64,000 nucleotides of DNA from Acidobacteriota bacterium (GTDB lineage Bacteria; Acidobacteriota; Terriglobia; Versatilivoradales; Versatilivoraceae). Positions 1-64,000 of the stretch are shown one piece after another. Every line of letters starts with the position of its first letter. Position 1 is the stretch's first letter. A program made the position numbers and the translations under genes. The notes below the pieces were generated by a model. The model did not search any database. It was not told the origin of the DNA and saw nothing but the letters and a program-made list of their open reading frames with translations. The stretch is taken from the NCBI GenBank assembly GCA_022826755.1, contig JAJDUG010000072.1, forward strand, positions 1 to 64,000, read 5' to 3'.

Positions 1-304
1 ACAAGACAAACTCATCCGGACGCAGCGGCTGACCTTCCCAAAGGCCTTGGTAGAGATCGAGCAGGCGGCTGGCCTTGGCGAAGAAGTCCCGGTCGCGGGG
101 AAACAGCCAGCAGCGATACTGCCAGGGACGGATGGCATCCTGGTGGAGCCAGCGCCAGACGGTGGTACCGCTGATGGAGGCCACCAGGCCGGATTGACAG
201 ACCTGTCGGGCCAGACCGCGGTGGCTCCAGCGCGAAAGGGGAACCCCCTGACGGGCTGGCAACTCGCAGGCGAGGGCCTTAACCTGAACCACGATCTCTG
301 GGGG
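1..304 (-). pseudogene. IS630-family transposase, continuation in the shifted frame (partial)
   Basis: Reading leftward from about position 301 in the frame offset by one base gives a continuous IS630 transposase segment. It includes LSRWSHRGLARQV, SISGTTVWRWLHQDAIRPWQ and FFAKASRLLDLYQGLWEG, and stays open to the window edge. This part links the helix-turn-helix region to the first catalytic Asp, which lies outside. It has no start codon of its own at the junction, so it is made only by frameshifting or is dead. Confidence 0.75.
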
Positions 305-572
305 GAAAAGCTCGGGGACGACCCGAGCGATTAAGGTCCTCCAGAGCGGCCAAACGCTTTTGAAAGAAGCGCTTACGCCATTTACTGACGATATCCCGGC
401 CGACATGCAGGTGCTGAGCGATCTGGTGATTGGACAGTCCTTGGTCAGCGAGCAAGATCATCTGAGCGCGTCGAACCTGAAAATACGGCAACGTATACTT
501 TTGGGCTCGTTTGCGAAGCTCACTGGCCTCGGACGGGGTCAATCGGATCTGATAGGGGCTTCTTCGGGGCAC
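279..572 (-). CDS. IS630-family transposase, N-terminal helix-turn-helix frame
   Basis: This frame encodes the DNA-binding part of an IS630 transposase. It starts at a GTG preceded by a GGGAG-like ribosome site. The segment with LSNHQIAQHL, followed by VSKWRKRF and GRPRAFPP, is the typical IS630 helix-turn-helix and linker. The frame then runs into a stop after a C6 run (plus-strand G300-305), while the protein continues in the +1 frame as PEIVVQVKALACELPA. In typical homologs this is one uninterrupted chain, so the extra C is probably an indel. Programmed slippage is the alternative, since some IS630 members are thought to use frameshifting. Confidence 0.8.
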   Translation of the reverse strand: MPRRSPYQIRLTPSEASELRKRAQKYTLPYFQVRRAQMILLADQGLSNHQIAQHLHVGRDIVSKWRKRFFQKRLAALEDLNRSGRPRAFPPRDRGSG

Positions 573-637
573 TCTGGACTACTCCCGGCTGTCCATTGTA
601 CCTCAAGTAGCCCCTTACAGACTAGCTATAATACGTA

Positions 638-1453
638 TTAGTATTTAAGTTCACGTGTACTAAGCTGCATCGAGCCACTGACTGCAGTGCCGCCGGAGTC
701 CGGTAGCGCGGCGGCCAGCAGTCGCTCAAGACGGAGATGGTCCCTCCCCCCAGCGGCACGCAGCAAGCCGTCCCGGTCCGACAACCCATCGCCGCGTCGG
801 AGGATGCTGCGGGCACGGTCATTGACCGCCAGGATCCGCCCACGCTTGTCCAGGTGGAGAATGCCTATCCGAGAGTTGTCGAGCAGGGCGGTCACGGTCG
901 TGGCGCGCCCCTCAGCTCGGACCAGGGTCTGCCGAACGCGGACAAATTGCCGGATGTGGGGTACCAAGCGTGTGACCATGTTTACCTGCGAAGAGCCCCA
1001 GCCCGACGAGGCCACGGGATCGCCGAAACCCAAAGAAAGATGGGAGCCATCCGGCTCATTCAGGCGCACATTCAGTCCATTCCGGTACTTGCCCCGAGAA
1101 AATATCTCGTTGAAGGTACGTGAGGTCTTCAGTTCCCTGGCCGTGTAGAGGCTCTTGACCAGCACCAAACTGCTGTCCGGCAGTCGCCGAAAGCGCGGTA
1201 TGCTTTCGTCGATGGGAAAGTAGACCTGAAGGTACTCACGCTCCAGATCCGGGCGGCGATGCCCCCGGTGGCAGAGACCGACAAAGTGGGCCCGGAAATC
1301 GTCCTGTGGGCCTTCGCAGATGAGGAGGGTATTGCCCGTCAGGCCGCAGGACTCGTCAATCAGGGCTGAGGTGGCCGGCCAGAGGGTATCGTCGAGCATG
1401 GCGTCGTACAATGACGCCACGACGCGCTCGAACGCGTCTCGCTCGCTCATCAC
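638..1453 (-). pseudogene. LuxR-type regulator with PAS-like domain, C-terminus lost at an IS630 junction
   Basis: The 271-residue product has the N-terminal sensory layout of a family of roughly 370-380 aa regulators: an N-terminal region, then a PAS-like domain around residues 190-250 (LLDNSRIGILHLDKRGRILA, VNDRARSILRRGDGL). Such proteins normally end in a LuxR helix-turn-helix, and none is present here. The sequence stops after residues MQLS, where it enters the IS630 end and meets a stop within a few codons. The regulator would lack DNA binding and is most likely inactive. The missing 3' part could lie on the far side of the IS, outside the window. Confidence 0.65.
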
Positions 1454-2055
1454 GACTCCTTCTTAGACATCGCTAGCATAAACAGCGCGGAGGACTCGCC
1501 ATGTGCATGCCAGACGGTGCAACTTGGAGGGTAGCCCCCGGCACCCTGGTAGTCCACAGTCGATGATGCACGCCCCGAGCAATAGTGCTAGGTTGGGGTA
1601 AAAAGCCGGAGAGGTGCCCACAACTGGGATTATCTTAACTCGGTGATCGACAACACCAGCCTCACAGGTTCACCTGCTGGGAGATGTGATGTTAATGGTA
1701 GATATGCTGCAGGTGTCAAGAGATGATACTTTTTGTGTGTCCTCTGGCCTCGGTGCAGTCCAGCATAATTGGGACCGATCCAAGGGCTCGGTGCGCGGTG
1801 GGCAAGGATGATTTGGGCGGGACATCAACTCATGGTGATTCAGTGAATGAGAACATACTTTATCGAGCACTCCATAACAAACAACCCTACGATGAGAGTT
1901 ACCTGCGAGGAAACAGTACCCCGCCGCGCCATTCGAGAGGATCTCCAGTATCAACGTCACGAAGGCCGCCTAGCTTGGGTGGCATAAAGAGGCGCTCTGC
2001 TTGATCGAGTTGGGATCGAGTAAGACCTCTGGCGTGAGAGAAATTCGTGAGGGCT
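1454..2055. other. Intergenic stretch without a recognisable gene
   Basis: About 600 bases between the interrupted regulator and the IS1380-type remnant. Short open frames on both strands show no recognisable family, no convincing ribosome sites and no neighbours in phase. It presumably holds the regulator's promoter; no clear -35/-10 pair was seen. Confidence 0.5.
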
Positions 2056-2815
2056 AGCCCGCATTTCTCACCAGAGTTCAAAAAAGAGCGGTAAAAGGGG
2101 CCATCGAGTCGTTTGAGGCCGAGTTTTTCAAGGTTGGTGGCTAGATCGGTAGCTAGAAGCCAACAGCGTAGGCTTCTGAGCCGCTCCGAGGACCCTCAGG
2201 CGACATTTCCCCCCGAAATCAGCGACACCTCTACCATGGGGCTTGGTGGCCGCACCTTCAAGGACCAGGAGTGACGGTCAAGTCAGAGGCGTATCAGGGA
2301 GGCAGGTGAGCCCAGGCGATGTGGTGACCTGAGCTCCGATCTTGAGCAGTTTGAGTCGGATGGAACCGACAGTTGCCCGGGCCAGAGAGGTCGATTGCAG
2401 CTCCCCTCGTCGCAAGCCCTCCACCAGCACATAGGCGAAGGAAGTTATCAAGAGCCGGAGCTGATTGGCGTGGAAGGAGCGGGTGGAGGTGCGACCGGCG
2501 AACAGATCGAGTTGCTGTTCCTTGATGCGGTTTTCCATCTCCCCGCGGGCACAGTAGATCTGCTCATAGAGGGGTTGAGCGGGATAGTCACGAGCCGACA
2601 GGGAGGTGACGACGAAACGGGGGTTGGCGCCACGGGGCAGGACCTCGGCTTTGGCCACCACGCGCCGGCGGCCGTGGGGTTCAAACTCCAGGGGTTTGGT
2701 GTTACACTGTGTCGGCATCGGTTTTCCTCATGGAATCTGGTTAACTCCTGGGCTAAGAGTATTTTACCAGATTCCGAGAACCGATGTCTCCTACCTCTGG
2801 TGAAAAATGCGGGCT
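2056..2815 (-). mobile_element. Internally deleted IS1380-family element with intact terminal inverted repeats
   Basis: The ends are inverted copies of one 20-bp sequence. The left end, 2056-2075, reads agcccgcatttctcaccaga; the right end, 2796-2815, is its complement with one mismatch. Between them lies only the C-terminal third of an IS1380-type transposase. A full IS1380 element is normally about 1.7 kb, so this 760-bp unit has lost most of the transposase gene. The same type of end bounds the small element at 25622-25866, showing that the ends are recognised as a unit. The target duplication is unclear (CTAG on the left, CTAA on the right). Confidence 0.7.
2278..2718 (-). pseudogene. IS1380-family transposase, C-terminal remnant
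   Basis: The 146-residue reading frame carries the C-terminal hallmarks of IS1380 transposases: ANPRFVVTSL, then YCARGEMENRIKEQQLDLFA with the last catalytic Glu region, then NQLRLLITSFAYVLVEGLRR and VGSIRLKLLKIGAQV. A complete protein is about 450 aa, so roughly two thirds, including the first catalytic Asp residues, are missing. The first 12-15 residues look unrelated to the family and are probably read from the deletion junction. It cannot be active on its own. Confidence 0.75.
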
Positions 2816-2895
2816 AAAGAGCCTTGGGGGGCCCGCCGGGGTTCCGGCTTGGCCGGCGGCACGGCGTTTCTCCATCGAATCCGGGAACACTATCG

Positions 2896-4020
2896 ATGTC
2901 CCGATTGCAGAACACCCTGAAGCAGAAGGTGAGGGAGGGCGAGCTCTGGGAGCGGCTGGATGGGAAGCGCATCCGCTGCACCGCCTGCGGCCACTGCTGT
3001 CCCATTCCCGAGGGCCGCCCGGGCGTCTGCCGGGTTCGCTTCAACCGGGGCGGCAAGCTGATGGTTCCCTGGGGATACACCGGAGGGGTGCAGTGCGACC
3101 CCATCGAAAAGAAGCCCTTCTTTCACGCCTACCCGGGGGCGCTGGCCTACAGCTTCGGGATGCTGGGCTGCGACCTGCACTGCGCCTACTGCCAGAACTG
3201 GGTGACCTCCCAGGCCTTGCGAGACCCGGCCGCAGTGGCGCCCGCTCGCAGGACCACGCCCCAGGCCCTGGCCCGGGCGGCGGTGAGGCAGCGGGCCCGG
3301 GTGATGGTGAGCACCTACAACGAGCCGCTGATCACCAGCGAGTGGGCGGTGGCGGTGTTCCGGGAGGCCCGCAGGGAAGGGCTGGCCACCGGGTTCGTCT
3401 CCAACGGCAACGGCACTCCGCAGGTGCTGGAGTACCTGAAACCCTGGGTGGACCTCTACAAGGTGGATCTGAAGAGTTTCCGCGATCGCCAGTACCGCAG
3501 ATTGGGGGGGCGGCTGCAGCCGATCCTGGAGACCATTCGCAGCCTGTTCCGACAAGGGTTCTGGCTCGAGATCGTGACGCTGCTGATCCCGGGATTCAAC
3601 GATTCAGAGGATGAAGTCCGGCGGCTGGCGGCATTCCTGGCGGGCGTGTCTCCCGACATTCCCTGGCATGTGACCGCCTTTCACCAGGACTACAAGATGA
3701 CCGATCCGGACAATACCAGCGCCGAGATGCTGATGGCGGCGGCCGAGATCGGCCGGCAGGAGGGATTGCGCTACGTCTATGCCGGCAACCTGCCGGGCCG
3801 GGTGGGGGACCTGGAGAACACCCGCTGCCCGGATTGCCAAACCCTGCTGATCGAGCGCTTCGGCTACCTGATCCTGGGATACCACCTGACGCCGCAGGGG
3901 GACTGTCCGAGCTGCGGTCTGGCCATTCCCGGGCGCTGGTCCCAATCCTTCCAGGGCCAGGTGGCCGCCCATCCCTTCCTGCCCCGACAGGGAATCAACC
4001 CGCCAAGGGTTTCTTCCTGA
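2896..4020 (+). CDS. amrS: AmmeMemoRadiSam-type radical SAM protein (AmrS/PflA-like)
   Basis: This is a radical SAM protein of the COG1180 pyruvate-formate-lyase-activating-enzyme-like group, 374 aa from the ATG at 2896. Residues 92-99 are CDLHCAYC, the CxxxCxxC site for the 4Fe-4S cluster that cleaves S-adenosylmethionine. An extra Cys cluster near the N-terminus (C28, C31, C34, C35, C45) and the RGGKL segment are typical of the AmmeMemoRadiSam branch. C-terminal CPDC and CPSC pairs suggest a further metal site. The substrate of this family is not established, and its usual AmmeMemo partners are not in the window. An in-frame ATG at 2824 is less likely because it lies within a few bases of the mobile remnant. 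Confidence 0.85.
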   Translation: MSRLQNTLKQKVREGELWERLDGKRIRCTACGHCCPIPEGRPGVCRVRFNRGGKLMVPWGYTGGVQCDPIEKKPFFHAYPGALAYSFGMLGCDLHCAYCQNWVTSQALRDPAAVAPARRTTPQALARAAVRQRARVMVSTYNEPLITSEWAVAVFREARREGLATGFVSNGNGTPQVLEYLKPWVDLYKVDLKSFRDRQYRRLGGRLQPILETIRSLFRQGFWLEIVTLLIPGFNDSEDEVRRLAAFLAGVSPDIPWHVTAFHQDYKMTDPDNTSAEMLMAAAEIGRQEGLRYVYAGNLPGRVGDLENTRCPDCQTLLIERFGYLILGYHLTPQGDCPSCGLAIPGRWSQSFQGQVAAHPFLPRQGINPPRVSS

Positions 4021-4042
4021 AGCCCCCTTCCGACCCGGATTG

Positions 4043-7000
4043 CTACTCGAGTTCCAGCGGAACAAATCCCGCCTCGCGGGCCAGTTGGTTGAAGGCAGCC
4101 GCCTCGCCTCGGCACAGCTCCCGCAGCCGGGCGATCTCAACGTCGATCTGGGCGCAGATCTCGTCGAAGACCTCGTAGGCCTGCCTGGGCGGGGCGGCGT
4201 CGGCAATGCCGACCACGGCTACCAGGCCCCCCAGCTTGGCGTTCAGGCGGTTGGGGTGGCGCAGCCGGTCGAAGGGGGTCTTGTCCTTGGTCTGGATCAA
4301 GGCCTTTTCGATGGAATCCAGTTGCTCCCGCAGGGCCTTGGCCTTTTCGGAGACGGGACTCGATCCCTCCGCGTCGCACTGATTCACCTTTTCGGCGCGC
4401 CGCGACCACTCGGACAGTTGCTCTTGCAGGCGGCGGGTCAGGTTGATGGCCCGGTTGGTCTGCGACAGCTTGTCCCGAATTCTGGTCCACAACTCGAACT
4501 GTGCCTGAAAGTCCTCGGGCGTTGCCTCCACCCGGGGGTCCTTGAGAATCTCGAAGCTTTCGGTGCAGGTCCGACCAGCCGCGCTCAGACGCACCTCATA
4601 GGCGCCGGGAGGGGCCAGCGGGCCGTTCCCGCTCTTCTCCCGAGTGCCGAAGAGGGTGGATTGGTCCTTGTCCCGTTCCTCCACTTTCTCGGCGTCGGGG
4701 TAGTGCATATCCCAGACGAAGCGATTCAGCCCGGGACGAGCCGTGACGTAACGGTCCGCCTTGGCGGAGGCGTCCGCGCCTTCCGCTTCCTCCGACTCCT
4801 CAGGCTTGCTGGTGAAGGTCTTGATCTCCCGGCCGCCGGCGTCGAGAAAGGTCAGTGAGATGGGCTCTCCGGGCGCCTCGGCCAGCACGTAGTAGACGAT
4901 GACTCCCGGGGGCGGGTTCTGGCCGGCGTCCAGGAAGCGGCGGACCGGTTCGCCCTCGGGGGTCTCGTCCTGGTAGTAGCAGGCGTTGCCCCCCAGGCCC
5001 AACATGTAGTTCTTGCCCTTGTTGTCGGCGAACATGTTGACGCTCCAGTTCAGCCGGGTGCGGTAGGTGGGACGGGGAGGGAAGAGGCCGGCGGCGGCCC
5101 CGGCGGACTCGGGGTCCAGCCGGCGCAAGGGTGTCAGGTCGTCCAGAATCCAGAAGGAACGCCCATGGGTGCCGGCCACCAGGTCGGAATCCTTGATCTT
5201 GAGGTCGTAGACCGGCACCACCGGGAGATTGTTCCGCAGCGGCTGCCAGTGTTCTCCGTCGTCGAAGGTGACGAAGACACCGGTCTCGGTGCCGACGAAA
5301 AGCAGGCCCGGACGGACCGGGTCGGCTCTCACCACCCGGGTGATCTGATCCCGGGGAAAGTCTCCGGTGATGCCGCGCCAGCTCCGGCCGTAGTCCTCGG
5401 TCTTGTAGAGGTAGGGACGGTAGTCGTCCAGCTTGTAGCGGGTGGCGGAGACATAGGCCGTTGCCGGATCGTGGGGGGACACCTCCAGGCAACCCACGTA
5501 GGACCACTCCGGTAGCTCGGGCGGGGTGATGTTGTCCCAGTGGGCGCCGCCGTCTCGGGAGAGATGGACCAGCCCGTCGTCGGTGCCCGCCCAGAAAACG
5601 CCGGGCCGGTGCTTCGATTCCACGAAGGTGGAGAGGGTGGCGTACCCTTCGGCGCCGCTGGCGTCCTTGGTGACGGGCCCGCCGGAAGCCTCCAGCTTGC
5701 CGGGGTCGTTCCGGGAGAGGTCCGGACTGATGGCTTCCCAACTGCCGCCGCCGTCGAGGCTGCGGAAGAGGATGTTTCCGCCGGCGTAGAGCACCTTGGG
5801 GTCATGGGGCGAAATGGCGATGGGATAGGTCCAGGCGAAGCGGTACTTGAGGTCCTTGGGCGCCCAGCCCGTCGACTCCTCGGGCCACACGTTGACCAGG
5901 CGGATCTGCCCGGTCTTGCGATCGTAACGCTGCAACACGCCGTTGCCCCCCGGCGAGCTCCCAATCGCTCCCAGGTAGACGATGTCCGGGTTCTCGGGCT
6001 GGACGGCGATGAATCCGCTCTCTCCCGTGCCGGGGGAGTAGCAGTGGCTCCAGGCGATGGCGCCGTACTCGGTGGCGCTGGGAACGCAAATGGAGGCGTT
6101 GTCCTGCTGGGTGGCGTAGACCCGGTAGGGGTATTGGTTGTCGATATCGATGCGGTAGAGCTGCGAGGTGAGCTGGTTGTAGATGGTCGACCAGCTCCGG
6201 CCGCCGTTGAAGGAGATGCAGGCGCCGCCGTCGTTCCCCTGAACCAGGTGGCGGGGATCGCGCGGGTCGATCCACAGGTCGTGGTTGTCTCCGTGGGGTG
6301 TGGTCACCTGCTCGAAGCGGCGGCCTCCGTCGGTGGACTTCCACATCTTGAGGTTGGTGACGTAGACGGTGTCGGCGTGGCAGGGGTCGGCGAAGACGTG
6401 GCAGTAGTACCAGGGCCGGTGCATCAGGTCGCGGTTGTCGCTGACCCGCTGCCACTGCTGCCCGCCGTCATCCGACCGGTAGAGGCCCTCCTGCTCCGAC
6501 TCCACGATGGCCCAGACCCGGTCCGCCTGGGCCGGCGAGACGGCCACGCCGATCTTGCCCTTGATTCCCTTGGGTAGTCCCTGGTTGTTGCTGATTTCGG
6601 TCCAGGTGTCGCCGCCGTCGGTGGACTTGAAAAGGCCGCTGTCGGGCCCGCCGCTGGAGAGGGACCAGAAGTTGCGGTAGGTCTCCCAGATGGAGGCGTA
6701 GAGCAGACGGGGGTTGTTGGGGTCCATGGCCAGATCCACCGCGCCGGCCTTGGGGCTGCAGTAGAGCACCTGTTCCCAGGTGCGGCCGCCGTCGGTGGAG
6801 CGGTAGACGCCCCGCTCCGGGTTGGGGCCGAAGGCGTGGCCCAGGGCCGCCACGTAGACCAGGTCGGGATCGTTCGGATGAACGCGGATCTCGCCGATAT
6901 GGCGGGTCTCCTCCAGTCCCAGGTGGGTCCAGGTCTTGCCGGCGTCGGTGGACTTGTAGACCCCGTCCCCGTAGGAAACGTCCAGGCGAATGGTGGTTTC

Positions 7001-7270
7001 GCCGGTGCCGGCGTAGATGACGTTGGGGTCCGATGGAGCTACCGCCAGGGCGCCGATGGAGGAGGTGTTCAAGAAGCCGTCGGAGACGTTTTCCCAGTAG
7101 GTGCCCCCGTCGGTGGTCTTCCACACGCCACCGGCCACCGCTCCGAAATAGGCGGTCATGGGGTCCACCGGGTCGCCCGCCACGGCCACCACCCGGCCGC
7201 CGCGGGGGGGGCCGATGCAGCGCCACTGGAGGTCCTGCAAGAAGCTGGGATCGTAGGGGGGGGTGCTCAT
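4043..7270 (-). CDS. Large VPS10/BNR (Asp-box) beta-propeller protein
   Basis: The 1075-residue product has many repeats of the form S-T-D-G-G-x-T-W, the Asp-box turn of sialidase and sortilin-type propellers, over roughly the first 700 residues (for example KTTDGGTYW, KSTDAGKTW, RSTDGGRTW, KSTDGGDTW). A C-terminal region of about 350 residues is predicted mixed and partly coiled. Related proteins in Acidobacteriota and Bacteroidota are called glycosyl hydrolases, but no glycosidase activity can be read from the sequence. The start at 7270 is chosen because AGAAGGGAG precedes it, while the in-frame ATG at 7306 has no ribosome site. No signal peptide is visible, which is odd for this family. 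It lies just downstream of the TonB receptor on the same strand. Confidence 0.8.
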   Translation of the reverse strand: MSTPPYDPSFLQDLQWRCIGPPRGGRVVAVAGDPVDPMTAYFGAVAGGVWKTTDGGTYWENVSDGFLNTSSIGALAVAPSDPNVIYAGTGETTIRLDVSYGDGVYKSTDAGKTWTHLGLEETRHIGEIRVHPNDPDLVYVAALGHAFGPNPERGVYRSTDGGRTWEQVLYCSPKAGAVDLAMDPNNPRLLYASIWETYRNFWSLSSGGPDSGLFKSTDGGDTWTEISNNQGLPKGIKGKIGVAVSPAQADRVWAIVESEQEGLYRSDDGGQQWQRVSDNRDLMHRPWYYCHVFADPCHADTVYVTNLKMWKSTDGGRRFEQVTTPHGDNHDLWIDPRDPRHLVQGNDGGACISFNGGRSWSTIYNQLTSQLYRIDIDNQYPYRVYATQQDNASICVPSATEYGAIAWSHCYSPGTGESGFIAVQPENPDIVYLGAIGSSPGGNGVLQRYDRKTGQIRLVNVWPEESTGWAPKDLKYRFAWTYPIAISPHDPKVLYAGGNILFRSLDGGGSWEAISPDLSRNDPGKLEASGGPVTKDASGAEGYATLSTFVESKHRPGVFWAGTDDGLVHLSRDGGAHWDNITPPELPEWSYVGCLEVSPHDPATAYVSATRYKLDDYRPYLYKTEDYGRSWRGITGDFPRDQITRVVRADPVRPGLLFVGTETGVFVTFDDGEHWQPLRNNLPVVPVYDLKIKDSDLVAGTHGRSFWILDDLTPLRRLDPESAGAAAGLFPPRPTYRTRLNWSVNMFADNKGKNYMLGLGGNACYYQDETPEGEPVRRFLDAGQNPPPGVIVYYVLAEAPGEPISLTFLDAGGREIKTFTSKPEESEEAEGADASAKADRYVTARPGLNRFVWDMHYPDAEKVEERDKDQSTLFGTREKSGNGPLAPPGAYEVRLSAAGRTCTESFEILKDPRVEATPEDFQAQFELWTRIRDKLSQTNRAINLTRRLQEQLSEWSRRAEKVNQCDAEGSSPVSEKAKALREQLDSIEKALIQTKDKTPFDRLRHPNRLNAKLGGLVAVVGIADAAPPRQAYEVFDEICAQIDVEIARLRELCRGEAAAFNQLAREAGFVPLELE

Positions 7271-7364
7271 GAGCGGGGCTCCCTTCTGAGGAGGGGCGAC
7301 CCGCATGACCGCGGGGCCGCCGGAAATATGACGGGCACCATTATATATCGGCTAGAGGCCGGAG

Positions 7365-9872
7365 TTACCAGTACCAGCGGACCTTGGCGGATAAGGTGCG
7401 GGGTTGCACCACTCGGGTTCCTACGAAGACGGATTGGAAGTTGTAGAGCGCCGTCCGATTGGTCAGGTTGGCCGCCTGGAAAACCAGGTCCCAGACGCGG
7501 CGGTCGCCCCGAATGTGCTTGTAGCCGACGGTGGCATCCAGGATGGTCCTGGCCTTTACCCGAGGAGGGTCCGAGGTCAGGTTCACCAGGGGCAGTTGGT
7601 CGAAGTAGTCCGGGTCGCGGGCCACCTCGGCCGGATCGGAAGGATTGGGCACCAGGCCGCTGTCGTAGCGAACCTGCCAACTCGTCCACCAGTTCCTGCG
7701 CGGATGGTAGGTCAGCAGGCCGCTGACCGCCAGCTTCTGGTCGTGATCGATCACGAAGGGCCCCTCGCTCAGGAGGTCCAGCGCGGCGCTCCCCAGGAAG
7801 AGCCCGCCGGTAAAGGGCGGGGTAACGACCACGTGGTAGTGGGTGGTGCTGACCGACCCGCTGAAACGGTGAATTTCCGGAAGGGTGAGGCGGGTTTCGA
7901 ATCCGTTGACATTGGAGCGGGCCAGCGAGGTGGGGAAGATGATTCCCGTATTGAGAAAATTGTCGTTGTCCTGCAGATCGCGGGAATCCTTGTGGAAATA
8001 CACGGCGTTCAGGCTGGCCCGGTCGGCCAGCCTCTGCTGCACCCCCACCTCGTAGACGTTCTGGCGCTGGGGACCGATAGGGATGACCCCGCCGCTGAGG
8101 TCGCGCCTCACGTCGGGCGGGGCCAGGCGTCCGGCCGCATCCGAGTTGGACAGCAGCAGATTCTCGTTGGGCGGAGTCTGGTAGTTCCGATTGTAGGAGG
8201 CCCGCAGCACCGTTCCGGTCTCTCTGAGGTGATAGGCCACGCCCAGACGAGGCTGGAGCTGAGATCCGACCGTCAGGAAACGGTAGCGATCGTAGCGCCC
8301 GCCCAGGTTGATCCGGAATCGCCCCAGCTTGATGCGATCCTGCAGGAAAACGGTCTGCAGGTGGCCGGCCCCCTTGTCGGAAAACCGGAACCGATGGCCG
8401 CCTCGAGTGAGGTCGAAGGGAACCAGGTTGGGGTTGAAGTCCCCCGATCCGGGAGGGTTGAAGCGGGGATCGGTAATTCCGAAGAAGAAGTTCTCGCTGA
8501 CGGGAAAATACTGGTAGTCGAAGCCGATTTTCCATTGATGCCGGCCGCTCAGCAGGTTGAAGCGGTTGAAGGTGGAGAAGGTCGACAGATGCCGGGCCAG
8601 GGAGGCCGTCACCGGGGTGTCTCCCGCGCTGGGGAAGAGTTGGGCCACCGTGGTTCGGTAGGAAGTGGTGGAATCGAAGGTGGTCGAAGGCGAGATCAGC
8701 CGGACCCAGCCCAGCGAGACCGCCGCGTCGCGCAGGTGGCGCCTCTGTTGTTGGCTGTTCAGGTGCTGGGACCTCAAGTTGGCCAACTGGAAAGATGAGC
8801 GCCCGGCCAGCAGGCTCAGCCGAAGATTGTCCTTCGGGGTAGCGTGGTAGTCCAGCCGCAGGAAGCCGCGCTCGGCGTTGCCGCCGTTGTGGAGGTTGTC
8901 GAGGGAGGGGCTGTCGAGGAAGCGGTTGCTCTTCACCGCGGACACCGAGCCGTAGTAACCCAGCTTTTCCCCGGCCCCGCCCAGTTGCAGGATCGCCGAG
9001 CCGGTGTCGAACTGTGCGGCGCCGAGCTCGAGCATCCCGAAGAAATCGCCTCCTCCGTCAAAGCCCGAATGGGTGGTGATGTTGGCCACCCCCGAAACCT
9101 TGCTGCCGTAGTCCGGCGGAATATCCCCGGTGTAGAGCTCGAGGGATTGCACCATGGATGGATCGATGGAGGTCGCAAAAGACCCGGTAAACTGATCGCT
9201 GATGGGCATGCCGTCGATCACGTAGGTCATCTGGTTGTGGGCTCCCCGGGGATGAACGGCTCCATTGGCGTTGGCGGCAAAGCCGGGAAAGTTGAGCAGG
9301 ATCCCTTCCAGTCCGCGGGCCCCGGCCTGGACGGGCATCTGCTCGATGGCCTTGCGGTTGAGCTCGGTGCGGGTCCCGGTGGCCTCGGTATCGATCAGAG
9401 TGATTCGCTCGACCAGGGAGACCTCAATGGCCTCCCGCCGAGTCGCCAGGGAGAGCTGGACAGGGATAAGGACGGGAACGTTTGAGCGAAGCTCGACGAC
9501 CTGGATGTGGGTGGCGAAGCCGGAATGGCTTACCTGCAGCTCATAGGTCTGGAAGGGGACGTTGAGGACCTGGAAGGAACCATCGGACCGGCTGGCGGTC
9601 CGGCGCTCGAACCCGGTCAGCAGGTTGGTCAAGCGAACACTGGCCTCGGAGACGGCCGCTCCCAGCGGATCGATCACGGTTCCGCTCAGTTGGGCCGTTG
9701 TCTGAGCCCCGGCCTGCCGGGGGATGTTGAGAATCAACAGGATTCCCAGAAGGAATGAACAGACCATCGTCCGGTATCGCGGCAATGCCAGCGCGGGCGG
9801 CAGGAAACTTTCCCGGCAAGAGGATTGCCGGGAAGCACCGGTGCAACGTCTGCCTGGGACACTTCTCCACAC
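7365..9872 (-). CDS. TonB-dependent receptor, Oar-like, with N-terminal carboxypeptidase-regulatory-like domain
   Basis: This outer-membrane receptor would take up a large substrate with TonB energy. The start is placed at a GTG at 9872 because a perfect AGGAGG (9881-9886) lies 8 bases upstream. A signal peptide with hydrophobic core MVCSFLLGILLILNI ends near AGAQ. A beta-sandwich domain follows (LSGTVIDPLGAAVSEASVRL), as in acidobacterial Oar-like receptors. Next come the plug domain (around VIDGMPISDQF) and a C-terminal barrel ending in RWYW, an aromatic-terminated last strand. The substrate is unknown. The downstream Asp-box protein may be expressed with it. Confidence 0.85.
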   Translation of the reverse strand: MWRSVPGRRCTGASRQSSCRESFLPPALALPRYRTMVCSFLLGILLILNIPRQAGAQTTAQLSGTVIDPLGAAVSEASVRLTNLLTGFERRTASRSDGSFQVLNVPFQTYELQVSHSGFATHIQVVELRSNVPVLIPVQLSLATRREAIEVSLVERITLIDTEATGTRTELNRKAIEQMPVQAGARGLEGILLNFPGFAANANGAVHPRGAHNQMTYVIDGMPISDQFTGSFATSIDPSMVQSLELYTGDIPPDYGSKVSGVANITTHSGFDGGGDFFGMLELGAAQFDTGSAILQLGGAGEKLGYYGSVSAVKSNRFLDSPSLDNLHNGGNAERGFLRLDYHATPKDNLRLSLLAGRSSFQLANLRSQHLNSQQQRRHLRDAAVSLGWVRLISPSTTFDSTTSYRTTVAQLFPSAGDTPVTASLARHLSTFSTFNRFNLLSGRHQWKIGFDYQYFPVSENFFFGITDPRFNPPGSGDFNPNLVPFDLTRGGHRFRFSDKGAGHLQTVFLQDRIKLGRFRINLGGRYDRYRFLTVGSQLQPRLGVAYHLRETGTVLRASYNRNYQTPPNENLLLSNSDAAGRLAPPDVRRDLSGGVIPIGPQRQNVYEVGVQQRLADRASLNAVYFHKDSRDLQDNDNFLNTGIIFPTSLARSNVNGFETRLTLPEIHRFSGSVSTTHYHVVVTPPFTGGLFLGSAALDLLSEGPFVIDHDQKLAVSGLLTYHPRRNWWTSWQVRYDSGLVPNPSDPAEVARDPDYFDQLPLVNLTSDPPRVKARTILDATVGYKHIRGDRRVWDLVFQAANLTNRTALYNFQSVFVGTRVVQPRTLSAKVRWYW

Positions 9873-9886
9873 CCCTTTGTCCTCCT
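9872..9886 (-). promoter_or_regulatory. Ribosome site that decides the TonB receptor start
   Basis: AGGAGG at 9886-9881 on the minus strand is followed after 8 bases by a GTG in frame with the receptor. No similar site precedes the ATG at 9767 or the TTG at 9953, so this GTG is the preferred start and gives a long Arg-rich n-region before the hydrophobic core. Confidence 0.6.
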
Positions 9887-10062
9887 GGAGCCACCGGGCC
9901 GAATCCCCTCCTCGGAAGCATGATTGCCCGCCTGTTTGTCCAAGCTTTTGCAAGCTTAAAATAAAGTTTAGACACGGCTAAATATCTTGTCAACGGTTAT
10001 GTGCACGGGGGCTGCCCATGCCGCCGATAGTCACTCACGGGGCGCCGCGTCGGCCCCCCTCC

Positions 10063-10121
10063 GCATCAGCCTTCGCCATTCGGGTCGGCTTCTGCGACTC
10101 CCCCTCAAGGGGGGGAGTGAT
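10063..10121 (-). repeat. 59-bp dispersed intergenic repeat, copy 1 (contains a hairpin)
   Basis: Read on the minus strand this segment aligns over its full length, at roughly 88% identity by eye, with 16089-16147 on the plus strand. It includes the self-complementary stretch actccccc-ttga-gggggagt, which would form a strong stem-loop just after the stop codon of the chromate transporter gene. It may double as a terminator for that gene. Confidence 0.65.
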
Positions 10122-10142
10122 ACTTGAGCCGCGAACCGACGG

Positions 10143-11354
10143 TTAGTTCGAAAGAAGGGACAGCAGCCAGCCCAGGACACCGCCCCCGACCACCACCCAG
10201 GCCAGGTTGACTTTCCAGCGGAGACCGATCAGGGTGGCGGCCACGGCGATGAGCCAGGCCGGCCAGGCGGTGAGAGTGGCCTGCCCCAGCTTGACGGTGA
10301 CGGCCGCCATCAGCGCCACGGCGCTGACGTTGACCGCGTCCAGAAAAGCGGCCGTCCAGGGGGACTTTCGAAGGCGGCGGACCCAGGGATTGACCAGGGC
10401 GACAAAGAGGAAGGAGGGAGCGAAAATGGCGGTGGTCGCCACGGCCGCCCCCCCGGCTCCGGCGATCATGTAGCCGATGAAGGTGGCGGTGGACAGAACG
10501 GGACCGGGGGTAAACTGGCCGATGGCAATGGCGTCGAGCAGCTCCCGCTGAGTCAGCCAGCCATACTCGTGGACCAAGCCGCCCTGCAGAAACGCAACCA
10601 GCACGTAACCGCTTCCATAGAGGACGGCGCCCACCTTCAGGAAGAAGAGCCCCAGCTTCCACAAGGAGGCCGAGGCCGCTCCCACCCCGCCGGCACCCGC
10701 CACGGCCGCCAGCAGAACTCCGGTCTTCTTGGCAAGCCATTGGCTCAGCCAGGCTCCCGCAACCACCGGAACAATCTTTCCCCGTCGAGAACGAACCGCC
10801 TGAGGCAGCCGCAACCAGAGCATGCCAACGAGACCTCCCAGCAGGAGGGCGGCCACCTCGTTGACCTGCAGCAGGGAAGCTGCCAGCACGGCGGCACCGA
10901 TGGCCCCCAGCGACCAGGTCTTGCAGGCCTTGTTCCCCAGCCGCCAGACGGAAACCGCGATGATGGCCACCACAGCCGGCTTGATCCCCAGCAGCCAGGG
11001 CGCGACCTGGGGAAGTTGTCCGAAATGGACGTAAATCCAGGCCAAGACGGCCGTCAAGCCCACGGCGGGCAGAATGAAGCAGGTCCCCGCAACCGCCAGG
11101 CCGCTCCAACCGGCTCTGACATAGCCGAGATGAATGGCCATCTCGGTTGAGTTGGGACCGGGAATCAGGTTGGTGGCTCCCAAAAGATCCAGGAAGCGCT
11201 GGCGTGTCAGCCAGCCGCGCCGCGCCACCACCTCCTCTTCCATCATGGCGATGTGAGCCGCCGGCCCCCCGAAGCCCAGGATTCCCAGCTTCAGGAAGAC
11301 CAGGGCCAGTTCCTTGAGTCGGACCGGGATGCTCTGGTTCGAGGTCATGGTCAC
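10143..11354 (-). CDS. chrA: Chromate transporter, CHR family (ChrA)
   Basis: The product is a 403-residue inner-membrane protein with two homologous CHR halves. The first half has the signature FLKLGILGFGGPAAHIAMM (about residues 18-38) and NLIPGPNSTEMAIHLGY. The second has FFLKVGAVLYGSGYVLVAFL (about residues 240-260) and IGQFTPGPVLSTATFIGY. Long-chain ChrA proteins of this size export chromate by proton exchange, although some members have other physiological roles. It has its own promoter region or follows the aspartyl protease gene at 11365, 10 bases upstream on the same strand, so the three genes 12077 to 10143 could be one transcript. Confidence 0.88.
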   Translation of the reverse strand: MTMTSNQSIPVRLKELALVFLKLGILGFGGPAAHIAMMEEEVVARRGWLTRQRFLDLLGATNLIPGPNSTEMAIHLGYVRAGWSGLAVAGTCFILPAVGLTAVLAWIYVHFGQLPQVAPWLLGIKPAVVAIIAVSVWRLGNKACKTWSLGAIGAAVLAASLLQVNEVAALLLGGLVGMLWLRLPQAVRSRRGKIVPVVAGAWLSQWLAKKTGVLLAAVAGAGGVGAASASLWKLGLFFLKVGAVLYGSGYVLVAFLQGGLVHEYGWLTQRELLDAIAIGQFTPGPVLSTATFIGYMIAGAGGAAVATTAIFAPSFLFVALVNPWVRRLRKSPWTAAFLDAVNVSAVALMAAVTVKLGQATLTAWPAWLIAVAATLIGLRWKVNLAWVVVGGGVLGWLLSLLSN

Positions 11355-11364
11355 GAGGGTGTGT

Positions 11365-11847
11365 TTACGTTTGGATGAGGGAGGTTAACCCTTCGGATGG
11401 AACCCGAAAAAAGAGTTCGAGTTTGTAGTCTTGGTAGCTGACAGCAAAGTCGCCCTTCATAATGATATCCATCCCAATCAGAACCCGAGCGAATCGCGAG
11501 GGTGGCGGGTTTTTCTGTTGACGAATCTCCACATCTACGATCGCTACAGGAAACAGTAGATTGAACAAATATACATTCGCCAGATGAAAGTGTGCAGACC
11601 TTGGCCCGTGCGACGTGCTGATCGTGGCTGGACGTTGTGGGGCCAGGCCAAGTTCGGCAACCAGTTTATTGTCAAAAGCCGTGTTGGTAGCGCCAGTGTC
11701 CCAAACTGCAAAGGTGTCTATCTTGGGTGGTGGAGGCCGCATCCCGTTGTGTTGACGCCACGGCAGGCTGACGCTGACTGGGGTCTTGATCACGGCTCCA
11801 TCGCGTAAGTCAAGAAACTTCCTAACCACAACAGGGGATTGGGTCAT
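11365..11847 (-). CDS. Retropepsin-like aspartyl protease
   Basis: The 160-residue protein has the active-site motif D50-T-G-A in the context FAVWDTGATNTAF and a later LIGMDIIMKGDFAVS segment (the second conserved strand, with the ILG-like turn). This is the layout of single-domain retroviral-type aspartyl proteases that act as dimers. No signal peptide is seen, so a cytoplasmic role is likely. Start and stop overlap with the upstream gene (ATGA at 11844-11847), so the two are translationally coupled. The substrate is unknown. A longer in-frame start at 11898 would overlap the upstream gene heavily and is not preferred. Confidence 0.75.
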   Translation of the reverse strand: MTQSPVVVRKFLDLRDGAVIKTPVSVSLPWRQHNGMRPPPPKIDTFAVWDTGATNTAFDNKLVAELGLAPQRPATISTSHGPRSAHFHLANVYLFNLLFPVAIVDVEIRQQKNPPPSRFARVLIGMDIIMKGDFAVSYQDYKLELFFRVPSEGLTSLIQT

Positions 11848-12077
11848 TCGACGTTGGAGTAGAACATCACGGGGCGTTCCTCGTGGAGGAAATAGCATGG
11901 GTGGATCAAGAAGTTGCCGGGCACAAGATTTTTTTCGTCTACAGCGTTCCAGTAGGCATCGCTATCCGAAGGAAAGGTCCCCAAAATACCGTCTGCGCTG
12001 ATCAAGACATACTCTCCGTGGTGCTGCTTTGCAAGGTCTTCTTGGTGGCTGCGAAAGGTCTTCATAAGCTCGTCCAT
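11844..12077 (-). CDS. DUF5678-like small protein, coupled to an aspartyl protease
   Basis: This 77-residue protein resembles DUF5678 proteins: an N-terminal helix (FRSHQEDLAKQH), then GEYVLISADGILGTFPSDSDAYWNA, and a C-terminal hydrophobic strand. The ATG at 12077 is preceded by AGGCGATC, a modest ribosome site. Its stop overlaps the ATG of the aspartyl protease gene by the ATGA arrangement. Small DUF5678 genes beside retropepsin-like genes suggest a fixed two-gene unit. Its function is not known. Confidence 0.65.
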   Translation of the reverse strand: MDELMKTFRSHQEDLAKQHHGEYVLISADGILGTFPSDSDAYWNAVDEKNLVPGNFLIHPCYFLHEERPVMFYSNVE

Positions 12078-12694
12078 GGATCGCCTCCTGGGAATAGAAG
12101 GAAGGGAAGGGATAGGCCAGCCCTTGATCGAGCGCGGGACACACCTCTCCGAGCAAGGAGAAATGTGCTATTTGCGGGAAGGAGATTACCGGCATAGCCG
12201 GTCAGGGCTCGACCTCGAAAGCGCGGGGTTTTCGCGCTTGAGGGAGGACGCCTCGGCGCGATGTAGGCGACGGGCGTTGGCGCTGTTGAACAACCGCAAT
12301 GCTGACAGGGTAACGGCCCCCCTGTCAAGCGCCTTTTTGCCGTGACGAGCCTGTGAATTATCCAAGAAGCAAGACCCATTTTGAAAAACAGCCTACCTCA
12401 TTCTTCTTCGTAACTCTTCAGCAGTATAAGCCCCGCCACCGACGACCCAGATCTTGAGATAGCCCGGAACCAGTCTCGTGATAATGAGGAAGAATTGGTT
12501 TCGAAGGGTAGTCAAGTATAGGTCCCTTCATAAAAATATCGATTCCCCCGCACCCGGTCGGGCTCCCCAGCGTGGGCTCGTGCCTTTTTGCTTTGGGTCC
12601 GTCGCTCGGACTCGACTAAGATGCCGTCGGACCAGATGGTTCCGGGGGTCCGCAATTCCCGCGACAGAGACCGGAAACCGACAAGGACAGGAAA
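12078..12694. other. Divergent intergenic region
   Basis: About 620 bases between the leftward DUF5678 gene and the rightward cupin gene. It holds no open frame with recognisable content. A hairpin pairs TGACAGGG (12303-12310) with CCCTGTCA (12320-12327) and is followed by a T5 run; it is terminator-like on the plus strand, but no plus-strand gene precedes it. Promoters for both flanking genes are expected here; none is clear. Confidence 0.45.
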
Positions 12695-13180
12695 ATGACG
12701 CTGGCCAATTGGAAAACTCAAGCTTACAGCGGGATTCAAAGCCTGCTTTTCAACAACCCCCATCGAGTGATCGAGTTCAGCGTCGCTCAGCGCGACGGCA
12801 GCCGGCGCAACCGGGCGGAAATCCCAGCCCCGGTAAGAAGGCTCTATGAAACCGAGGCACCGGAGGAACGGACTTGCCTGCAGACGACCCAGTTCGTCCA
12901 CCACATGATGATCCCTCCCGGGGGGCGTCACGTGGCCGAACTCCACATCCACCCCGATGCCGAAGAGATCCTGGTGGTGACCAGGGGGAGTGGCCAGGCT
13001 TGCATTGCCGGCCGCAGCCAACCGGTGGCAAGGGAAGACGTGCTCTACGTCCCTCCCGGAGCCGAACACGAAATTCGTAACACCGGCGAGGAAATTTTAG
13101 GTATACTGTTCATCAACGTGCCGACGGGAGAAGGTCTGAAGAAGCTGTTGTCGGCCCAGGAGAAGACCAAGAGCCCTTGA
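12695..13180 (+). CDS. Cupin-domain protein
   Basis: The 161-residue product has a single cupin fold. Motif 1 is the HIHPDAEE segment with H84, H86 and E90 or E91, and motif 2 is the VPPGAEHEIRN segment with H125. These are the metal ligands of small Cupin_2 proteins, which may be dioxygenases, isomerases or sugar-binding regulators. The ATG at 12695 follows AAGGACAGG. No neighbouring gene indicates the substrate, so it stays unassigned. Confidence 0.78.
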   Translation: MTLANWKTQAYSGIQSLLFNNPHRVIEFSVAQRDGSRRNRAEIPAPVRRLYETEAPEERTCLQTTQFVHHMMIPPGGRHVAELHIHPDAEEILVVTRGSGQACIAGRSQPVAREDVLYVPPGAEHEIRNTGEEILGILFINVPTGEGLKKLLSAQEKTKSP

Positions 13181-13494
13181 TCCCCTCGCACCGCCGGCTC
13201 AAATTCGGACCGGGGCGGTGCATCGCCGAAGTGATGTGGCGATCGACCCGGTTTTGCCGTAATTCGGTACTCCCACCGACGACGAGCATAAGCTTTTAGA
13301 GAGACCCTCCCGGACAGGATCCTCAGCGCTTCCCCAACAGGCAGCCGTTCCTCCCATCAGGATTCATCCTGAGACGATGCAACTTTCCGCACGGGAAAGA
13401 CATCTGGTTAGGAGGCACGTCGCTGTCTCCGGTTGAAACGGGACAAGCGCCGGCGCCTGCCGACATGATTTGATCAATTGAAGGAGTGTATTGA
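13181..13494. other. Intergenic stretch, nothing recognised
   Basis: About 310 bases between the cupin gene and a very small open frame. No gene, strong hairpin or repeat was seen. Confidence 0.4.
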
Positions 13495-13680
13495 ATGTTT
13501 GTGACCTGCCCCGAATGCAACCGGGGACTTACCGTCAGGGACTTGGTGACCGATTCTCGCCAGTGCTGCACGGAGAAGCCCTCCAACCAGGCCAAGCGGC
13601 CGACCAGGATCCCCCGCAATCCGAAGTACATCAAGGACAACTTCGATTCCCTGGTTGCAGCTGCCCTGAAGAACTCCTGA
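13495..13680 (+). CDS. Small hypothetical protein with an N-terminal CPEC
   Basis: A 61-codon frame begins at an ATG with a good ribosome site (AAGGAG, 8 bases upstream). The product starts MFVTCPECNRGL, like one knuckle of a zinc ribbon, but the second Cys pair is not cleanly present (a CC at residues 24-25). The rest is basic. It resembles no family I recognise and converges on the symporter gene. It could be a real small protein or a truncated zinc-ribbon gene. Confidence 0.4.
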   Translation: MFVTCPECNRGLTVRDLVTDSRQCCTEKPSNQAKRPTRIPRNPKYIKDNFDSLVAAALKNS

Positions 13681-13717
13681 AAGTTCTCCTCCCCCAAACC
13701 CCGGCGGCCGTCGGTCG

Positions 13718-15571
13718 TCAATGTTCCGATGCGGACTCGATGGCCACCGCCGGGGTCTCGCCTTCGGGCTCGCGCACCGAATCCACCAGGTTCTTGACTT
13801 CGTCGCTGGGTTCCCGGCAGAAGGGCGTCAGTCCGAGCGTCACCAGGAAATTGAGCGCCATGCCGATGGCGCCGATGCCCTGAGGGCTGATTCCCCGCTC
13901 GAAGACGCCGAAGGTCCAGGGGGACATTCCTCCGTACACGCTGGCCACAATGTAGAAGCTGGTGAAGGCCAGGCCCACGATCATCCCCGCCACGGCCGGC
14001 ACCGTTCCCACCCGCTTGTGAAAGATCCCCAGCACGATGGCGGGAAAGAAGGAGGCGGCCGCCAGGCCGAAGGCGAAGGCCACCACCTGGCTGACGAAGC
14101 CTGGAGGGAAGATGCCGAAGAGTCCGGCCACCACCACCGCCACCCCGATGACGCTGCGCCCCACCAGCAGCCGCTGCTTCTCGCTGGCGGCGGGGTTGAT
14201 CACCCGGGCGTAGAGGTCGTGAGCCACGGCCGAGGAAATGACCAGCAGCAGCCCCGAGGCGGTGGAGAGGGCTGCCGCCAATCCTCCGGCGGCCACCAGC
14301 GCCACGATCCAGGCAAAGAGCTCCGCCATCTCGGGAGTTGCCAGCACGATGATGTCGCGGTCCGGGCCGGAGAGCCTGGCCTCCCGAAGCAGGGGACGCC
14401 AGTCGCGCCCTTCGGTGCCGCCGGAGGCGATCCACTCCCGATGGCTCCCGGTGATCTGAGCCAGGGACATGGACTCACCCTCGACCACCACCTTGCCGGC
14501 CTTGAAGCTGAAGATCTCGTTGTCGGCGCCCCCGGAGTAGCGAAGCCGCCGGTCACCGTCGTCCAGCCACAGGATCAGGCCGGTCTTCTCCCAGCTTCGG
14601 AACCAGTCCGGCAATTGCGCGGCCGTCCTTCCCTGAAGCGAGTCGATCATGTAGTAGCGGGCGAAGGCTCCGGTGGCCGGCGCCGTCAGATAGAGCAGGG
14701 CGATGAAGAACAGGGCCCAGAAGGCCGACGTGCGGGCCGCCCGGACGGTCTTCACCGTGTAGAAGCGCACGATGACATGAGGAAGTCCGGCGGTTCCGGC
14801 CATCAGGGCCAGGGTCACCAGGAAGACATTGGCCTTGTCCCAGGGCCCGTCGAAGGCCGACGTGTAGCTGGAGAAGCCGAGGTCGGCATGGATCTTGTCC
14901 AGCTTGTCCAGCAGGTAACCGCCCTCGATCAGCTCCGCTCCCAGTCCGATCTGCGGAAAGGCGTGCCCGGTCAGGCGGATGCTGATGGCGATGGCGGGAA
15001 TGAGGAAGGCCGTGATCAATACCCAGTACTGGGCCACCTGGGTCCAGGTGATCCCCTTCATGCCTCCCAGGGTGGCATAAACGAAGACGATGGCCATGCC
15101 GATGGCAACACCCACGTTGATGTCCACTTCCAGGAAGCGGGAGAAGACCACCCCCACCCCGCGCATCTGTCCGGCCACGTAGGTGAAGCTGACGAAGAGC
15201 GCCGAGATCACCGCCACCAGGCGCGCCGTGTTGGAGGCGTAGCGGTCGCCGATGAAGTCGGGGACGGTGAAGTGGCCGAACTTGCGGAGATAGGGCGCCA
15301 GCAGGAGCGCCAGCAGCACGTAGCCGCCGGTCCAGCCCATCAGATACATCCCGCCGGCGTAGCCCATGAAGCTGATCAGCCCGGCCATGGAGATGAAGGA
15401 AGCCGCGCTCATCCAGTCAGCCGCGGTGGCCATGCCGTTGGCCGCCGCCGGAACGCCCCGTCCGGCCACGTAGAAACCCTGCGTGTCGCGCACCCGGCTG
15501 AGCCAGGCGATGAGCAGGTAGAGGCCGAAGCTCAACCCGACAAACACGAAGGTCCAGGCGCTGACGGTCAT
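13718..15571 (-). CDS. Sodium:solute symporter large subunit (VC_2705/ActP-like group)
   Basis: The 617-residue protein has the usual 13-14 membrane segments of the SSS family. Family features include DTQGFYVAGRGVPAAANGMA near the N-terminus, TAADWMSAASFISMAGL (sodium-site region) and a large hydrophilic insert around residues 330-405 between membrane segments, as in the VC_2705 group. That group works with a DUF4212 small subunit, which is encoded immediately upstream with an ATGA overlap (15568-15571). Substrates in this group are acetate- or other carboxylate-like, but none is proven here. Confidence 0.88.
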   Translation of the reverse strand: MTVSAWTFVFVGLSFGLYLLIAWLSRVRDTQGFYVAGRGVPAAANGMATAADWMSAASFISMAGLISFMGYAGGMYLMGWTGGYVLLALLLAPYLRKFGHFTVPDFIGDRYASNTARLVAVISALFVSFTYVAGQMRGVGVVFSRFLEVDINVGVAIGMAIVFVYATLGGMKGITWTQVAQYWVLITAFLIPAIAISIRLTGHAFPQIGLGAELIEGGYLLDKLDKIHADLGFSSYTSAFDGPWDKANVFLVTLALMAGTAGLPHVIVRFYTVKTVRAARTSAFWALFFIALLYLTAPATGAFARYYMIDSLQGRTAAQLPDWFRSWEKTGLILWLDDGDRRLRYSGGADNEIFSFKAGKVVVEGESMSLAQITGSHREWIASGGTEGRDWRPLLREARLSGPDRDIIVLATPEMAELFAWIVALVAAGGLAAALSTASGLLLVISSAVAHDLYARVINPAASEKQRLLVGRSVIGVAVVVAGLFGIFPPGFVSQVVAFAFGLAAASFFPAIVLGIFHKRVGTVPAVAGMIVGLAFTSFYIVASVYGGMSPWTFGVFERGISPQGIGAIGMALNFLVTLGLTPFCREPSDEVKNLVDSVREPEGETPAVAIESASEH

Positions 15572-15921
15572 GGATGCTCCTTCCGACCGCTTTGCTTCAG
15601 GCTTTGAATCTCGGCGTGGTGCCTGGCGTCAAGCCGGTTGAGCAGCAGCGAATAGATCAGGATCAGGATCACGAAGACGATGATGGACCCCTGCTGGGCA
15701 AACCAGAACCCCAAGGGATAGCCCCCCAGGCTGTAGGCATTGAGAGAATCGGCGAAGAGAACCCCGCAACCCAAGCCGGCGACCGCCCAGACGGCCAGCA
15801 GCACCATCATGATCTTCAGGTTGGAGCGCCAGTAGCGCTTCAGCGAATCCCGAAGAGCCGGGTTCAGGCGCGCGGGCGGGGTCGGGCCGGGTGCGTCTTC
15901 CGACGGTACCTGGTGAGGCAT
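15568..15921 (-). CDS. DUF4212 protein, symporter small subunit
   Basis: The 117-residue product has two hydrophobic segments (about residues 37-58 and 73-95) separated by SLGGYPLGFWFAQQGS, the typical DUF4212 core. The start at 15921 is chosen because AGAGGAAAG precedes it; an upstream in-frame extension reads through repeat DNA. Its stop overlaps the start of the symporter gene, so the two subunits are translationally coupled. DUF4212 proteins are regularly the small partner of VC_2705-type SSS transporters. Confidence 0.85.
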   Translation of the reverse strand: MPHQVPSEDAPGPTPPARLNPALRDSLKRYWRSNLKIMMVLLAVWAVAGLGCGVLFADSLNAYSLGGYPLGFWFAQQGSIIVFVILILIYSLLLNRLDARHHAEIQSLKQSGRKEHP

Positions 15922-15989
15922 GTCTTTCCTCTGGCTGAGCTGAAGAATCGACGCAAAGGCGCCCATGTTACCAGCATTTGTCGGGTTTC

Positions 15990-16076
15990 GGAACGCCGCA
16001 TTGCCCCCCTCCGGCTCGAGGACCGGCTTCGCCAACGTGACGCCGCGTTGGCCCCCCTCCGGCTCGAGCAGCCGAT
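15990..16076. repeat. Short tandem duplication in the symporter upstream region
   Basis: Two copies of a sequence ending cccccctccggctcgag occur about 45 bases apart (one copy near 15990-16020, one near 16040-16070), each preceded by a cgccgc(a/g)ttgg-like string. A related string, cgccgcgtcggcccccctcc, occurs at 10043-10062 next to the 59-bp repeat, so this is probably part of the same dispersed family. Confidence 0.5.
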
Positions 16077-16088
16077 GCAAGCCCCTCA

Positions 16089-16147
16089 ATCACTCCCCCC
16101 TCGAAGGGGGAGTCGCAGAGGCCGAGCCGAATGGCGATGGCTGATGC
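16089..16147 (+). repeat. 59-bp dispersed intergenic repeat, copy 2
   Basis: This copy matches the minus strand of 10063-10121 over 59 bases with about seven differences by eye. It contains the same actcccccc-tcga-agggggagt stem-loop. It sits between the divergent symporter and TIM-barrel genes, in the opposite orientation to copy 1. Confidence 0.65.
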
Positions 16148-16307
16148 AATCTGGGGCAATTACTCCTTGCGTTGGGACGGGGCAGACGGCAGTATGGGGG
16201 CTCCCACATACGGCGGTCGGCCGGAGACTTTCCGGCCGGGAGAACCCGGCAGGCTCGAATGCCGCCTGAAGTCCAGACTTGTGCCAATCAAAGGAGTTGA
16301 ACCGACC

Positions 16308-18032
16308 ATGAAACGCCGAACTTTCTTAAGGACCGTTGGAGCCGCGGCTCCCGGAGCTCTGGCTGCACCTCTCGTCTCGGCATCGGCTGCCGGTCCCTCA
16401 CCCTCCAAGGACTCCCGGCGTTCCGGGGATCCCCGAGTCTTCTTTTTCGACGACGGGCGCCACGCCGCCGACCTCTACTGCTTCGAACCCCCGGTAACCC
16501 CGGCCGATCATGCCTTCATCGTAGACCAGCTCGCCAGCAGCGGCGTGGACGCCTTTGTCTATTTCGCCGGAGTTGAAGGGGGCACCGTGCTCTACGACAG
16601 CAAGGTGGCTCAGCTCTGGGGAGCGGAGGTCAAGCAGTGGACCCACTATGTCTGGTATCGGGCGGGCCGGATATTGAAGCAGCTCATCGAGGACGGCCAC
16701 GACCCCCTCAAGATCCTGGTGGACCGCTGTCACCAGACGGGGATCCTGATGATCGCCAGCAACTGGGTGAGCCTGCAGGGAGGGACCCGGGAGAAAAACG
16801 AAGGCCTGGGCCGATGGTCGGCCTTCGCCATGGACAACCCGCAGTTCCACGTGGGAGACGACCCCGATCCCCGGGCCAAGGATATCAACAAGACGCGCTT
16901 CAATTTCATGCACGAGCCGGTGCGGGAGGAACGGTTTCAGGTTTTCGAGGAGATGCTTTCCCGCTACGAAACCGACGGCATCGAGCTGAATCTGACCTCG
17001 TCCATGCCCTTCTGCCGCTTCGACCAGGCCGGCGAGCTGGCGCCGGTGATGACCCAGTGGATCCGGGAACTGCGCAAGGTGGCCGACAAGGCCCAGCAGG
17101 CCCAGGGGCGGCGAAAGCGCATCTATGCCCGCATCCCCGCTCACCCGGACGCCTGGAAGCTGGTGGGCTACCAGGTCCCGACCTGGATTTCCGAAAAACT
17201 GCTGGACGGTGTCTTCTGCGAGGGGGCCTATACCGAGGATGAAGGCGTGGTGCAGGACGTGGATTGCACTTCGGTGGTGAAGCTCACCCGGGGGACCGGG
17301 ACTCGCGCCTTCTTTTCCATTCACAACGGGCTGGGCCGGCAATTCGCCCGATGGACCACGCCCGAAATGATCTGGGCCGGCGCCGCCACCGCCTACGCGC
17401 AGGGAGTGGACGGCGTTGCCATGGCCGACCACCTCTGGACCCCCCAGGGATGGCCCTGGACGGCCCAGGAATACGACACCCTGCGCCTGCTGCCCCACCC
17501 GAAACTGCTGGCCACTGCCGACAAGCTCTACATGGTTCGCACCCGCAGGGAACGGGACACTTCCATGGACTGGCTGCCCGGCAGGACCAAGGGTCTCCCC
17601 CAGGAACTTGCAGAAGGGGCCTCGACCGAGGTTTCCTTCCCCGTGGCCGACGATATCGGCCACTGGCGCAAGCTGGGACGGGTCCGGTCGGTGGTCCTGA
17701 GGGTGCGCTTCGGGGGCATCGTCCCCGACATCGACCGGGTCCGGGTCGAGTTCAATGGACAGGTGCTCCCCGATTCCATCCTGCAGAAGGTGGACATGAC
17801 CTATCGGCTGGTGGGCCAGAATTCCCTCTCCCATTCCATCGGACCCTACGGATACGCCTACGACTACCACCTGGGTCCGGAGTTCACACTCAAGAAGGGA
17901 CGCAACAGGCTGAAGGTCACCGTCCTGAAGCGGGACCGCGACATCCGGGGGGACCTCTCCCTGGTCCGCGTCGACTGCAGAGTGGCCTATCGACGCCACC
18001 GCCACTTCGAAGAGCGGCCTATCGAGTATTGA
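16308..18032 (+). CDS. Tat-exported TIM-barrel-like protein (putative glycoside hydrolase), paralog of 52502-54226
   Basis: The 574-residue protein starts MKRRTFLRTVGAAAPGALAA, a twin-arginine signal. After it come a predicted alpha/beta barrel (RVFFFDDGRHAADLY, then YETDGIELNLTSSMPF, where an acidic residue could be catalytic, then IPAHPDAWKLVGY) and a C-terminal beta-sandwich with VEFNGQVLPDS. It resembles glycoside-hydrolase-like proteins, but I do not recognise a named family. The ATG at 16308 follows AAAGGAG. A second gene of the same length and domain order lies at 52502-54226. It would act outside the cytoplasm. No substrate can be named. Confidence 0.7.
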   Translation: MKRRTFLRTVGAAAPGALAAPLVSASAAGPSPSKDSRRSGDPRVFFFDDGRHAADLYCFEPPVTPADHAFIVDQLASSGVDAFVYFAGVEGGTVLYDSKVAQLWGAEVKQWTHYVWYRAGRILKQLIEDGHDPLKILVDRCHQTGILMIASNWVSLQGGTREKNEGLGRWSAFAMDNPQFHVGDDPDPRAKDINKTRFNFMHEPVREERFQVFEEMLSRYETDGIELNLTSSMPFCRFDQAGELAPVMTQWIRELRKVADKAQQAQGRRKRIYARIPAHPDAWKLVGYQVPTWISEKLLDGVFCEGAYTEDEGVVQDVDCTSVVKLTRGTGTRAFFSIHNGLGRQFARWTTPEMIWAGAATAYAQGVDGVAMADHLWTPQGWPWTAQEYDTLRLLPHPKLLATADKLYMVRTRRERDTSMDWLPGRTKGLPQELAEGASTEVSFPVADDIGHWRKLGRVRSVVLRVRFGGIVPDIDRVRVEFNGQVLPDSILQKVDMTYRLVGQNSLSHSIGPYGYAYDYHLGPEFTLKKGRNRLKVTVLKRDRDIRGDLSLVRVDCRVAYRRHRHFEERPIEY

Positions 18033-18064
18033 GGAATGACGAGTTTTGCGGGTTGGGGGCGGCC

Positions 18065-19564
18065 TCAGTGGGCCAGGGTGTGGTAGACCGGTTGGAGTTT
18101 CTGCTGGATTTCCCGGTAGCGCTGAAAGAGCGTGGTGTAGGCTCTGGCCCGATCCGGTTGGGGTGAAACGATTTCCAGCTCCTGCCTGGACCCGGCCAGC
18201 GCCTGGGAGACATCCGGGTAGAGGCCGATTCCCACCAGTCCCAGCAGCGCCGCTCCGTAGGCGGAGTCCGTCACCCGCGAAACCTGCAGGGGCTGTCCCA
18301 GAACGTCGCAGACGATCCGGGTCCACAGCTTCCCCGCCGTTCCGCCACCCACCACCGTGATGGTTCCCCGCAGCCCTCCCAGGTCATCCATTACCCTCAG
18401 CGCGTCCCGCAGGGAGAAGGCCGTGCCCTCGTAGGCGGCGCGAACGAAATGCTCGGGGCGATGGCTGAAGGTTGCTCCGCTAAAGCTGGCCCGCAGCCGC
18501 CCGTCCCAGTAGGGGCAGCGCTCTCCCGAAAGGTACGGGTGGAAGAACAGCCCCTCGGCCCCCTGCGGAACGGTTTCCACGCCCGGATCCCATTCCTGGA
18601 AGGTCCCCGGTCGGCCGGCGCCGACGGTCCGGAACACCCACTGCAAGGCCGAGGTACAGGAGTTGGTGCCCGCTTGCGAGTACCAGAGCGGCGACACCGG
18701 GTGGGGATAGGTGATGAGCCCGGGGTGAGGGTGAGGCTTTTCCAGGACCAGGTGGATCCCTCCAGCCGTGGCCAGCCGCAGCAGACAGTCGCCGGGCCGC
18801 ACGACCCCGGCACCGTAGGTCTCCGCCGCGCTGTCCAGGGTCCCGTTGATCACCGCCACCCCGCAAGGAATCCCCAGGTCCTCGGCTGCAGCCGCCGCCA
18901 GCGAGCCTACCCGGGCCGTGGAAGGGTGCACCTCGGGCAGCGCCTCCGGGGGCAGCCCCAGCGGCTCCAGCAAGGGCTCGGACCAGCTTCCGGCATGGGC
19001 GTCGAAGAGCATGGAGGAAAGCGCGGTGGCGGGATCGGTGGTCCACCGGCCCGTGAGCCACTTCGACAGGTAGTCCTTGGATAGGGCTACCCGCCGGACC
19101 TTGGACCACACCTCCGGTTCCTGCCGCCGCACCCACAGGAGCTGAGGCAGGGTCCAGGTGGGGGAGACGCTGTTGTGAGACATCCTGAAGATCGCCTCGC
19201 CCCGTTGAGACTTCAGCTCCTCCACCTCGTTCAGGGAGCGCTGGTCATACCAGAGGATGGCGTTTCTCAGGGGATTGCCGCCGGCATCCAGCAGCACCGG
19301 AATGTGGGCGGCGCTGGAAAGGGATATCCCTCCCACCCGATCGGGCGGAACCGGGATTTCCGAGAGCAGCCGGCCGGTGGCCTCGGTGACTGCGGGCACC
19401 CAGTGTCGGGGCTCCTGCTCGGCCCATCCGGCCTTCCGGGTGAGGGTGGGATAGCCGGCGCTGCGCGCCCCCAGGTGCCGGCCGCAAGCATCCACGGCGC
19501 ACACCTTGCAGGAGGAGGTGCCCAGATCGATTCCGAGAAGATAGGGAGGGCGGCCAGCCTGCAT
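18065..19564 (-). CDS. FGGY-family carbohydrate kinase (xylulokinase-like)
   Basis: This 499-residue protein phosphorylates a sugar or polyol with ATP. The N-terminal phosphate-binding loop is LLGIDLGTSSCKV (residues 8-20). The middle contains INGTLDSAAETYGAGV (about residue 240), and the ATP-site motif TVVGGGTAGKLW lies near residue 414. The length fits xylulokinase or gluconokinase types, but the substrate is not readable. AAGGTGAG precedes the ATG. It is the last of four leftward genes (esterase, DUF1501 and PSCyt1 proteins upstream). Confidence 0.85.
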   Translation of the reverse strand: MQAGRPPYLLGIDLGTSSCKVCAVDACGRHLGARSAGYPTLTRKAGWAEQEPRHWVPAVTEATGRLLSEIPVPPDRVGGISLSSAAHIPVLLDAGGNPLRNAILWYDQRSLNEVEELKSQRGEAIFRMSHNSVSPTWTLPQLLWVRRQEPEVWSKVRRVALSKDYLSKWLTGRWTTDPATALSSMLFDAHAGSWSEPLLEPLGLPPEALPEVHPSTARVGSLAAAAAEDLGIPCGVAVINGTLDSAAETYGAGVVRPGDCLLRLATAGGIHLVLEKPHPHPGLITYPHPVSPLWYSQAGTNSCTSALQWVFRTVGAGRPGTFQEWDPGVETVPQGAEGLFFHPYLSGERCPYWDGRLRASFSGATFSHRPEHFVRAAYEGTAFSLRDALRVMDDLGGLRGTITVVGGGTAGKLWTRIVCDVLGQPLQVSRVTDSAYGAALLGLVGIGLYPDVSQALAGSRQELEIVSPQPDRARAYTTLFQRYREIQQKLQPVYHTLAH

Positions 19565-19594
19565 TTCTCACCTTGCAAAAGACACAAAAGAAAA

Positions 19595-19632
19595 AACATG
19601 GATAGACAGGATGAGCAGGATAATCAAGATTG
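19595..19632. repeat. Dispersed intergenic repeat of the acatggatRgacaggat type, copy 1
   Basis: The string aacatggatagacaggatga is close to a string on the minus strand of 56409-56446. Both lie in non-coding gaps. Sequences of this kind are common non-coding repeats; no function is known to me. Confidence 0.45.
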
Positions 19633-19666
19633 CCGTATGCAGGGCTCCGGGACAGACCGATCCGGC

Positions 19667-20602
19667 TTACCGGCCCGGCTCCGCCCGGGCTACGCGGGTC
19701 AGGCCGTGCCGCTCCAGAAATTCACTGATGATGGTATGGGCCCGCAGCGTCTCTTCCGGACTGAAGGGCCCGTGCGGTCCCTCGGGAATGGTCACCAGGC
19801 GATTGGGAACGCCCGCTTCGGTCAAGGCCCGGTGCAACCGAACCGCCTGCGAGTAGGGCACCAGCGGATCGTTCTCCCCGTGAACCGTCAGGATGGGGGG
19901 CAGGTCCGGTCGGACATAGGTCAGCGGCGAGACCCTTTTGGCCAGCGACTCCCTGTCCGGCCGCACCCCCAGCCAACGGAGCGCATATCCCTGAACGTTG
20001 TCTCCCTGGATCACATCCAGCACGTCGGTGATGCCGTACCAGTTGACGATGGCCGCCACCTTGGGCTCTCCCTTGCCCAGGCAGCGGTAGTCCAGTCCGG
20101 CCGCACTCGTCAGCATCCCGGTGGTGAGAGCCAGGTGCCCCCCGGCCGAATGGCCGGAGACCACGATGCGGTCGGGATCCAGGTTGTAGCGGCCGGCGTG
20201 GTCCGCAACCCAGCGCAGGGCGCAGCGACAGTCCTCCACCGCGGCCGGCGCCAGCGAAACCCCGCTGCGCCGATACTCCACGTTCACCACCGCCCACCCC
20301 ATTTCCAGGTAGGGCAGCAGCCGCAATATGGGCTCGTCCTTGTCGCCGGTGTACCAGCCTCCCCCGTGAAAGTAGACCAGGGTGGGCGCGGGCTCGCTCA
20401 GCCCGACCGGCTGGTACAGATCCAGCTCGGCCTGCCAGTTTTCGGCGGTGAGATAGACGATGTCCGGCTGCACCCGGTAGTTCTTGAAGGCGGTGGCCGC
20501 CCAGGCGGCCCTGGAGGAGAGCTGCCCCCAGGCGGGCAAGGCCCAGAGAGTGGCTAAAAGCACTGCCGGAATGACCATCCTCAGGAAAATTCTCCGGAAC
20601 AC
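19667..20602 (-). CDS. Secreted alpha/beta hydrolase, esterase-like
   Basis: The 311-residue product has a signal peptide (FRRIFLRMVIPAVLLATLWA, cleavage near AWGQ). The oxyanion segment HGGGW is at residues 79-83 and the nucleophile elbow GHSAG is at 150-154 (Ser152). A C-terminal VHGENDPLVPY (Asp) and GPHGPF (His) complete the triad. This is the BD-FAE/carboxylesterase type, often acting on acetylated or feruloylated sugars. It is the third leftward gene after the PSCyt1 and DUF1501 genes (16 bases downstream of the latter). Confidence 0.85.
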   Translation of the reverse strand: MFRRIFLRMVIPAVLLATLWALPAWGQLSSRAAWAATAFKNYRVQPDIVYLTAENWQAELDLYQPVGLSEPAPTLVYFHGGGWYTGDKDEPILRLLPYLEMGWAVVNVEYRRSGVSLAPAAVEDCRCALRWVADHAGRYNLDPDRIVVSGHSAGGHLALTTGMLTSAAGLDYRCLGKGEPKVAAIVNWYGITDVLDVIQGDNVQGYALRWLGVRPDRESLAKRVSPLTYVRPDLPPILTVHGENDPLVPYSQAVRLHRALTEAGVPNRLVTIPEGPHGPFSPEETLRAHTIISEFLERHGLTRVARAEPGR

Positions 20603-20618
20603 ATTGCCTCCTTCCTCT

Positions 20619-22061
20619 TTACACCAGAATATCGTGGACCACGTTGCCGTAGACGTCGGTGAGGCGCATGTCGCGGCCGCTGAAACGGTAGGTCAGCCTG
20701 GTGTGGTCCAGACCCAGCAGATGGAGGATGGTGGCATGGAGGTCATGGACGTGCACCTTGTTCTCGACGGCGTAGTAGCCGTATTCGTCGGTGGCCCCGT
20801 AGACGGTTCCGGACTTGACCCCTCCCCCGGCCAGCCACATGGTGAAGCCGAAGGGATTGTGGTCCCGGCCCACCTGGCTGAGGTCGCCGTCATCCGGGAC
20901 CTGGGCCGTGGGGGTCCTGCCGAATTCGCCGCCCCAGACCACCAGGGTCTGATCCAGCAGGCCCCGAGCCTTGAGATCCTTCAACAGTCCGGCAATCGGC
21001 TTGTCGGTGGCCCTGGCGTTGATGCGGTGGCGTTCTTCCAGACGTAGATGCTGGTCCCAGCGGTCGATCCGCCGCTGGGGGCTGAGGCATTCGATGAAGC
21101 GGACGCCCCGCTCCACCAGGCGGCGGGCCAGCAGGCACTCCCGGCCGAATTCCTCGGTCTCGGGCTCATCCAGGCCGTAGAGCTTCCGGGTCGCCTCCGA
21201 CTCGCCGCCCAGTTCCAGCAGTTCCGGGACCGCCGATTGCATGCGGAAGGCCAGCTCGTAGTTGGCGATGGTGGCCTCCAGCTCGCTGACGGGACCGAAG
21301 CGGTCCACCACCCCGGCATTCAGCTTGCGGATGAGCCCCAGCTTGTCGAGCTGCAGCTCGGGGGCGGCCTCGCGGGGTCGGATGTCGGCGATGGGGTGGC
21401 GCCCCTTGCGGAACAGGGTTCCCTGGTAGGAGGCCGGCAGAAATCCGCTGCCAAACAGGTCCAGACCGCCGGGCGGAATCATTTCGCTCTCCAGCACAAC
21501 GAAGCCGGGGAGGTTGTCCGACTCGCTTCCCAGGCCGTAGGTCACCCAGGACCCCAGGCTGGGACGTCCCTGAAAACCGGTCCCGGAATGCATGAAGTAA
21601 TTGGCGGCCGTGTGCTCGGAGTGGTCGGCCACCATGGATCGAACGAAGGTCATGTCATCCACGCAGGTGGCCAGGTGGGGGAAGAGTTCGCTGACCGCCG
21701 CGCCCGAGTGGCCATGACGTTTGAAGCTGAAAGGCGACCCCAGCACCATCCGGCTGATCTGGAAGACGGTGGCGGGCGTGTCCATGCGGATGGGCTGACC
21801 GCTCTCCTTCTGCAGCCGGGCCTTGGGGTCGAAGGTATCCATCTGCGACGGCCCCCCGTCCATGAAGAGAAAGATCACCGACCTGGCCTTGGGCGGGTGG
21901 TGAGTGGCTCTGGGGGCCAGCGGAGAAGTCGAGGTTCCGGCGGCCAGGCCCTGCTTCTCGGCCAGGAGGCAGGACAGGGCCAGGCCGCCGAAGCCGTTGG
22001 CGCACCGCCACAGCATCTCCCGGCGGCTGACTGCACTCGAAGAAGGTTTTGGCCGATGCAT
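20619..22061 (-). CDS. DUF1501-family protein
   Basis: The 480-residue protein has an RR-containing N-terminal export signal (SRREMLWRCANGFGG) and the DUF1501 core: SVIFLFMDGGPSQMDTFDPK (sulfatase/phosphatase-like metal site), then VVWGGEFGRTPTAQVPDDGD and GRDHNPFGFTMWLAGGGVK. DUF1501 proteins belong to the alkaline phosphatase superfamily and nearly always sit beside a PSCyt1/DUF1553 gene, as here (10 bases downstream of it). They are thought to act in the periplasm on unknown substrates, perhaps sulfated or complex polysaccharides. Confidence 0.85.
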   Translation of the reverse strand: MHRPKPSSSAVSRREMLWRCANGFGGLALSCLLAEKQGLAAGTSTSPLAPRATHHPPKARSVIFLFMDGGPSQMDTFDPKARLQKESGQPIRMDTPATVFQISRMVLGSPFSFKRHGHSGAAVSELFPHLATCVDDMTFVRSMVADHSEHTAANYFMHSGTGFQGRPSLGSWVTYGLGSESDNLPGFVVLESEMIPPGGLDLFGSGFLPASYQGTLFRKGRHPIADIRPREAAPELQLDKLGLIRKLNAGVVDRFGPVSELEATIANYELAFRMQSAVPELLELGGESEATRKLYGLDEPETEEFGRECLLARRLVERGVRFIECLSPQRRIDRWDQHLRLEERHRINARATDKPIAGLLKDLKARGLLDQTLVVWGGEFGRTPTAQVPDDGDLSQVGRDHNPFGFTMWLAGGGVKSGTVYGATDEYGYYAVENKVHVHDLHATILHLLGLDHTRLTYRFSGRDMRLTDVYGNVVHDILV

Positions 22062-22070
22062 GTCAGTCCT

Positions 22071-25000
22071 TCACCTCAGGTAGATGAATTCCGCCGAGTT
22101 CATCAAGGCGTGGCCCAGGTCGGCCCACACCCGCTGTTCCAGGCTCTCCGGACTTTCCTCTTTCTCGGCCAGAGTGCGGTAGCGGTTGACCGCTGAGGCC
22201 GCGAACTGCAGCAGGTCCTCGAGCTCCCGCGGCCCCGGGCGCCGGCCGTAGGCCTCCAGCACCATACGCACGGCTCGCCGGCCGGGGTCGCTTTCCTCCG
22301 CGACCATGCGCCGGGCCCAGGCTCGGGCTTCCCCGGCGATGAACTCGTTGTTCATCATCATGAGGGCCTGGGAGGGAACGGTGGAGACCCCCCTGCGCCC
22401 GATGGCCGAAATGGGCGGAGGATAGTCGAAGGCCAGGAAGAGGGGAGTCAGAAAGTTGCGGCGGACCTGCACGTAGAGGCTGCGCCGGCCGTTCCCGTCC
22501 AGCGGCCCCGACTTCGGCTTGCCCCGGCCGTCCTGATAGGGACTGATGTGGGGCGGCACGCTGGGACCGAACAGTTGCCGATCGAGGTTGCCGCTCACCG
22601 CCAGGATGGAGTCGCGGACCGACTCGGCTTCCAGCCTGCGCACGGAGACGTGATGGAGGAGCCGGTTCTCGGGATCGAGCCGCAGGGCCATGGCTTCCGG
22701 CCGGCCCGACATGCGGTAGGCGCTGCTCAGCAGGATCAGTCGCTGGATGGCCTTGACCGACCACCCCTCCCTCATGAAGCGATAGGCCAGAAAATCCAGC
22801 AGCTCGGGATGGCTGGGCCGGTCGCCCGTCTCGCCGAAGTTGTCCACCGAGCGCACCAGGCCTTCGCCGAAGTGGTGCTTCCAGATACGATTGACCATCA
22901 CCCGGGCCGTCAGCGGGTTCCGGAGGTCGACCAGCCGGTCGGCCAACTGCAGTCGGCCGCTTCCCTCCAGGATGGGGGGCTGATCCCTTCCGGCCAGGAT
23001 CTGGAGGAAGCGGCGCGGAACCTCCAGTCCCAGGTTCTTGTGATCCCCCCTCAGGTGGACACGCACGTCGCGCGGGTCCCGGTCCTGGCTGCTCATGGCG
23101 AATCGGGAGGGAGGAACCCGGTTGTCCAGAGAACGGCGTTGACCCTGGATCCGCGCCACCTCTTCCTGCTCCTCCTTCCACAGCAGGGCGCCCAGGTCTT
23201 CCAGCCGACCGCTCGGACTGAGGGAGGCCAGCAACCAGCGGTGGGCCGGGGTCAACGGTCCCGCGGCGCCCAGGGACTCCAGGAAAAGACCCCGGTAGGA
23301 TCGAGCCAGCTCCTCCAGTGACCCGGGGTTCCCCGAGAGGATCCTCTGCTGCAGTTCCCGGTGGGAGGCGTCCAGGTGGAGAGGAGGCTCCTTGGAGTTG
23401 GAGAAGACGATCTTGTCCACGGCGATATGCCTGTCGGCGCTTCGGTCCAGGATCTCGAAATGGCAGATTCGTCCCACCTGGATGGTCATCCGGGAGGTCT
23501 TCCACCGCAGTCGGCTCCCTTCCGGAACAAAGGTCGAGCTTCTGACCCCGTCGGCAATCAGGTTCAGGCTCAGGGGAGGGAAGGGTTGGTGGCCGGCCGG
23601 CTCCCGCGGTTCGTTTCCGGCCAGCCTCACGTGCAGGTAGATGCCGTGCTGCCGGTAGTCCCGGGGAAGCTCGGGCACGGTGAACTTGCGGGAGGTCAGG
23701 CTGCCCATGAACCGGTCGGACCCGGCGCCAAAGGAGCTGGCCAGGGGTTGGCCCTGAAAGTTGCGGAGGGCCTGATTGGATGGGATCTCCCGCGCCGGAA
23801 GGAGCCCGAAGGCCTGTCCCTGCACGGTCCATCCCTCGAAGCCGGGTTTGCTGAAATCCTCGAAGAGCACGTCCACCCTCTCCGGGCCGGGGTCTTCCTC
23901 GCGCCCCTCCGGTTCGCCCCTCCCTGCCAATTGGCCGCGGACGGCCTCCACCCCCTCGGCAAAGGAGCCAAAACGCCTGCTGGCCAGGCCGTCGATCAGG
24001 GAGGCCAGCGGATAGAACAGGTCGTCCGGATCTCCACAGGCCTGCCGGAGAGTTTCGACCCAGGCTTGCAACAGGCCGGCATCCAAGAGCCGCCGGCCGG
24101 CCAGCTCCGCCACCTCCTCGGGCCCCGCCGCTGCCCGGGGGGAGGCCAGTTCGGCCGCCGCCAGCAGGTAGGGCTCGATCTGCCGGGCCATGCTCCAGCG
24201 GACCGGTTGCAGCAGCCTGCGGATGTCGGAAGTGCGATCCCGGATCTGTTGTCGCAGGGAGGCGATCTCCTGCCGCCTGGAGGCTGAATCGATGACCGCC
24301 TGGGCAAAATCGGTGCTGTGCAGGATCCCCGCCAAGGCGTAGTAGTCGCTGGTGGGAATGGGGTCGAACTTGTGGTCGTGGCAGCGTGCGCAGGCTACCG
24401 TCAGGCCCAGGAAGGCCTTGGACAGAACGTCGATCTGGTTGTCGACCTCGTCGGCCCGGGCCTTGACGGAGTCGATGGCGCCGTTGAGGCGTTCCCCCAG
24501 CCAGAAGAAACTGGTGCCGACCGGAGATTCCCAGTGGATCCCCCCGGGGCCCGGGCGTTTTTCCGCCAGCAGGTCGCCGGCCACGTGCTCGCGAACGAAG
24601 CGGTCATAGGGAACGTCCTGGTTGAAAGCCCGGATGACGGCGTCGCGGTAGCGCCAGACATCGGGCTTGACGTGGTCGAACTCGTGGCCGTTGGTTTCGG
24701 CAAAACTGACCAGGTCCAGCCAATGGCGTCCCCAGCGCTCGCCGTAGTGCGGAGAGGCCAGCAGCCGGTCCACCACCTTCCGGTAGCTGCCAGGGGAACC
24801 ATCGGACGCGAACCGCTCGACCTCGCCCGCCGAGGGCGGCAGTCCGGTCAGACCGAAGGTGACCCGGCGGATCCAGCTTCGCTTGTCTGCCGGCGGGGCC
24901 GGCTTCAGCCCCTTGGCTTCCAGCCTGGAGAGCACGAAGCTGTCGATGGGAGAGGAGACCCAGCGGCTGTCTTCCACCTGGGGCAGCCGGGGATCCCGGA

Positions 25001-25454
25001 TCGGGCGAAAAGACCAGAACCGGCGGGCCGCTTCCCAGTCGATGCCACCGCCGGGGTCGGAGGCGGCCGCCCCGGACTCGGGGAAGTGAGCCCCCGACTT
25101 CACCCACTGGACCAGGTCGGCGATTTCCCGATCGCTCAGCCGGCCCGTGGGCGGCATCTTGAGTTCGGAGTCTTCGAAAGAGACGGCCCGGATCAACAGG
25201 CTCTCCTCCGGCCTGCCGGGGGCAACGGCCGGGCCGCGGCTGCCTCCCGCCAGCATGGCCTCGGCCGAATCCAGCCTCAACCCTCCCATGGGACTGGCGG
25301 TTTCCCCGCCGTGACAGGCATGGCAGCGTTCGATCAGGAGCGGACGGACCCGCTTCTCGAAAAACTCCGCCTGGCCGGAGTCGGAGGCGTCCAGCCCGAA
25401 CGGCGCCGCAAGGACGGCCAGCCAGGCGGCGATACTGAGCCGATGGAACGACAT
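22071..25454 (-). CDS. PSCyt1-DUF1549-DUF1553 cytochrome c-like protein
   Basis: This 1127-residue secreted protein has an N-terminal signal (MSFHRLSIAAWLAVLAAPFG) and a PSCyt1 domain with heme motif CHACH (about residues 44-48). A DUF1549 region follows with a second CxxCH (CARCHDHKFDPIPTSDYYALA, about 355-375), then a central beta-rich region and a C-terminal DUF1553 domain (NPLTARVMVNRIWKHHFGEGLV onward). The gene pairs with the DUF1501 gene downstream, the standard arrangement. It is described mostly in Planctomycetes; its role is not established. Confidence 0.87.
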   Translation of the reverse strand: MSFHRLSIAAWLAVLAAPFGLDASDSGQAEFFEKRVRPLLIERCHACHGGETASPMGGLRLDSAEAMLAGGSRGPAVAPGRPEESLLIRAVSFEDSELKMPPTGRLSDREIADLVQWVKSGAHFPESGAAASDPGGGIDWEAARRFWSFRPIRDPRLPQVEDSRWVSSPIDSFVLSRLEAKGLKPAPPADKRSWIRRVTFGLTGLPPSAGEVERFASDGSPGSYRKVVDRLLASPHYGERWGRHWLDLVSFAETNGHEFDHVKPDVWRYRDAVIRAFNQDVPYDRFVREHVAGDLLAEKRPGPGGIHWESPVGTSFFWLGERLNGAIDSVKARADEVDNQIDVLSKAFLGLTVACARCHDHKFDPIPTSDYYALAGILHSTDFAQAVIDSASRRQEIASLRQQIRDRTSDIRRLLQPVRWSMARQIEPYLLAAAELASPRAAAGPEEVAELAGRRLLDAGLLQAWVETLRQACGDPDDLFYPLASLIDGLASRRFGSFAEGVEAVRGQLAGRGEPEGREEDPGPERVDVLFEDFSKPGFEGWTVQGQAFGLLPAREIPSNQALRNFQGQPLASSFGAGSDRFMGSLTSRKFTVPELPRDYRQHGIYLHVRLAGNEPREPAGHQPFPPLSLNLIADGVRSSTFVPEGSRLRWKTSRMTIQVGRICHFEILDRSADRHIAVDKIVFSNSKEPPLHLDASHRELQQRILSGNPGSLEELARSYRGLFLESLGAAGPLTPAHRWLLASLSPSGRLEDLGALLWKEEQEEVARIQGQRRSLDNRVPPSRFAMSSQDRDPRDVRVHLRGDHKNLGLEVPRRFLQILAGRDQPPILEGSGRLQLADRLVDLRNPLTARVMVNRIWKHHFGEGLVRSVDNFGETGDRPSHPELLDFLAYRFMREGWSVKAIQRLILLSSAYRMSGRPEAMALRLDPENRLLHHVSVRRLEAESVRDSILAVSGNLDRQLFGPSVPPHISPYQDGRGKPKSGPLDGNGRRSLYVQVRRNFLTPLFLAFDYPPPISAIGRRGVSTVPSQALMMMNNEFIAGEARAWARRMVAEESDPGRRAVRMVLEAYGRRPGPRELEDLLQFAASAVNRYRTLAEKEESPESLEQRVWADLGHALMNSAEFIYLR

Positions 25455-25892
25455 GCCGAGGGTTCCCCGTGGGAAGAGGCGCTCGCGAGTCCCCGACTCT
25501 CCGGCGCCTCATGCATAGTCTAACCAAGCCCCTTCAAGGGCTCAAGGCCACTTTTCGACCGGTCGCGGGCTGCTTGACTCGCAAGGCCGCCGTTCCTAGA
25601 ATCCCGGGGCTGACGGCCTCAAGCCCGCATTTCTCACCGGGCCGCTGGATGTATGATGAGAGCCATGTGTTTTCAATACCTTTGCCGGGATTGTTTTGAA
25701 GGCATGCGACTACACACGGCGCTGGGCGCGCCCTGGCTTGTCCTTTTCCCCTCAGCGCATCCATGCTCGCTCGACCGTAGTGACCGCTACGCTCTTCGCT
25801 CCCGAGCACGCGCTGAGGGGAAAATGCCTGCGCCATGATCACGCCCCCCGGCGAGAAATGCGGGCTACAGAATCCGGATTGGAGTTGAGCAC
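25455..25892. other. Intergenic region mostly filled by a small mobile element
   Basis: Of these about 440 bases, 25622-25866 is the inverted-repeat element described separately. The left part (25455-25621) holds the divergent upstream region of the PSCyt1 gene. The symporter gene begins 26 bases after the element, so its promoter must lie inside or before it. Confidence 0.5.
25622..25866. mobile_element. 245-bp non-autonomous element (MITE-like) with IS1380-type ends
   Basis: The ends are 20-bp inverted repeats: 25622-25641 reads agcccgcatttctcaccggg, and 25847-25866 is its complement with one difference. The outer 15 bases equal those of the IS1380 remnant at 2056-2815. There is no coding sequence. 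Inside is a second perfect 15-bp inverted repeat (25744-25758 with 25810-25824) with further self-complementary bases in its 51-base loop, so the centre can form a long hairpin or cruciform. Confidence 0.65.
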
Positions 25893-27407
25893 TTGGGATT
25901 CCTGCATCCCCTGGACTGGACCCTCTTTGGCGGCTACCTGGTGGCGGTGCTGGCCCTGGGCCTGTGGTTCGCCCGCGAACAGCACTCCAACGAGGACTTT
26001 TTTCTGGGGGGGCGGAAGATGTCCTGGCTGCCGGTGGGCCTCTCCATGTTCGCCTCCATCTTCAGCTCCAACTCCTTCGTGGGCCTTCCCACCCAGGCCG
26101 CCTTCGGCAACTACCACATCTATTTCGCCATCATCAGCATTCCGCTGCTGGTGGTGCCGGTGGTGGGCTGGGTCTTCGTGCCCCTGTTCCACCGCCTGGG
26201 CGTGACCAGCGCCTACGAATACCTGGAGCTGCGCTTCAACCGGCCCATCCGGCTGATCGGCAGCTCGCTGTTCATGATCTACACCTTCGCCTGGATGGGG
26301 AACCTGCTCTACGCCGTCAGCCACGTCATCGAACCGGTGCTGGGTCTGAGCACGGACGACCTGGCTACCACCGCCTGGCTGCTGGTGGGCATCGGCGCCT
26401 TCGCCACCCTGTATACGGCCCTGGGAGGGTTCAAGGCCGTGATTTGGACCGACATCTTCCAAGCCGTGGCCCTGGGCGGCGGCATGCTGGCCGTACTGCT
26501 GCTGGCGCTGGGACGGATCGAGGGAGGCTGGGCCGGAATGATCGAGATGGGGCAGGCCCACGGCAAGTTCGAGATGTTCGACTTTCGCTTCGACATGTCC
26601 CCAGGCGTGGACAACGTCTACTCCTCCCTGGCCATCGGCCTGTTCGCCTTCTTCCCCTGGTACGCCGTGACCCTGACGGCGGTGCAGCGCTACGTGTCCA
26701 TGCCCACGCCGCGGGCGGCCCAGCGCTCCCTGATCGTCAACGGGGTGATGTCGGGGGCCGTATGCCTGATCTTCTTCCTGGTAGGCTCCACCCTCTACGC
26801 CTTCTACCACCAGGAAGTCCCGGGCGCCGCCACGGCCGCCGCGGGGTTCCCCCCGCTCCATCAGAACCAGATCCTGCCCAACTTCGTGCTGACCGAGATC
26901 GCCCAGGTGGGCCTGCTGGGCCTGTTGCTGTCGGGGCTGTTCGCGGCCGCCATGAGCAGCATCGACAGCGGCATCAACGCCCTGACCGCTACCGTGGTCT
27001 GCGACTGGATGTCCAACCGCCAACTGAAGGTGGGATTCAGCCGGCTGCTCTGCGCCGCTTTCGGCGCCGGCGGCATCCTGGCGGCGGTGCTGATCCTCTA
27101 CCAGCAGTCCGAGGTCTACCAGCTCATCATCAGCCTCTCGGGAACGTTTCTGGGCCTGCTGCTGGGCATCTTCCTGCTGGGGATGCTCTCCAAGCGGGCC
27201 AATGCGCCGGGCGTGCTGATCGGCCTGGCGGCGGGCTCCCTGACCCTGGCCCTGGCCTGGACCCATGTCGGAGGCCAATGGTACGGCGCCTTCACCTGCC
27301 TGCCCACGGTAGCGGTGGGCTGGCTGGCCAGCCGCTATTTCGAAGCGCCGCCGGCGTCCAGGTTGAAGGGGCTGGTTTTCACTCCCCTCCGGGGGATGCG
27401 CTCGTGA
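25893..27407 (+). CDS. Sodium:solute symporter (SSS family)
   Basis: The 504-residue membrane protein has 13 or so hydrophobic segments and the SSS landmarks NEDFFLGGRKMSWLPVGLSMFASIFSSNSF (first segments, split for sodium binding), GGFKAVIWTDIFQA and AAAMSSIDSGINALTATVVCDW. The start is a TTG at 25893, 26 bases after the small mobile element; the first ATG in frame would remove the first membrane segment. The substrate is unknown; it is not adjacent to catabolic genes. Confidence 0.85.
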   Translation: MGFLHPLDWTLFGGYLVAVLALGLWFAREQHSNEDFFLGGRKMSWLPVGLSMFASIFSSNSFVGLPTQAAFGNYHIYFAIISIPLLVVPVVGWVFVPLFHRLGVTSAYEYLELRFNRPIRLIGSSLFMIYTFAWMGNLLYAVSHVIEPVLGLSTDDLATTAWLLVGIGAFATLYTALGGFKAVIWTDIFQAVALGGGMLAVLLLALGRIEGGWAGMIEMGQAHGKFEMFDFRFDMSPGVDNVYSSLAIGLFAFFPWYAVTLTAVQRYVSMPTPRAAQRSLIVNGVMSGAVCLIFFLVGSTLYAFYHQEVPGAATAAAGFPPLHQNQILPNFVLTEIAQVGLLGLLLSGLFAAAMSSIDSGINALTATVVCDWMSNRQLKVGFSRLLCAAFGAGGILAAVLILYQQSEVYQLIISLSGTFLGLLLGIFLLGMLSKRANAPGVLIGLAAGSLTLALAWTHVGGQWYGAFTCLPTVAVGWLASRYFEAPPASRLKGLVFTPLRGMRS

Positions 27408-27866
27408 AGGTCGCAGCCCAGAGATGAAGTCAAAAACTGGCGAGTCGATTGCAAATCAAGGCCGATATTCAAGCTGTCAACCACAAACCTGCGACACGAA
27501 GACTCCTACCTTTCGGTTTCAAATCCATACCAGTCCGCCTGTGATTTCCTGGAGCAATCCAGGTCTTTGCGTGGCGTAGCTTGTACTCAAAGAGGAAGGA
27601 GAACCACGACCCGTCTCCATGTTACACTCACAGAACAAAGCCATCCTACCCTTTGGGGCCAAACGATTTGCATTGTTCCCTGCAGGAGTTGGCCAAGGGG
27701 CACTACCCCTGCGGAACCCGTTTCCGTCAAGGGGTGGGGGAAAGGATCCTGCGAGTCAGCTTGGCGAGAAACGAGCCAGCCGCGAGCGGCTTACATCGGC
27801 TGAGAAAAACTCACAGGGGCCAATCACCAGTTGACTGAATCAGCGCACTGATTCGACGGCGAAAAC
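27408..27866. other. Left border region of the accessory island, no recognised gene
   Basis: About 460 bases of lower GC than the flanking symporter gene. It holds short overlapping frames (for example 27619-27834) that match nothing I recognise and have poor ribosome sites. It separates chromosomal transport genes from the AlbA_2/ParA island and may contain the insertion boundary. Confidence 0.45.
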
Positions 27867-29099
27867 ATGCAAGAAGAACGACTCGGTACGATGTGGCTGA
27901 CAGATACGGAATTGCAAGACGCGATGGATCACGGCGAGAGCTTCCGCGTCGAGTTCAAGGAAACGCTGAACGGCGACGCACCGACCCGGATCCGAGAGGC
28001 CGTCTGTGCGTTTTCCAATGACTTGCCGGGATCCGGTCAAGCCGGCGTTGTATTCGTTGGTCTGAAAGACACCGGAGAGGCCAGTGGCATAGAAATTGAC
28101 GATCAGTTGCTGATTGGACTGAGCGCCATCAAGACGGACGGCAACATTGTTCCGCCTCCGTCCATGCTTGTCGAGAAGAGGACCCTGAACGACAAGCCGG
28201 TCGCCGTGGTCATCGTGTTGCCGTCGGACTCTCCACCGGTCCGCTTCCGAGGGTCGATTCACGTGCGGTACGGTCCCCGACGCGGAATCGCGACCGAGCA
28301 GGATGAACGTATACTGAACGAGAAGCGCAGGGCGCACACGATCCCGTTCGATATTCAGCCCGTACCCGGGGCCACCGTCGCCGACCTCATCATTCGCCGG
28401 TTCGACGAGGAATATCTGCCCCAGGCATTTAGTGCCGAGATCCTTGAAGCCAATCAACGCAGCAGCGAACAGCGTTTGGCAAGTGCGAAGATGATCGCTT
28501 CCGCCACCGATCCTACTGCCACCGTTCTGGGCCTTCTGGTGCTCGGCAAGCGCCCCCGGGACTTCATCCCCAACTCCTATATCCAATTCCTGCGCATTGA
28601 CGGGACCGAATTGTCAGATCCCATCGTCGACGAGGAAGCCATCGACGGAACGCTTCCAGAGATCATACGGCGCGTCGACGACAAGATGAGGGCGCACATC
28701 CGCACGAGCATCGACCTGACCAAGACCGACAAGGAGCGGCGCGAGTCGACCTATCCCCTGCAGGCGCTTCAGCAGATCACGCGGAATGCGGTGATGCACC
28801 GCACCTACGAGGCCACCAACGCGCCCGTGCGGGTCAACTGGTTCACGGATCGCGTCGAAATCCACAACCCCGGCGGCGCATTCGGCGTCGTGACTCGAGA
28901 AAATTTCGGGCAGCCCGGTGTGACCGACTACCGGAATCCCAATGTGGCGGAGGCCCTGAAAGTGTTCGGGTATGTGCAGCGCTTTGGCGCGGGCATCGCC
29001 ATCGCCAGAAACGCATTGAGGGACCATGGCCATCCCGATCTGGAATTCGTCATTGAAAATGCCTTTGTCCAGGCAACTATCCGGAGGCGCTCACCGTGA
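27867..29099 (+). CDS. AlbA_2/Schlafen-like putative DNA-binding protein with C-terminal HATPase domain
   Basis: The 410-residue protein begins with an AlbA_2 (divergent AAA_4/Schlafen-like) domain: ESFRVEFKETL, then REAVCAFSNDLPGSGQAGVVFVGLKDTGEASGI (residues about 20-100), and SIHVRYGPRRGIAT. The C-terminal part matches the HATPase_c_4 region of RecG-like regulators: LQALQQITRNAVMHRTYEATNAPVRV (N-x-x-x-H Bergerat-type motif) and VEIHNPGGAFG. Such proteins are annotated as ATP-binding transcriptional regulators and often occur in phage-defence islands. Its stop overlaps the ParA-like start (GTGA, 29096-29099). An alternative start is the ATG at 27891. Confidence 0.82.
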   Translation: MQEERLGTMWLTDTELQDAMDHGESFRVEFKETLNGDAPTRIREAVCAFSNDLPGSGQAGVVFVGLKDTGEASGIEIDDQLLIGLSAIKTDGNIVPPPSMLVEKRTLNDKPVAVVIVLPSDSPPVRFRGSIHVRYGPRRGIATEQDERILNEKRRAHTIPFDIQPVPGATVADLIIRRFDEEYLPQAFSAEILEANQRSSEQRLASAKMIASATDPTATVLGLLVLGKRPRDFIPNSYIQFLRIDGTELSDPIVDEEAIDGTLPEIIRRVDDKMRAHIRTSIDLTKTDKERRESTYPLQALQQITRNAVMHRTYEATNAPVRVNWFTDRVEIHNPGGAFGVVTRENFGQPGVTDYRNPNVAEALKVFGYVQRFGAGIAIARNALRDHGHPDLEFVIENAFVQATIRRRSP

Positions 29100-30094
29100 C
29101 CATCCCCGTACTGACCTTTTTCAACAACAAGGGCGGCGTGGGCAAGACATCCCTCGTTTACCATCTGGCCTGGATGCTGTCGCAAACCGGTCAACGGGTG
29201 CTCGCCTGCGACCTGGATCCCCAAGCCAACCTATCAGCCGGGTTCCTGGAAGAACAACGGCTGGAAATGCTTTGGGACGGAGGGACCGGGAAGCGCGGGA
29301 AAACCATTTTCGAATGCGTGAGGCCTCTGTTGGAGGTCGGGGATTTGTTGCCTCCTGCACTTCAGAAGATCTCCGAGTCTCTCGAACTCATTCCCGGCGA
29401 CCTCGCGCTTTCCGGCTTCGAGGATACGTTGTCCGGTGAATGGCCGGACGCTCTGGGCTCTACAAACCTGTACCGACCGTTCCGCATTTTGACCGCCTTC
29501 TGGACCGTGATGCAGGAGGGTGCGAAAGCGATGGAGGCAACAGTCATTCTGGCTGATGTCGGCCCCAATCTCGGAGCAATCAACCGCTCCGCCCTCATCG
29601 CCACCGATTATGTCATCGTTCCGCTCGGAGCCGACCTGTTTTCCCTCCAGGGCCTGCGCAACCTTGGCCCGACTCTTCAACGTTGGCGCCGCGATTGGAA
29701 AAGGAGGAAAGAGAACTGGTCAGAGGCGTCGTTCTCCATACCGGAGGGCGGCATGAAACCCCTAGGGTATATTGTACAGCAGCACGGCGTCCGGCTCAGC
29801 CGCCCGGTCAAGGCATATGATCGATGGATCAATCGCATGCCGGAAGAGTACGCCAGGAACCTACTCGATCAGCTCAACGGGCAGTTTCCCGCATCGCCAA
29901 GCCAGGATCCTGCTTGTCTGGCCACGGTCAAGCATTATCGCAGCTTGGTCCCGATGGCCCAAGAGCACCGCAAGCCGATCTTCGAACTCACTCCGGCAGA
30001 CGGGGCCATCGGGAGCCACGCGGCCTCTGTTCAGATTGCGCGCCATGACTTCAAGCAGCTCGCAACGCAAATCATCCAGGAGGCATTTGAATGA
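29096..30094 (+). CDS. ParA/MinD-type P-loop ATPase
   Basis: This 332-residue ATPase starts at a GTG overlapping the previous stop. The deviant Walker A motif is KGGVGKT at residues 12-18, then DLDPQANLSAGF (Walker A' region), and VILADVGPNLGAINRSALIA corresponds to Walker B. The C-terminal third (from about residue 230) includes VQQHGVRLSRPVKAYDRWINRMP, absent from plasmid ParA. There is no ParB-like gene nearby, so partition is unlikely; coupling to the AlbA_2 gene suggests a regulatory or defence role. Confidence 0.85.
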   Translation: MTIPVLTFFNNKGGVGKTSLVYHLAWMLSQTGQRVLACDLDPQANLSAGFLEEQRLEMLWDGGTGKRGKTIFECVRPLLEVGDLLPPALQKISESLELIPGDLALSGFEDTLSGEWPDALGSTNLYRPFRILTAFWTVMQEGAKAMEATVILADVGPNLGAINRSALIATDYVIVPLGADLFSLQGLRNLGPTLQRWRRDWKRRKENWSEASFSIPEGGMKPLGYIVQQHGVRLSRPVKAYDRWINRMPEEYARNLLDQLNGQFPASPSQDPACLATVKHYRSLVPMAQEHRKPIFELTPADGAIGSHAASVQIARHDFKQLATQIIQEAFE

Positions 30095-30206
30095 TGTGCT
30101 TGACCCTTCGTCAGGTCGGGGCAATCGTTGAAAGGCCAGGCAGGATCGCTACTCTCTCAAGAGGGCATTTCAGCCAAACTGTCGGCAAATGCCCAGGAGA
30201 TTTGAA

Positions 30207-30887
30207 GTGACATCTGCAAGCGACGCCTCCAACACCTGCGACGGTCATTGCCCCCGATGCGATCAGAACCTCAACGCTGATATCGTTGCATCGGAATCGT
30301 GCAGGGAGTCATGGAACCAACCCGGCTTGGGCTCATTGTCGGAAATCGACACCTACCGGATTCTTCGATGCCGCGGCTGCAAAACGCTCTACGTTCAGCG
30401 CATGTACTGGTTCTCCGAAAGTCAAGACCCTCCACATGTAACTGATTGGCCGTCACCTCCAGCACCTGACTGGGTAGGCCAACTTGACGACCACACGCTC
30501 CAGAATCTGCTGCACGAAGTATATGGCGCTCGGAATGCCGGTCACCGGGTTCTTGCTGCAATCGGAGCCCGCGCCGCCCTGGACCGTGCGATGGTGTTGA
30601 ACGGAGCCGAGGGAGCTTCTTTCAGAGAGAAATTCAAGGCACTTCGAGAAAAAGGGATCATCAGCGAAACCGAGAAGCGGATGCTCGGTAAGCTGACTGA
30701 CGCGGGCAGCGCAGCGGCTCACCGTGGCTGGAGCCCCAAACGAGAGGAACTGACCACACTGATTGATGGCATGAAGTCTTTTCTCCATCGCACCCTCGTA
30801 CTCAAGAGCGCGGTCAACGCTATCAGTCATCCTTCCAGACCAAAGAAGTCCAAAGGAATTTCCGACAGCAGTAGACCTTCCCAATAA
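30207..30887 (+). CDS. Zinc-ribbon DUF4145-domain protein
   Basis: The preferred start is GTG at 30207 because AGGAGA (30195-30200) precedes it; an ATG at 30189 has no ribosome site. The 226-residue product begins with a zinc ribbon (CPRCDQN and RCRGCKTLYV, two CxxC pairs). The DUF4145 core, from about residue 105, is ARNAGHRVLAAIGARAALDRAMVLNGAEG, then FREKFKALREKGIIS, and DAGSAAAHRGW. DUF4145 occurs alone or in restriction-modification and other defence proteins. A 7-bp hairpin (30163-30169 with 30188-30194) lies just before the ribosome site. It is 112 bases after the ParA-like gene, same strand. Confidence 0.75.
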   Translation: MTSASDASNTCDGHCPRCDQNLNADIVASESCRESWNQPGLGSLSEIDTYRILRCRGCKTLYVQRMYWFSESQDPPHVTDWPSPPAPDWVGQLDDHTLQNLLHEVYGARNAGHRVLAAIGARAALDRAMVLNGAEGASFREKFKALREKGIISETEKRMLGKLTDAGSAAAHRGWSPKREELTTLIDGMKSFLHRTLVLKSAVNAISHPSRPKKSKGISDSSRPSQ

Positions 30888-30917
30888 AGGAAGTTTGACG
30901 AATTCACGGGAGCGCTT

Positions 30918-31208
30918 ATGACCAGAGATGAAGTCCTCAAGGTGCTGCGAGCGCATAAGGCGACCCTTTCGCAACGATTCGGGGTCGCCGATCTCGTCCT
31001 CTTCGGCTCCGTGGCTCGCGACCAGGCATTAGAAGACAGCGACATTAACCTCCTGGTTCGTTTCGACGGACCGACAACCTCCAAAGGGTACTTCGGCACC
31101 CAGTTTTACCTGGAAGATCTGCTGGGGCGTTCCGTCGATCTGGTAACTCAGAAAGCGCTGCGGGCGGAACTACGTCCATATGTTGAGCAGGAGGCCGTCC
31201 ATGTCTAG
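30918..31208 (+). CDS. Minimal nucleotidyltransferase (MNT antitoxin type) with altered active site
   Basis: The 96-residue protein has the MNT fold: LVLFGSVARDQALEDSDINLLV (residues 27-47) and GRSVDLVTQKALR. Active MNT proteins carry GS...SDxD; here the second Asp is Asn (S41-D42-I43-N44), which should weaken metal binding. MNT proteins are normally antitoxins that AMPylate or adenylylate a HEPN toxin encoded next door. The last codons overlap the ATG of a broken HEPN frame (31201), the normal coupled arrangement. It may be a leftover. Confidence 0.8.
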   Translation: MTRDEVLKVLRAHKATLSQRFGVADLVLFGSVARDQALEDSDINLLVRFDGPTTSKGYFGTQFYLEDLLGRSVDLVTQKALRAELRPYVEQEAVHV

Positions 31209-31287
31209 CGCCGGTGAGGGAGCACGGGAATGGCGTTTCTATGTGGCCGACATGATTGAATTCGCTGAAAAGGAGGCAGCCTCATGC
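31201..31287 (+). pseudogene. Truncated HEPN (DUF86-like) toxin start
   Basis: An ATG at 31201 overlaps the MNT stop and reads MSSAGEGAREWRFYVADMIE followed by FAEKEAA, which matches the beginning of HEPN toxins that pair with MNT antitoxins. After about 28 codons the similarity ends at the start of the reductoisomerase-like gene, and the frame stops about 14 codons later. The HEPN RNase motif (Rx4-6H) is absent. This is too short to be found by simple gene length cutoffs. Confidence 0.65.
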
Positions 31288-32267
31288 GCAAGATCTATTT
31301 CGATGAAGACGTCGACCTGGCTCCCCTGAAAGACCGCCTCATCGGCGTGATCGGATACGGCAACCAGGGGAGCGCCCAGGCCCGCAACCTGCGGGACAGC
31401 GGGCTGGAAGTGATCGTGGGCAACCGACGGGATGCCTACTATCAGCAAGCCCAGCGAGACGGGTTTCCGGTCTTCTCCATCGCTCAGGCGACTTCCAGGG
31501 CCGACCTGGTCCTGGTGGGCATTCCGGACGAAATCCAGCAGCAGGTCTACGAGCGGCACATGCAAAAGCACATCCGCGGCGGGCAGGTGCTGGACTTCGC
31601 CAGCAGTTACGGCTACCGCTTCAAGTGCATCCAGCCCCCTCCCGACGTCGACGTGGTGATGATGTCCCCCCGTGCCATGGGCGTCACCGTGCGCGAGCTC
31701 TTCCTGGAGGGAAAGGGCGTTCCGGCCTTCGTGGCCGTGGGCCACGACGCCTCCGGCCAGGCCCGCCAAGTCGCGCTGGCGCTGGCCAAGGGGGTGGGGT
31801 GCACCCGCGCCGGGGTTCTGGAGTGCACCTTCCAGGACGAAGCCGACGTGAACCTCTTCGGAGAGCAGGCTTTGTGGCCGCTCTTCAACCAGGCCCTGCT
31901 GCTCTCCTACGAGGTGCTGGTGGAGGCGGGAGTGCCCCCCGAGCTGGTCGCCCTGGAGTTTTACGCCTCCGGAGAGGCCGGAGAGATCTTCCACAAGATG
32001 GCGGTCGAGGGCATGTTCGAGCAGACCCGCTATCACTCACCCACATCCCAGTATGGAACGCTGACCCGGCACGAAAAGCTCCCCGCCGAAGAAGTCAAGC
32101 AGCGCATGAAAGACACCCTGAGGGACATCCGCAACGGGCGTTTTGCCGAGGAGTGGGCCCGCGAGCAGGCCGCCGGCTACCCCAATCTCAAGAGGCTGCG
32201 GCGGCAAGCCTTCCGTCATCCCCTGAATCGCGTCGAGAAGAACATTCGGCCCTTGACGCCGCGCTGA
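31284..32267 (+). CDS. Ketol-acid reductoisomerase-like protein with altered catalytic residues
   Basis: The 327-residue protein has the KARI layout: NAD(P)-binding VIGYGNQGSAQARNL (residues 22-36), then GIPDEIQQQVYE, and a knotted C-terminal domain beginning at TFQDEADVNLFGEQ (182-195). Two active-site positions differ from true IlvC: the FAHGF-type His is replaced (F105-A-S-S-Y), and the metal ligand Asp is Asn190, while Glu194 is kept. The second metal region reads ALEFYASGEAGE. It is therefore probably a related reductase, not a classical branched-chain amino acid enzyme. The ribosome site AAGGAGG (about 31270) lies in the broken HEPN sequence. No ilvB, ilvN or ilvD gene is nearby. Confidence 0.75.
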   Translation: MRKIYFDEDVDLAPLKDRLIGVIGYGNQGSAQARNLRDSGLEVIVGNRRDAYYQQAQRDGFPVFSIAQATSRADLVLVGIPDEIQQQVYERHMQKHIRGGQVLDFASSYGYRFKCIQPPPDVDVVMMSPRAMGVTVRELFLEGKGVPAFVAVGHDASGQARQVALALAKGVGCTRAGVLECTFQDEADVNLFGEQALWPLFNQALLLSYEVLVEAGVPPELVALEFYASGEAGEIFHKMAVEGMFEQTRYHSPTSQYGTLTRHEKLPAEEVKQRMKDTLRDIRNGRFAEEWAREQAAGYPNLKRLRRQAFRHPLNRVEKNIRPLTPR

Positions 32268-32274
32268 CCTGCCA

Positions 32275-33258
32275 ATGATGCATGCGACCGGGCGCAGAAC
32301 CTTGCGGGCCCTGCTGATGCTGCTGGGTCTGGGCCTGGCGGCCTACCTCGTCTATCGGCTCGGTCCCGGCCGGATTTTCTCCCTGCTGCTCCAGATCGGC
32401 TGGCACCTGGCGGCCCTGGCGGGCATTCACGCCCTCTACCAGGGCGTGCGGGCGGCGGCGCTCTCCCGATGCCTGCTCGGAATCCAGGTGTCCTATCGTG
32501 ATGTCCTTTGGATTCGAATCTCCGGCGAAGCCGTGCGGGTCCTGACCTCCACCGGGCCTCTGTTGGCAGAGCCCGCCAAGGCCTGGCTGCTCAAGCGGAG
32601 AGGGTTGGCCCTCCACCAGGCCTTCGCCTCCACCCTGTCCGAGATCCTTTTCTACAATCTCTGCGCCACGGCCATTGCCGCCGCAGGCTTTGCCGCCCTG
32701 GCCCTCCAGGTCCCCCTGGAGCCCTCCCTGCGGGCATCGGTCTGGGCCGCCGTGCTCCTCCTCGGCGGCATCCTGCTGGTGGCTGTAGTCGCTTTCGCCC
32801 GGCGGTCCTATCTCTTTCATTCCGTTCTCAAGCGGCTCAGCCGGCGAGCCTGGCTATCAAGCCGAGTGACGCCCCACCTGGAACGGGTGAGGCAGATGGA
32901 GGAGGTCCTTTTCAGGGTGGTCTACGACCGGCCGGCCCGGTTCCTGGCGGTTGTCGCACTGCAAGCCACAGCCCACCTTCTGCTGATTCTGGAGGTGTAC
33001 TGGGTGCTGGCGGTGCTGGGGGACCCGCCGCCACTGCTCCATCCCCTGTTGATCGAAACCACCAGCAAGTTCATCAGCCTCCTCTTTCTGTTCGTTCCCA
33101 TGCAACTGGGGGTGGCCGAGGGAGCCTACGCCCTCGTGCTCGCCCTGCTGGGTCTTCCGGCCGCCGTGGGCGTGACTCTCTCCCTGGTACGCCGCCTGCG
33201 CAGCCTGTTGGTTGCCGGAGTGGGCCTGCTCTGCTGGTGGGCGCTGGGCCGGCGGTAA
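32275..33258 (+). CDS. Lysylphosphatidylglycerol synthase TM-region/UPF0104 flippase-like membrane protein
   Basis: This 327-residue integral membrane protein has seven to eight hydrophobic segments and the UPF0104/LPG_synthase_TM signatures SGEAVRVLTSTGPLLAEPAKAWLLKRRG (residues about 84-111) and KFISLLFLFVPMQLGVAEGAYALV (about 269-292). Family members are flippase or lipid-modification related. It starts 7 bases after the reductoisomerase-like gene and probably shares its transcript. Confidence 0.8.
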   Translation: MMHATGRRTLRALLMLLGLGLAAYLVYRLGPGRIFSLLLQIGWHLAALAGIHALYQGVRAAALSRCLLGIQVSYRDVLWIRISGEAVRVLTSTGPLLAEPAKAWLLKRRGLALHQAFASTLSEILFYNLCATAIAAAGFAALALQVPLEPSLRASVWAAVLLLGGILLVAVVAFARRSYLFHSVLKRLSRRAWLSSRVTPHLERVRQMEEVLFRVVYDRPARFLAVVALQATAHLLLILEVYWVLAVLGDPPPLLHPLLIETTSKFISLLFLFVPMQLGVAEGAYALVLALLGLPAAVGVTLSLVRRLRSLLVAGVGLLCWWALGRR

Positions 33259-33523
33259 TCCGTTTGGCGCGACCTGGGTGACGCCGTAGAAGTGGGGCGA
33301 TTGCTGCCGCCGCTTTGCGGCTCATTGGTCCCCCTGGGCGGCGTTTGTTGGTTCTGCCGAGGATAACGTAGAATTTGGGCGCGAAGGGGTCCACCTGTCT
33401 TCTGGTCTGTTTGTGTATATTCGTGTTAATTCGTGGTTCGTCTTCATTCAACGATCGGCCATTTTTTCTCGAGTGATCCGCATGACAGAGAAGGGCCCCG
33501 GTTAATCAGGAGAAAAATCATCC
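33259..33523. other. Intergenic region with a dispersed AT-rich repeat
   Basis: About 265 bases. The segment 33409-33438, tttgtgtatattcgtgttaa and following, is of a type seen repeatedly in non-coding DNA of some bacterial genomes; a shorter similar string (gtcttcgtgtatattcatcc) is at 56731-56750. No gene is recognised. Confidence 0.4.
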
Positions 33524-34480
33524 ATGGATTTCGATAATGCCCGGCAACGCTTGTGCGGCTGTTACGTCACCGTCCCCACGCTGTTCCACGACGACTCCGA
33601 GCTGTCATTGAACCTTGAAGGGATCCGGAGGCACGTGGGTTTCCTCCTGGGGGGAGGCCTCAAGAGCGGCAACGCCGTCTTCCTGGCAGGTGGAGCCGCC
33701 GGCGATTTCTCGACCATGACCTTCGAGGAGCGGGTGGTCGTGGCCGGAGCCGTGGTGGAGGCGGTAGGGGGGCGGGCGCCGGTGGCCATGGGCGCCCAGA
33801 CCACCAGCACGGCCGAGTTGCGCCGCCTGGCCCGGGCAGCCCGGGACCTGGGGGCCCACTACATCCAGGTCTCCTGTCCCTATTACTTTCGCCATTCCGA
33901 AGAAGACTTCTACGAATACGTGGTGGCGGCCGCCGAAGCCAGCGATATCGGCATCATTGTCTACAACACCTTCTGGACCAGCACCGGAGTGACGCTGGGC
34001 CTGGTCGGCCGCCTGGCCGAAATACCCAACGTGGTGGGCCTCAAGTGGGCTACGCCCTTCCCCGGCTGGATGACCTTCGAGCAAGTGGTGGAAGCCTACG
34101 GACGGCGGTTTTCGGTGATCGACAACCAGATGCATTTCGTGACCAGCCACATGCTGGGGGCCCGGGGCTTCGAGGTCCACGTCTGCAACTACTGGCCGGA
34201 GTGGGGAGTCCAACTGGTCGAACAACTGAACCGGAAGGACTACCCGCGGGTTCAAGCCATGTTGACCCGGACGGCGCAACCCTTCATGAAGCTCTGGTCG
34301 CAGATCGAGCAGGAGTACACCTCGGGCGACGGCTACCTGGACAAGCTGTGCATGGAGCTGGTGGGCCTGCCTTCCAGCCGCTGCCGTCCTCCAACCCGGG
34401 ACGTCCGGGAGCGCTACCGGGAGGACGCGCGCGGCATGCTCCTCCAAGCCGGAGTGCCCCGCGTGCAGGGGGCCGCCTAA
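33524..34480 (+). CDS. DapA/NanA-family class I aldolase (lyase or synthase)
   Basis: The 318-residue protein is a TIM-barrel pyruvate-dependent aldolase of the dihydrodipicolinate synthase/N-acetylneuraminate lyase family. The Schiff-base Lys is K174 (VVGLKWATP) and the Tyr is Y147 (IIVYNTFW). The usual GxxGE motif is replaced by GGAAGDF (residues 57-63), which suggests a substrate other than that of DapA. The next genes downstream are an M20 peptidase and an SSS symporter on the same strand, so it probably belongs to a catabolic cluster. Confidence 0.83.
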   Translation: MDFDNARQRLCGCYVTVPTLFHDDSELSLNLEGIRRHVGFLLGGGLKSGNAVFLAGGAAGDFSTMTFEERVVVAGAVVEAVGGRAPVAMGAQTTSTAELRRLARAARDLGAHYIQVSCPYYFRHSEEDFYEYVVAAAEASDIGIIVYNTFWTSTGVTLGLVGRLAEIPNVVGLKWATPFPGWMTFEQVVEAYGRRFSVIDNQMHFVTSHMLGARGFEVHVCNYWPEWGVQLVEQLNRKDYPRVQAMLTRTAQPFMKLWSQIEQEYTSGDGYLDKLCMELVGLPSSRCRPPTRDVRERYREDARGMLLQAGVPRVQGAA

Positions 34481-34603
34481 ACGCCGGCAGGCATGCCGCC
34501 CGGGAGAGAAGCCGTCCGGCAGCTTCGTTTGCGGGAGCCATTCAGGAACAAAAACTGCTAGGATTGGCCCCGAAATAAAGAACTGCACCAAGGAGAGGAA
34601 ACG

Positions 34604-35770
34604 ATGGGGGAAGCCTGGACTCGCAGCCAAAACGAGGTGCTGGCCACGCTGCAGGACATGGTGGCCATTGATAGCGTCAATCCCGGATTGCCCGGGGGCC
34701 AGCGGGGCGAATCGGGGATGGTGGAATACCTCTCCGAGTTTTTCCGCAATGCCGGAATGGCTTGCGAAACCCGAGAAGTACTGCCGGGGCGCAGCAACTT
34801 TATCGGCACCCTGGAGGGCCGGGATCCCCAGCGGGTGCTCCTGTTCGAGTGCCACATGGACACCGCCTCGGTGGGAGTCATGACCATCCCCCCCTTCGAA
34901 CCCCACATCCGTGACGGCCTCCTCTATGGACGGGGCTCCTGCGACACCAAGGCCGGCGGAGTGGCCATGATCCACGCCATGAAACGTCTCAAGGAATCGG
35001 GCCGGGTCCCCCCCTGCACCATTCAGTTTGCCGGCGCGGTGGACGAGGAATATCTCTTCCGCGGCGCCTTGAGCCTGGCTGCCACGGTGAAATCGGAGGC
35101 GGTGGTGGTGGCCGAGCCCACCGACTTGGCGGTGATTCGAGCCCACAAGGGATTGGCCCGCTTTCGCATCCGGGTCGAGGGAGTGGCGGCCCACAGCTCC
35201 AAGCCCTACCTGGGGATCAACGCCATCGTCAAGATGGCCCGGCTGATCACCGACATCGAGAGAGAGATCCTTCCCGGCCTGCAGCGAAAGGATCACTCGC
35301 TGACTGGCGGCCCCACGCTCAATATCGGGGTGATCCACGGGGGCGCCCAGGTGAATTTCGTTCCACACGAGTGCGTGGTGGAGGTGGACCGCCGCACCAT
35401 TCCGGGGGAGTCCCCCCAGGAAACGCTGGCGGAATTCGAAGAAGCACTGGAGCGGGCCCGGGCCGCCGACCCCGAATTGAAGGTGAGCCTGGAGGAACCC
35501 TTCCTGCTGGACAACGCCATGGAGACTCCCGAGGATTCCCCCGTCGTTCAAGCCGCCTGCGAGGCCACCGGGGCGGTCCTGGGCAGCTCCACCATCGCCG
35601 GCGTCCCCTACGGCACCGACGCCAGCAAGTTCACCTCGGTGGGGACTCCAGCCATTGTGCTTGGACCGGGCAGCATCGACCAGGCTCACGGAGCCGTGGA
35701 GTGGGTGGAGTGCAAGCAAGTCCTGCAGGCCACCGAGATCTATCAGTCCATGATGATGAACTTCACCTAG
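34604..35770 (+). CDS. M20-family metallopeptidase or deacylase
   Basis: The 388-residue zinc enzyme has the M20 motifs: LLFECHMDTASVG (His84, Asp86), GRGSCDTKAG (bridging Asp around 116), DEEYLFRG (catalytic Glu) and a C-terminal GTDASKF (His/Asp-type ligand region), with a lid domain in the middle. The family includes ArgE, DapE, acylases and carboxypeptidases. It lies 123 bases after the DapA-like gene and 97 before an SSS gene. GGAGAGG precedes the ATG at 34604. Confidence 0.85.
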   Translation: MGEAWTRSQNEVLATLQDMVAIDSVNPGLPGGQRGESGMVEYLSEFFRNAGMACETREVLPGRSNFIGTLEGRDPQRVLLFECHMDTASVGVMTIPPFEPHIRDGLLYGRGSCDTKAGGVAMIHAMKRLKESGRVPPCTIQFAGAVDEEYLFRGALSLAATVKSEAVVVAEPTDLAVIRAHKGLARFRIRVEGVAAHSSKPYLGINAIVKMARLITDIEREILPGLQRKDHSLTGGPTLNIGVIHGGAQVNFVPHECVVEVDRRTIPGESPQETLAEFEEALERARAADPELKVSLEEPFLLDNAMETPEDSPVVQAACEATGAVLGSSTIAGVPYGTDASKFTSVGTPAIVLGPGSIDQAHGAVEWVECKQVLQATEIYQSMMMNFT

Positions 35771-35867
35771 CTTTCTGGAATCGGCGGCGGGTTTCGCGCC
35801 TGGGAGACCGCCGGGCTCCGGCTGAACCCGGGGTCGCCGCTTCCGCCACACACTCGACCCGCTTCTC

Positions 35868-37559
35868 ATGACCCTGCTGGACTGGCTCATCGTGGTCGCC
35901 GCCAACGGCGCCATCGTCGGCTACGGGCTGCTGATTTCGGGCCGCACACGGCGCTCATCCGACTGGATGCTGGCCGCCAAGAGCCTCCCCTGGTGGATGG
36001 TGGGATTGTCGATGTTCGCCACCGCCGTGGACAGCGGGGACTACGTGGCCGTGGTCGGCGGAGCCTACACCTTCGGGCTCTCCAACCTGGCCACCTGGTG
36101 GCTGGGGCTGCCCATCGGTTGGCTGGTGGCCTCCTACTTTGTGATCCTGCCGCTCTACCGCGGGGGCATGTTCACCAACGCCGAGTACCTGGAATACCGC
36201 TTCGGTCCGGCCGCCCGCCTGTTGAGCGCCTTCATTCAGGTCCAGAACCGCACCAACGTTCTGGGCAACATCGCCTTCTCCCTCTACCTCACCTTTTCGA
36301 TCCTGACCCATTGGGGAAGCTCCGCCTGGTGGCTGGTAGCAGCCATCTCCATGGCGGCCGCCCTCTACACGGCCACCGGCGGCCTCAGATCGGTGGCCGC
36401 CACCGACGCGCTGCAGTCCATCGTGATGCTGACGGCATCGGTCATTCTCTGGTGGGTGCTGTGGAGCGCGGTCGGGGGGTGGTCGGGCCTGGAAAGCCGT
36501 TTCCAACAGATCGATCCCCAACTGGCCGACAGCATGTTGCACATCGGACGGGACGAGCCGGGTGTGCCTGCTCCCCTGATCATCTTCAGCTGGGTCATCG
36601 TCCTGACGGCCTATTGCCTGGTGAACCACTCCCAGTCCATGCGTCTGCTGGCCGCCCGCTCGGAGTGGGACCTCAAGACCGCCGCCCTGACCGCCAGCGT
36701 GGTGACCGTGGGAGTGATGTGGTTCAACATCACGCTGGGAATTCTCGGGAGAGCGGTCATGCCGGAGCTGGCGGCCCCCGATCAGATCTACCCGCTCCTG
36801 GTGCAGGAGTATCTGACCCCCGGACTGGTGGGCCTGGTGGTGGCGGGGGTGCTGGCGGGAGGGATTTCCACCTACGACTCCATCGGCTCCTCGCTGGCCG
36901 CCGTCTTCACCCGCGACGTCTACGCCCGATTCCTGGTGAAAGGGCGGAACGATGCCCACTATCTCAGCGTATCCCGCTGGGCGACACCTTTCATCATCGC
37001 TGCCTCCTTCCTCTACATTCCCTTTCTGCAGGACGGCATGGTCCGCTTCTACCTGCGCATCACCAGCGTGACCGTGATGCCCCTGTTCACCATGTATGTC
37101 ATGGGAACCCTGACTCCGGTCCATCGCCGCGCCGGGCTGGCGGGCCTGCTGGCCGGAATCGGCTACGGCCTGAGCTCCCTGCTGGGAGAAGCCTTGGGAT
37201 GGCCCCTTCCCCTTTGGTGGACCAATACCTGGTGGGCCTATCTCTGGAGCCCGCTGGTTACCGCCGGGACCATGCTGGGGCTCAGTTGGCGATGGGGGTG
37301 GATGTCGGGCCGGGAACTGCAGGGGCTCACCGTCCGCTTTGGCCATCGGGAACCCTCCGGGCGCCGGCACCGGACCCCGGAGCCCCTGGCAGCAACCCGG
37401 GGGAGCTGGCTGGAGCAATCCCGGCAGGAGCTGTCGGCCGCGCCCGAGTATCCCTTCGACGTCCCGCCGGGCGGATTACCCTGGTACGGTCAACCCTCGA
37501 CCTGGTACGGCTTGTTTCTGGCGCTGGTCGCCTACATGGCACTGGTGGTGCTCTGGTGA
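35868..37559 (+). CDS. Sodium:solute symporter (SSS family)
   Basis: The 563-residue membrane protein has SSS landmarks: RRSSDWMLAAKSLPWWMVGLSMFATAVDSGDYVAVVGG (first segments), ATGGLRSVAATDALQS, and GVLAGGISTYDSIGSSLAAVFTRDVYARF (sodium-site region). The C-terminus has a further membrane segment (SWYGLFLAL-like). As the third gene after a DapA-like lyase and an M20 peptidase on the same strand, it may import the substrate they process; the substrate is unknown. Confidence 0.85.
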   Translation: MTLLDWLIVVAANGAIVGYGLLISGRTRRSSDWMLAAKSLPWWMVGLSMFATAVDSGDYVAVVGGAYTFGLSNLATWWLGLPIGWLVASYFVILPLYRGGMFTNAEYLEYRFGPAARLLSAFIQVQNRTNVLGNIAFSLYLTFSILTHWGSSAWWLVAAISMAAALYTATGGLRSVAATDALQSIVMLTASVILWWVLWSAVGGWSGLESRFQQIDPQLADSMLHIGRDEPGVPAPLIIFSWVIVLTAYCLVNHSQSMRLLAARSEWDLKTAALTASVVTVGVMWFNITLGILGRAVMPELAAPDQIYPLLVQEYLTPGLVGLVVAGVLAGGISTYDSIGSSLAAVFTRDVYARFLVKGRNDAHYLSVSRWATPFIIAASFLYIPFLQDGMVRFYLRITSVTVMPLFTMYVMGTLTPVHRRAGLAGLLAGIGYGLSSLLGEALGWPLPLWWTNTWWAYLWSPLVTAGTMLGLSWRWGWMSGRELQGLTVRFGHREPSGRRHRTPEPLAATRGSWLEQSRQELSAAPEYPFDVPPGGLPWYGQPSTWYGLFLALVAYMALVVLW

Positions 37560-37603
37560 TGCGGGCCGTAGCAGCGAACTGAGCAGGCCAGGTTGGCAAG
37601 AAC

Positions 37604-37626
37604 GGGCCCGGACGATCGCCGGGCCC
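37604..37626. terminator. Hairpin between converging genes, possible bidirectional terminator
   Basis: An 8-bp perfect stem, gggcccgg (37604-37611) with ccgggccc (37619-37626), has a 7-base loop and lies between the stop of the symporter gene and the stop of the leftward ComEA-like gene. There is no T run on either side, so it is only a candidate. Confidence 0.5.
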
Positions 37627-37656
37627 AAGGGGAGGAAGTCAAACAGAGGTGCGGTT

Positions 37657-37992
37657 TCATTGGGTTGCTTTGGCTTCGCAGACCACGTGGGACTTGAGCC
37701 GCTCGAACGTCTTGTTGCCGATGCCCTTCACCCGCTTCAGCCCCTGAATCGACTTGAAGGGCCGGGCCTCGACAATCCGCTTGGCCATTTGGGGCCCGAT
37801 CCCGGGCAGCGAAATCAGTTGCTTTTCGGTGGCCGTGTTGATGTCGACGGCCTTGGAGGGCATTTTCCCGGCCCCGTTCTTCTGAGGCGGGTTGGCTTGA
37901 CTCTTGATCGGCTCCGCTTGAGCGGTGCCGGCGATGGGCGCCAGCGCAAACAGCAAGGTCAAACAGACGATTGTCAAAGTGTGCTTTCTCAT
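37657..37992 (-). CDS. ComEA-like helix-hairpin-helix protein
   Basis: The 111-residue product has a signal peptide (MRKHTLTIVCLTLLFALAPI, cleavage near TAQA) and two helix-hairpin-helix motifs: VDINTATEKQLISLPGIGPQ and VKGIGNKTFERLKSH. This is the short ComEA type that binds DNA in the periplasm, in some bacteria for natural transformation. No other competence gene is in the window. Confidence 0.85.
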   Translation of the reverse strand: MRKHTLTIVCLTLLFALAPIAGTAQAEPIKSQANPPQKNGAGKMPSKAVDINTATEKQLISLPGIGPQMAKRIVEARPFKSIQGLKRVKGIGNKTFERLKSHVVCEAKATQ

Positions 37993-38197
37993 GCAGATCC
38001 CCCTTTTGCTTCATTTGGCAGGGAAGCATCGGCCCGCGGACGCACTCAGGCGCAAACCGGGTGACCGGCCTGAAGTGCAGGCCGCAAAGACGAACCTCAC
38101 TGCCGAGTGATGGAAGGTGTATGGTTTTTGAGGGAGGAGCGCTAGGCTATATGCGGGCCGGCGGGATGTCAACAGAAAAGGGCGGGTGAGTTAACCC

Positions 38198-39718
38198 ATG
38201 GCACCTATCGACTGGATGGTGGTCGCAGCCTACCTGGCAGTGGTCGCCTGGCTGGGAACCCGCCTGGCCCGGCGGCAGACCGACACCGAGGCCTACTTCA
38301 TCGGCGGGAGGTCCATCCCCTGGTGGGCCGTCGGCTGCTCCTTCTTCGGAACCTCCATCAGCACCGCCACCTTCATTGCTCTTCCGGGACAGGCCTACGG
38401 CGGGGACTGGCGGCCCCATCTCGCCAACCTGATGCTGCCGCTGGCCGCCATCTTCATCGCCCTGGTGGTGATCCCCTTCTACCGGCAGCACGTCCGCATG
38501 AGCGCCTACGAGTTCCTGGAGGAGCGCTTCGGCTACGGCGCCCGCTGCTACACCTCCTGCTTCTATCTGATCAGCCGCCTTTTCCGCTCCGGCCTGGTCC
38601 TCTTCCTGATGGCCAAGGCCATCAGCGCCATGACCGGATGGAGCCCCTTCACCATTGTCCTGGTCAGCGGCGTCATCGCCCTGATCTACACCATTCTGGG
38701 GGGGCTGGAGGCCGTGATCTGGACCGACGTGATCCAGTCGGTGACCCTGTTTGGAGGGGGGCTCTTCTGCCTGGCTCTCCTGTGGTTCGGAGAGAACGGA
38801 AGCGCCCAGCTCCTGAGCGTCGCCCAGGAGTCGGACAAGTTCAGGATGGTGGACTGGTCGCTGGATCTGAGCCAGATGACCGTCCTGGTCACCATCGCCT
38901 ACGGCGCCTTCGGCTTCCTCAGCAACTACACCGTCCAGCAGGACGCCGCCCAGCGATACCTGGCCTCGCCCTCGACTCGGGAAGCCCAAAAGGCCATCTG
39001 GTTCGGAGCCATCGGCTGCGTGGTGACCTGGAACCTCTTCATGCTGATCGGCAGCCTGCTCTATTCCTACTACAGCTTGCACCCTGCCGAGCTGCCGGCG
39101 CACATTGCGGCCAGCGAAACCGAAGTGTTCCCCTGGTTCGTGGTGACCCGGATTCCAGCCGGGATGACCGGGGTGATTCTGGCCGGCATGTGCGCGGCGG
39201 CCATGTCCAGCCTGGACACCATGATCAACAGCATGGCCATGGTGACCGTCCGGGACTTCTACCTCCACTTCAGGCCCGAGGCCAGCGACCGCTCCCAGTT
39301 GGTCCTGGGCAGAGTCGCCTCGGCGTTTTGGGGGGTGCTGGGGCTGGGCGTGGGACTGGTGCTGCTGCTGGGCGTGGAGCAGGCGCTGCAGTTCAGCTTT
39401 ACCGTCTTCTCGATTCTGGGCGGAGGGTTGTTCGGACTGTTCCTGCTGGCCTTCTTCGTGAAGCGGGCCCATGCCCTGGGAGTGTATGTCGGACTGGCCT
39501 GCGGAGTGCTGATCTCGGCCTGGACCCTGATCGACCAGGCCCTTGCCTGGGCGGGCGTCGAGCTGGGACTGGCCTGGGCCGCCCAACTCGCCGAGACCCT
39601 GCGATACCCCTTCCATCCCTGGCTGACCCTCTTCCTGGCCAACCTGGTCTCCTTTACCGTCGGCTGGGCCGCCAGCCTCATCCTCCCGGACATCCGCAAT
39701 CAGCGGAAATCCGAGTGA
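38198..39718 (+). CDS. Sodium:solute symporter (SSS family)
   Basis: The 506-residue membrane protein has the SSS hallmarks: DTEAYFIGGRSIPWWAVGCSFFGTSISTATFIALPG (first segments), GGLEAVIWTDVIQSV, and AAAMSSLDTMINSMAMVTVRDFYL. The stop overlaps a GTG of the DUF5916 gene (GTGA, 39715-39718), so the two appear coupled. This is the fourth SSS protein in the window. Confidence 0.85.
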   Translation: MAPIDWMVVAAYLAVVAWLGTRLARRQTDTEAYFIGGRSIPWWAVGCSFFGTSISTATFIALPGQAYGGDWRPHLANLMLPLAAIFIALVVIPFYRQHVRMSAYEFLEERFGYGARCYTSCFYLISRLFRSGLVLFLMAKAISAMTGWSPFTIVLVSGVIALIYTILGGLEAVIWTDVIQSVTLFGGGLFCLALLWFGENGSAQLLSVAQESDKFRMVDWSLDLSQMTVLVTIAYGAFGFLSNYTVQQDAAQRYLASPSTREAQKAIWFGAIGCVVTWNLFMLIGSLLYSYYSLHPAELPAHIAASETEVFPWFVVTRIPAGMTGVILAGMCAAAMSSLDTMINSMAMVTVRDFYLHFRPEASDRSQLVLGRVASAFWGVLGLGVGLVLLLGVEQALQFSFTVFSILGGGLFGLFLLAFFVKRAHALGVYVGLACGVLISAWTLIDQALAWAGVELGLAWAAQLAETLRYPFHPWLTLFLANLVSFTVGWAASLILPDIRNQRKSE

Positions 39719-42093
39719 GCACGCTCAAGTTCAACATGCAACCGAAGTGCTTGCTGGCGGGATCGGTTCTTCTGCTGGCCGGCTTTGCGCAGCAGGCGCC
39801 GGCCGGCCAGACAGACTCCACCGGCGTGGTCGATCCGGCTCTCATCGACGGTCCGCCGGCTCCCGTTCCGCCGGCGGTGATGACCCGCGACGAGCAGGGC
39901 CGGACGACGGTTCGCGCGATCAGGCTGGACGAGAGCATCGACCTCGACGGCGTGCTGGACGAGGCCGTCTACGGGACGGTTCCCGCCATCGGCGGCTTCA
40001 TTCAACTGACCCCGGACGCGGGAGCCGCGGCGACCGAGCGCACCGAGGCCTGGATCCTGTTCGACGAAACCAACGTCTACGTCTCGGCGCGGGTCTGGGA
40101 TTCGGCGCCCGAGAGCCGGTGGGTGGCCAACGAGATGCGCCGCGACACCAATCAGCTCCGTCAGAACGACACCTTCGCCGTGCTGTTCGATACCTTCTAC
40201 GACCGTCGCAACGGAGTCCTCTTCTACACCAATCCGCTCGGCGCCCGCGCCGACGCGCAGTTCACCAACGAGGGCAACCCCAATTCGGACTGGAACCCGG
40301 TGTGGGACGTGCGCACCGGCCGCTTCGACGGCGGCTGGACGGTAGAGATGGAGATCCCGTTCAAGACCCTGCGCTACCGGTCGGAGCCGCCCCATATCTG
40401 GGGCGTTCAGCTCAGGCGCGCCATCCGGCGCAAGAACGAGTGGGCCTATCTGACGCCGCTTCCCGTCGCGGCCGGATCCGGCAGCGGCGCCCGCGGGATG
40501 TTCCGCATCTCCGCGGCCGCTTCGCTGGTCGGCCTGGAGCCCCCGTCGGCAGGCCGCAACCTCGAGATCAAGCCCTATGCCATCGGCGGCTTGACCACCG
40601 ACATGGCCGCAACCCCGGTGAAGGTCGACGAGCCGAGCGTCGACGGCGGCATCGACCTGAAGTACGGCATCACGCGGAACCTGACCGTCGACTTCACCTA
40701 CAACACCGACTTCGCACAGGTGGAGGTGGACGAGCGCCAGGTCAACCTGACCCGCTTCCCCCTGTTCTTTCCGGAGAAGCGGGAGTTCTTTCTCGAGGGA
40801 CGGGGCATCTTCAGCTTCGCCAGCGGCGCCGCCACGCGCGTCGCCGGTACGGCCGGCGTTCCGGTCGGCGGGTTCTTGGGCGACGTCAACGTGCCGCAGC
40901 TCTTCTACAGCCGTAAGATCGGGCTGGAGGAGGGCCGCGTGGTGCCCATCCTCGGGGGCGCGCGCCTGACGGGCAAGGTCGGGCAGTTCGATGTCGGCGC
41001 CCTGAACATCCACACGGGGGACGAGACCGTATCCAGCTCGGACCCGACCAATTTCACTGTCTTCCGTCTCCGGCGTGACATCCTGCGGCGCAGCTCGGTC
41101 GGCGCCATCTTCACCAACCGCTCGGTCTCCCGGGTGGCCCCCGGCTCCAGCCAAGCCTACGGCATCGACGGCACCTTCTCCTTCTTCGAGAACCTCAATC
41201 TGACGACCTACCTTGCCCGGACCCGGCTTCCCGGCCCCGATTACCGGGGCAAGGACCTGAGCTACCAGGGCAAGTTCGATTACGCGGCGGACCGCTACGG
41301 TTTCCAGGTGGATCACCTGGTGGTGGAGGACAATTTCCTGCCGGAGGTGGGTTTCCTGCGCCGCGACAACTTCCGGCGCACCTTCACATCGGCTCGCTTC
41401 AGCCCCCGGCCGCAATCGATCCGGAGCGTCCGGCAGTTCAGCCTGGAGGGCAGTTTCGACACCATCCTGACGGCCGACGAGAACCACCTGGAGACGCGCC
41501 AGACCATCGCAGCCTTCCAGACCGAGTTCGAGTCCAGCGACCGGCTGACCCTCACGGCGACCGACAGCTATGAGCTTCTTGCCGAGCCGTTCGTTCCGCC
41601 CGGCGCCGGTTTCTCGATCCCAGCAGGAGGCTACCGCTTCGCTGACGTTCAGGTGGCGTACTCCATTGGCCAGCAACGGAGCTGGAACGGGACGGTGGCG
41701 GTGAGGCGGGGCGCCTACTTCGAGGGCGACCTGACCACGGTGGAACTGACGCAGGGTCGCATCGCGGTGCTGCCCCAGATGTCGGTGGAGCCCAACGTCT
41801 CCTTCAACTGGATCGACACGCCCTACGGGGCGTTCCGGACGAACCTGGGGGTGATGCGGGTGAACTACGCGTTCAGCCCGCGCATGTTCTTCAGCGGGCT
41901 CATGCAGTACAACTCGGCCAGCAACTCGTTTGGCAGCAACCTGCGGCTGCGGTGGGAGTACAGCCCCGGCAGCGAGCTGTTCGTGGTCTACAGCGACGAC
42001 CACGACGTCACCGGCGGCTTGCGGCCCGACCGCGGCTGGGATCTGCGGAACCGAGGCCTGGTGGTCAAGTTCAACAAGCTGTTCCGGTTCTGA
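39715..42093 (+). CDS. DUF5916-family outer-membrane protein with CBM9-like domain
   Basis: The product is about 792 residues from the GTG overlapping the symporter stop; an ATG at 39736 is an equally good start and leaves a standard signal peptide (MQPKCLLAGSVLLLAGFAQQ). The N-terminal part is a CBM9-like beta-sandwich (AIRLDESIDLDGVLDEAVYG, then WILFDETNVYVSARVWDS, FDGGWTVEMEIPFKTLRY). The rest is the DUF5916 barrel (PLFFPEKREFFLEGRGIFSF), ending FRF, as in outer-membrane barrels. Function is unknown; the family is frequent in Acidobacteriota. A single long frame from 38323 covers this gene, but its first part is only the symporter read in a wrong frame. Confidence 0.8.
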   Translation: MSTLKFNMQPKCLLAGSVLLLAGFAQQAPAGQTDSTGVVDPALIDGPPAPVPPAVMTRDEQGRTTVRAIRLDESIDLDGVLDEAVYGTVPAIGGFIQLTPDAGAAATERTEAWILFDETNVYVSARVWDSAPESRWVANEMRRDTNQLRQNDTFAVLFDTFYDRRNGVLFYTNPLGARADAQFTNEGNPNSDWNPVWDVRTGRFDGGWTVEMEIPFKTLRYRSEPPHIWGVQLRRAIRRKNEWAYLTPLPVAAGSGSGARGMFRISAAASLVGLEPPSAGRNLEIKPYAIGGLTTDMAATPVKVDEPSVDGGIDLKYGITRNLTVDFTYNTDFAQVEVDERQVNLTRFPLFFPEKREFFLEGRGIFSFASGAATRVAGTAGVPVGGFLGDVNVPQLFYSRKIGLEEGRVVPILGGARLTGKVGQFDVGALNIHTGDETVSSSDPTNFTVFRLRRDILRRSSVGAIFTNRSVSRVAPGSSQAYGIDGTFSFFENLNLTTYLARTRLPGPDYRGKDLSYQGKFDYAADRYGFQVDHLVVEDNFLPEVGFLRRDNFRRTFTSARFSPRPQSIRSVRQFSLEGSFDTILTADENHLETRQTIAAFQTEFESSDRLTLTATDSYELLAEPFVPPGAGFSIPAGGYRFADVQVAYSIGQQRSWNGTVAVRRGAYFEGDLTTVELTQGRIAVLPQMSVEPNVSFNWIDTPYGAFRTNLGVMRVNYAFSPRMFFSGLMQYNSASNSFGSNLRLRWEYSPGSELFVVYSDDHDVTGGLRPDRGWDLRNRGLVVKFNKLFRF

Positions 42094-42211
42094 GAGGGAA
42101 GCAACGGGGGGAGCATCGGCAGCACGATGACTGCAAACACTGCACGGGAGGGGGCCGGCTGGTCAGGGTGTGGCCGCGTTGACGCCTCACGAGTTCTTGA
42201 ACGACCCTCGG

Positions 42212-43570
42212 TCAGACCCGCCTGAATCTCCAGCCGTACAGGGTTTGGCCGTAGAAGTTGAACCACTTCCTGGCTTCGGGATCTTCGAATGGATAGCCGG
42301 CGCCCAACTGTCTGGCCGCGGCAAGACCGGTCACGAAACAGGTCTCCTGGCTGTTGATCAGCGTGTGGGCCCCACAGTGCCAGGACCTCCGCTTCCCTTG
42401 AATGAACCGGAACAGGAACACCAGCAGGGCAATATGCCGGACATCGTGAACGACGTGCTGGAACCACCGCTTGCGGATGATTTTCCCCTCATCCACCGGC
42501 TTCACGGGATTGTAGGTCACCAGGCAGGGCTTGTCCGAGTCGTGGGCCCAGGGCTGCTGGTTGTGCATGATGTAGGTGATTTCGTAGTTGTCGGGCCGGG
42601 CCCCGTATTGCTCGATGTGGTTGCTGCGGGTGTCCAGCGGCCGGGCCTCGTTCTCGGGCAGAACCGACGCATCCGAGTGGACGATCGTATGGTTATGCAG
42701 TTCGCTCTCATAGCGTATGGTTGAGAGAAGAAAGGCTTCGAACCGTGTCGGCTTGTCCAGCATCATCAAGGTTTGGTTGGCATTGCAGGCAAAAACCACT
42801 TCATCGAAGGTTGTGGTGCGGCCCCGCGCGTCCTCGACCCTTACCCCTTTTTCCCCTCGATACACTTTTCGCACCGCGCAGTTCAGCAAAATCTTCTCCC
42901 TGAAATCGGCAGACATGGCCTCATAGATGCGACGGGTGCCCTGATCCCAGGTCTTCATGGGGGTGGCGCGCTCGATATCGAAAAACTCCAGGTAGTAGGA
43001 GAACAGCGCTGCCGGCATATCGAACACGTTGGTTGCCATCAGGAAATTCACGAACATGGGCTTCAGGACCTTGTACCTGAAGTCCCCGGAAAACCTTCCC
43101 CAGTTGAGAACGGTTCCCATGCTCACGTAGTTGAACGGATTGAGCATGGCCAGAAGCGTCGACCTGGAGCGATTGAGCCAATTGAACCTCTTCAGGAACC
43201 TCAGCACCTTCTGAAATTGGACGATCTCCGGCTGCAGCCTGCGGCGAATGGTCGAGTCCAGATCGTGGGCGTAGATTTCGTCGTGATACTTCACGCTGTA
43301 GCTGAACCTGGTGTCGATGAGCTCGATGTCGTGACGCCTCATGAATTGAACGATGTGGTGGTACACCCTCGGGATACAGCCGGTCACCGATATGTCGAAG
43401 GGGATGGACGTGCCGTCGGCCTGAGGTATATCGACCGTTACGGCGTTGCCGCCGATGCGGTCGGTGGCTTCGTAGAGCCGGAAGTCGAATCGGTCCGGAT
43501 GCCTGTTCAGAGCCCAGGCGACCCCCAGGCCGGAGATCCCGGCGCCGATGATGGCGATTCGTTTCGGCAT
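42212..43570 (-). CDS. COG2907-type FAD-dependent protein (amine-oxidase fold)
   Basis: The 452-residue product has the dinucleotide-binding motif IAIIGAGISGLGVAWAL (residues 5-21) and EATDRIGGNAVTVD, typical of flavin amine oxidase and phytoene-desaturase folds. The remaining sequence (YLEFFDIERATPMKTWDQGT, CGAHTLINSQETCFVTGLAAA) matches COG2907 predicted NAD/FAD-binding proteins. In other genomes these lie beside cyclopropane-fatty-acid synthase and lipid genes, but no such neighbour is here. Confidence 0.8.
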   Translation of the reverse strand: MPKRIAIIGAGISGLGVAWALNRHPDRFDFRLYEATDRIGGNAVTVDIPQADGTSIPFDISVTGCIPRVYHHIVQFMRRHDIELIDTRFSYSVKYHDEIYAHDLDSTIRRRLQPEIVQFQKVLRFLKRFNWLNRSRSTLLAMLNPFNYVSMGTVLNWGRFSGDFRYKVLKPMFVNFLMATNVFDMPAALFSYYLEFFDIERATPMKTWDQGTRRIYEAMSADFREKILLNCAVRKVYRGEKGVRVEDARGRTTTFDEVVFACNANQTLMMLDKPTRFEAFLLSTIRYESELHNHTIVHSDASVLPENEARPLDTRSNHIEQYGARPDNYEITYIMHNQQPWAHDSDKPCLVTYNPVKPVDEGKIIRKRWFQHVVHDVRHIALLVFLFRFIQGKRRSWHCGAHTLINSQETCFVTGLAAARQLGAGYPFEDPEARKWFNFYGQTLYGWRFRRV

Positions 43571-43607
43571 AAGACCGAACCCTGCTCCTTTCGGCCGGCG
43601 TGTTCCC

Positions 43608-44918
43608 TCAAGGCTTCACCAGGGAGCCGTCCATTCCGCGGACCGTGGTCCAATCGGCGTTGCGGTGGTCGTCCACCAGGGGGTAGCGGCCGGCCATGGC
43701 CTCGTCGATATCGATGCCCAGGCCCGGACCGTCGCTGCCGTAGAGGTAGCCGCCGCGAATACGGGCCGTTCCCGGCATCAGCTCGTGAACCTCTTCGGGG
43801 AAGACGTTGTCCTCCTGGATGCCGAAGCTGGGAATGGTCAGGTCCACGTGGTAGGCCGCCAACTGGTTCACCGGATCGTTCTCGCCGCCCTCCTGCCAGG
43901 CCGTCCGGACCCCGAACTGCTCGCAAAGGGCTGCAATCTTCCTGGCCTGGGTGATCCCTCCGATGGCGCAGACGCGGCAACGAATGAAGTCGATCAGGCG
44001 CTCGGCAATCAGGGGCCGCCACTCGTGGGGATGGGTGAACAGTTCCCCCATGGCCATGGGGGTGGAGGTGAGGGCTCGGATCTGCCGAAAATAGTCGATC
44101 TGCTCGGGCGGGAGGATGTCTTCCACGAAGAACATGCGAATGGGCTGCATGCGCCTGGCGAACTCCAGCGCCAGCGTCGGCGTCAGGTGTTCGTGGACGT
44201 CGTGGAGGAGCTTGACCTCCCAACCCAGCGTGTCGCGCACCTTCTCGAACATCCTGGGGACCGTCTCCAGGTAGCGTTCCTCGTCGAAGGCCTGGCCCCG
44301 GAAGCCGCTCTCGGGTCGACTCCCTTCTCCCGGCGGCACGAAGCCGCCCCCACCGTAGGCACCGCCCATCTGAACGCGAATGTGACGAAAGCCCTGCTCC
44401 ATGTAGGCCTGCACGTTTTCCACGCAGGCTTCGGGGTTTTCGCCGCTGGCGTGGGCGTAGAGGGGCACCGCCTCCCTGACTTTTCCACCCAGAAGCTGAT
44501 AGAGGGGCATGTTGGCCCGCTTGCCCTTGATGTCCCACAGGGCCATATCCAGAGCCGCCTGGGCGACGTTGGTGATGGATCCATTGCGCCAGTAGGAGCG
44601 GACATGGGTCCACTGCCAGAGGTCCTCGATGCGCTCGGGATCCTTGCCCACCCAGAAGGGTCCCAGGTGCTTTTCGATGGCGGCCTTGACGGCCCAGGAC
44701 TGGTAGGCATTGTTGGCCGACCCCAGCCCGTAGAGCCCGGGCTCGCTGGTGATGACCTTGGCGAAGACCCAGGAATAGTGGGGTCGCGGGCTGGTGGCGA
44801 TGACCTTGACCTCCCGGATCTTCAGCGGAGGCAATCCGCGGGTGGCCTGGGCGTAGGGTTCGCCGGCCCACCAGGGATTCACCAGGGCCGTCTTGAGTAT
44901 CTGCCTGCGGTTGAGCAT
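43608..44918 (-). CDS. Mandelate racemase/muconate-lactonizing-type enolase superfamily protein
   Basis: The 436-residue product has the enolase superfamily barrel with metal ligands Asp240 (DVHEHL, with His242), Glu266 (FFVEDILPP) and Glu292 (GELFTHPHEW). Overall it resembles the ManD/RspA group of sugar-acid dehydratases. Where ManD has WHGPGD, it reads W341-QEGGEND, so a catalytic His is absent and mannonate dehydration is doubtful. The ATG at 44918 follows AAGGAGG. It starts MLNRRQILKTALVN, Tat-like but without a clear hydrophobic core. Confidence 0.78.
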   Translation of the reverse strand: MLNRRQILKTALVNPWWAGEPYAQATRGLPPLKIREVKVIATSPRPHYSWVFAKVITSEPGLYGLGSANNAYQSWAVKAAIEKHLGPFWVGKDPERIEDLWQWTHVRSYWRNGSITNVAQAALDMALWDIKGKRANMPLYQLLGGKVREAVPLYAHASGENPEACVENVQAYMEQGFRHIRVQMGGAYGGGGFVPPGEGSRPESGFRGQAFDEERYLETVPRMFEKVRDTLGWEVKLLHDVHEHLTPTLALEFARRMQPIRMFFVEDILPPEQIDYFRQIRALTSTPMAMGELFTHPHEWRPLIAERLIDFIRCRVCAIGGITQARKIAALCEQFGVRTAWQEGGENDPVNQLAAYHVDLTIPSFGIQEDNVFPEEVHELMPGTARIRGGYLYGSDGPGLGIDIDEAMAGRYPLVDDHRNADWTTVRGMDGSLVKP

Positions 44919-44958
44919 GACGCCTGCCTCCTTGAGGAGGTTGCGGAGCCGGTAGAGA

Positions 44959-45510
44959 CTACGGCTCCGCCAGCACCTTTTCCATGACGGCCCGGACCCG
45001 CCGCAGCCAGACCTCCCCGTGCCCGTTCAAGCTCTGCACCGACCGACGCCCCTTGGGGTCGATGAGCCAGTTCTGGGGGACCTCGCTGACGGGATGCATC
45101 TTCTCGGCCAGCTCGAAGGAGCGGATCACCGGAAAGGTGTAACCGCCGGCTTGCATGTATCCGGGAACCGGATTGGGGTCTTCATCCAGGTTGAGAGTCA
45201 GCACCTGCAGCCCGGGGACGTTCTCGAGGGTCTTGTGGAGCCTCTGCACGTAGGGCAGCTCGACCCGGCAGGGGGCGCACCAGGTAGCCCAGACGTTGAT
45301 CAGGGTCACCTTCCCCTTCAGGTCGGACAACGTCCAGGTCCGTCCCTCCAGATCCTTCAGCTTGAACTCGGGAAGCGGTCGATCGAACCTCAGCCTTTTC
45401 GCGCGGTCGGACCTTCGGCTCTCGCCGGCTTCCGAGGGAGCAACTGCAGGGAGCAGCAGCAACAGCGCCAAAGAGGCCGCCATCAGAAAGCGAAAGGGGA
45501 CGTGAATCAT
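44959..45510 (-). CDS. TlpA/ResA-like thioredoxin-fold protein
   Basis: The 183-residue product has a signal or anchor (FRFLMAASLALLLLLPAVA) and a thioredoxin fold with WCAPC (Cys78, Cys81) in the context VTLINVWATWCAP. This is the type that reduces disulfides in the periplasm, for example for cytochrome c maturation. A later VPQNWLIDPKGR gives the cis-Pro loop. The start at 45510 is preferred because it begins the signal peptide; an upstream in-frame ATG would add 43 hydrophilic residues. Confidence 0.85.
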   Translation of the reverse strand: MIHVPFRFLMAASLALLLLLPAVAPSEAGESRRSDRAKRLRFDRPLPEFKLKDLEGRTWTLSDLKGKVTLINVWATWCAPCRVELPYVQRLHKTLENVPGLQVLTLNLDEDPNPVPGYMQAGGYTFPVIRSFELAEKMHPVSEVPQNWLIDPKGRRSVQSLNGHGEVWLRRVRAVMEKVLAEP

Positions 45511-45771
45511 CGGTTTTCGGGATCGGCCAGGAAAAGAGCCTCTAGCATAAGGCTTTATGTAGGACTGTGCCAGCCGGAAATCGTCAGGAGACGGGCAAGC
45601 GGAGATGCCTCGTTCAACCCCTCTGCCTGCTCTGCACAAAGGCCGGGCGAGACCGGATGCAAACCAAAACGGTGGGTCTCCCTCTCAGAGACTATGCCGT
45701 GGACAAACCGGGTGATACTCTCCCATGAGAAACAACCTGCGGAGCAAGGGACCGAGTGAGAGGCGGTTGTG

Positions 45772-46215
45772 ATGGCATCCAAGCTGCGAGACCTGCGGAT
45801 TTCACCGAGGCGCCTGCTTCCAGCCTGGTTGCTGCGTGCGACCTTCTCCCGCTCGGGAGGGCCCGGCGGCCAGAACGTCAACAAGGTGGAGACCCAGGTG
45901 GACCTTCGGCTGGACCTGGAAGGCGCCGCCGAGGTGATCGGCGTGCCCTCGGTGGAACGCATCCGAACCAAGCTGGCGACCCGCCTGGACCGGCAGGGCA
46001 ATCTGCGGGTCGTCAGCAGCAAGCACCGCCAGCAGGGGCAGAACCTGGAAGCGGCCCTGGACAGGATGGAGACCCTGATCCGGGAGACCCTGGCCCGGCC
46101 CCGCAAGCGCCTCCCCACCAAGCCCACCGGAGAGAGCCGCGAACGGCGCCTTTCCGACAAGAAGCGCCGGGGACGCCTGAAGCAGGACCGCGCGGAAGCG
46201 CCACCCGAGGATTAG
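45772..46215 (+). CDS. arfB: ArfB (YaeJ)-like peptidyl-tRNA hydrolase
   Basis: The 147-residue protein has the class I release-factor GGQ motif (SGGPGGQNVNKVETQVDL, GGQ at residues 32-34) and a basic C-terminal tail ending in lysine- and arginine-rich residues (KRLPTKPTGESRERRLSDKK). ArfB rescues ribosomes stalled on non-stop mRNA, binding with its tail in the mRNA channel. The ATG at 45772 follows GAGAGG. It converges on the aldolase gene, with stop codons overlapping by four bases. Confidence 0.85.
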   Translation: MASKLRDLRISPRRLLPAWLLRATFSRSGGPGGQNVNKVETQVDLRLDLEGAAEVIGVPSVERIRTKLATRLDRQGNLRVVSSKHRQQGQNLEAALDRMETLIRETLARPRKRLPTKPTGESRERRLSDKKRRGRLKQDRAEAPPED

Positions 46216-47003
46216 CCTTCCAGATCGGCCGGCTTCTTTCCCCGATGGATGATATCGGCCAGGGCGCGGGTGGTGCGGGCCGGGTCGGAACTCTGCCACA
46301 CGTTGCGCCCCAGAGCCACGCCGGCGGCTCCGCAATCCATGGCCTCCCCGACCATCTCCAGCAGGTCCCGGGTGGTCCCCTTCCTGGGGCCGCCGGCAAC
46401 CACTACGGGTACCGGACAGTACGCCACCAGTTTCTCGAAAGTCCGGGGGTCGCCCGTATAGGAGGTCTTGACGATGTCGGCGCCCAGCTCGGCCCCGGCG
46501 CGGGCGGCCAGCAACTCGGCCTCGGCGCCCCGCTGCTGCAGCAGTTCCTCGGTCGGATACATCATGGCCAGCAGGGGCAGGCTCCAGCGCTGGCATTCCG
46601 CGGCCACCTGGCGGAAGTTGTCGAGCATGTGCCGCTCGTGGGGCGAGCCCACCATGACCTGAACCGAGATGGCGTCGGCCGCCTGTTTCAGGGCGTACTC
46701 GACGCTGCTGATCAGGGTGAGGTCGTTTTCGCCGGTGATGATGTTGGACAGGTTGAGAATCGAGCCGCAGCGGTTCCCGTATTCGGGGTAAAGGTTCCCG
46801 GCCATGCCGGCATTGAAGATGACGGCGTCGGCCCCGCCCGTGACGACTCGCCGCACCGTTTCACGGGGGTCCTGGATTCCTGCCACGGGGCCCAGGATGA
46901 CGCCATGGTCCAGGGGAATCATCACCGTTTTGCCGGTACCGGGATTGACAATGCGATCGTAGCGGACCTTCTTGCCGACGTCGATGGTTCGTTCCTTGCT
47001 CAT
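46212..47003 (-). CDS. Class I (DhnA-type) aldolase, LsrF/FbaB-like
   Basis: The 263-residue product is a TIM-barrel class I aldolase of the DhnA family: VMIPLDHGVILGPVAGI near the N-terminus, the Schiff-base Lys in ADIVKTSYTGDP (about residues 175-186), and VVVAGGPRKGTT near the C-terminus. Family members act on fructose-1,6-bisphosphate, phospho-AI-2 or in aromatic amino acid synthesis. It overlaps the upstream kinase gene by ATGA (47000-47003), so the two probably form a kinase-aldolase pathway. Confidence 0.83.
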   Translation of the reverse strand: MSKERTIDVGKKVRYDRIVNPGTGKTVMIPLDHGVILGPVAGIQDPRETVRRVVTGGADAVIFNAGMAGNLYPEYGNRCGSILNLSNIITGENDLTLISSVEYALKQAADAISVQVMVGSPHERHMLDNFRQVAAECQRWSLPLLAMMYPTEELLQQRGAEAELLAARAGAELGADIVKTSYTGDPRTFEKLVAYCPVPVVVAGGPRKGTTRDLLEMVGEAMDCGAAGVALGRNVWQSSDPARTTRALADIIHRGKKPADLEG

Positions 47004-47947
47004 GGGTGGCCCCCTTCCGGCCCATCCGTCTTAAAGTAGCGTGAATTCCGCTCCCGGAGAAATCGAAGCGCTTGTTGCCGATCGGGAATGCCGGTTCGCC
47101 CCCCAAGGCGGGTGCACTTGATGGCGGCCACCGCCGAGGCGAACTCAATCCGTTTCATCAGCTCCCACCCCTGCAACATCCCGTAGATAAAGGCGCCGTG
47201 GAAGACATCTCCCGCCCCGGTGGTATCCACCACCTCCACCGGAAAAGCGGGAAAGTCGAACCTCTGCCCGTCGGCCTGTCCGCGGCAGCCCTGCTCCCCC
47301 AGGGTGACGATCACCACCGAAGGACCGTAGCCGAGCAGCCTGTCGATGGCTTCGTCCACGTCTTCGCTATTGGCAAAGGAGGAGACAAAGGCCAGCGAGG
47401 CAATCAGGATGTCGGTCCGCAGCAGCAGTTCGGAGATGTCGCCTTCCAGTGCCAGCACATCGGCATCCAGCACTACCGGCACCCCTGCCCGCCGGGCCCG
47501 GCCCGCGGCGGCCAGCGCGGCCGCCCGGTGAACGCCGTCCAGATGCAGGACCCTGGCTTCTTCGATCAAGCCCGGCGGCAACTGCGAGGGCTGCAATTCG
47601 TTGAAGGTGGGCACGCAGGCCAGGATGCTGCGCTGCCCGGTGGCTCGATCCACCAGCACCACCGAGGCCTGGGAGAGGGCGCCGGGCTCCACCAGCAGGT
47701 TCCGGGTGTCGACCCCATATTGTTCCAACTCCCGGCGAATAGAGGCGCCGAAAGCGTCGTCACCGACCTTGCCGGCGCAGGCTGCCGAGCATCCCAATCG
47801 CGCCAGGGTGACCAGGGCGGTGGCCACCTCGCCGCCCCCCTGCTGCCGGGTCTCCAGCATGCGGATCTCCTCGTCCGGCCCCGGCATGTGCGGCACCACG
47901 CCCAGCAGGTCAAAGCAGCAACAGCCCAGCCCCACCACGTCAACCAT
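47000..47947 (-). CDS. PfkB-family carbohydrate kinase
   Basis: The 315-residue kinase starts at 47947 (ATG). It has the PfkB signatures: GLGCCCFDLLGV near the N-terminus, the GG-containing QQGGGEVATALVTLARLG (residues about 36-53), and the C-terminal DTTGAGDVFHGAFIYGML with the catalytic Asp of GAGD. The substrate is not readable. Its stop overlaps the aldolase start. Just upstream lies the inverted-repeat unit at 47961-48262, so the promoter must be inside or beyond it. Confidence 0.85.
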   Translation of the reverse strand: MVDVVGLGCCCFDLLGVVPHMPGPDEEIRMLETRQQGGGEVATALVTLARLGCSAACAGKVGDDAFGASIRRELEQYGVDTRNLLVEPGALSQASVVLVDRATGQRSILACVPTFNELQPSQLPPGLIEEARVLHLDGVHRAAALAAAGRARRAGVPVVLDADVLALEGDISELLLRTDILIASLAFVSSFANSEDVDEAIDRLLGYGPSVVIVTLGEQGCRGQADGQRFDFPAFPVEVVDTTGAGDVFHGAFIYGMLQGWELMKRIEFASAVAAIKCTRLGGRTGIPDRQQALRFLRERNSRYFKTDGPEGGHP

Positions 47948-47960
47948 CACGCCTCGCGCG

Positions 47961-48262
47961 GGGAAGTTTGAAGTTAGAAGTTTGAAGGAGGAAGGGGGAA
48001 AGAGGAAGGCGGAAGCCGACTTCGTCAGCAAGTACAGCATCGCTTGCAAGGAAGCCCGCGGAACGCATTACCGGCTCCGCCTTCTGGCAGCTTCCGAAAT
48101 CCTTCCGCGGTGTAGTTTGGCTGAACTGGAGATCGAATGTGACGAATGGATCGCCATTTTGACCAGCACCATCAAGAAAATAAGGAACAGACAGCAATGA
48201 CTCCAACCTTCTCACGTTGCCCTTCCCACTTCAAACTTCCTCCTTCTAACTTCACACTTCCC
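47961..48262. mobile_element. 302-bp inverted-repeat unit holding a four-helix-bundle protein fragment
   Basis: The ends are inverted copies: 47961-47980 gggaagtttgaagttagaag, and 48243-48262 its complement with one mismatch. Additional purine-rich copies of the motif lie just inside (48221-48242 and 47981-47997). The unit fills the gap between the PfkB start and the stop of the VapC-like gene. Inside on the plus strand is the end of a four-helix-bundle gene. I infer a small mobile or mobilised unit; no transposase is present. Confidence 0.5.
48009..48200 (+). pseudogene. Four-helix-bundle (23S rRNA intervening-sequence type) protein, C-terminal fragment
   Basis: On the plus strand the frame ending at 48200 reads DFVSKYSIACKEARGTHYRL then RLLAASEIL, SLAELEIECDEWIAILTSTI and KK. 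This matches the C-terminal helices of four-helix-bundle proteins of the S23/IVS type (the family usually has WLRLL and ELIAILTSI in these places). The N-terminal half is absent and no start codon precedes the segment; purine-rich repeat DNA lies there instead. It is a remnant. Confidence 0.6.
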
Positions 48263-48642
48263 TACGCGCCCATCGTGCGAATCCCATACCGGGAAATACG
48301 AATGTCCCGGGTGACGAGTATCAGCCCCTCCACCTGGGCTTGAGCGATGAGCATACGGTCGAACGGGTCTCCGTGATGCGACGGAAGCGCACCCGCCCGC
48401 TCTGCGTGAAGAAACGTGAGATGCAGAGGGATGAAGTCCTGGTCCGTGACCGCCGCTTCCAGATTGTCTGGAGCCTTCAGCCTACCCAGCGCCCGCTTGA
48501 CGGCAATCTCCCAGACGCTGACCGAACTGACAAAGACCTCGTTCTGTTCACTCTCAATGGATTGAAAAGCGTCCCTGTGAAGTTTTTCGGGGTCGGTCAA
48601 CCACCATAGCACGGTGTGAGTATCCAGCAGTAAACGCGCCAC
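48262..48642 (-). CDS. VapC-type PIN-domain toxin
   Basis: The 126-residue RNase has the PIN acidic residues: Asp7 (LLLDTHTVLWW), Glu45 (SVWEIAVKR), Asp92 or Asp95 (HGDPFDRMLIAQA) and Asp113 (LVTRDIRI). Its GTG start at 48642 overlaps by one base the stop of the antitoxin gene. PIN toxins of this PHD-coupled group cleave RNA and are blocked by the antitoxin. The stop is at the edge of the inverted-repeat unit. Confidence 0.85.
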   Translation of the reverse strand: MARLLLDTHTVLWWLTDPEKLHRDAFQSIESEQNEVFVSSVSVWEIAVKRALGRLKAPDNLEAAVTDQDFIPLHLTFLHAERAGALPSHHGDPFDRMLIAQAQVEGLILVTRDIRISRYGIRTMGA

Positions 48643-48899
48643 TACTCGTCTTCATCCGGAAAGATTTTGGAGTTGTAAAACGAATCGATAACTTCCTGGG
48701 GAGTCTCGTCAAAATCCGGAGCAATCCAGATTTGTCCCTTCAGCGCCCCGGGTTTGCGCTTGATCTTCCGCTCTCGATAGGGCACCAGGCGCAGGTAGGG
48801 CTCACCGGCCTTGGCGATCACGATCTGCTCGCCCTCCCAGGCCAACTTGCCCAGGCGCGAGAGTTGCGACTTGGCTTCGTGCATGTTGACTTTCATCAT
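48642..48899 (-). CDS. Phd/YefM-type antitoxin
   Basis: The 85-residue protein has the antitoxin N-terminus MKVNMHEAKSQLSRLGKLA and EIVIAKAGEPYLRLVPY-like sequence (GEQIVIAKAGEPYLRLV), which bind operator DNA. The C-terminal tail (after residue 48) wraps the toxin. Its stop overlaps the VapC-type start. The pair should be autoregulated. Confidence 0.83.
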   Translation of the reverse strand: MMKVNMHEAKSQLSRLGKLAWEGEQIVIAKAGEPYLRLVPYRERKIKRKPGALKGQIWIAPDFDETPQEVIDSFYNSKIFPDEDE

Positions 48900-48982
48900 T
48901 GGAATTCCAGGGTAGCTAAGTTAGCTAAGATAGTCAAGCAGAGGAAACGGAAGGTGTTCCGGAGCATCGTCAACATAGGCCA

Positions 48983-49621
48983 TTACCCCGGCTTCGCTTT
49001 CGAACGGCGGCGGCGCGACTTCCGTGTCTCGTGATCTTCCGGGGTAATCTTCCCTGCAGCTTCCATCTCGCGAATAAAAGTCCGATAGTCGGTCAATAGT
49101 GCGGTGACATCATCCTCCACTTCCGGATACCGGGAAAACGCACATTCCCGAATGTCCCGCACCACCACCACTTCAGGGTTGGCGGTATATCCACGGATGA
49201 AGAACTGGTACCGAAACCTCTCCGCCTGCGGGTAGAGCACGAAATAGGAGCGCCACTGAACACTCCCCGAATACTTCTCCACCTTGGGGTAACGACTCAA
49301 CAACTTGTAATCCAGAATCGTCTTGCCCTGAATGGCATCCAGACGGCCGACCAACTTCACGCTCTCCCCGCCAATGGCAAACTCCCGGGACAACGGAACT
49401 TCACAGGAATCGGGCTCTATCGGCGTGAAATCCAGCTTGAACTTGACTTGGTCGGCGTAATCACGACCCCCGGTTTCCAGGAACCGGTGGAACCTCGTGC
49501 CGGCTCGCATCGCCGGCGTCGGAGGAATCAGTCGCTTCCAGCGCGCCAACCACTCCTCGAAGGTTTGGTCGGTGTTCCTGAACCTCCTGTAGTCCGCCAG
49601 TTCTGTAACTGAAACCCTCAT
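48983..49621 (-). CDS. PD-(D/E)XK-superfamily nuclease-like protein
   Basis: The 212-residue protein has a RecB/Cas4-like nuclease core: GTRFHRFLE (His45), VGRLDAIQ (Asp95), and ILDYKL (Asp104, Lys106), in the right spacing. It lacks the Cys cluster of Cas4 and any helicase domain, and there are no CRISPR sequences nearby. The start at 49621 follows GGAG. The role is unknown; it could be a stand-alone DNase or part of an accessory set with the Phd/VapC pair. Confidence 0.68.
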   Translation of the reverse strand: MRVSVTELADYRRFRNTDQTFEEWLARWKRLIPPTPAMRAGTRFHRFLETGGRDYADQVKFKLDFTPIEPDSCEVPLSREFAIGGESVKLVGRLDAIQGKTILDYKLLSRYPKVEKYSGSVQWRSYFVLYPQAERFRYQFFIRGYTANPEVVVVRDIRECAFSRYPEVEDDVTALLTDYRTFIREMEAAGKITPEDHETRKSRRRRSKAKPG

Positions 49622-49891
49622 GTTTCGCTCCGAAGTATCGACCGGAATCATCCAAGGTTACATCATCTTGGCGATGAAATTCAGCGCTGGTCGGCGATCG
49701 ACATACCTTCGAGCAAGCGCCTGGCCCAACCCGTGGTCACTCCACCGATTGGGCTTGATGGCCATGTCCGGTTGGCATAGCCTTGTCGCGGCTCCGCGGC
49801 GGCGCGGCGCGATGGACGCGGCTCGTCCCGCCGCCCGAGACCCGGTCCTGCAAGGTCCCCGCAGATTTGGAAACAGAGGAAATTCGACTTC

Positions 49892-50932
49892 ATGCTCCTG
49901 CGCCCGCTCATTCACACTCTGGAGAGGCGGTTCCATCGGCGCGACATCGACCGCCGCCTGGTCAGACCCTTCGAGTGGGGAGAAGAATTTTTGGGTGACG
50001 CGCACCCGGGAGGCAGCCCACTCCAGCGGATTCAGGAACACAACCGTCAGGCCCTGGCCGACAGCCACGCCTACTTTGCCCCTCAACCCTCGGAGCCAGG
50101 TCAATTCGCCTTCGACGGCTTCTGGCTGCGCTTCCCCAGCGCCGTCCGGACGCCCTATCCCGAGAACAACACCGTGCATGCCCGTTATTTTCCGGCCGGC
50201 GAGATGGCGGCGATCGTGCTTCCGCAGTGGAACGGCGACGAGCAGGCTCACGTGGGACTCTGCAAGGCGCTGCAGCGCTTCGGCGTCGGGGCTCTGCGTC
50301 TCAGCCTGCCCTACCACGACCGGCGGCGCCCGGACGGCCTGGAACGGGCCGACTACATGGTGGGCCCCAACATCGGCCGCACCATCCAGGCCGTCCGGCA
50401 GGCGGTCCTGGACGTGCGTCGGGCCGCCGACTGGCTGGCGGCTCAGGGGGTTCGTCGCATCGGGCTGCTGGGAACCAGCATCGGCTCCTGCGTGGGCTGG
50501 CTGGCCTTTGTGCACGATCCGCGGCTCGACCTGGGGGCCTTCAACCACGTGTCGAGCTACTTCGGAGACGTGGTGTGGCGGGGAATCACCACCTCTCACA
50601 TCCGCAAGACGCTGGAACGCCACATGACCCAGGAGGAAGTTCGCGCAGCCTGGACGGCGCTGAGTCCGATTGCCTACGTCTCCAGGCTCAAGGGGAATTC
50701 CCGACCCATGCTGATGCTGTCGGCCCTCTACGACCTTTCCTTCCCGCCCGACCTCTCGCGCCGGCTTTTCGATCGGGTGGACCGGGAGGGGGTCCAGGTC
50801 CGGAAGGTCTTTCTTCCCTGCGGGCACTATACGGGGGGAAGGCCGCCCTTCAGCTACCTGACCGGCTATCACCTGGTCAACTTCTTCCGCCGCCAGCGGG
50901 AGGTCCTCCTCACGAGCGATTCCGCGGCCTGA
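49892..50932 (+). CDS. ABHD18-like alpha/beta hydrolase
   Basis: The 346-residue product has the nucleophile elbow GLLGTSIGSCVGW (Ser196) and an Abhydrolase_18 type N-terminus (LIHTLERRFHRRDIDRRLVRPFEWG, RYFPAGEMAAIVLPQWN). An SALYDLSFPPDL segment (Asp) and PCGHYTGG (His) complete the triad. No signal peptide is present. The ATG at 49892 follows GAGGAA. Substrate unknown. Confidence 0.78.
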   Translation: MLLRPLIHTLERRFHRRDIDRRLVRPFEWGEEFLGDAHPGGSPLQRIQEHNRQALADSHAYFAPQPSEPGQFAFDGFWLRFPSAVRTPYPENNTVHARYFPAGEMAAIVLPQWNGDEQAHVGLCKALQRFGVGALRLSLPYHDRRRPDGLERADYMVGPNIGRTIQAVRQAVLDVRRAADWLAAQGVRRIGLLGTSIGSCVGWLAFVHDPRLDLGAFNHVSSYFGDVVWRGITTSHIRKTLERHMTQEEVRAAWTALSPIAYVSRLKGNSRPMLMLSALYDLSFPPDLSRRLFDRVDREGVQVRKVFLPCGHYTGGRPPFSYLTGYHLVNFFRRQREVLLTSDSAA

Positions 50933-50949
50933 CAAACGAACGTCAGTCT

Positions 50950-52479
50950 TCACGCACCGGGATAGGGCCGAACCGTCATTTCCGGCTCGACGGTCTCCGG
51001 CATGGCATCCAGCGGGTAGACCGGCCTGCGAATGCGCCGAAAGGGCAGCATGCCCATATCGGCGGGCGTGGGCCCGGGAACGGCCACCACGAAGAAGCCC
51101 TTCATGATGCCGCCGTAGCCCACCCGGAAGTTCATCATGTTCTTGACGCAGACGAACTTGGCCTGGCGGGGGTCCAGGCCCATGGAGCGGTACTGCTCGT
51201 CGGCCCATTCGTAGGTCGGACGACACATGACCAGCAGTTGGAGGTTGCCGATCTGCAAGATCAGCGAGCGCCCCATGGAAACTTCAGTGCCCCCCAGGAT
51301 ACCGCCCCTGTACCGGAAGCGGCCCTCCGATTTCCGCCGCAGCACGGCTTCGACCGACAGGGAATCGCCCCACTGGGGGTCCAGGCGGTGGCCCACCTCC
51401 ACCGAAAAACGGCTGCCGGGCTCCCGATGCCAGCAGTCCGCAACGGTTTGGGGATCGACCAACATGGCCAGGCAGGGCTCCTCGACCCGGAGTTCCATCA
51501 GGCTTCTCACCAGAGCGATGCTGTCCCCTGCGGCGCCGCCCCCGGTGGTATCGGCGGTGTCCAGCAGGAGGATGGGCCCTCCCTGAATGCGGCGGCCGCG
51601 CTCCACGGCATCGGCCACGCTCAGGGTCTCGACACGATAGGCGTGGCGCTCGCCCCAGTGCTGCAGGGCCAGCCGGCGGGCCAATTCCGCGGCCATGGCC
51701 TCATCGCCTTCGGTGATCACCAGCGAGCTGCAACCCATCTCGGGAACGTCGATATAGGCGCCCACGTTGAATACCGAGGCCGACAGAACCTCCTGCCGTG
51801 TCCGCTCCATGCGGTCGGCCTGGCGCCGGAGCCTGGCAAAGGCGGTGTCCCCCTCGGTGGAGGCGTTGAAGCTGGTCAGAATCAGGGGCAGTCGGGCCAG
51901 GGCCATGGCCGGGCGGCTCTGCCCCCTGACCGACCGCAACAAGAGCCTTGCCGCGCGTTGACCGGTCTGGAAGGCGTCGCGGTGGGGATAGGTGTGGTAG
52001 CCGACCAGAATATCCGATGACTGAACCATGGCTTGCGTCAGATTGCCATGAAGGTCGAGCGTGAGGGCGAGGGGAACCCGGGGGCCGACCATGTCGCGGA
52101 GGGCTCCGGCCAGGTCTCCCTCGGAGTCATCCAGGTCCTGGACCCCCATGGAGCCGTGGCAGGAAACGAGAACTCCCTGAACGGGAAGGTCTCGGCACAA
52201 CCCCTCCAGCAGCCTCCGCTTCAGGGAGCGGTAGCATTCCGCCGAAAGTGGATTGCCGGAGTTGGCCCGGGCGGCCACCAGCGGGACCACCTCGACCTGC
52301 TCTTCCGACTGGAGGATGGAAAGAAAACCGCCGACTTCCGTGTCCGACCGATCCAGGGCCAGCAGCTCGGGGCCTTCCAGCAGGTAACCGGTGGTGCGAA
52401 AGAAGTCCAGCTCGGCCAGACCCGTCACGAAATGGTTGGACTCGGATGAAATCTGAGCGACGGCGATGCGCAGGCTCAT
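50950..52479 (-). CDS. M81-family metallopeptidase (MlrC-like)
   Basis: The 509-residue product begins MSLRIAVAQISSESNHFVTG, the M81 start, and has VLVSCHGSMG (metal His), ALTLDLHGNLTQAM and YHTYPHRDAFQTG, typical of MlrC, which works in microcystin degradation, and its many relatives. Outside cyanotoxin degraders, the substrates are unknown; these genes are common near peptide and amino-acid catabolic genes. It lies on the same strand and 22 bases after the TIM-barrel paralog gene, and could be in its operon. Confidence 0.83.
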   Translation of the reverse strand: MSLRIAVAQISSESNHFVTGLAELDFFRTTGYLLEGPELLALDRSDTEVGGFLSILQSEEQVEVVPLVAARANSGNPLSAECYRSLKRRLLEGLCRDLPVQGVLVSCHGSMGVQDLDDSEGDLAGALRDMVGPRVPLALTLDLHGNLTQAMVQSSDILVGYHTYPHRDAFQTGQRAARLLLRSVRGQSRPAMALARLPLILTSFNASTEGDTAFARLRRQADRMERTRQEVLSASVFNVGAYIDVPEMGCSSLVITEGDEAMAAELARRLALQHWGERHAYRVETLSVADAVERGRRIQGGPILLLDTADTTGGGAAGDSIALVRSLMELRVEEPCLAMLVDPQTVADCWHREPGSRFSVEVGHRLDPQWGDSLSVEAVLRRKSEGRFRYRGGILGGTEVSMGRSLILQIGNLQLLVMCRPTYEWADEQYRSMGLDPRQAKFVCVKNMMNFRVGYGGIMKGFFVVAVPGPTPADMGMLPFRRIRRPVYPLDAMPETVEPEMTVRPYPGA

Positions 52480-52501
52480 CTATCCCATCCACAACCGCGG
52501 G

Positions 52502-54226
52502 CTAACGCCTGGAATTGCGTCCGGTCTTTTCATAGGGACCGACATCGGGATCGTCGTCCGTCCAGAAGTTTCTGCTGATCAGGTACTTGGTCTCCAGTTC
52601 GACGTCGCCGAGCCGGACGTTTCCCGTGGCCAGATCCGGGTCCCGATGGGTAAGGGTCACCTCGAGCAGGTTGCTCCCCTGCCTGGGCCAGTATTGACGA
52701 TCCAGCTTGTAGACGAACCAGTAGCCTCCGACCCGCTTGCAGGGAGCGTACATCTTGTACATCTGGTTGATCTTCTTCAGCGCCGCTTCCGGCAGTGTCT
52801 TGCCGTTGAGCTTGATGTCCACCCGCTCCCGTTCGTTGACCCCGATGCGCAATCGCAGCAGGACCTCCCGGACGATACCCTCCCGGTCCCATTGCATCAG
52901 GTCGTCGGCGATGGTCACCTCGATCTCGGCCGTTTTCCCCGGCTTCAACTCGACCGGCAAGGTCGGCTGGGCCTCGGAGGCCGGCACGCCCCGCGTCCCC
53001 CCATAGTCTCCCAGGGTCATCACCGTGAAGAACTTGTCCTTGGGGGCCATGATGTCGGGATGATCGATCTCTCGCAACTGGGCGTAGAAGTCGGCGCGAT
53101 AGGGCCAGTTGGCTCCTGCAAACCACTGAGCCAGGTAGAGCCCGTCAACCCCCTGCTGCCAATAGTTGCAGGCCGTGGCCCGGGTCATTTCGATGGTGCA
53201 GCTCAACAGGCGGTCAGAGCTGACGATGCTGTTGATGGCGGCGAAAGCGCGGCAGTCGGATCCCTTGGCGGCTTCCACCAGCGGCCGGAAGTCGGCCATG
53301 GTGTCCAGCCGCCCCCAATAGGTCTCCCCCACCAGGACATCGACGATACCTTGCCGGATCCATTCCCGGTAGTCGAGTCCCAGGGAGTATCCCAGGTCGA
53401 TGTCGTTGGGGACGCGCAAGACCAGCTCGCGGTCCGGGTCGTCGGCCTTCAGCGCCTCGTAGACCCTCTTGAGCCAGGCGGTCATGATGGAGCGGCCTGC
53501 CGCCACCTCGTTGGGGTGAAAGAAGTAAGGCCCCGGACTGATGTAGTTGAGCTGGAGCTCCAAGCCGTCGATGGGGAAATTCCTGGCGACCTCTTCAATC
53601 AGCGCGAAGCGCTCCTGGCGCACCTCCTCGTGCTTGAAGTCCTGGTTGGTCTTCCCCGGGAACTTGGGCAGATCTCCCCTGGCCCCAATTTCCAGGTGTC
53701 GGTTTTGGAGGCGATAGTTGGAGGTGCGCACGTCCCCCTCGATGGAGTCGCCACGCTGGCCCTGGTTGAGCAGCAGGGTGGGATAGAGCAACATCCCCTT
53801 GGCGTGGGCCCGTTCGCAGCAGACCCGCAGGGGATCAACGCCCTGGTCCAGCGCCGCCCTCACGTTCTGCCCGGCGCGGTGGAAGACGGCGTGGGTCCAC
53901 TTGTCCACCGGGTCCCCCCACACCTCGCTGACCTTGGTGTCGTGAAAGACGGTGCGGCCGTCACCCAGACCCAGACAGACGGCCTCCACCGAAGTGCCCA
54001 CCAACTCGTCCACCGGCGCTTCGAACTGGCGCCTGGACATGGGCGGTTCGTAGTGGTAGACCAGATCGTGACGGCTGTCGTTGAAGTAGAGGATGCGGGG
54101 CTTTCTCTTCCCCGCGCTGCCGCGCTTGGCCGCGGGGACGGCCGCACCGGCCGTGGCGGCGGAAGCCGCCAGGCTGGAAACCAGTCCGGCGCCCAGGGTC
54201 TGCTTCACGAAGTCTCTTCTGATCAT
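52502..54226 (-). CDS. Tat-exported TIM-barrel-like protein (putative glycoside hydrolase), paralog of 16308-18032
   Basis: The 574-residue protein starts MIRRDFVKQTLGAGLVSSLA, a twin-arginine signal. Sequence and domain order match the gene at 16308: RILYFNDSRHDLVYHYEPPM near the N-terminus, then KVSEVWGDPVDKWTHAVFHRAG, IDGLELQLNYISPGPYFF (barrel strand with acidic residue) and a C-terminal beta-sandwich (IKLNGKTLPEAALKKI). The ATG at 54226 follows AAAGGAG. The M81 gene follows by 22 bases. It acts in the periplasm or outside; the reaction is not known. Confidence 0.7.
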   Translation of the reverse strand: MIRRDFVKQTLGAGLVSSLAASAATAGAAVPAAKRGSAGKRKPRILYFNDSRHDLVYHYEPPMSRRQFEAPVDELVGTSVEAVCLGLGDGRTVFHDTKVSEVWGDPVDKWTHAVFHRAGQNVRAALDQGVDPLRVCCERAHAKGMLLYPTLLLNQGQRGDSIEGDVRTSNYRLQNRHLEIGARGDLPKFPGKTNQDFKHEEVRQERFALIEEVARNFPIDGLELQLNYISPGPYFFHPNEVAAGRSIMTAWLKRVYEALKADDPDRELVLRVPNDIDLGYSLGLDYREWIRQGIVDVLVGETYWGRLDTMADFRPLVEAAKGSDCRAFAAINSIVSSDRLLSCTIEMTRATACNYWQQGVDGLYLAQWFAGANWPYRADFYAQLREIDHPDIMAPKDKFFTVMTLGDYGGTRGVPASEAQPTLPVELKPGKTAEIEVTIADDLMQWDREGIVREVLLRLRIGVNERERVDIKLNGKTLPEAALKKINQMYKMYAPCKRVGGYWFVYKLDRQYWPRQGSNLLEVTLTHRDPDLATGNVRLGDVELETKYLISRNFWTDDDPDVGPYEKTGRNSRR

Positions 54227-54328
54227 GGAGTTCTCCTTTCCCCAATCGGTTGGGACATGCAACAGGAAGCCCGGCGCGGTCCGGGAATGAGGCATCGCCC
54301 CCAAGCCGGGGTTTTTCGATCCCGTGGG

Positions 54329-54946
54329 CTACGGCGACTTCATCCTCTGGTCGACCCGGAGGTTGTTGGCCACCGAGAAGACCCCGCTGACCCCGTTGGC
54401 CTTGACGCCGGCCAGGGTTTTGTCTTCCTGGCTGGCGACCAGGCCCACCAGGATGACGTTGCCGTGCTTGACAATGATGTGTATGGGAAAGATCCCCAGA
54501 GGCTCTCGCTGAAAGTAGAGGACCTCGTGCTCGTTGCGGGTAAAGGCCCTCCAGGTCTCGCCGCCAAACCCGTAGCCGGCCAGCTCCTCTTCCTTGTAGA
54601 TGGCACGAAAGACGGCCATGCGTATGCGGTCGTCGTTGGTTGAGGCGGGCAGCACTTCGATCTGATTGTCCACCTTCGCCACCCCTCCGACTCTGGAGAC
54701 TTCCCGCTCCGCCCAGTTCTTCAAGAGGGGTTGAAAGGCGTAGCCGCCCAGAGTGACGCGGTCTTCTTCCAGTTCAAAGACCAGGTGGTCGAACATGCCG
54801 TAGTAGGGAAGCTCCGCCAGCACCTTTTGGATCTTCTCCACCAGCTCTTCCCGGACCGGCTGTTGGGGAAGGGCCTGCCCGACGCCGACCCACCACAGCA
54901 GAGCCGCTGCCACGGCCAGACGAAGGAAAGAGCTCGATTGCCGCAT
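54329..54946 (-). CDS. Secreted two-BON-domain protein
   Basis: The 205-residue product has a signal peptide (FLRLAVAAALLWWVGVGQA) and two BON domains, the first around residues 30-100 (VTLGGYAFQPLLKNWAEREV, KVDNQIEVL) and the second around 105-200 (NVILVGLVASQEDKTLAGVK, FSVANNLRVD). BON domains bind phospholipid or envelope surfaces; similar proteins respond to osmotic stress. Confidence 0.82.
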   Translation of the reverse strand: MRQSSSFLRLAVAAALLWWVGVGQALPQQPVREELVEKIQKVLAELPYYGMFDHLVFELEEDRVTLGGYAFQPLLKNWAEREVSRVGGVAKVDNQIEVLPASTNDDRIRMAVFRAIYKEEELAGYGFGGETWRAFTRNEHEVLYFQREPLGIFPIHIIVKHGNVILVGLVASQEDKTLAGVKANGVSGVFSVANNLRVDQRMKSP

Positions 54947-55023
54947 GGTTTCTCCCCGCGTTCCCTTGGGGGCAGTTCACATTGTCGATTAGCGTTCCGG
55001 CGGTCGCCGTGCCTCCGACCGAG

Positions 55024-56283
55024 TCAGTGCACGATTCGGCCGCTCTTGCGCCACGGCTTCCAGCGCACGGCTTGCAGCGTTTGCCCCCTGTCATCAGGAC
55101 GGCCGTTCCTTCCCAGCGCGCTATCGCCCGCAACCGTGATGATGGTCCCGTCCCTGCCGGCCACGGCACTGCCATAGCCGTGTCCCTTCATCAGGATGTA
55201 GACCTCCGGTTCCCAGGTCCTGCCCCTGTTCCAACTGATTCTGGCCCGAACGTCGCCCCCTTGATGATAGGGGTACCGGTTCTCGTAGACGGCCACGACT
55301 CCTCCCCCGGGAAGAGGGGCCAAGGTGCCGTGAGCCTGGCCGAAGGTCCGGGTCAAGGGCCTGAAGTGGCGCCAGGTGCGTCCGCCGTCGCTGGAATTGG
55401 CCAACTGGATGGTCTTGCCGCCCAGCCGGGAGTTGGGAACCCCTCGTATGGCGGCCAACACCCGCAGTCCGCCCAGGGAAACCAGGCCGGTTTCGGCGGC
55501 GGTGCCCCGGATCAGGGTCGGCTCTCCCCAGGTGAGCCCCTGGTCGCGGCTGCGAATGAACACTTCAGCGAATTGGCTCGAGTGCTCCCCATCCATTCCC
55601 GGATTGTAGGCGTCCAGGGCCGCCAGCAGGGTCCCGTCTCCCAGGACGATGATGGAGTTGCCGTCGCCGGTCAGTGCCCGATAGCCGGGAGGAGGGGTGA
55701 GCGGATGGCTGCTCTCCCAATGCTCTCCTCCGTCCCTGGAACGGGAGACGATCAGGGGACGCAATTCGTGCTTGCCGGCGGCGACCGCGGGATTCTCCAC
55801 CAAGTCGGACATCACGGGCGGCAAAGCGGTGCCGGCGTGGCACACCAGGATATAGGGTCCGGCCGCGCCAAAGGCTTGGGCAGCCACCGGTTCGCCCTGC
55901 GTGTCGGGCAGCCCCTGAAGCCGCCTGCCGGTCCAGCTCCCGCCGTCGTCACCAGACCGGTAGAGGTAGGTGCCGAACCCGGCGTAGAGGGTTCCATCCT
56001 CGGTCCTGACGACCCGGCCGTCCAGCCGCCAGGTGGAGCCGGGAACCGGCAGCCTCAGGCGTTCCGCCGGAAGGGTGCCCAGCTCCCGGTGCACCGGCCT
56101 GAAATCCCCCTCGCCCGACATGTTGGTTCCCGGCCTCAGGTAAGGCTCGGCCTCGACCACCCGGATCGGATAATCCAGGGAAGGGTCCGACCGGCTGCTG
56201 AGCGGGTTTTCCTGGGCGGTCAGGCTGCCGGGCAACAGGATGGCGGCAGCCAGGAAAATGGGGGGTAGCGTTCGAGAAAACAT
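55024..56283 (-). CDS. Secreted sialidase-like (BNR) protein
   Basis: The 419-residue product has a signal peptide (MFSRTLPPIFLAAAILLPGS, cleavage near LTAQ) and several Asp boxes: YRSGDDGGSWTGR, SRSRDGGEHWESS, IRSRDQGLTWGE, NSSDGGRTWRHF, RISWNRGRTW. This is a six-bladed sialidase-type propeller. The Arg triad and Glu/Tyr of true sialidases cannot be confirmed by eye. The start at 56283 is chosen for the signal peptide. Confidence 0.75.
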   Translation of the reverse strand: MFSRTLPPIFLAAAILLPGSLTAQENPLSSRSDPSLDYPIRVVEAEPYLRPGTNMSGEGDFRPVHRELGTLPAERLRLPVPGSTWRLDGRVVRTEDGTLYAGFGTYLYRSGDDGGSWTGRRLQGLPDTQGEPVAAQAFGAAGPYILVCHAGTALPPVMSDLVENPAVAAGKHELRPLIVSRSRDGGEHWESSHPLTPPPGYRALTGDGNSIIVLGDGTLLAALDAYNPGMDGEHSSQFAEVFIRSRDQGLTWGEPTLIRGTAAETGLVSLGGLRVLAAIRGVPNSRLGGKTIQLANSSDGGRTWRHFRPLTRTFGQAHGTLAPLPGGGVVAVYENRYPYHQGGDVRARISWNRGRTWEPEVYILMKGHGYGSAVAGRDGTIITVAGDSALGRNGRPDDRGQTLQAVRWKPWRKSGRIVH

Positions 56284-56408
56284 GTCGGCATCCACCAGGG
56301 AACGGGCAATGGAAAGAGCAGGAATCAAGGCCATCAAAGCCTAGCAGAAATCGGAGTGCGGAGAGCGAAAAAGAGGGAAGTGCCAGACCATTTCCCCGTC
56401 CGTTATTT

Positions 56409-56446
56409 GTTTCATTCTCCTGACTATCCTGTGCATCCATGTTCAA
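56409..56446 (-). repeat. Dispersed intergenic repeat of the acatggatRgacaggat type, copy 2
   Basis: Minus-strand string ttgaacatggatgcacagga and following is close to 19595-19632 on the plus strand, with a few differences. Both are in non-coding DNA. Confidence 0.45.
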
Positions 56447-56474
56447 TCTGAGGAGCAAGAGCGATGGGAGGAGG

Positions 56475-56688
56475 CCCCCCCGGGAGCGCGGGCGTCCCGC
56501 CCGCATGCTATCCCGTTACGTGCCGCTCAGTTTCCCTGCGATGGGGCACCCGGCCACCCTGCCGGCGGGAACGGCATGGGCTCGGCCGAAGCAGAGTCCT
56601 GGCCCCGTTGCGGGTCGACCCGGGTGGCGGAATCGGCCGAGGCTGTGCCAGACATGGTGCGGGCGGGACGCCCGCGCTCCCGGGGGGG
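56475..56688. mobile_element. 214-bp GC-rich element with perfect 31-bp inverted repeat (MITE-like)
   Basis: The left arm, 56475-56505, starts cccccccgggagcgcgggcg. The right arm, 56658-56688, is its exact 31-base complement. Outside the arms a further 12 bases match imperfectly. The interior, about 150 bases, is GC-rich and non-coding. Strings like gggcgggacgcccgcgctcc are frequent in Planctomycetes, Verrucomicrobia and uncultured genomes as spreading repeats. Confidence 0.65.
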
Positions 56689-56957
56689 CATCATCCCATA
56701 ACGCCGTCGCAGCAAAGGAGGTCCATCGGTCTTCGTGTATATTCATCCTTCGTCCTCAACAACAATCGTCAGTTCCTTCCTCCATTGATCTGTCCGGAAG
56801 GGCGGGGGCTGGACTTATTTGAAGTTTCCCTACGGAACAGTCCGTCCGGAACAGGTAGAATGGAAAAATGATCCATTGAGGAATCGAGCATTGATCCCAA
56901 CAACCTTTGTAGTCGCTGAACTGGCTTGATAAAGCACACAAAACGAAGGAGCAAAAC

Positions 56958-57488
56958 ATGAAACGGTTGTGGGTCCTGACGGCCTTGCTTGGTGTCGCAG
57001 CGGCGTTGAACGCCACCGCCGAACCTCCACCGCAGGCAGCCAATGCGAAGATACTGGACAAATGGCTTGGCGACTGGAAGTCCCTCACCCTTCTCAAGCC
57101 TGCAGCCTGGTCGCCCACGTCTCAGGAACTTTCGGGAACTTCAAAGTCGGTGTGGATTCTGGACGGCCGTTTTCAGGAGACGTCCAGCCGGAACGGCAGG
57201 CATGAAACGCGCGAGATTCATCGCTACGAGGCCGGCAGCAAGCGGTATCACAAGTGGACATTCAATTCCGATGGCTCGCACAGCTTCTGGATTGGCGATT
57301 GGGACGAAGAATCCTCCACCATGACCTGGAAGTACGTTGATTTCGGCGCAGGCATCGAAGGGAAAATCGTGGATCGATTCACCAGCGACAGCAACTACGA
57401 ATCGACGGTTATCCTGAAGGACCGCGCAGGCGCCGTGCTGCTGGATATTCGATCCGAACATGTTCGCACCAGCATGCAGGATGAGTAG
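56958..57488 (+). CDS. DUF1579-like secreted protein
   Basis: The 176-residue product has a signal peptide (MKRLWVLTALLGVAAALNAT, cleavage near ATAE) and a lipocalin-like DUF1579 body (WLGDWKSL, KSVWILDGRFQET, ETREIHRYEAGSKRYHKWTF, SFWIGDWDEESSTMTWKYVD). Function unknown. The next gene, HicB-like, begins 18 bases later on the same strand. Confidence 0.72.
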   Translation: MKRLWVLTALLGVAAALNATAEPPPQAANAKILDKWLGDWKSLTLLKPAAWSPTSQELSGTSKSVWILDGRFQETSSRNGRHETREIHRYEAGSKRYHKWTFNSDGSHSFWIGDWDEESSTMTWKYVDFGAGIEGKIVDRFTSDSNYESTVILKDRAGAVLLDIRSEHVRTSMQDE

Positions 57489-57506
57489 CACAAAGAAGGA
57501 GCAATA

Positions 57507-57668
57507 ATGGAATACACGGCTGTCGTAAAGCATCGCGGCGAGTGGTGGATTGGCTGGATTGAGGAAGTCCCCGGCGTGAATTGCCAAGAACGCACACATG
57601 AGGAGTTGATGCAAAGCCTTGCGGTAGCGCTCTCGGAAGCACTTGAACTCAACGGAATGCTTCCATGA
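57507..57668 (+). CDS. Orphan HicB-like antitoxin (small)
   Basis: A 53-residue frame with ribosome site AAGGAG 6 bases upstream reads MEYTAVVKHRGEWWIGWIEE then VPGVNCQERTHEELMQSLAV and ALSEALELN. This is the compact HicB/UPF0150 fold (partial RNase-H-like), normally the antitoxin of HicA. There is no HicA-like gene beside it and no C-terminal DNA-binding domain. Its stop overlaps the start of the next gene (ATGA, 57665-57668). Confidence 0.72.
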   Translation: MEYTAVVKHRGEWWIGWIEEVPGVNCQERTHEELMQSLAVALSEALELNGMLP

Positions 57669-58795
57669 ACATTGGCGTCGTCGGAGCCGGAATCTTCGGC
57701 ATGGCGGCCGCGCTGGAGCTGCGCCGGCGCGGCCACCGGGTGACCCTGTTCGAACGCGGCCGGATCCCCAACCCCGAGGCTTCCAGCACCGATGTATCCA
57801 AGTGCATTCGCCGCACCAACTACCCGCACCGGACCTACGTGGAGCTGGCGAGCCGGGCGGCCGTCCAGTGGCGCGAGTGGCACGAGCGCACCAGTCGCTC
57901 CATCTACTTCCAGACCGGCCAGGTGATCGCGCTGAGCGGCTTCGGACCGGAGCACCCTTCCCTGACCGGCTGGGAGACGCTGAGCCGGCTGGCAACCGAT
58001 ATCCGGGAGTTGACGGCGAAGGAGGCGGAAGACCGCTTCCCCCAGTTGGTGCTGACCGGCCAGGACCGCCTCTTCTACGACCCCTGGGCCGGCTACCTGC
58101 GCAGCGGCCAGGCGCTGGAGGACCTGGCAGGGCTGGCCCGGGACTCGGGAGTCACCCTTCGCGAAGACACGCCGGTGGAGGCCGTGGAGGAGACCGCCGG
58201 CGGCGCCAGCGTTCGCTGGGATTCCAGCCGGCAGGACTTCGACCGGTTGGTGGTGGCGGCCGGTCCCTGGGTGGCGGAGCTGCTGCCGGCCATGCGAACC
58301 CGGATACGGCTCACCCGGCAGCAGATGGCCTTCTTCGTCCCCACCGATCCGGAGCCCTTCCGGCGCGGTCGCTTCCCCGTCTGGTCGATCCTTTCGCCCG
58401 GCAACCTCTGGTACGGCTTCCCCTACCTGCACGAGGGATGGGTGAAGGTGGCGGAAGACAGCAAGGTGGACGACACCCGCGCCGACGTCTCGCGTGAACC
58501 CACGGCCGAATTTCTGGACTGGGCGCGGGAGTTCGTGGCCCGCCATATCCCCGCTCTCAGCCGGGGGGAGCTGGTGGGCGGCCGCTCCTGCCTCTACACC
58601 AACATGGCCGTCATGGAGGACGAGCAGTTCGTCATCGACTGGGCCCCGGGGCGGCAACGGGTGCTGATCGCCGGGTGCGGCTGCGGTCACGGCTTCAAGT
58701 TCGGAGGCTCCATCGGGCCGGTGATCGCCGACGCTCTCGAGGACCGGGAGAATCCCCTGGGGGATCTGTTCCGGATTGGAAACAGGTTCGATTGA
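57665..58795 (+). CDS. FAD-dependent DAO-family oxidoreductase (sarcosine-oxidase-like)
   Basis: The 376-residue flavoprotein has NIGVVGAGIFGMAAALELRR (residues 2-21) with the GxGxxG nucleotide site, LFERG, and a C-terminal LIAGCGCGHGFKFGGSIGPV. This is the pattern of monomeric sarcosine or N-methyl amino acid oxidases, where the Cys that binds FAD covalently lies in the similar C-terminal position (GFSGHGFK; here GCGHGFKF, Cys retained). It overlaps the HicB-like gene and is followed by a dipeptidase gene. Confidence 0.83.
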   Translation: MNIGVVGAGIFGMAAALELRRRGHRVTLFERGRIPNPEASSTDVSKCIRRTNYPHRTYVELASRAAVQWREWHERTSRSIYFQTGQVIALSGFGPEHPSLTGWETLSRLATDIRELTAKEAEDRFPQLVLTGQDRLFYDPWAGYLRSGQALEDLAGLARDSGVTLREDTPVEAVEETAGGASVRWDSSRQDFDRLVVAAGPWVAELLPAMRTRIRLTRQQMAFFVPTDPEPFRRGRFPVWSILSPGNLWYGFPYLHEGWVKVAEDSKVDDTRADVSREPTAEFLDWAREFVARHIPALSRGELVGGRSCLYTNMAVMEDEQFVIDWAPGRQRVLIAGCGCGHGFKFGGSIGPVIADALEDRENPLGDLFRIGNRFD

Positions 58796-58815
58796 GGAGG
58801 AAAGGAGTGACGCTA

Positions 58816-59817
58816 ATGGACGCCAGGAAGGTCTATGACGAAGCCATCGTGATCGACGGCCTGAGCATCAGCAACTGGGAGAGCGATGCCGTCTTCCAGC
58901 GCCTGCGGGCCGGCAACATCACCGCCATCAACGCCACCGTGGCCACCTGGGAGAACTTCCAGCAGACCATGGCTCACCTGGCCAAGTGGATGCGGCGCTT
59001 TCGCGAGCGCCAGGACATCCTGCAGGTCAAGGAGACGGCCGATATCCACACCGCCAAGAAGCTGGGAAAGACCGGCATCATCCTGGGGTTTCAGAATGCC
59101 TCGCCCATTGAGAACGAACTGGACCGCCTGGGGCTGTTCCTGGCCCTGGGGGTGCGGGTCATCCAGCTCACCTATCACGAGACCAATCTGCTGGGGAGTG
59201 GTTGCTGGGAGCGGTTCGACAGCGGCTTGAGCAACTTCGGCCTGGATGCGGTGCGTGAAATGAACCGGCTGGGCATCCTCATCGACCTGTCGCACGTGGG
59301 CCCGAAGACCACGATGGAAGCCATCGAGATGTCGGAGCAGCCGGTTGCCATCACCCACGCCAACGCCCGCAGCTTCTACAACCACCCGCGCAACAAGGAG
59401 GAAGACGCGCTCAAGCTGCTGGCCGAAAAGGGGGGTGTGGTCGGCGCCACCTCATACACCCCCTTCCTTCCCAAGGGATACGATTCCACCCTGGAGGATT
59501 TCGTGGACGCCCTCGACAACATGGTGGAGCGGATCGGCCTGGACCACGTGGCCATCGGAACCGACTCCACCCACGATCAGCCGCTGGAGTTCTGGCATTA
59601 CATCGTCTCCCAGCAGGGCACCAAGTTCCCCTCGACCTTCGCCGACGGCTCGGTGCCCTACACCGAGATCAACTTTCAACCCAAGGGGATCGACACCCCG
59701 GCCGAGTTCCCCAACCTGGCCGACGCGCTCGCCGGTCGCGGCTACAGCGCCGAAGACATCACCAAGCTGTTGGGCGGGAACTGGCTTAGGCTGTTCGAAA
59801 GGGTCTGGAATCCCTGA
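58816..59817 (+). CDS. M19-family dipeptidase
   Basis: The 333-residue protein is a membrane/renal-dipeptidase-type zinc enzyme: VIDGLSISNW (replacing the HxD motif of other members; here DGLSI), GFQNASPIENELDRLGLFLALGVRVIQLTY (with Glu of the bridging position), IDLSHVGPKTTMEAIEMSEQPVAITHANAR (two His) and HVAIGTDSTHDQP. The first HxD metal pair is not visible, so the binuclear site may be changed. The ATG at 58816 follows AAAGGAG. It lies 20 bases after the oxidase gene and probably shares its transcript. Confidence 0.82.
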   Translation: MDARKVYDEAIVIDGLSISNWESDAVFQRLRAGNITAINATVATWENFQQTMAHLAKWMRRFRERQDILQVKETADIHTAKKLGKTGIILGFQNASPIENELDRLGLFLALGVRVIQLTYHETNLLGSGCWERFDSGLSNFGLDAVREMNRLGILIDLSHVGPKTTMEAIEMSEQPVAITHANARSFYNHPRNKEEDALKLLAEKGGVVGATSYTPFLPKGYDSTLEDFVDALDNMVERIGLDHVAIGTDSTHDQPLEFWHYIVSQQGTKFPSTFADGSVPYTEINFQPKGIDTPAEFPNLADALAGRGYSAEDITKLLGGNWLRLFERVWNP

Positions 59818-59839
59818 AATCCCCTGCGCCGGCGCGCCC

Positions 59840-60052
59840 TCAACCTCTCGTGTTCACCACAGCCCACAGGTAGAGGAGCATACCGGCGCCCACCAGCAAA
59901 CTGCCCGGACACAGGAAAAGGAAGAACGAAACCGGATGATTCCAGAACAGGGTCGCCAGTTGGATTCCCAGCCCCAGGGCGATCAGCAGCCCTGACAGTT
60001 GCAACCGGCCGACCAACCCCTCCCGCAACCCCGGCAATCGCAACCGGTTCAT
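59840..60052 (-). CDS. Small two-helix membrane protein, end of the multiheme operon
   Basis: The 70-residue product has two hydrophobic segments (LSGLLIALGLGIQLATLFW and FFLFLCPGSLLVGAGMLLYLW). The start at 60052 overlaps the stop of the tetraheme gene (ATGA, 60049-60052), so it is coupled to it. No family recognised. It could be a membrane anchor or assembly partner of the multiheme complex. Confidence 0.65.
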   Translation of the reverse strand: MNRLRLPGLREGLVGRLQLSGLLIALGLGIQLATLFWNHPVSFFLFLCPGSLLVGAGMLLYLWAVVNTRG

Positions 60053-60666
60053 CGCTTTGCCTCCGGGTCCCATCGCCGGAACCTGTCCAGCTTCGAGACC
60101 GCGTGAACCAGGTTGTGGCACATCAGGCAAGACTTCTCACCGCTGAGCAACCGGGTCCGAAAGGGCGCATGGACCGCCTGCTCTTCATAGGACCTGGCGC
60201 CGGCGTGGCATTCCAGGCAGGCCCGGTTCCGATAGGGCTCATACAGTTCGACAGGGTCGGAGGCCGTCCCCCAGACGTTGTGCCAAACGTGTTTCAGGCC
60301 ACGGATCTTGTCATCGAGGTCGCCGAACATGGTGTAGTTGGTGTGGCAGGTGTAGCAGGCCCGTTCGACGGGGATGCGCTTGTTCTGGTAATGCGACGCG
60401 GGAAGAAAAGCGGCGTGGTCGATGTACAGGCTCTCCCCGTAGGGTTGAATGATGTGACAGGAGAGGCAGAACCGGGTTGTCTTGGCTTGCTCGTAGTGTC
60501 GACCGGCGCCGCCCAGAAGCAGCAGTCCCGGCAGCAGGAACAGCGCCAGGAAAGCCAGTATCCTGCCCCCGCGGGTGACAGTCGACTCAGGCTTGCGAAC
60601 GAGGAGCCCAATCACTGCGATGGTCACAACCGCAAGGAAGCCCAGGCTGATGGCGTAGCCGGTCAT
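60049..60666 (-). CDS. NapC/NirT-like membrane tetraheme cytochrome c
   Basis: The 205-residue product has two N-terminal membrane segments (about residues 5-23 and 36-54) and four heme motifs: CLSCH (C67), CYTCH (C104), CLECH (C150), CLMCH (C180). This fits the NapC/NirT group that passes electrons from menaquinol to periplasmic partners. The start at 60666 is used. The gene is 24 bases downstream of the octaheme gene and overlaps the small membrane gene. Confidence 0.82.
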   Translation of the reverse strand: MTGYAISLGFLAVVTIAVIGLLVRKPESTVTRGGRILAFLALFLLPGLLLLGGAGRHYEQAKTTRFCLSCHIIQPYGESLYIDHAAFLPASHYQNKRIPVERACYTCHTNYTMFGDLDDKIRGLKHVWHNVWGTASDPVELYEPYRNRACLECHAGARSYEEQAVHAPFRTRLLSGEKSCLMCHNLVHAVSKLDRFRRWDPEAKR

Positions 60667-60689
60667 TGAGATTGCCCCCACAGGCTCGA

Positions 60690-61943
60690 CTACCGACCCT
60701 TGCGCAGCTCACGCGCCAGCGTCTTGATCTCCGTCAAGTCCTGCACCATCTCGCTCCAACCGTACCAGAGCGCGTAGTCCGGATTGTTGTGAAACACGCC
60801 CTGAAAGGCTCGCATGCGGTGTTCCAGGTGCATCTTGAAGAGTCTCTGCTCGATCACCGAGGGCGCGTCGTGGAAAGCCAGCAAATCAGGGAAGTTGTAG
60901 GCGTAGTGATCCGGCTTGCGCAACACCCCGTCCCGATAGAGTGCGCTGACAATGCGAATGGCCTCGGCCAGCAGCCGGTCCGTCTCCCGGATCATCTCGT
61001 CGCCTTTTTCGAGCTCCGCTCGCACCAGGTTGGCCGAATGGCATTGTTCACACACGGCGATCATGCGGTCGCGCTCCCTCTGCCAATCCTCCTGGGTCAG
61101 GCGGGCGACGTCCGCCTGCTTGACGGCATCCAGACGCGCGGTCGGATTCCCCTCGGGGTCCAATACCCCGAGCGCCTGCAGAATGGTGGTGCGATCCGCC
61201 GCCCACTGCGGGTCTTCCGGCAGTGGCAATCGCACCGCCAGGAAGCCCCAGGCGGTCCGAACACCGTGGTGCCCCTGCGGCATGTGACAGGTCTGGCAGG
61301 TGGGCGCTGCAGCCTCCTCCGGCAGCGTTCCATTCTGCTTGAGCAGATGCCGAACCCCATGCTTGGAAGAGGAGTACATCTCCCATTGCGGATGATCGAT
61401 ACCCATGTGGCAGGTCCGGCAGGCCTGGGGCTCCAGGGCTTCCTTGACGGAAAACAGGTGCCGGGTGTGGCAGGCGTCGCAGGAGGCGAGCCCGAACATC
61501 ACGCCATCGGCCCTCAACTCCCGGATCTCCTGCTCGCTCTTCAGGCCCAGCCGATGGCAGCCGCCACAGCCCTTCATGCCTTCGGTCAGCGCCATCGGCA
61601 GCCAATGGGTGGTCGGCATGGCGTTCATGCTGACCCAGGCCAAGGCGTGCTTGCCGCCTGCGAACTGTTCTGTCTGGATCGGATGGCAAGTCCCGCAGAC
61701 ATCCGGCGTGGCCGTCCTGACCAGAGCCACATCTTCGGCCGAGCGATGCTGCTTCCCATGACAGAGGGAGCAATCCACCCCTTCCTGGCTGTGCCGGCTC
61801 AGTTCCCAGTCAGTGACGATGCCGGGCGTCACCTCACGGTGGCACTCGACGCAATCCGAGGAGGCGCGAGGCGTGTCTTTGCTGCCGCCACAGGCTGTCA
61901 GCGCCAGGACAACCACCAGCAGGCATCCGTGTTTCCAACCCAT
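60690..61943 (-). CDS. Octaheme cytochrome c, hydroxylamine-oxidoreductase-like lipoprotein
   Basis: The 417-residue product starts with a lipoprotein signal (HGCLLVVVLALTACGG, Cys18) and has eight CxxCH sites at residues 31, 58, 83, 126, 155, 175, 216 and 298. The number and spacing, and the C-terminal HRMRAFQGVFHNNPDYALWY, match the HAO superfamily. Some HAO-like proteins oxidise hydroxylamine and others reduce nitrite or hydroxylamine. Which applies depends on the heme-crosslinking Tyr, which I cannot place for certain. The NapC-like quinol dehydrogenase just downstream supports the reductive direction, as in the haoCA arrangement of Epsilonproteobacteria. Confidence 0.8.
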   Translation of the reverse strand: MGWKHGCLLVVVLALTACGGSKDTPRASSDCVECHREVTPGIVTDWELSRHSQEGVDCSLCHGKQHRSAEDVALVRTATPDVCGTCHPIQTEQFAGGKHALAWVSMNAMPTTHWLPMALTEGMKGCGGCHRLGLKSEQEIRELRADGVMFGLASCDACHTRHLFSVKEALEPQACRTCHMGIDHPQWEMYSSSKHGVRHLLKQNGTLPEEAAAPTCQTCHMPQGHHGVRTAWGFLAVRLPLPEDPQWAADRTTILQALGVLDPEGNPTARLDAVKQADVARLTQEDWQRERDRMIAVCEQCHSANLVRAELEKGDEMIRETDRLLAEAIRIVSALYRDGVLRKPDHYAYNFPDLLAFHDAPSVIEQRLFKMHLEHRMRAFQGVFHNNPDYALWYGWSEMVQDLTEIKTLARELRKGR

Positions 61944-62250
61944 CTGTCCCGCTCCTTCCCGGCCGTAAACGATGCCGGCACCCCATTCTCCTCAGTTGCC
62001 GCTCCTGCCCTCCACCGGGCAACTCTACCCATGTTCATAATACGCCGCGGCCGATGCCGCAAACGACTTCAGTGACAGACCGGTAGAACCGCTTCCACAA
62101 TCGGAATCGGAAAGGATCGACAGTACGACCCGAGTCCCCGATGGCGGGACAAAACGACCAGACCTCTGGCGGTTCAGGCTCCTGGGTCCGGTGTTCACTG
62201 ACAGGTCGGGCGGAATGGAGGGGCGGGTATTGCCCTCAGCGGCGGCAGAT
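61944..62250. other. Upstream region of the multiheme operon
   Basis: About 310 bases between the octaheme start and the end of the leftward NHL gene. It includes GTTGCC and GGCAAC elements around 61996-62027 that could form a hairpin and could affect the leader of the octaheme mRNA. No gene recognised; no clear promoter was assigned. Confidence 0.4.
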
Positions 62251-63216
62251 CTACTGTCTCACGTACTTGCGCAGCACCTTGGAGCCGGGCGGGGCCTGGC
62301 GCTTGGTGTAGGAGAAGGTGACCTGGCCGACATAGATGTCTCCGTGGGAGTCCACCGCCACCGAATGGGGAGAGAAAAAGCGTCCGGTGCCGTAGGGGTC
62401 CTCCTCGCACCACTCGGCCAGGATGCTGCCGTCGGCGGCCCTGACGGTCATGCGGGCGGCGGGCTTGTCCAGGCGGGCCTCGCGGCCATACATGAAGATG
62501 CCGCCGATCTCGGCCACGCAAAAGTTCTGCTGGCGATCCTGGCACAGGTCGTTGGGCCACCACACTTCGGTCCACTGGTCCAGGAATTCTCCGTCTGGCG
62601 AGAAGATCTGGATGCGTGAGTTCTGGCGGTCGGCCACGTAGACCTTCCCCTCCGGATCCACGTAGACGCCATGAGGCTGATTGAACTGAGAAGGTCCGTC
62701 CCCGGGGTCGCCCCAGGACAGCAGCAGTTGGCCGTCGGGGCTGAACTTGTGCACCCGGGCATTGCCGTATCCGTCGGAGACGAACAGGTTCCCGTCGGGA
62801 GCCAGGGCCACGTCGGTGGGGGTGTTGAAAGGGGGTCCCGAACGCAGGATGGAGGTGTGGTCGGTGCCGTTGTAGCCGGTATCGGCCACGCCGTCGCTGG
62901 GCGCCAGGGTCAGCAGCAGCTCTCCTTCCGTGGTGAACTTGTGCACCCGGTGCCCGTTGTCGTCCACGCAGTATACGGAGTCATCGGGGCCGATGAAGAT
63001 CATGTGCGGCCTCACGAAGAGCCCCTTCCCCCAGGAGTCCAGGTAGCTGCCGTCCCGGTCAAAGATGACCACCGGATTCTCGGCGCGGCAGAAAGCGTAG
63101 ACCCGGTCCCTTGAGTCCACCGCGATCCCGGGGACCTCTCCCAGATCCCACCCTTCGGGAAGCCTGGCCCAACCTTCCGCCTCTTCAAACGTCAACTGAC
63201 CGGATCCAAGTTTCAC
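62251..63216 (-). CDS. NHL-repeat beta-propeller protein
   Basis: The 321-residue product has six NHL-type repeats (GIAVDSRDRVYAFCR, PVVIFDRDGSYLDSWG, DVALAPDGNLFVSDGYGNARVHKFSPDG, GVYVDPEGKVYVADRQNSRIQIFSPDG, SVAVDSHGDIYVGQV). It has the profile of peptidylglycine-amidating-lyase-like propellers. The start is a GTG at 63216 with GGAG 8 bases upstream. No signal peptide is visible. Function unknown. Confidence 0.82.
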   Translation of the reverse strand: MKLGSGQLTFEEAEGWARLPEGWDLGEVPGIAVDSRDRVYAFCRAENPVVIFDRDGSYLDSWGKGLFVRPHMIFIGPDDSVYCVDDNGHRVHKFTTEGELLLTLAPSDGVADTGYNGTDHTSILRSGPPFNTPTDVALAPDGNLFVSDGYGNARVHKFSPDGQLLLSWGDPGDGPSQFNQPHGVYVDPEGKVYVADRQNSRIQIFSPDGEFLDQWTEVWWPNDLCQDRQQNFCVAEIGGIFMYGREARLDKPAARMTVRAADGSILAEWCEEDPYGTGRFFSPHSVAVDSHGDIYVGQVTFSYTKRQAPPGSKVLRKYVRQ

Positions 63217-63414
63217 TGGTGTCGCTCCTCCTTGTTGGAATTAGCCCGTGCGTTAACCTTTGCTTGCGGCATTCACCGCTCAGCCATGAGTGCCGGAAAG
63301 GCCAATACTAGGTGGTTGCCCCAGGAGTGTCAACGATGGAGGGGCTATCCATTGGCTTGCACCGGCGGGGATGTGCAGACCCCTCCTTGGCGCCCGACCG
63401 GAACCAGTCCCGGT

Positions 63415-63444
63415 TTGACAGCCGGCGACGCCATCTCCTAAACT
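63415..63444 (+). promoter_or_regulatory. Candidate sigma70-type promoter for the alcohol dehydrogenase gene
   Basis: A perfect -35 box TTGACA (63415-63420) is followed after 18 bases by TAAACT (63439-63444), four of six matches to TATAAT. It lies about 100 bases before the dehydrogenase start. Confidence 0.4.
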
Positions 63445-63489
63445 CGCCCGCAGCCAGCCCACACTGCATTCGAGGCGCCATTCCGAGGT

Positions 63490-63533
63490 CCGTCGAAGCC
63501 TTCGACGGGTGGGAGGGCCTCCCTGGCAGGCCC
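63490..63533 (+). promoter_or_regulatory. Two hairpins or operators in the dehydrogenase leader
   Basis: A near-perfect palindrome ccgtcgaag (63490-63498) and cttcgacgg (63500-63508), separated by one base, could be a dimeric repressor site. Next, gggcct (63515-63520) pairs with aggccc (63528-63533). Both lie between the candidate promoter and the start codon, where they could act on transcription or on the leader RNA. No regulator gene is adjacent. Confidence 0.4.
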
Positions 63534-63549
63534 ATCAAGGAGGAACGCG

Positions 63550-64000
63550 ATGATTGCCGCGGTTCTCAAACAATTGGGCAAACCTCTGGAGATCGAGGAG
63601 AGGCCCCGGCCCGCTTTCGGGGACGAGGAAGCCCTGATCCAGGTGATGGCCTGCGGCACCGACGGCACCGACCTGAAGATTGTGGACGGATTCGGCTACA
63701 GCCCCGAACTTCCCGCCATCCTGGGCCACGAGGTGGCCGGCGTGGTCTCAGAGGTGGGAGATCTGGTCACCCGGGTGAATCCGGGCGACCGGGTGGTGGT
63801 CTACAACTTCTCCACCTGCGGCCGCTGCCGCCTGTGCCGGACCCACCGGGAACAACTCTGTCCCCACATGACGGGCGTCCTGGGGGCCAAGGACCGGGGC
63901 GGCCACGCCGAATACCTGGCTATTCCGGCCCGACAACTGGTCCCGCTGCCCGACAACATCCCCTGGGCGGAAGCAGCCGTGCTGGCCGATGCCCGCATCA
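63550..64000 (+). CDS. Zinc-dependent alcohol dehydrogenase, partial at the right edge
   Basis: The reading frame from ATG 63550 (AAGGAGG 7 bases upstream) is open to the window end: 150 residues seen. It has the catalytic Zn ligands Cys and Glu in MACGTDGTDLK and LGHEVAGVV, and the structural Zn set CGRCRLCRTHREQLC. This is the medium-chain dehydrogenase family (about 340-360 aa in full), for example threonine or sorbitol dehydrogenase-like. The substrate is not readable. Confidence 0.85.
   Translation, partial: MIAAVLKQLGKPLEIEERPRPAFGDEEALIQVMACGTDGTDLKIVDGFGYSPELPAILGHEVAGVVSEVGDLVTRVNPGDRVVVYNFSTCGRCRLCRTHREQLCPHMTGVLGAKDRGGHAEYLAIPARQLVPLPDNIPWAEAAVLADARI

Follow-up and report, generated by a model that had tools for sequence, protein, structure and literature searches.

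The window, the whole 64,000-nucleotide stretch of DNA analysed here, carries at 47961–48262 (plus strand, in gene sense) a unit of 302 bp with complementary ends, lying between two genes of the minus strand. On one side stands a PfkB-type sugar kinase, a host gene (47000–47947, likely ATG at 47947) named from the preliminary description and its sequence, and on the other a VapC-type PIN-domain gene (48262–48642; PF01850, 67.3 bits), adjoined by a Phd/YefM-type antitoxin gene (48642–48899, minus strand; PF02604, 22.9 bits, under its cut-off). The preliminary description had reported near-identical complementary ends of 20 bp, and indeed 47961–47980 (gggaagtttgaagttagaag) and the reverse complement of 48243–48262 (gggaagtgtgaagttagaag) agree at 19 of 20 positions. 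Its exact fit between the kinase gene and the vapC stop held on the vapC side, where the last base of the element (48262) is the G of the TAG codon, and not on the pfkB side, where 13 bp separate the start of the element from the likely ATG, upstream of the gene. The pfkB frame is open across the 5' arm (47948–48049), so that automated gene calls may run the protein on into it; at L002 and L003, two other copies in the same genome, flanking proteins end in array-encoded peptides such as KFEVRSLK.

Both arms are tandem arrays of 7-bp units. The 5' arm (47963–48015, plus strand; L004 1476–1528) is of the GAAGTTT type and reads GAAGTTT GAAGTTA GAAGTTT GAAGGAG GAAGGGG and onwards, and the 3' arm (48222–48260, minus strand; L004 1735–1773) carries the same kind of unit inverted. 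Complementarity between the arms reaches 46 nt at 78%; their best match scored 21.0, against a maximum of 13.5 among 300 dinucleotide shuffles, a score reached in one of 389 shifted windows elsewhere, and the RNA fold of the unit gave a z of -4.43. Complementary ends thus form a stem around an ORF, as in insertions of the IVS type; the window copy is not inside a 23S rRNA gene and sits between pfkB and vapC. A known RNA family was ruled out, the sole match of the Rfam search being a meaningless 17.3 bits against a gathering threshold of 50.

The unit encloses an S23/IVP four-helix-bundle gene reduced to its C-terminal half (47988–48164, plus strand), its frame closed by a TGA at 48198–48200. 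The fragment scored 37.1 bits against TIGR02436 (cut-off 24), which places it in the family, and matched PF05635 over profile positions 47–105 at 26.8 bits, below the Pfam cut-off of 33.8, as befits a half-length fragment; these matches bear out the earlier assignment to the C-terminal half of such a protein.

Copies, inversions and decay in the home genus

The home genome (G000) has four PF05635 copies, all four between inverted heptad arrays, with units of GAAG plus three bases at L002, L003 and the window copy and GGAGAGT/GAAGAGT at L001. Two further inverted-array sites (C20, C22) contain short stretches that resemble, by eye, the gene's 3' end. The genome contains 171 copies of GAAGTTTGAAG, most of them in arrays without a gene. 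At L035 (748–1044), a 98-aa ORF of unknown kind lies between inverted GAAGTTT arrays, with apparent S23 gene-end pieces on both sides.

Within the home genus, the window site measures 544 bp in G005, 302 bp in G000 and 9 bp in G001. The G005 element has one in-frame TGA, and remnants of 133, 182 and 217 bp in G002, G003 and G004 lie in the orientation opposite to that of G000 and G005. The 9 bp of G001 (AACTTTTCC) between the two genes may be an empty or a lost site and, being too short and diverged to tell which, were rejected as a clean empty site. Judged by this sequence comparison, the window copy is a relic, an internally deleted version (lacking the N-terminal half) of the fuller element in the sister species G005, and not an active traveller.

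At the L060 site, the gene is oriented oppositely in G003 and G002, and G004 has the arms alone; at the hemE/tRNA site, L112 is inverted relative to L002, L070 and L113. Altogether, both orientations of one site were seen at three home-genus sites, between species and not within one culture. The related genomes G011 and G009 have, at a shared site, S23 genes that differ from each other, as do their heptads. In the home genus, the element flips in place and decays to arms, and since decayed and arms-only copies are found at these sites, solo arrays are at least partly relics. A phase-variable switch, kept since its flips alter the expression of neighbours and mobile only incidentally, would suit the inversions at three sites; recombination between long inverted arms already predicts inversion, however, and deletion decay at the same sites and the diversity of contexts make such a switch very unlikely.

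Inverted heptad arrays flank S23 genes across phyla

We scored the flanks of family genes by a strict two-arm rule, which asks for an identity score of at least 9 at lag 7, 8 or 9 in both flanks and a match of at least 12 between the upstream flank and the reverse complement of the downstream flank; the thresholds were chosen after the loci had been seen, and controls were scored with identical thresholds. For the home genome and its relatives, 72 loci were taken from 124 PF05635 matches (52, mostly fragments and lower-scoring matches, were excluded, as was L101, a duplicate of L069), and L068 was dropped for its short flank, leaving 71. The rule held at 53 of these 71, not all independent, since orthologous copies (e.g. 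L002, L070, L112, L113) were counted apart. Among the loci of named genomes, found by protein pattern alone and comprising the best 80 of 588 relatives, 54 passed and 26 failed, and the rule also held at 23 of 35 viral contigs and 11 of 14 plasmid loci. By comparison, it held at none of 26 PIN genes in the same genomes (none of 30 with four added) and at 3 of 389 shifted windows on the same contigs. Loci passing the rule include members of Acidobacteriota, Bacillota, Bacteroidota, Pseudomonadota, Planctomycetota, Patescibacteria, Chloroflexota, Verrucomicrobiota and Kiritimatiellota, to which the plasmid loci add Cyanobacteriota and Gemmatimonadota.

A scan of periods 4–13 gave signals in both flanks at period 7 in 47, 22, 50 and 11 loci (home genome with relatives, viral, named and plasmid sets, respectively), at period 8 in 5, 1, 7 and 1 loci, and in single cases at 9 and 13; shifted windows gave four at 7 and one at 13. 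Across phyla, S23 genes sit between inverted arrays of 7-bp, rarely 8-bp, units, and this architecture is their hallmark. At L198 (Faecalibacter rhinopitheci), an exception to the inverted rule, period-7 arrays flank the S23 gene in direct orientation.

The arms are not obligatory, since armless loci exist: of the 48 proteins on the tree that failed the strict rule, 11 lacked flank periodicity as well as a good inverted match, with L068, not measurable, as a twelfth. Parsimony required 39 changes for 48 arm-less among 164 tree rows (a count on the observed tree), which speaks for scatter and against a single clade; arm-less genes thus appear scattered over the tree.

Gene and arms entered an empty site together

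The one clean case of movement comes from plasmids, where an element of about 420 bp is inserted at one site in Trichormus variabilis plasmid C (L296) and in a Scytonema plasmid (L300), and the same site is empty in Nostoc linckia, Fremyella, Aulosira and Nostoc carneum (L301–L304), about 97.5–98% identical. GTAAT, a putative 5-bp target duplication, borders the insert on either side and is single in the empty site; one insertion is represented. In this case the element moved, gene and arms arriving as one insert that four relatives lack. Nostoc C052 has a half-deleted copy at the same plasmid site (L305), and Brasilonema (L306 1081–1288) has a hairpin of about 90 bp that lacks an ORF but carries the heptads of the S23 element, and may be a MITE-like form.

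The preliminary description had suggested that a small inverted-repeat unit carries the gene from place to place, and had proposed looking for target duplications and empty sites. The suggestion is upheld by filled and empty sites about 98% identical, as for a transposable element with terminal inverted repeats, by copies of one element at several loci of a single genome and by arms at most complete genes. Of the two marks proposed, empty sites were found in the four plasmids; beyond the GTAAT of that one insertion, no clean target duplication appeared at five other loci with empty counterparts (85–93% identical), and none was seen across the six other loci compared with relatives. No transposase, integrase or reverse transcriptase lies inside the element; the gene between the arms, where an own transposase would be looked for, is the S23 gene, and elements of about 420–550 bp leave no room for a second.

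Further elements occupy the gap between nrdB and nrdA, that between cas10 and cmr3 and, in two instances with different units, that between cas6 and cas4; relatives without them are less identical in sequence and have no clean duplication. The S23 elements in cas6–cas4 (type I-D) and cas10–cmr3 (type III-B) CRISPR operons of cyanobacterial plasmids (L291 2001–2315, L297 2001–2315, L310 1201–1506) point in the operon direction, and the empty cas6–cas4 spacer of Pseudanabaena ABRG5-3 (L307 1040–1090) holds a short heptad array (AATTACG).

Arm units match within an element and differ between lineages

At loci chosen by periodicity only, the match between an element's own arms averaged 21.4, compared with 8.8 after arms were swapped between elements (n = 57), and 28.5 compared with 9.4 in a second set chosen likewise (n = 53); the true mean was reached by none of 10,000 permuted pairings in either set. 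Chance or composition as the source of the arms was rejected by this test together with the PIN-gene, shifted-window and shuffle controls. The 141 elements that passed the strict rule have period 7 in 127 cases, 8 in 13 and 9 in one; units of 8 bp were noted at L063, L067, L126, L166, L207 and L208, and one of 9 bp at L087. Elements with different units occur within one genome (G026), so that the unit belongs to the element and not to the host. The 127 period-7 elements carry 99 distinct units, and the repeat letters aagtttgaagttagaag, earlier put forward as the signature flanking complete genes, do not serve as such: this type of sequence (aagtttgaag) was rejected as a universal mark of the gene. 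Tied to one sequence, the proposed link fails by the refuting condition set out for it, since complete genes elsewhere have other heptads and the 171 copies of GAAGTTTGAAG are mostly geneless; tied to the architecture, it stands.

Read inward, the 5' arm is G-rich, with G exceeding C in 119 of 141 elements, and AG is commoner than CT in 107, the reverse holding in 22. Among the 184 period-7 arms that can be phased on AG, whose AG positions score high by selection, position 3 is the least variable after AG and position 5 the most. The lengths of period-7 arms peak at 30–32 nt (62 of 248 arms), i.e. five cores, and those of period-8 arms at 34–35; arrays range from 2 to 22 units, with a broad tail beyond the five-unit peak. 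Similar proteins tend to have similar arms, chiefly where identity exceeds 60%; the correlation (r) is 0.24 overall and drops to 0.11 under 55% identity. It thus falls short of proving co-evolution, and coupling of unit and protein beyond descent is weak.

Were the arms ordinary simple repeats born of slippage, with the S23 gene merely lying in repeat-rich intergenic DNA, common geneless arrays and a variable number of units would be expected, and both are seen. This explanation is nevertheless scarcely credible, since the arms are inverted and share element-specific units that the swap test contradicts as slippage products, their period is nearly fixed at 7, they are absent at PIN genes and rare in shifted windows, and gene and arms arrived jointly in an insertion that four relatives lack.

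A one-gene element with a predicted repeat-binding ring

We read the 302-bp unit, with a probability of roughly 0.7, as a decayed small mobile element which, when intact, measures about 420–550 bp and carries an S23/IVP gene between inverted, lineage-specific 7-bp arrays, with a predicted ring that binds the arrays and a predicted enzyme acting in trans. The preliminary description was right in substance, and the finding is much larger than it stated: the unit is a relic of a widespread one-gene, heptad-armed element. On this reading, the unit is particular to each element lineage, its core usually containing AG in the 5' arm read inward; the S23 protein would form a ring on its own array, each subunit taking one heptad over about five units, and in that state would mark the RNA or single-stranded DNA of its own element, to be mobilised by an enzyme acting in trans. 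Pairing of the arms might also loop the insert out of the transcript in hairpin form, as 23S rRNA IVSs do. Five chains are present in each of two solved relatives, 2gsc (XCC0516 of X. campestris) and 2rld, and from these and the arm-length peak at about five units we infer a ring with one repeat per subunit, that is, a putative pentamer binding to about five repeats. TRAP, an RNA-binding ring protein, is the model for such an arrangement.

Four family proteins found no match among the PADLOC defence-system profiles, nor did the one family protein searched against a phage collection. Three of four tested proteins were matched by the profile of Avd, the reverse transcriptase accessory protein of diversity-generating retroelements (PMC10053308), at 1e-9 to 1e-10. 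This homology raises the possibility of RNA-mediated movement, in which the transcript would fold by its arms, S23 would bind it as Avd serves its reverse transcriptase, and a host or resident reverse transcriptase would copy it back. The accessible text on the Coxiella burnetii IVS points the same way, reporting that RNase III cleaves in a 28-bp stem and that the IVS RNA is excised in vitro (PMC4990558), as does the strand polarity of the arms (AG over CT). The polarity equally fits single-stranded DNA, however, and the element is without a reverse transcriptase; we regard the RNA route as a real contender, somewhat doubtful on balance.

In Xanthomonas, 26 of 29 S23 loci passed the strict test, with units GGGAATC, GGGATTC or GGGACCC; having arms nearly identical in many genomes, they are probably largely one orthologous site. 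GGGAATCGGGAATC occurs 22–280 times (median 96.5) in 30 Xanthomonas genomes with a full-scoring S23 gene and 41, 0, 25, 12 and 15 times in five with no or a weak one, counts uncorrected for kinship. One or two S23 genes beside so many arrays, and the arms-only derivatives L251 and L306, would be expected if arrays scattered as in REP/RAYT systems were spread by the host or by an IS200/IS605-type enzyme acting on hairpins, with the array-binding S23 protein as a helper only. The elements read carry no Y1 transposase, however, and the five gene-poor Xanthomonas genomes may be one branch; such a system is unlikely.

A broader extension of the mobile-element reading, to which we give slightly less than even odds, is that a large share of the unexplained over-represented tandem heptad arrays in bacteria may derive, as arms with or without their gene, from a single ancient class of minimal mobile elements, whose only gene product, a ring-forming S23 protein, would read its own heptad with one subunit to each repeat, whose copies landed in rRNA would be the 23S IVSs, and whose units would change in both arms by co-evolution of protein and repeat. 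The mobile-element reading as such brings together puzzles treated separately so far, namely over-represented heptamer repeats in bacteria, S23 proteins without known function and the unexplained spread of rRNA intervening sequences, and sets out a one-gene element whose repeats follow a definite code, with a period of 7, about five units, an AG core and two matching arms.

Comparison with known systems

A search of the open literature, with subscription papers mostly outside it, returned no paper linking S23 genes to heptad arrays. REP/RAYT elements and MITEs consist of dispersed short inverted repeats, and one copy of a gene is set between repeats of that kind. The present elements share dispersed inverted repeats and a repeat-flanked gene, and differ in their lineage-specific heptad arrays and in having an S23 gene between the repeats where REP/RAYT has its Y1 tyrosine transposase. 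With Avd they share the profile match; unlike diversity-generating retroelements, no reverse transcriptase, template or variable repeat was found with the gene in the window, where the scanned neighbours were PIN, antitoxin and PD-(D/E)XK genes.

Heptad arrays themselves have been described before. TAACTGA arrays have been reported (PMC4679880, in its accessible part), and Geobacter metallireducens has tandem heptanucleotide and octanucleotide arrays (PMC2700814), similar in their four or five tandem units and mostly paired occurrence; they are presumed there to be regulator sites, and S23 goes unmentioned in the accessible text. Rehm et al. 2015 describe GGGAATC (Xanthomonas) and GGGGAYT (Nostoc) heptads, with 70 and 75 inverted convergent pairs in two genomes, as quadruplex-forming repeats generally unassociated with mobile elements (PMC4692102); the same Xanthomonas heptads flank the S23 gene here, and the accessible portion of that paper names neither S23 nor four-helix proteins.

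The closest likeness is to the 23S rRNA IVSs with an S23 ORF, such as that of Coxiella burnetii, which in the accessible text (PMC4990558) share the protein family, a length of about 430 nt, complementary ends around one ORF and a sporadic distribution, with tandem heptads going unmentioned in the stems. At one plasmid locus of Azospirillum lipoferum (L312), the flanks match records of many unrelated genera and probably belong to a 23S rRNA gene; the insert has arms of the same heptad kind (AGAGGAC/GGAGGAC) and replaces, with no target duplication, a 17-nt hairpin tip kept in a relative 99% identical. Known IVSs lie in rRNA genes, whereas the heptad elements described here occupy intergenic DNA and operons across phyla.
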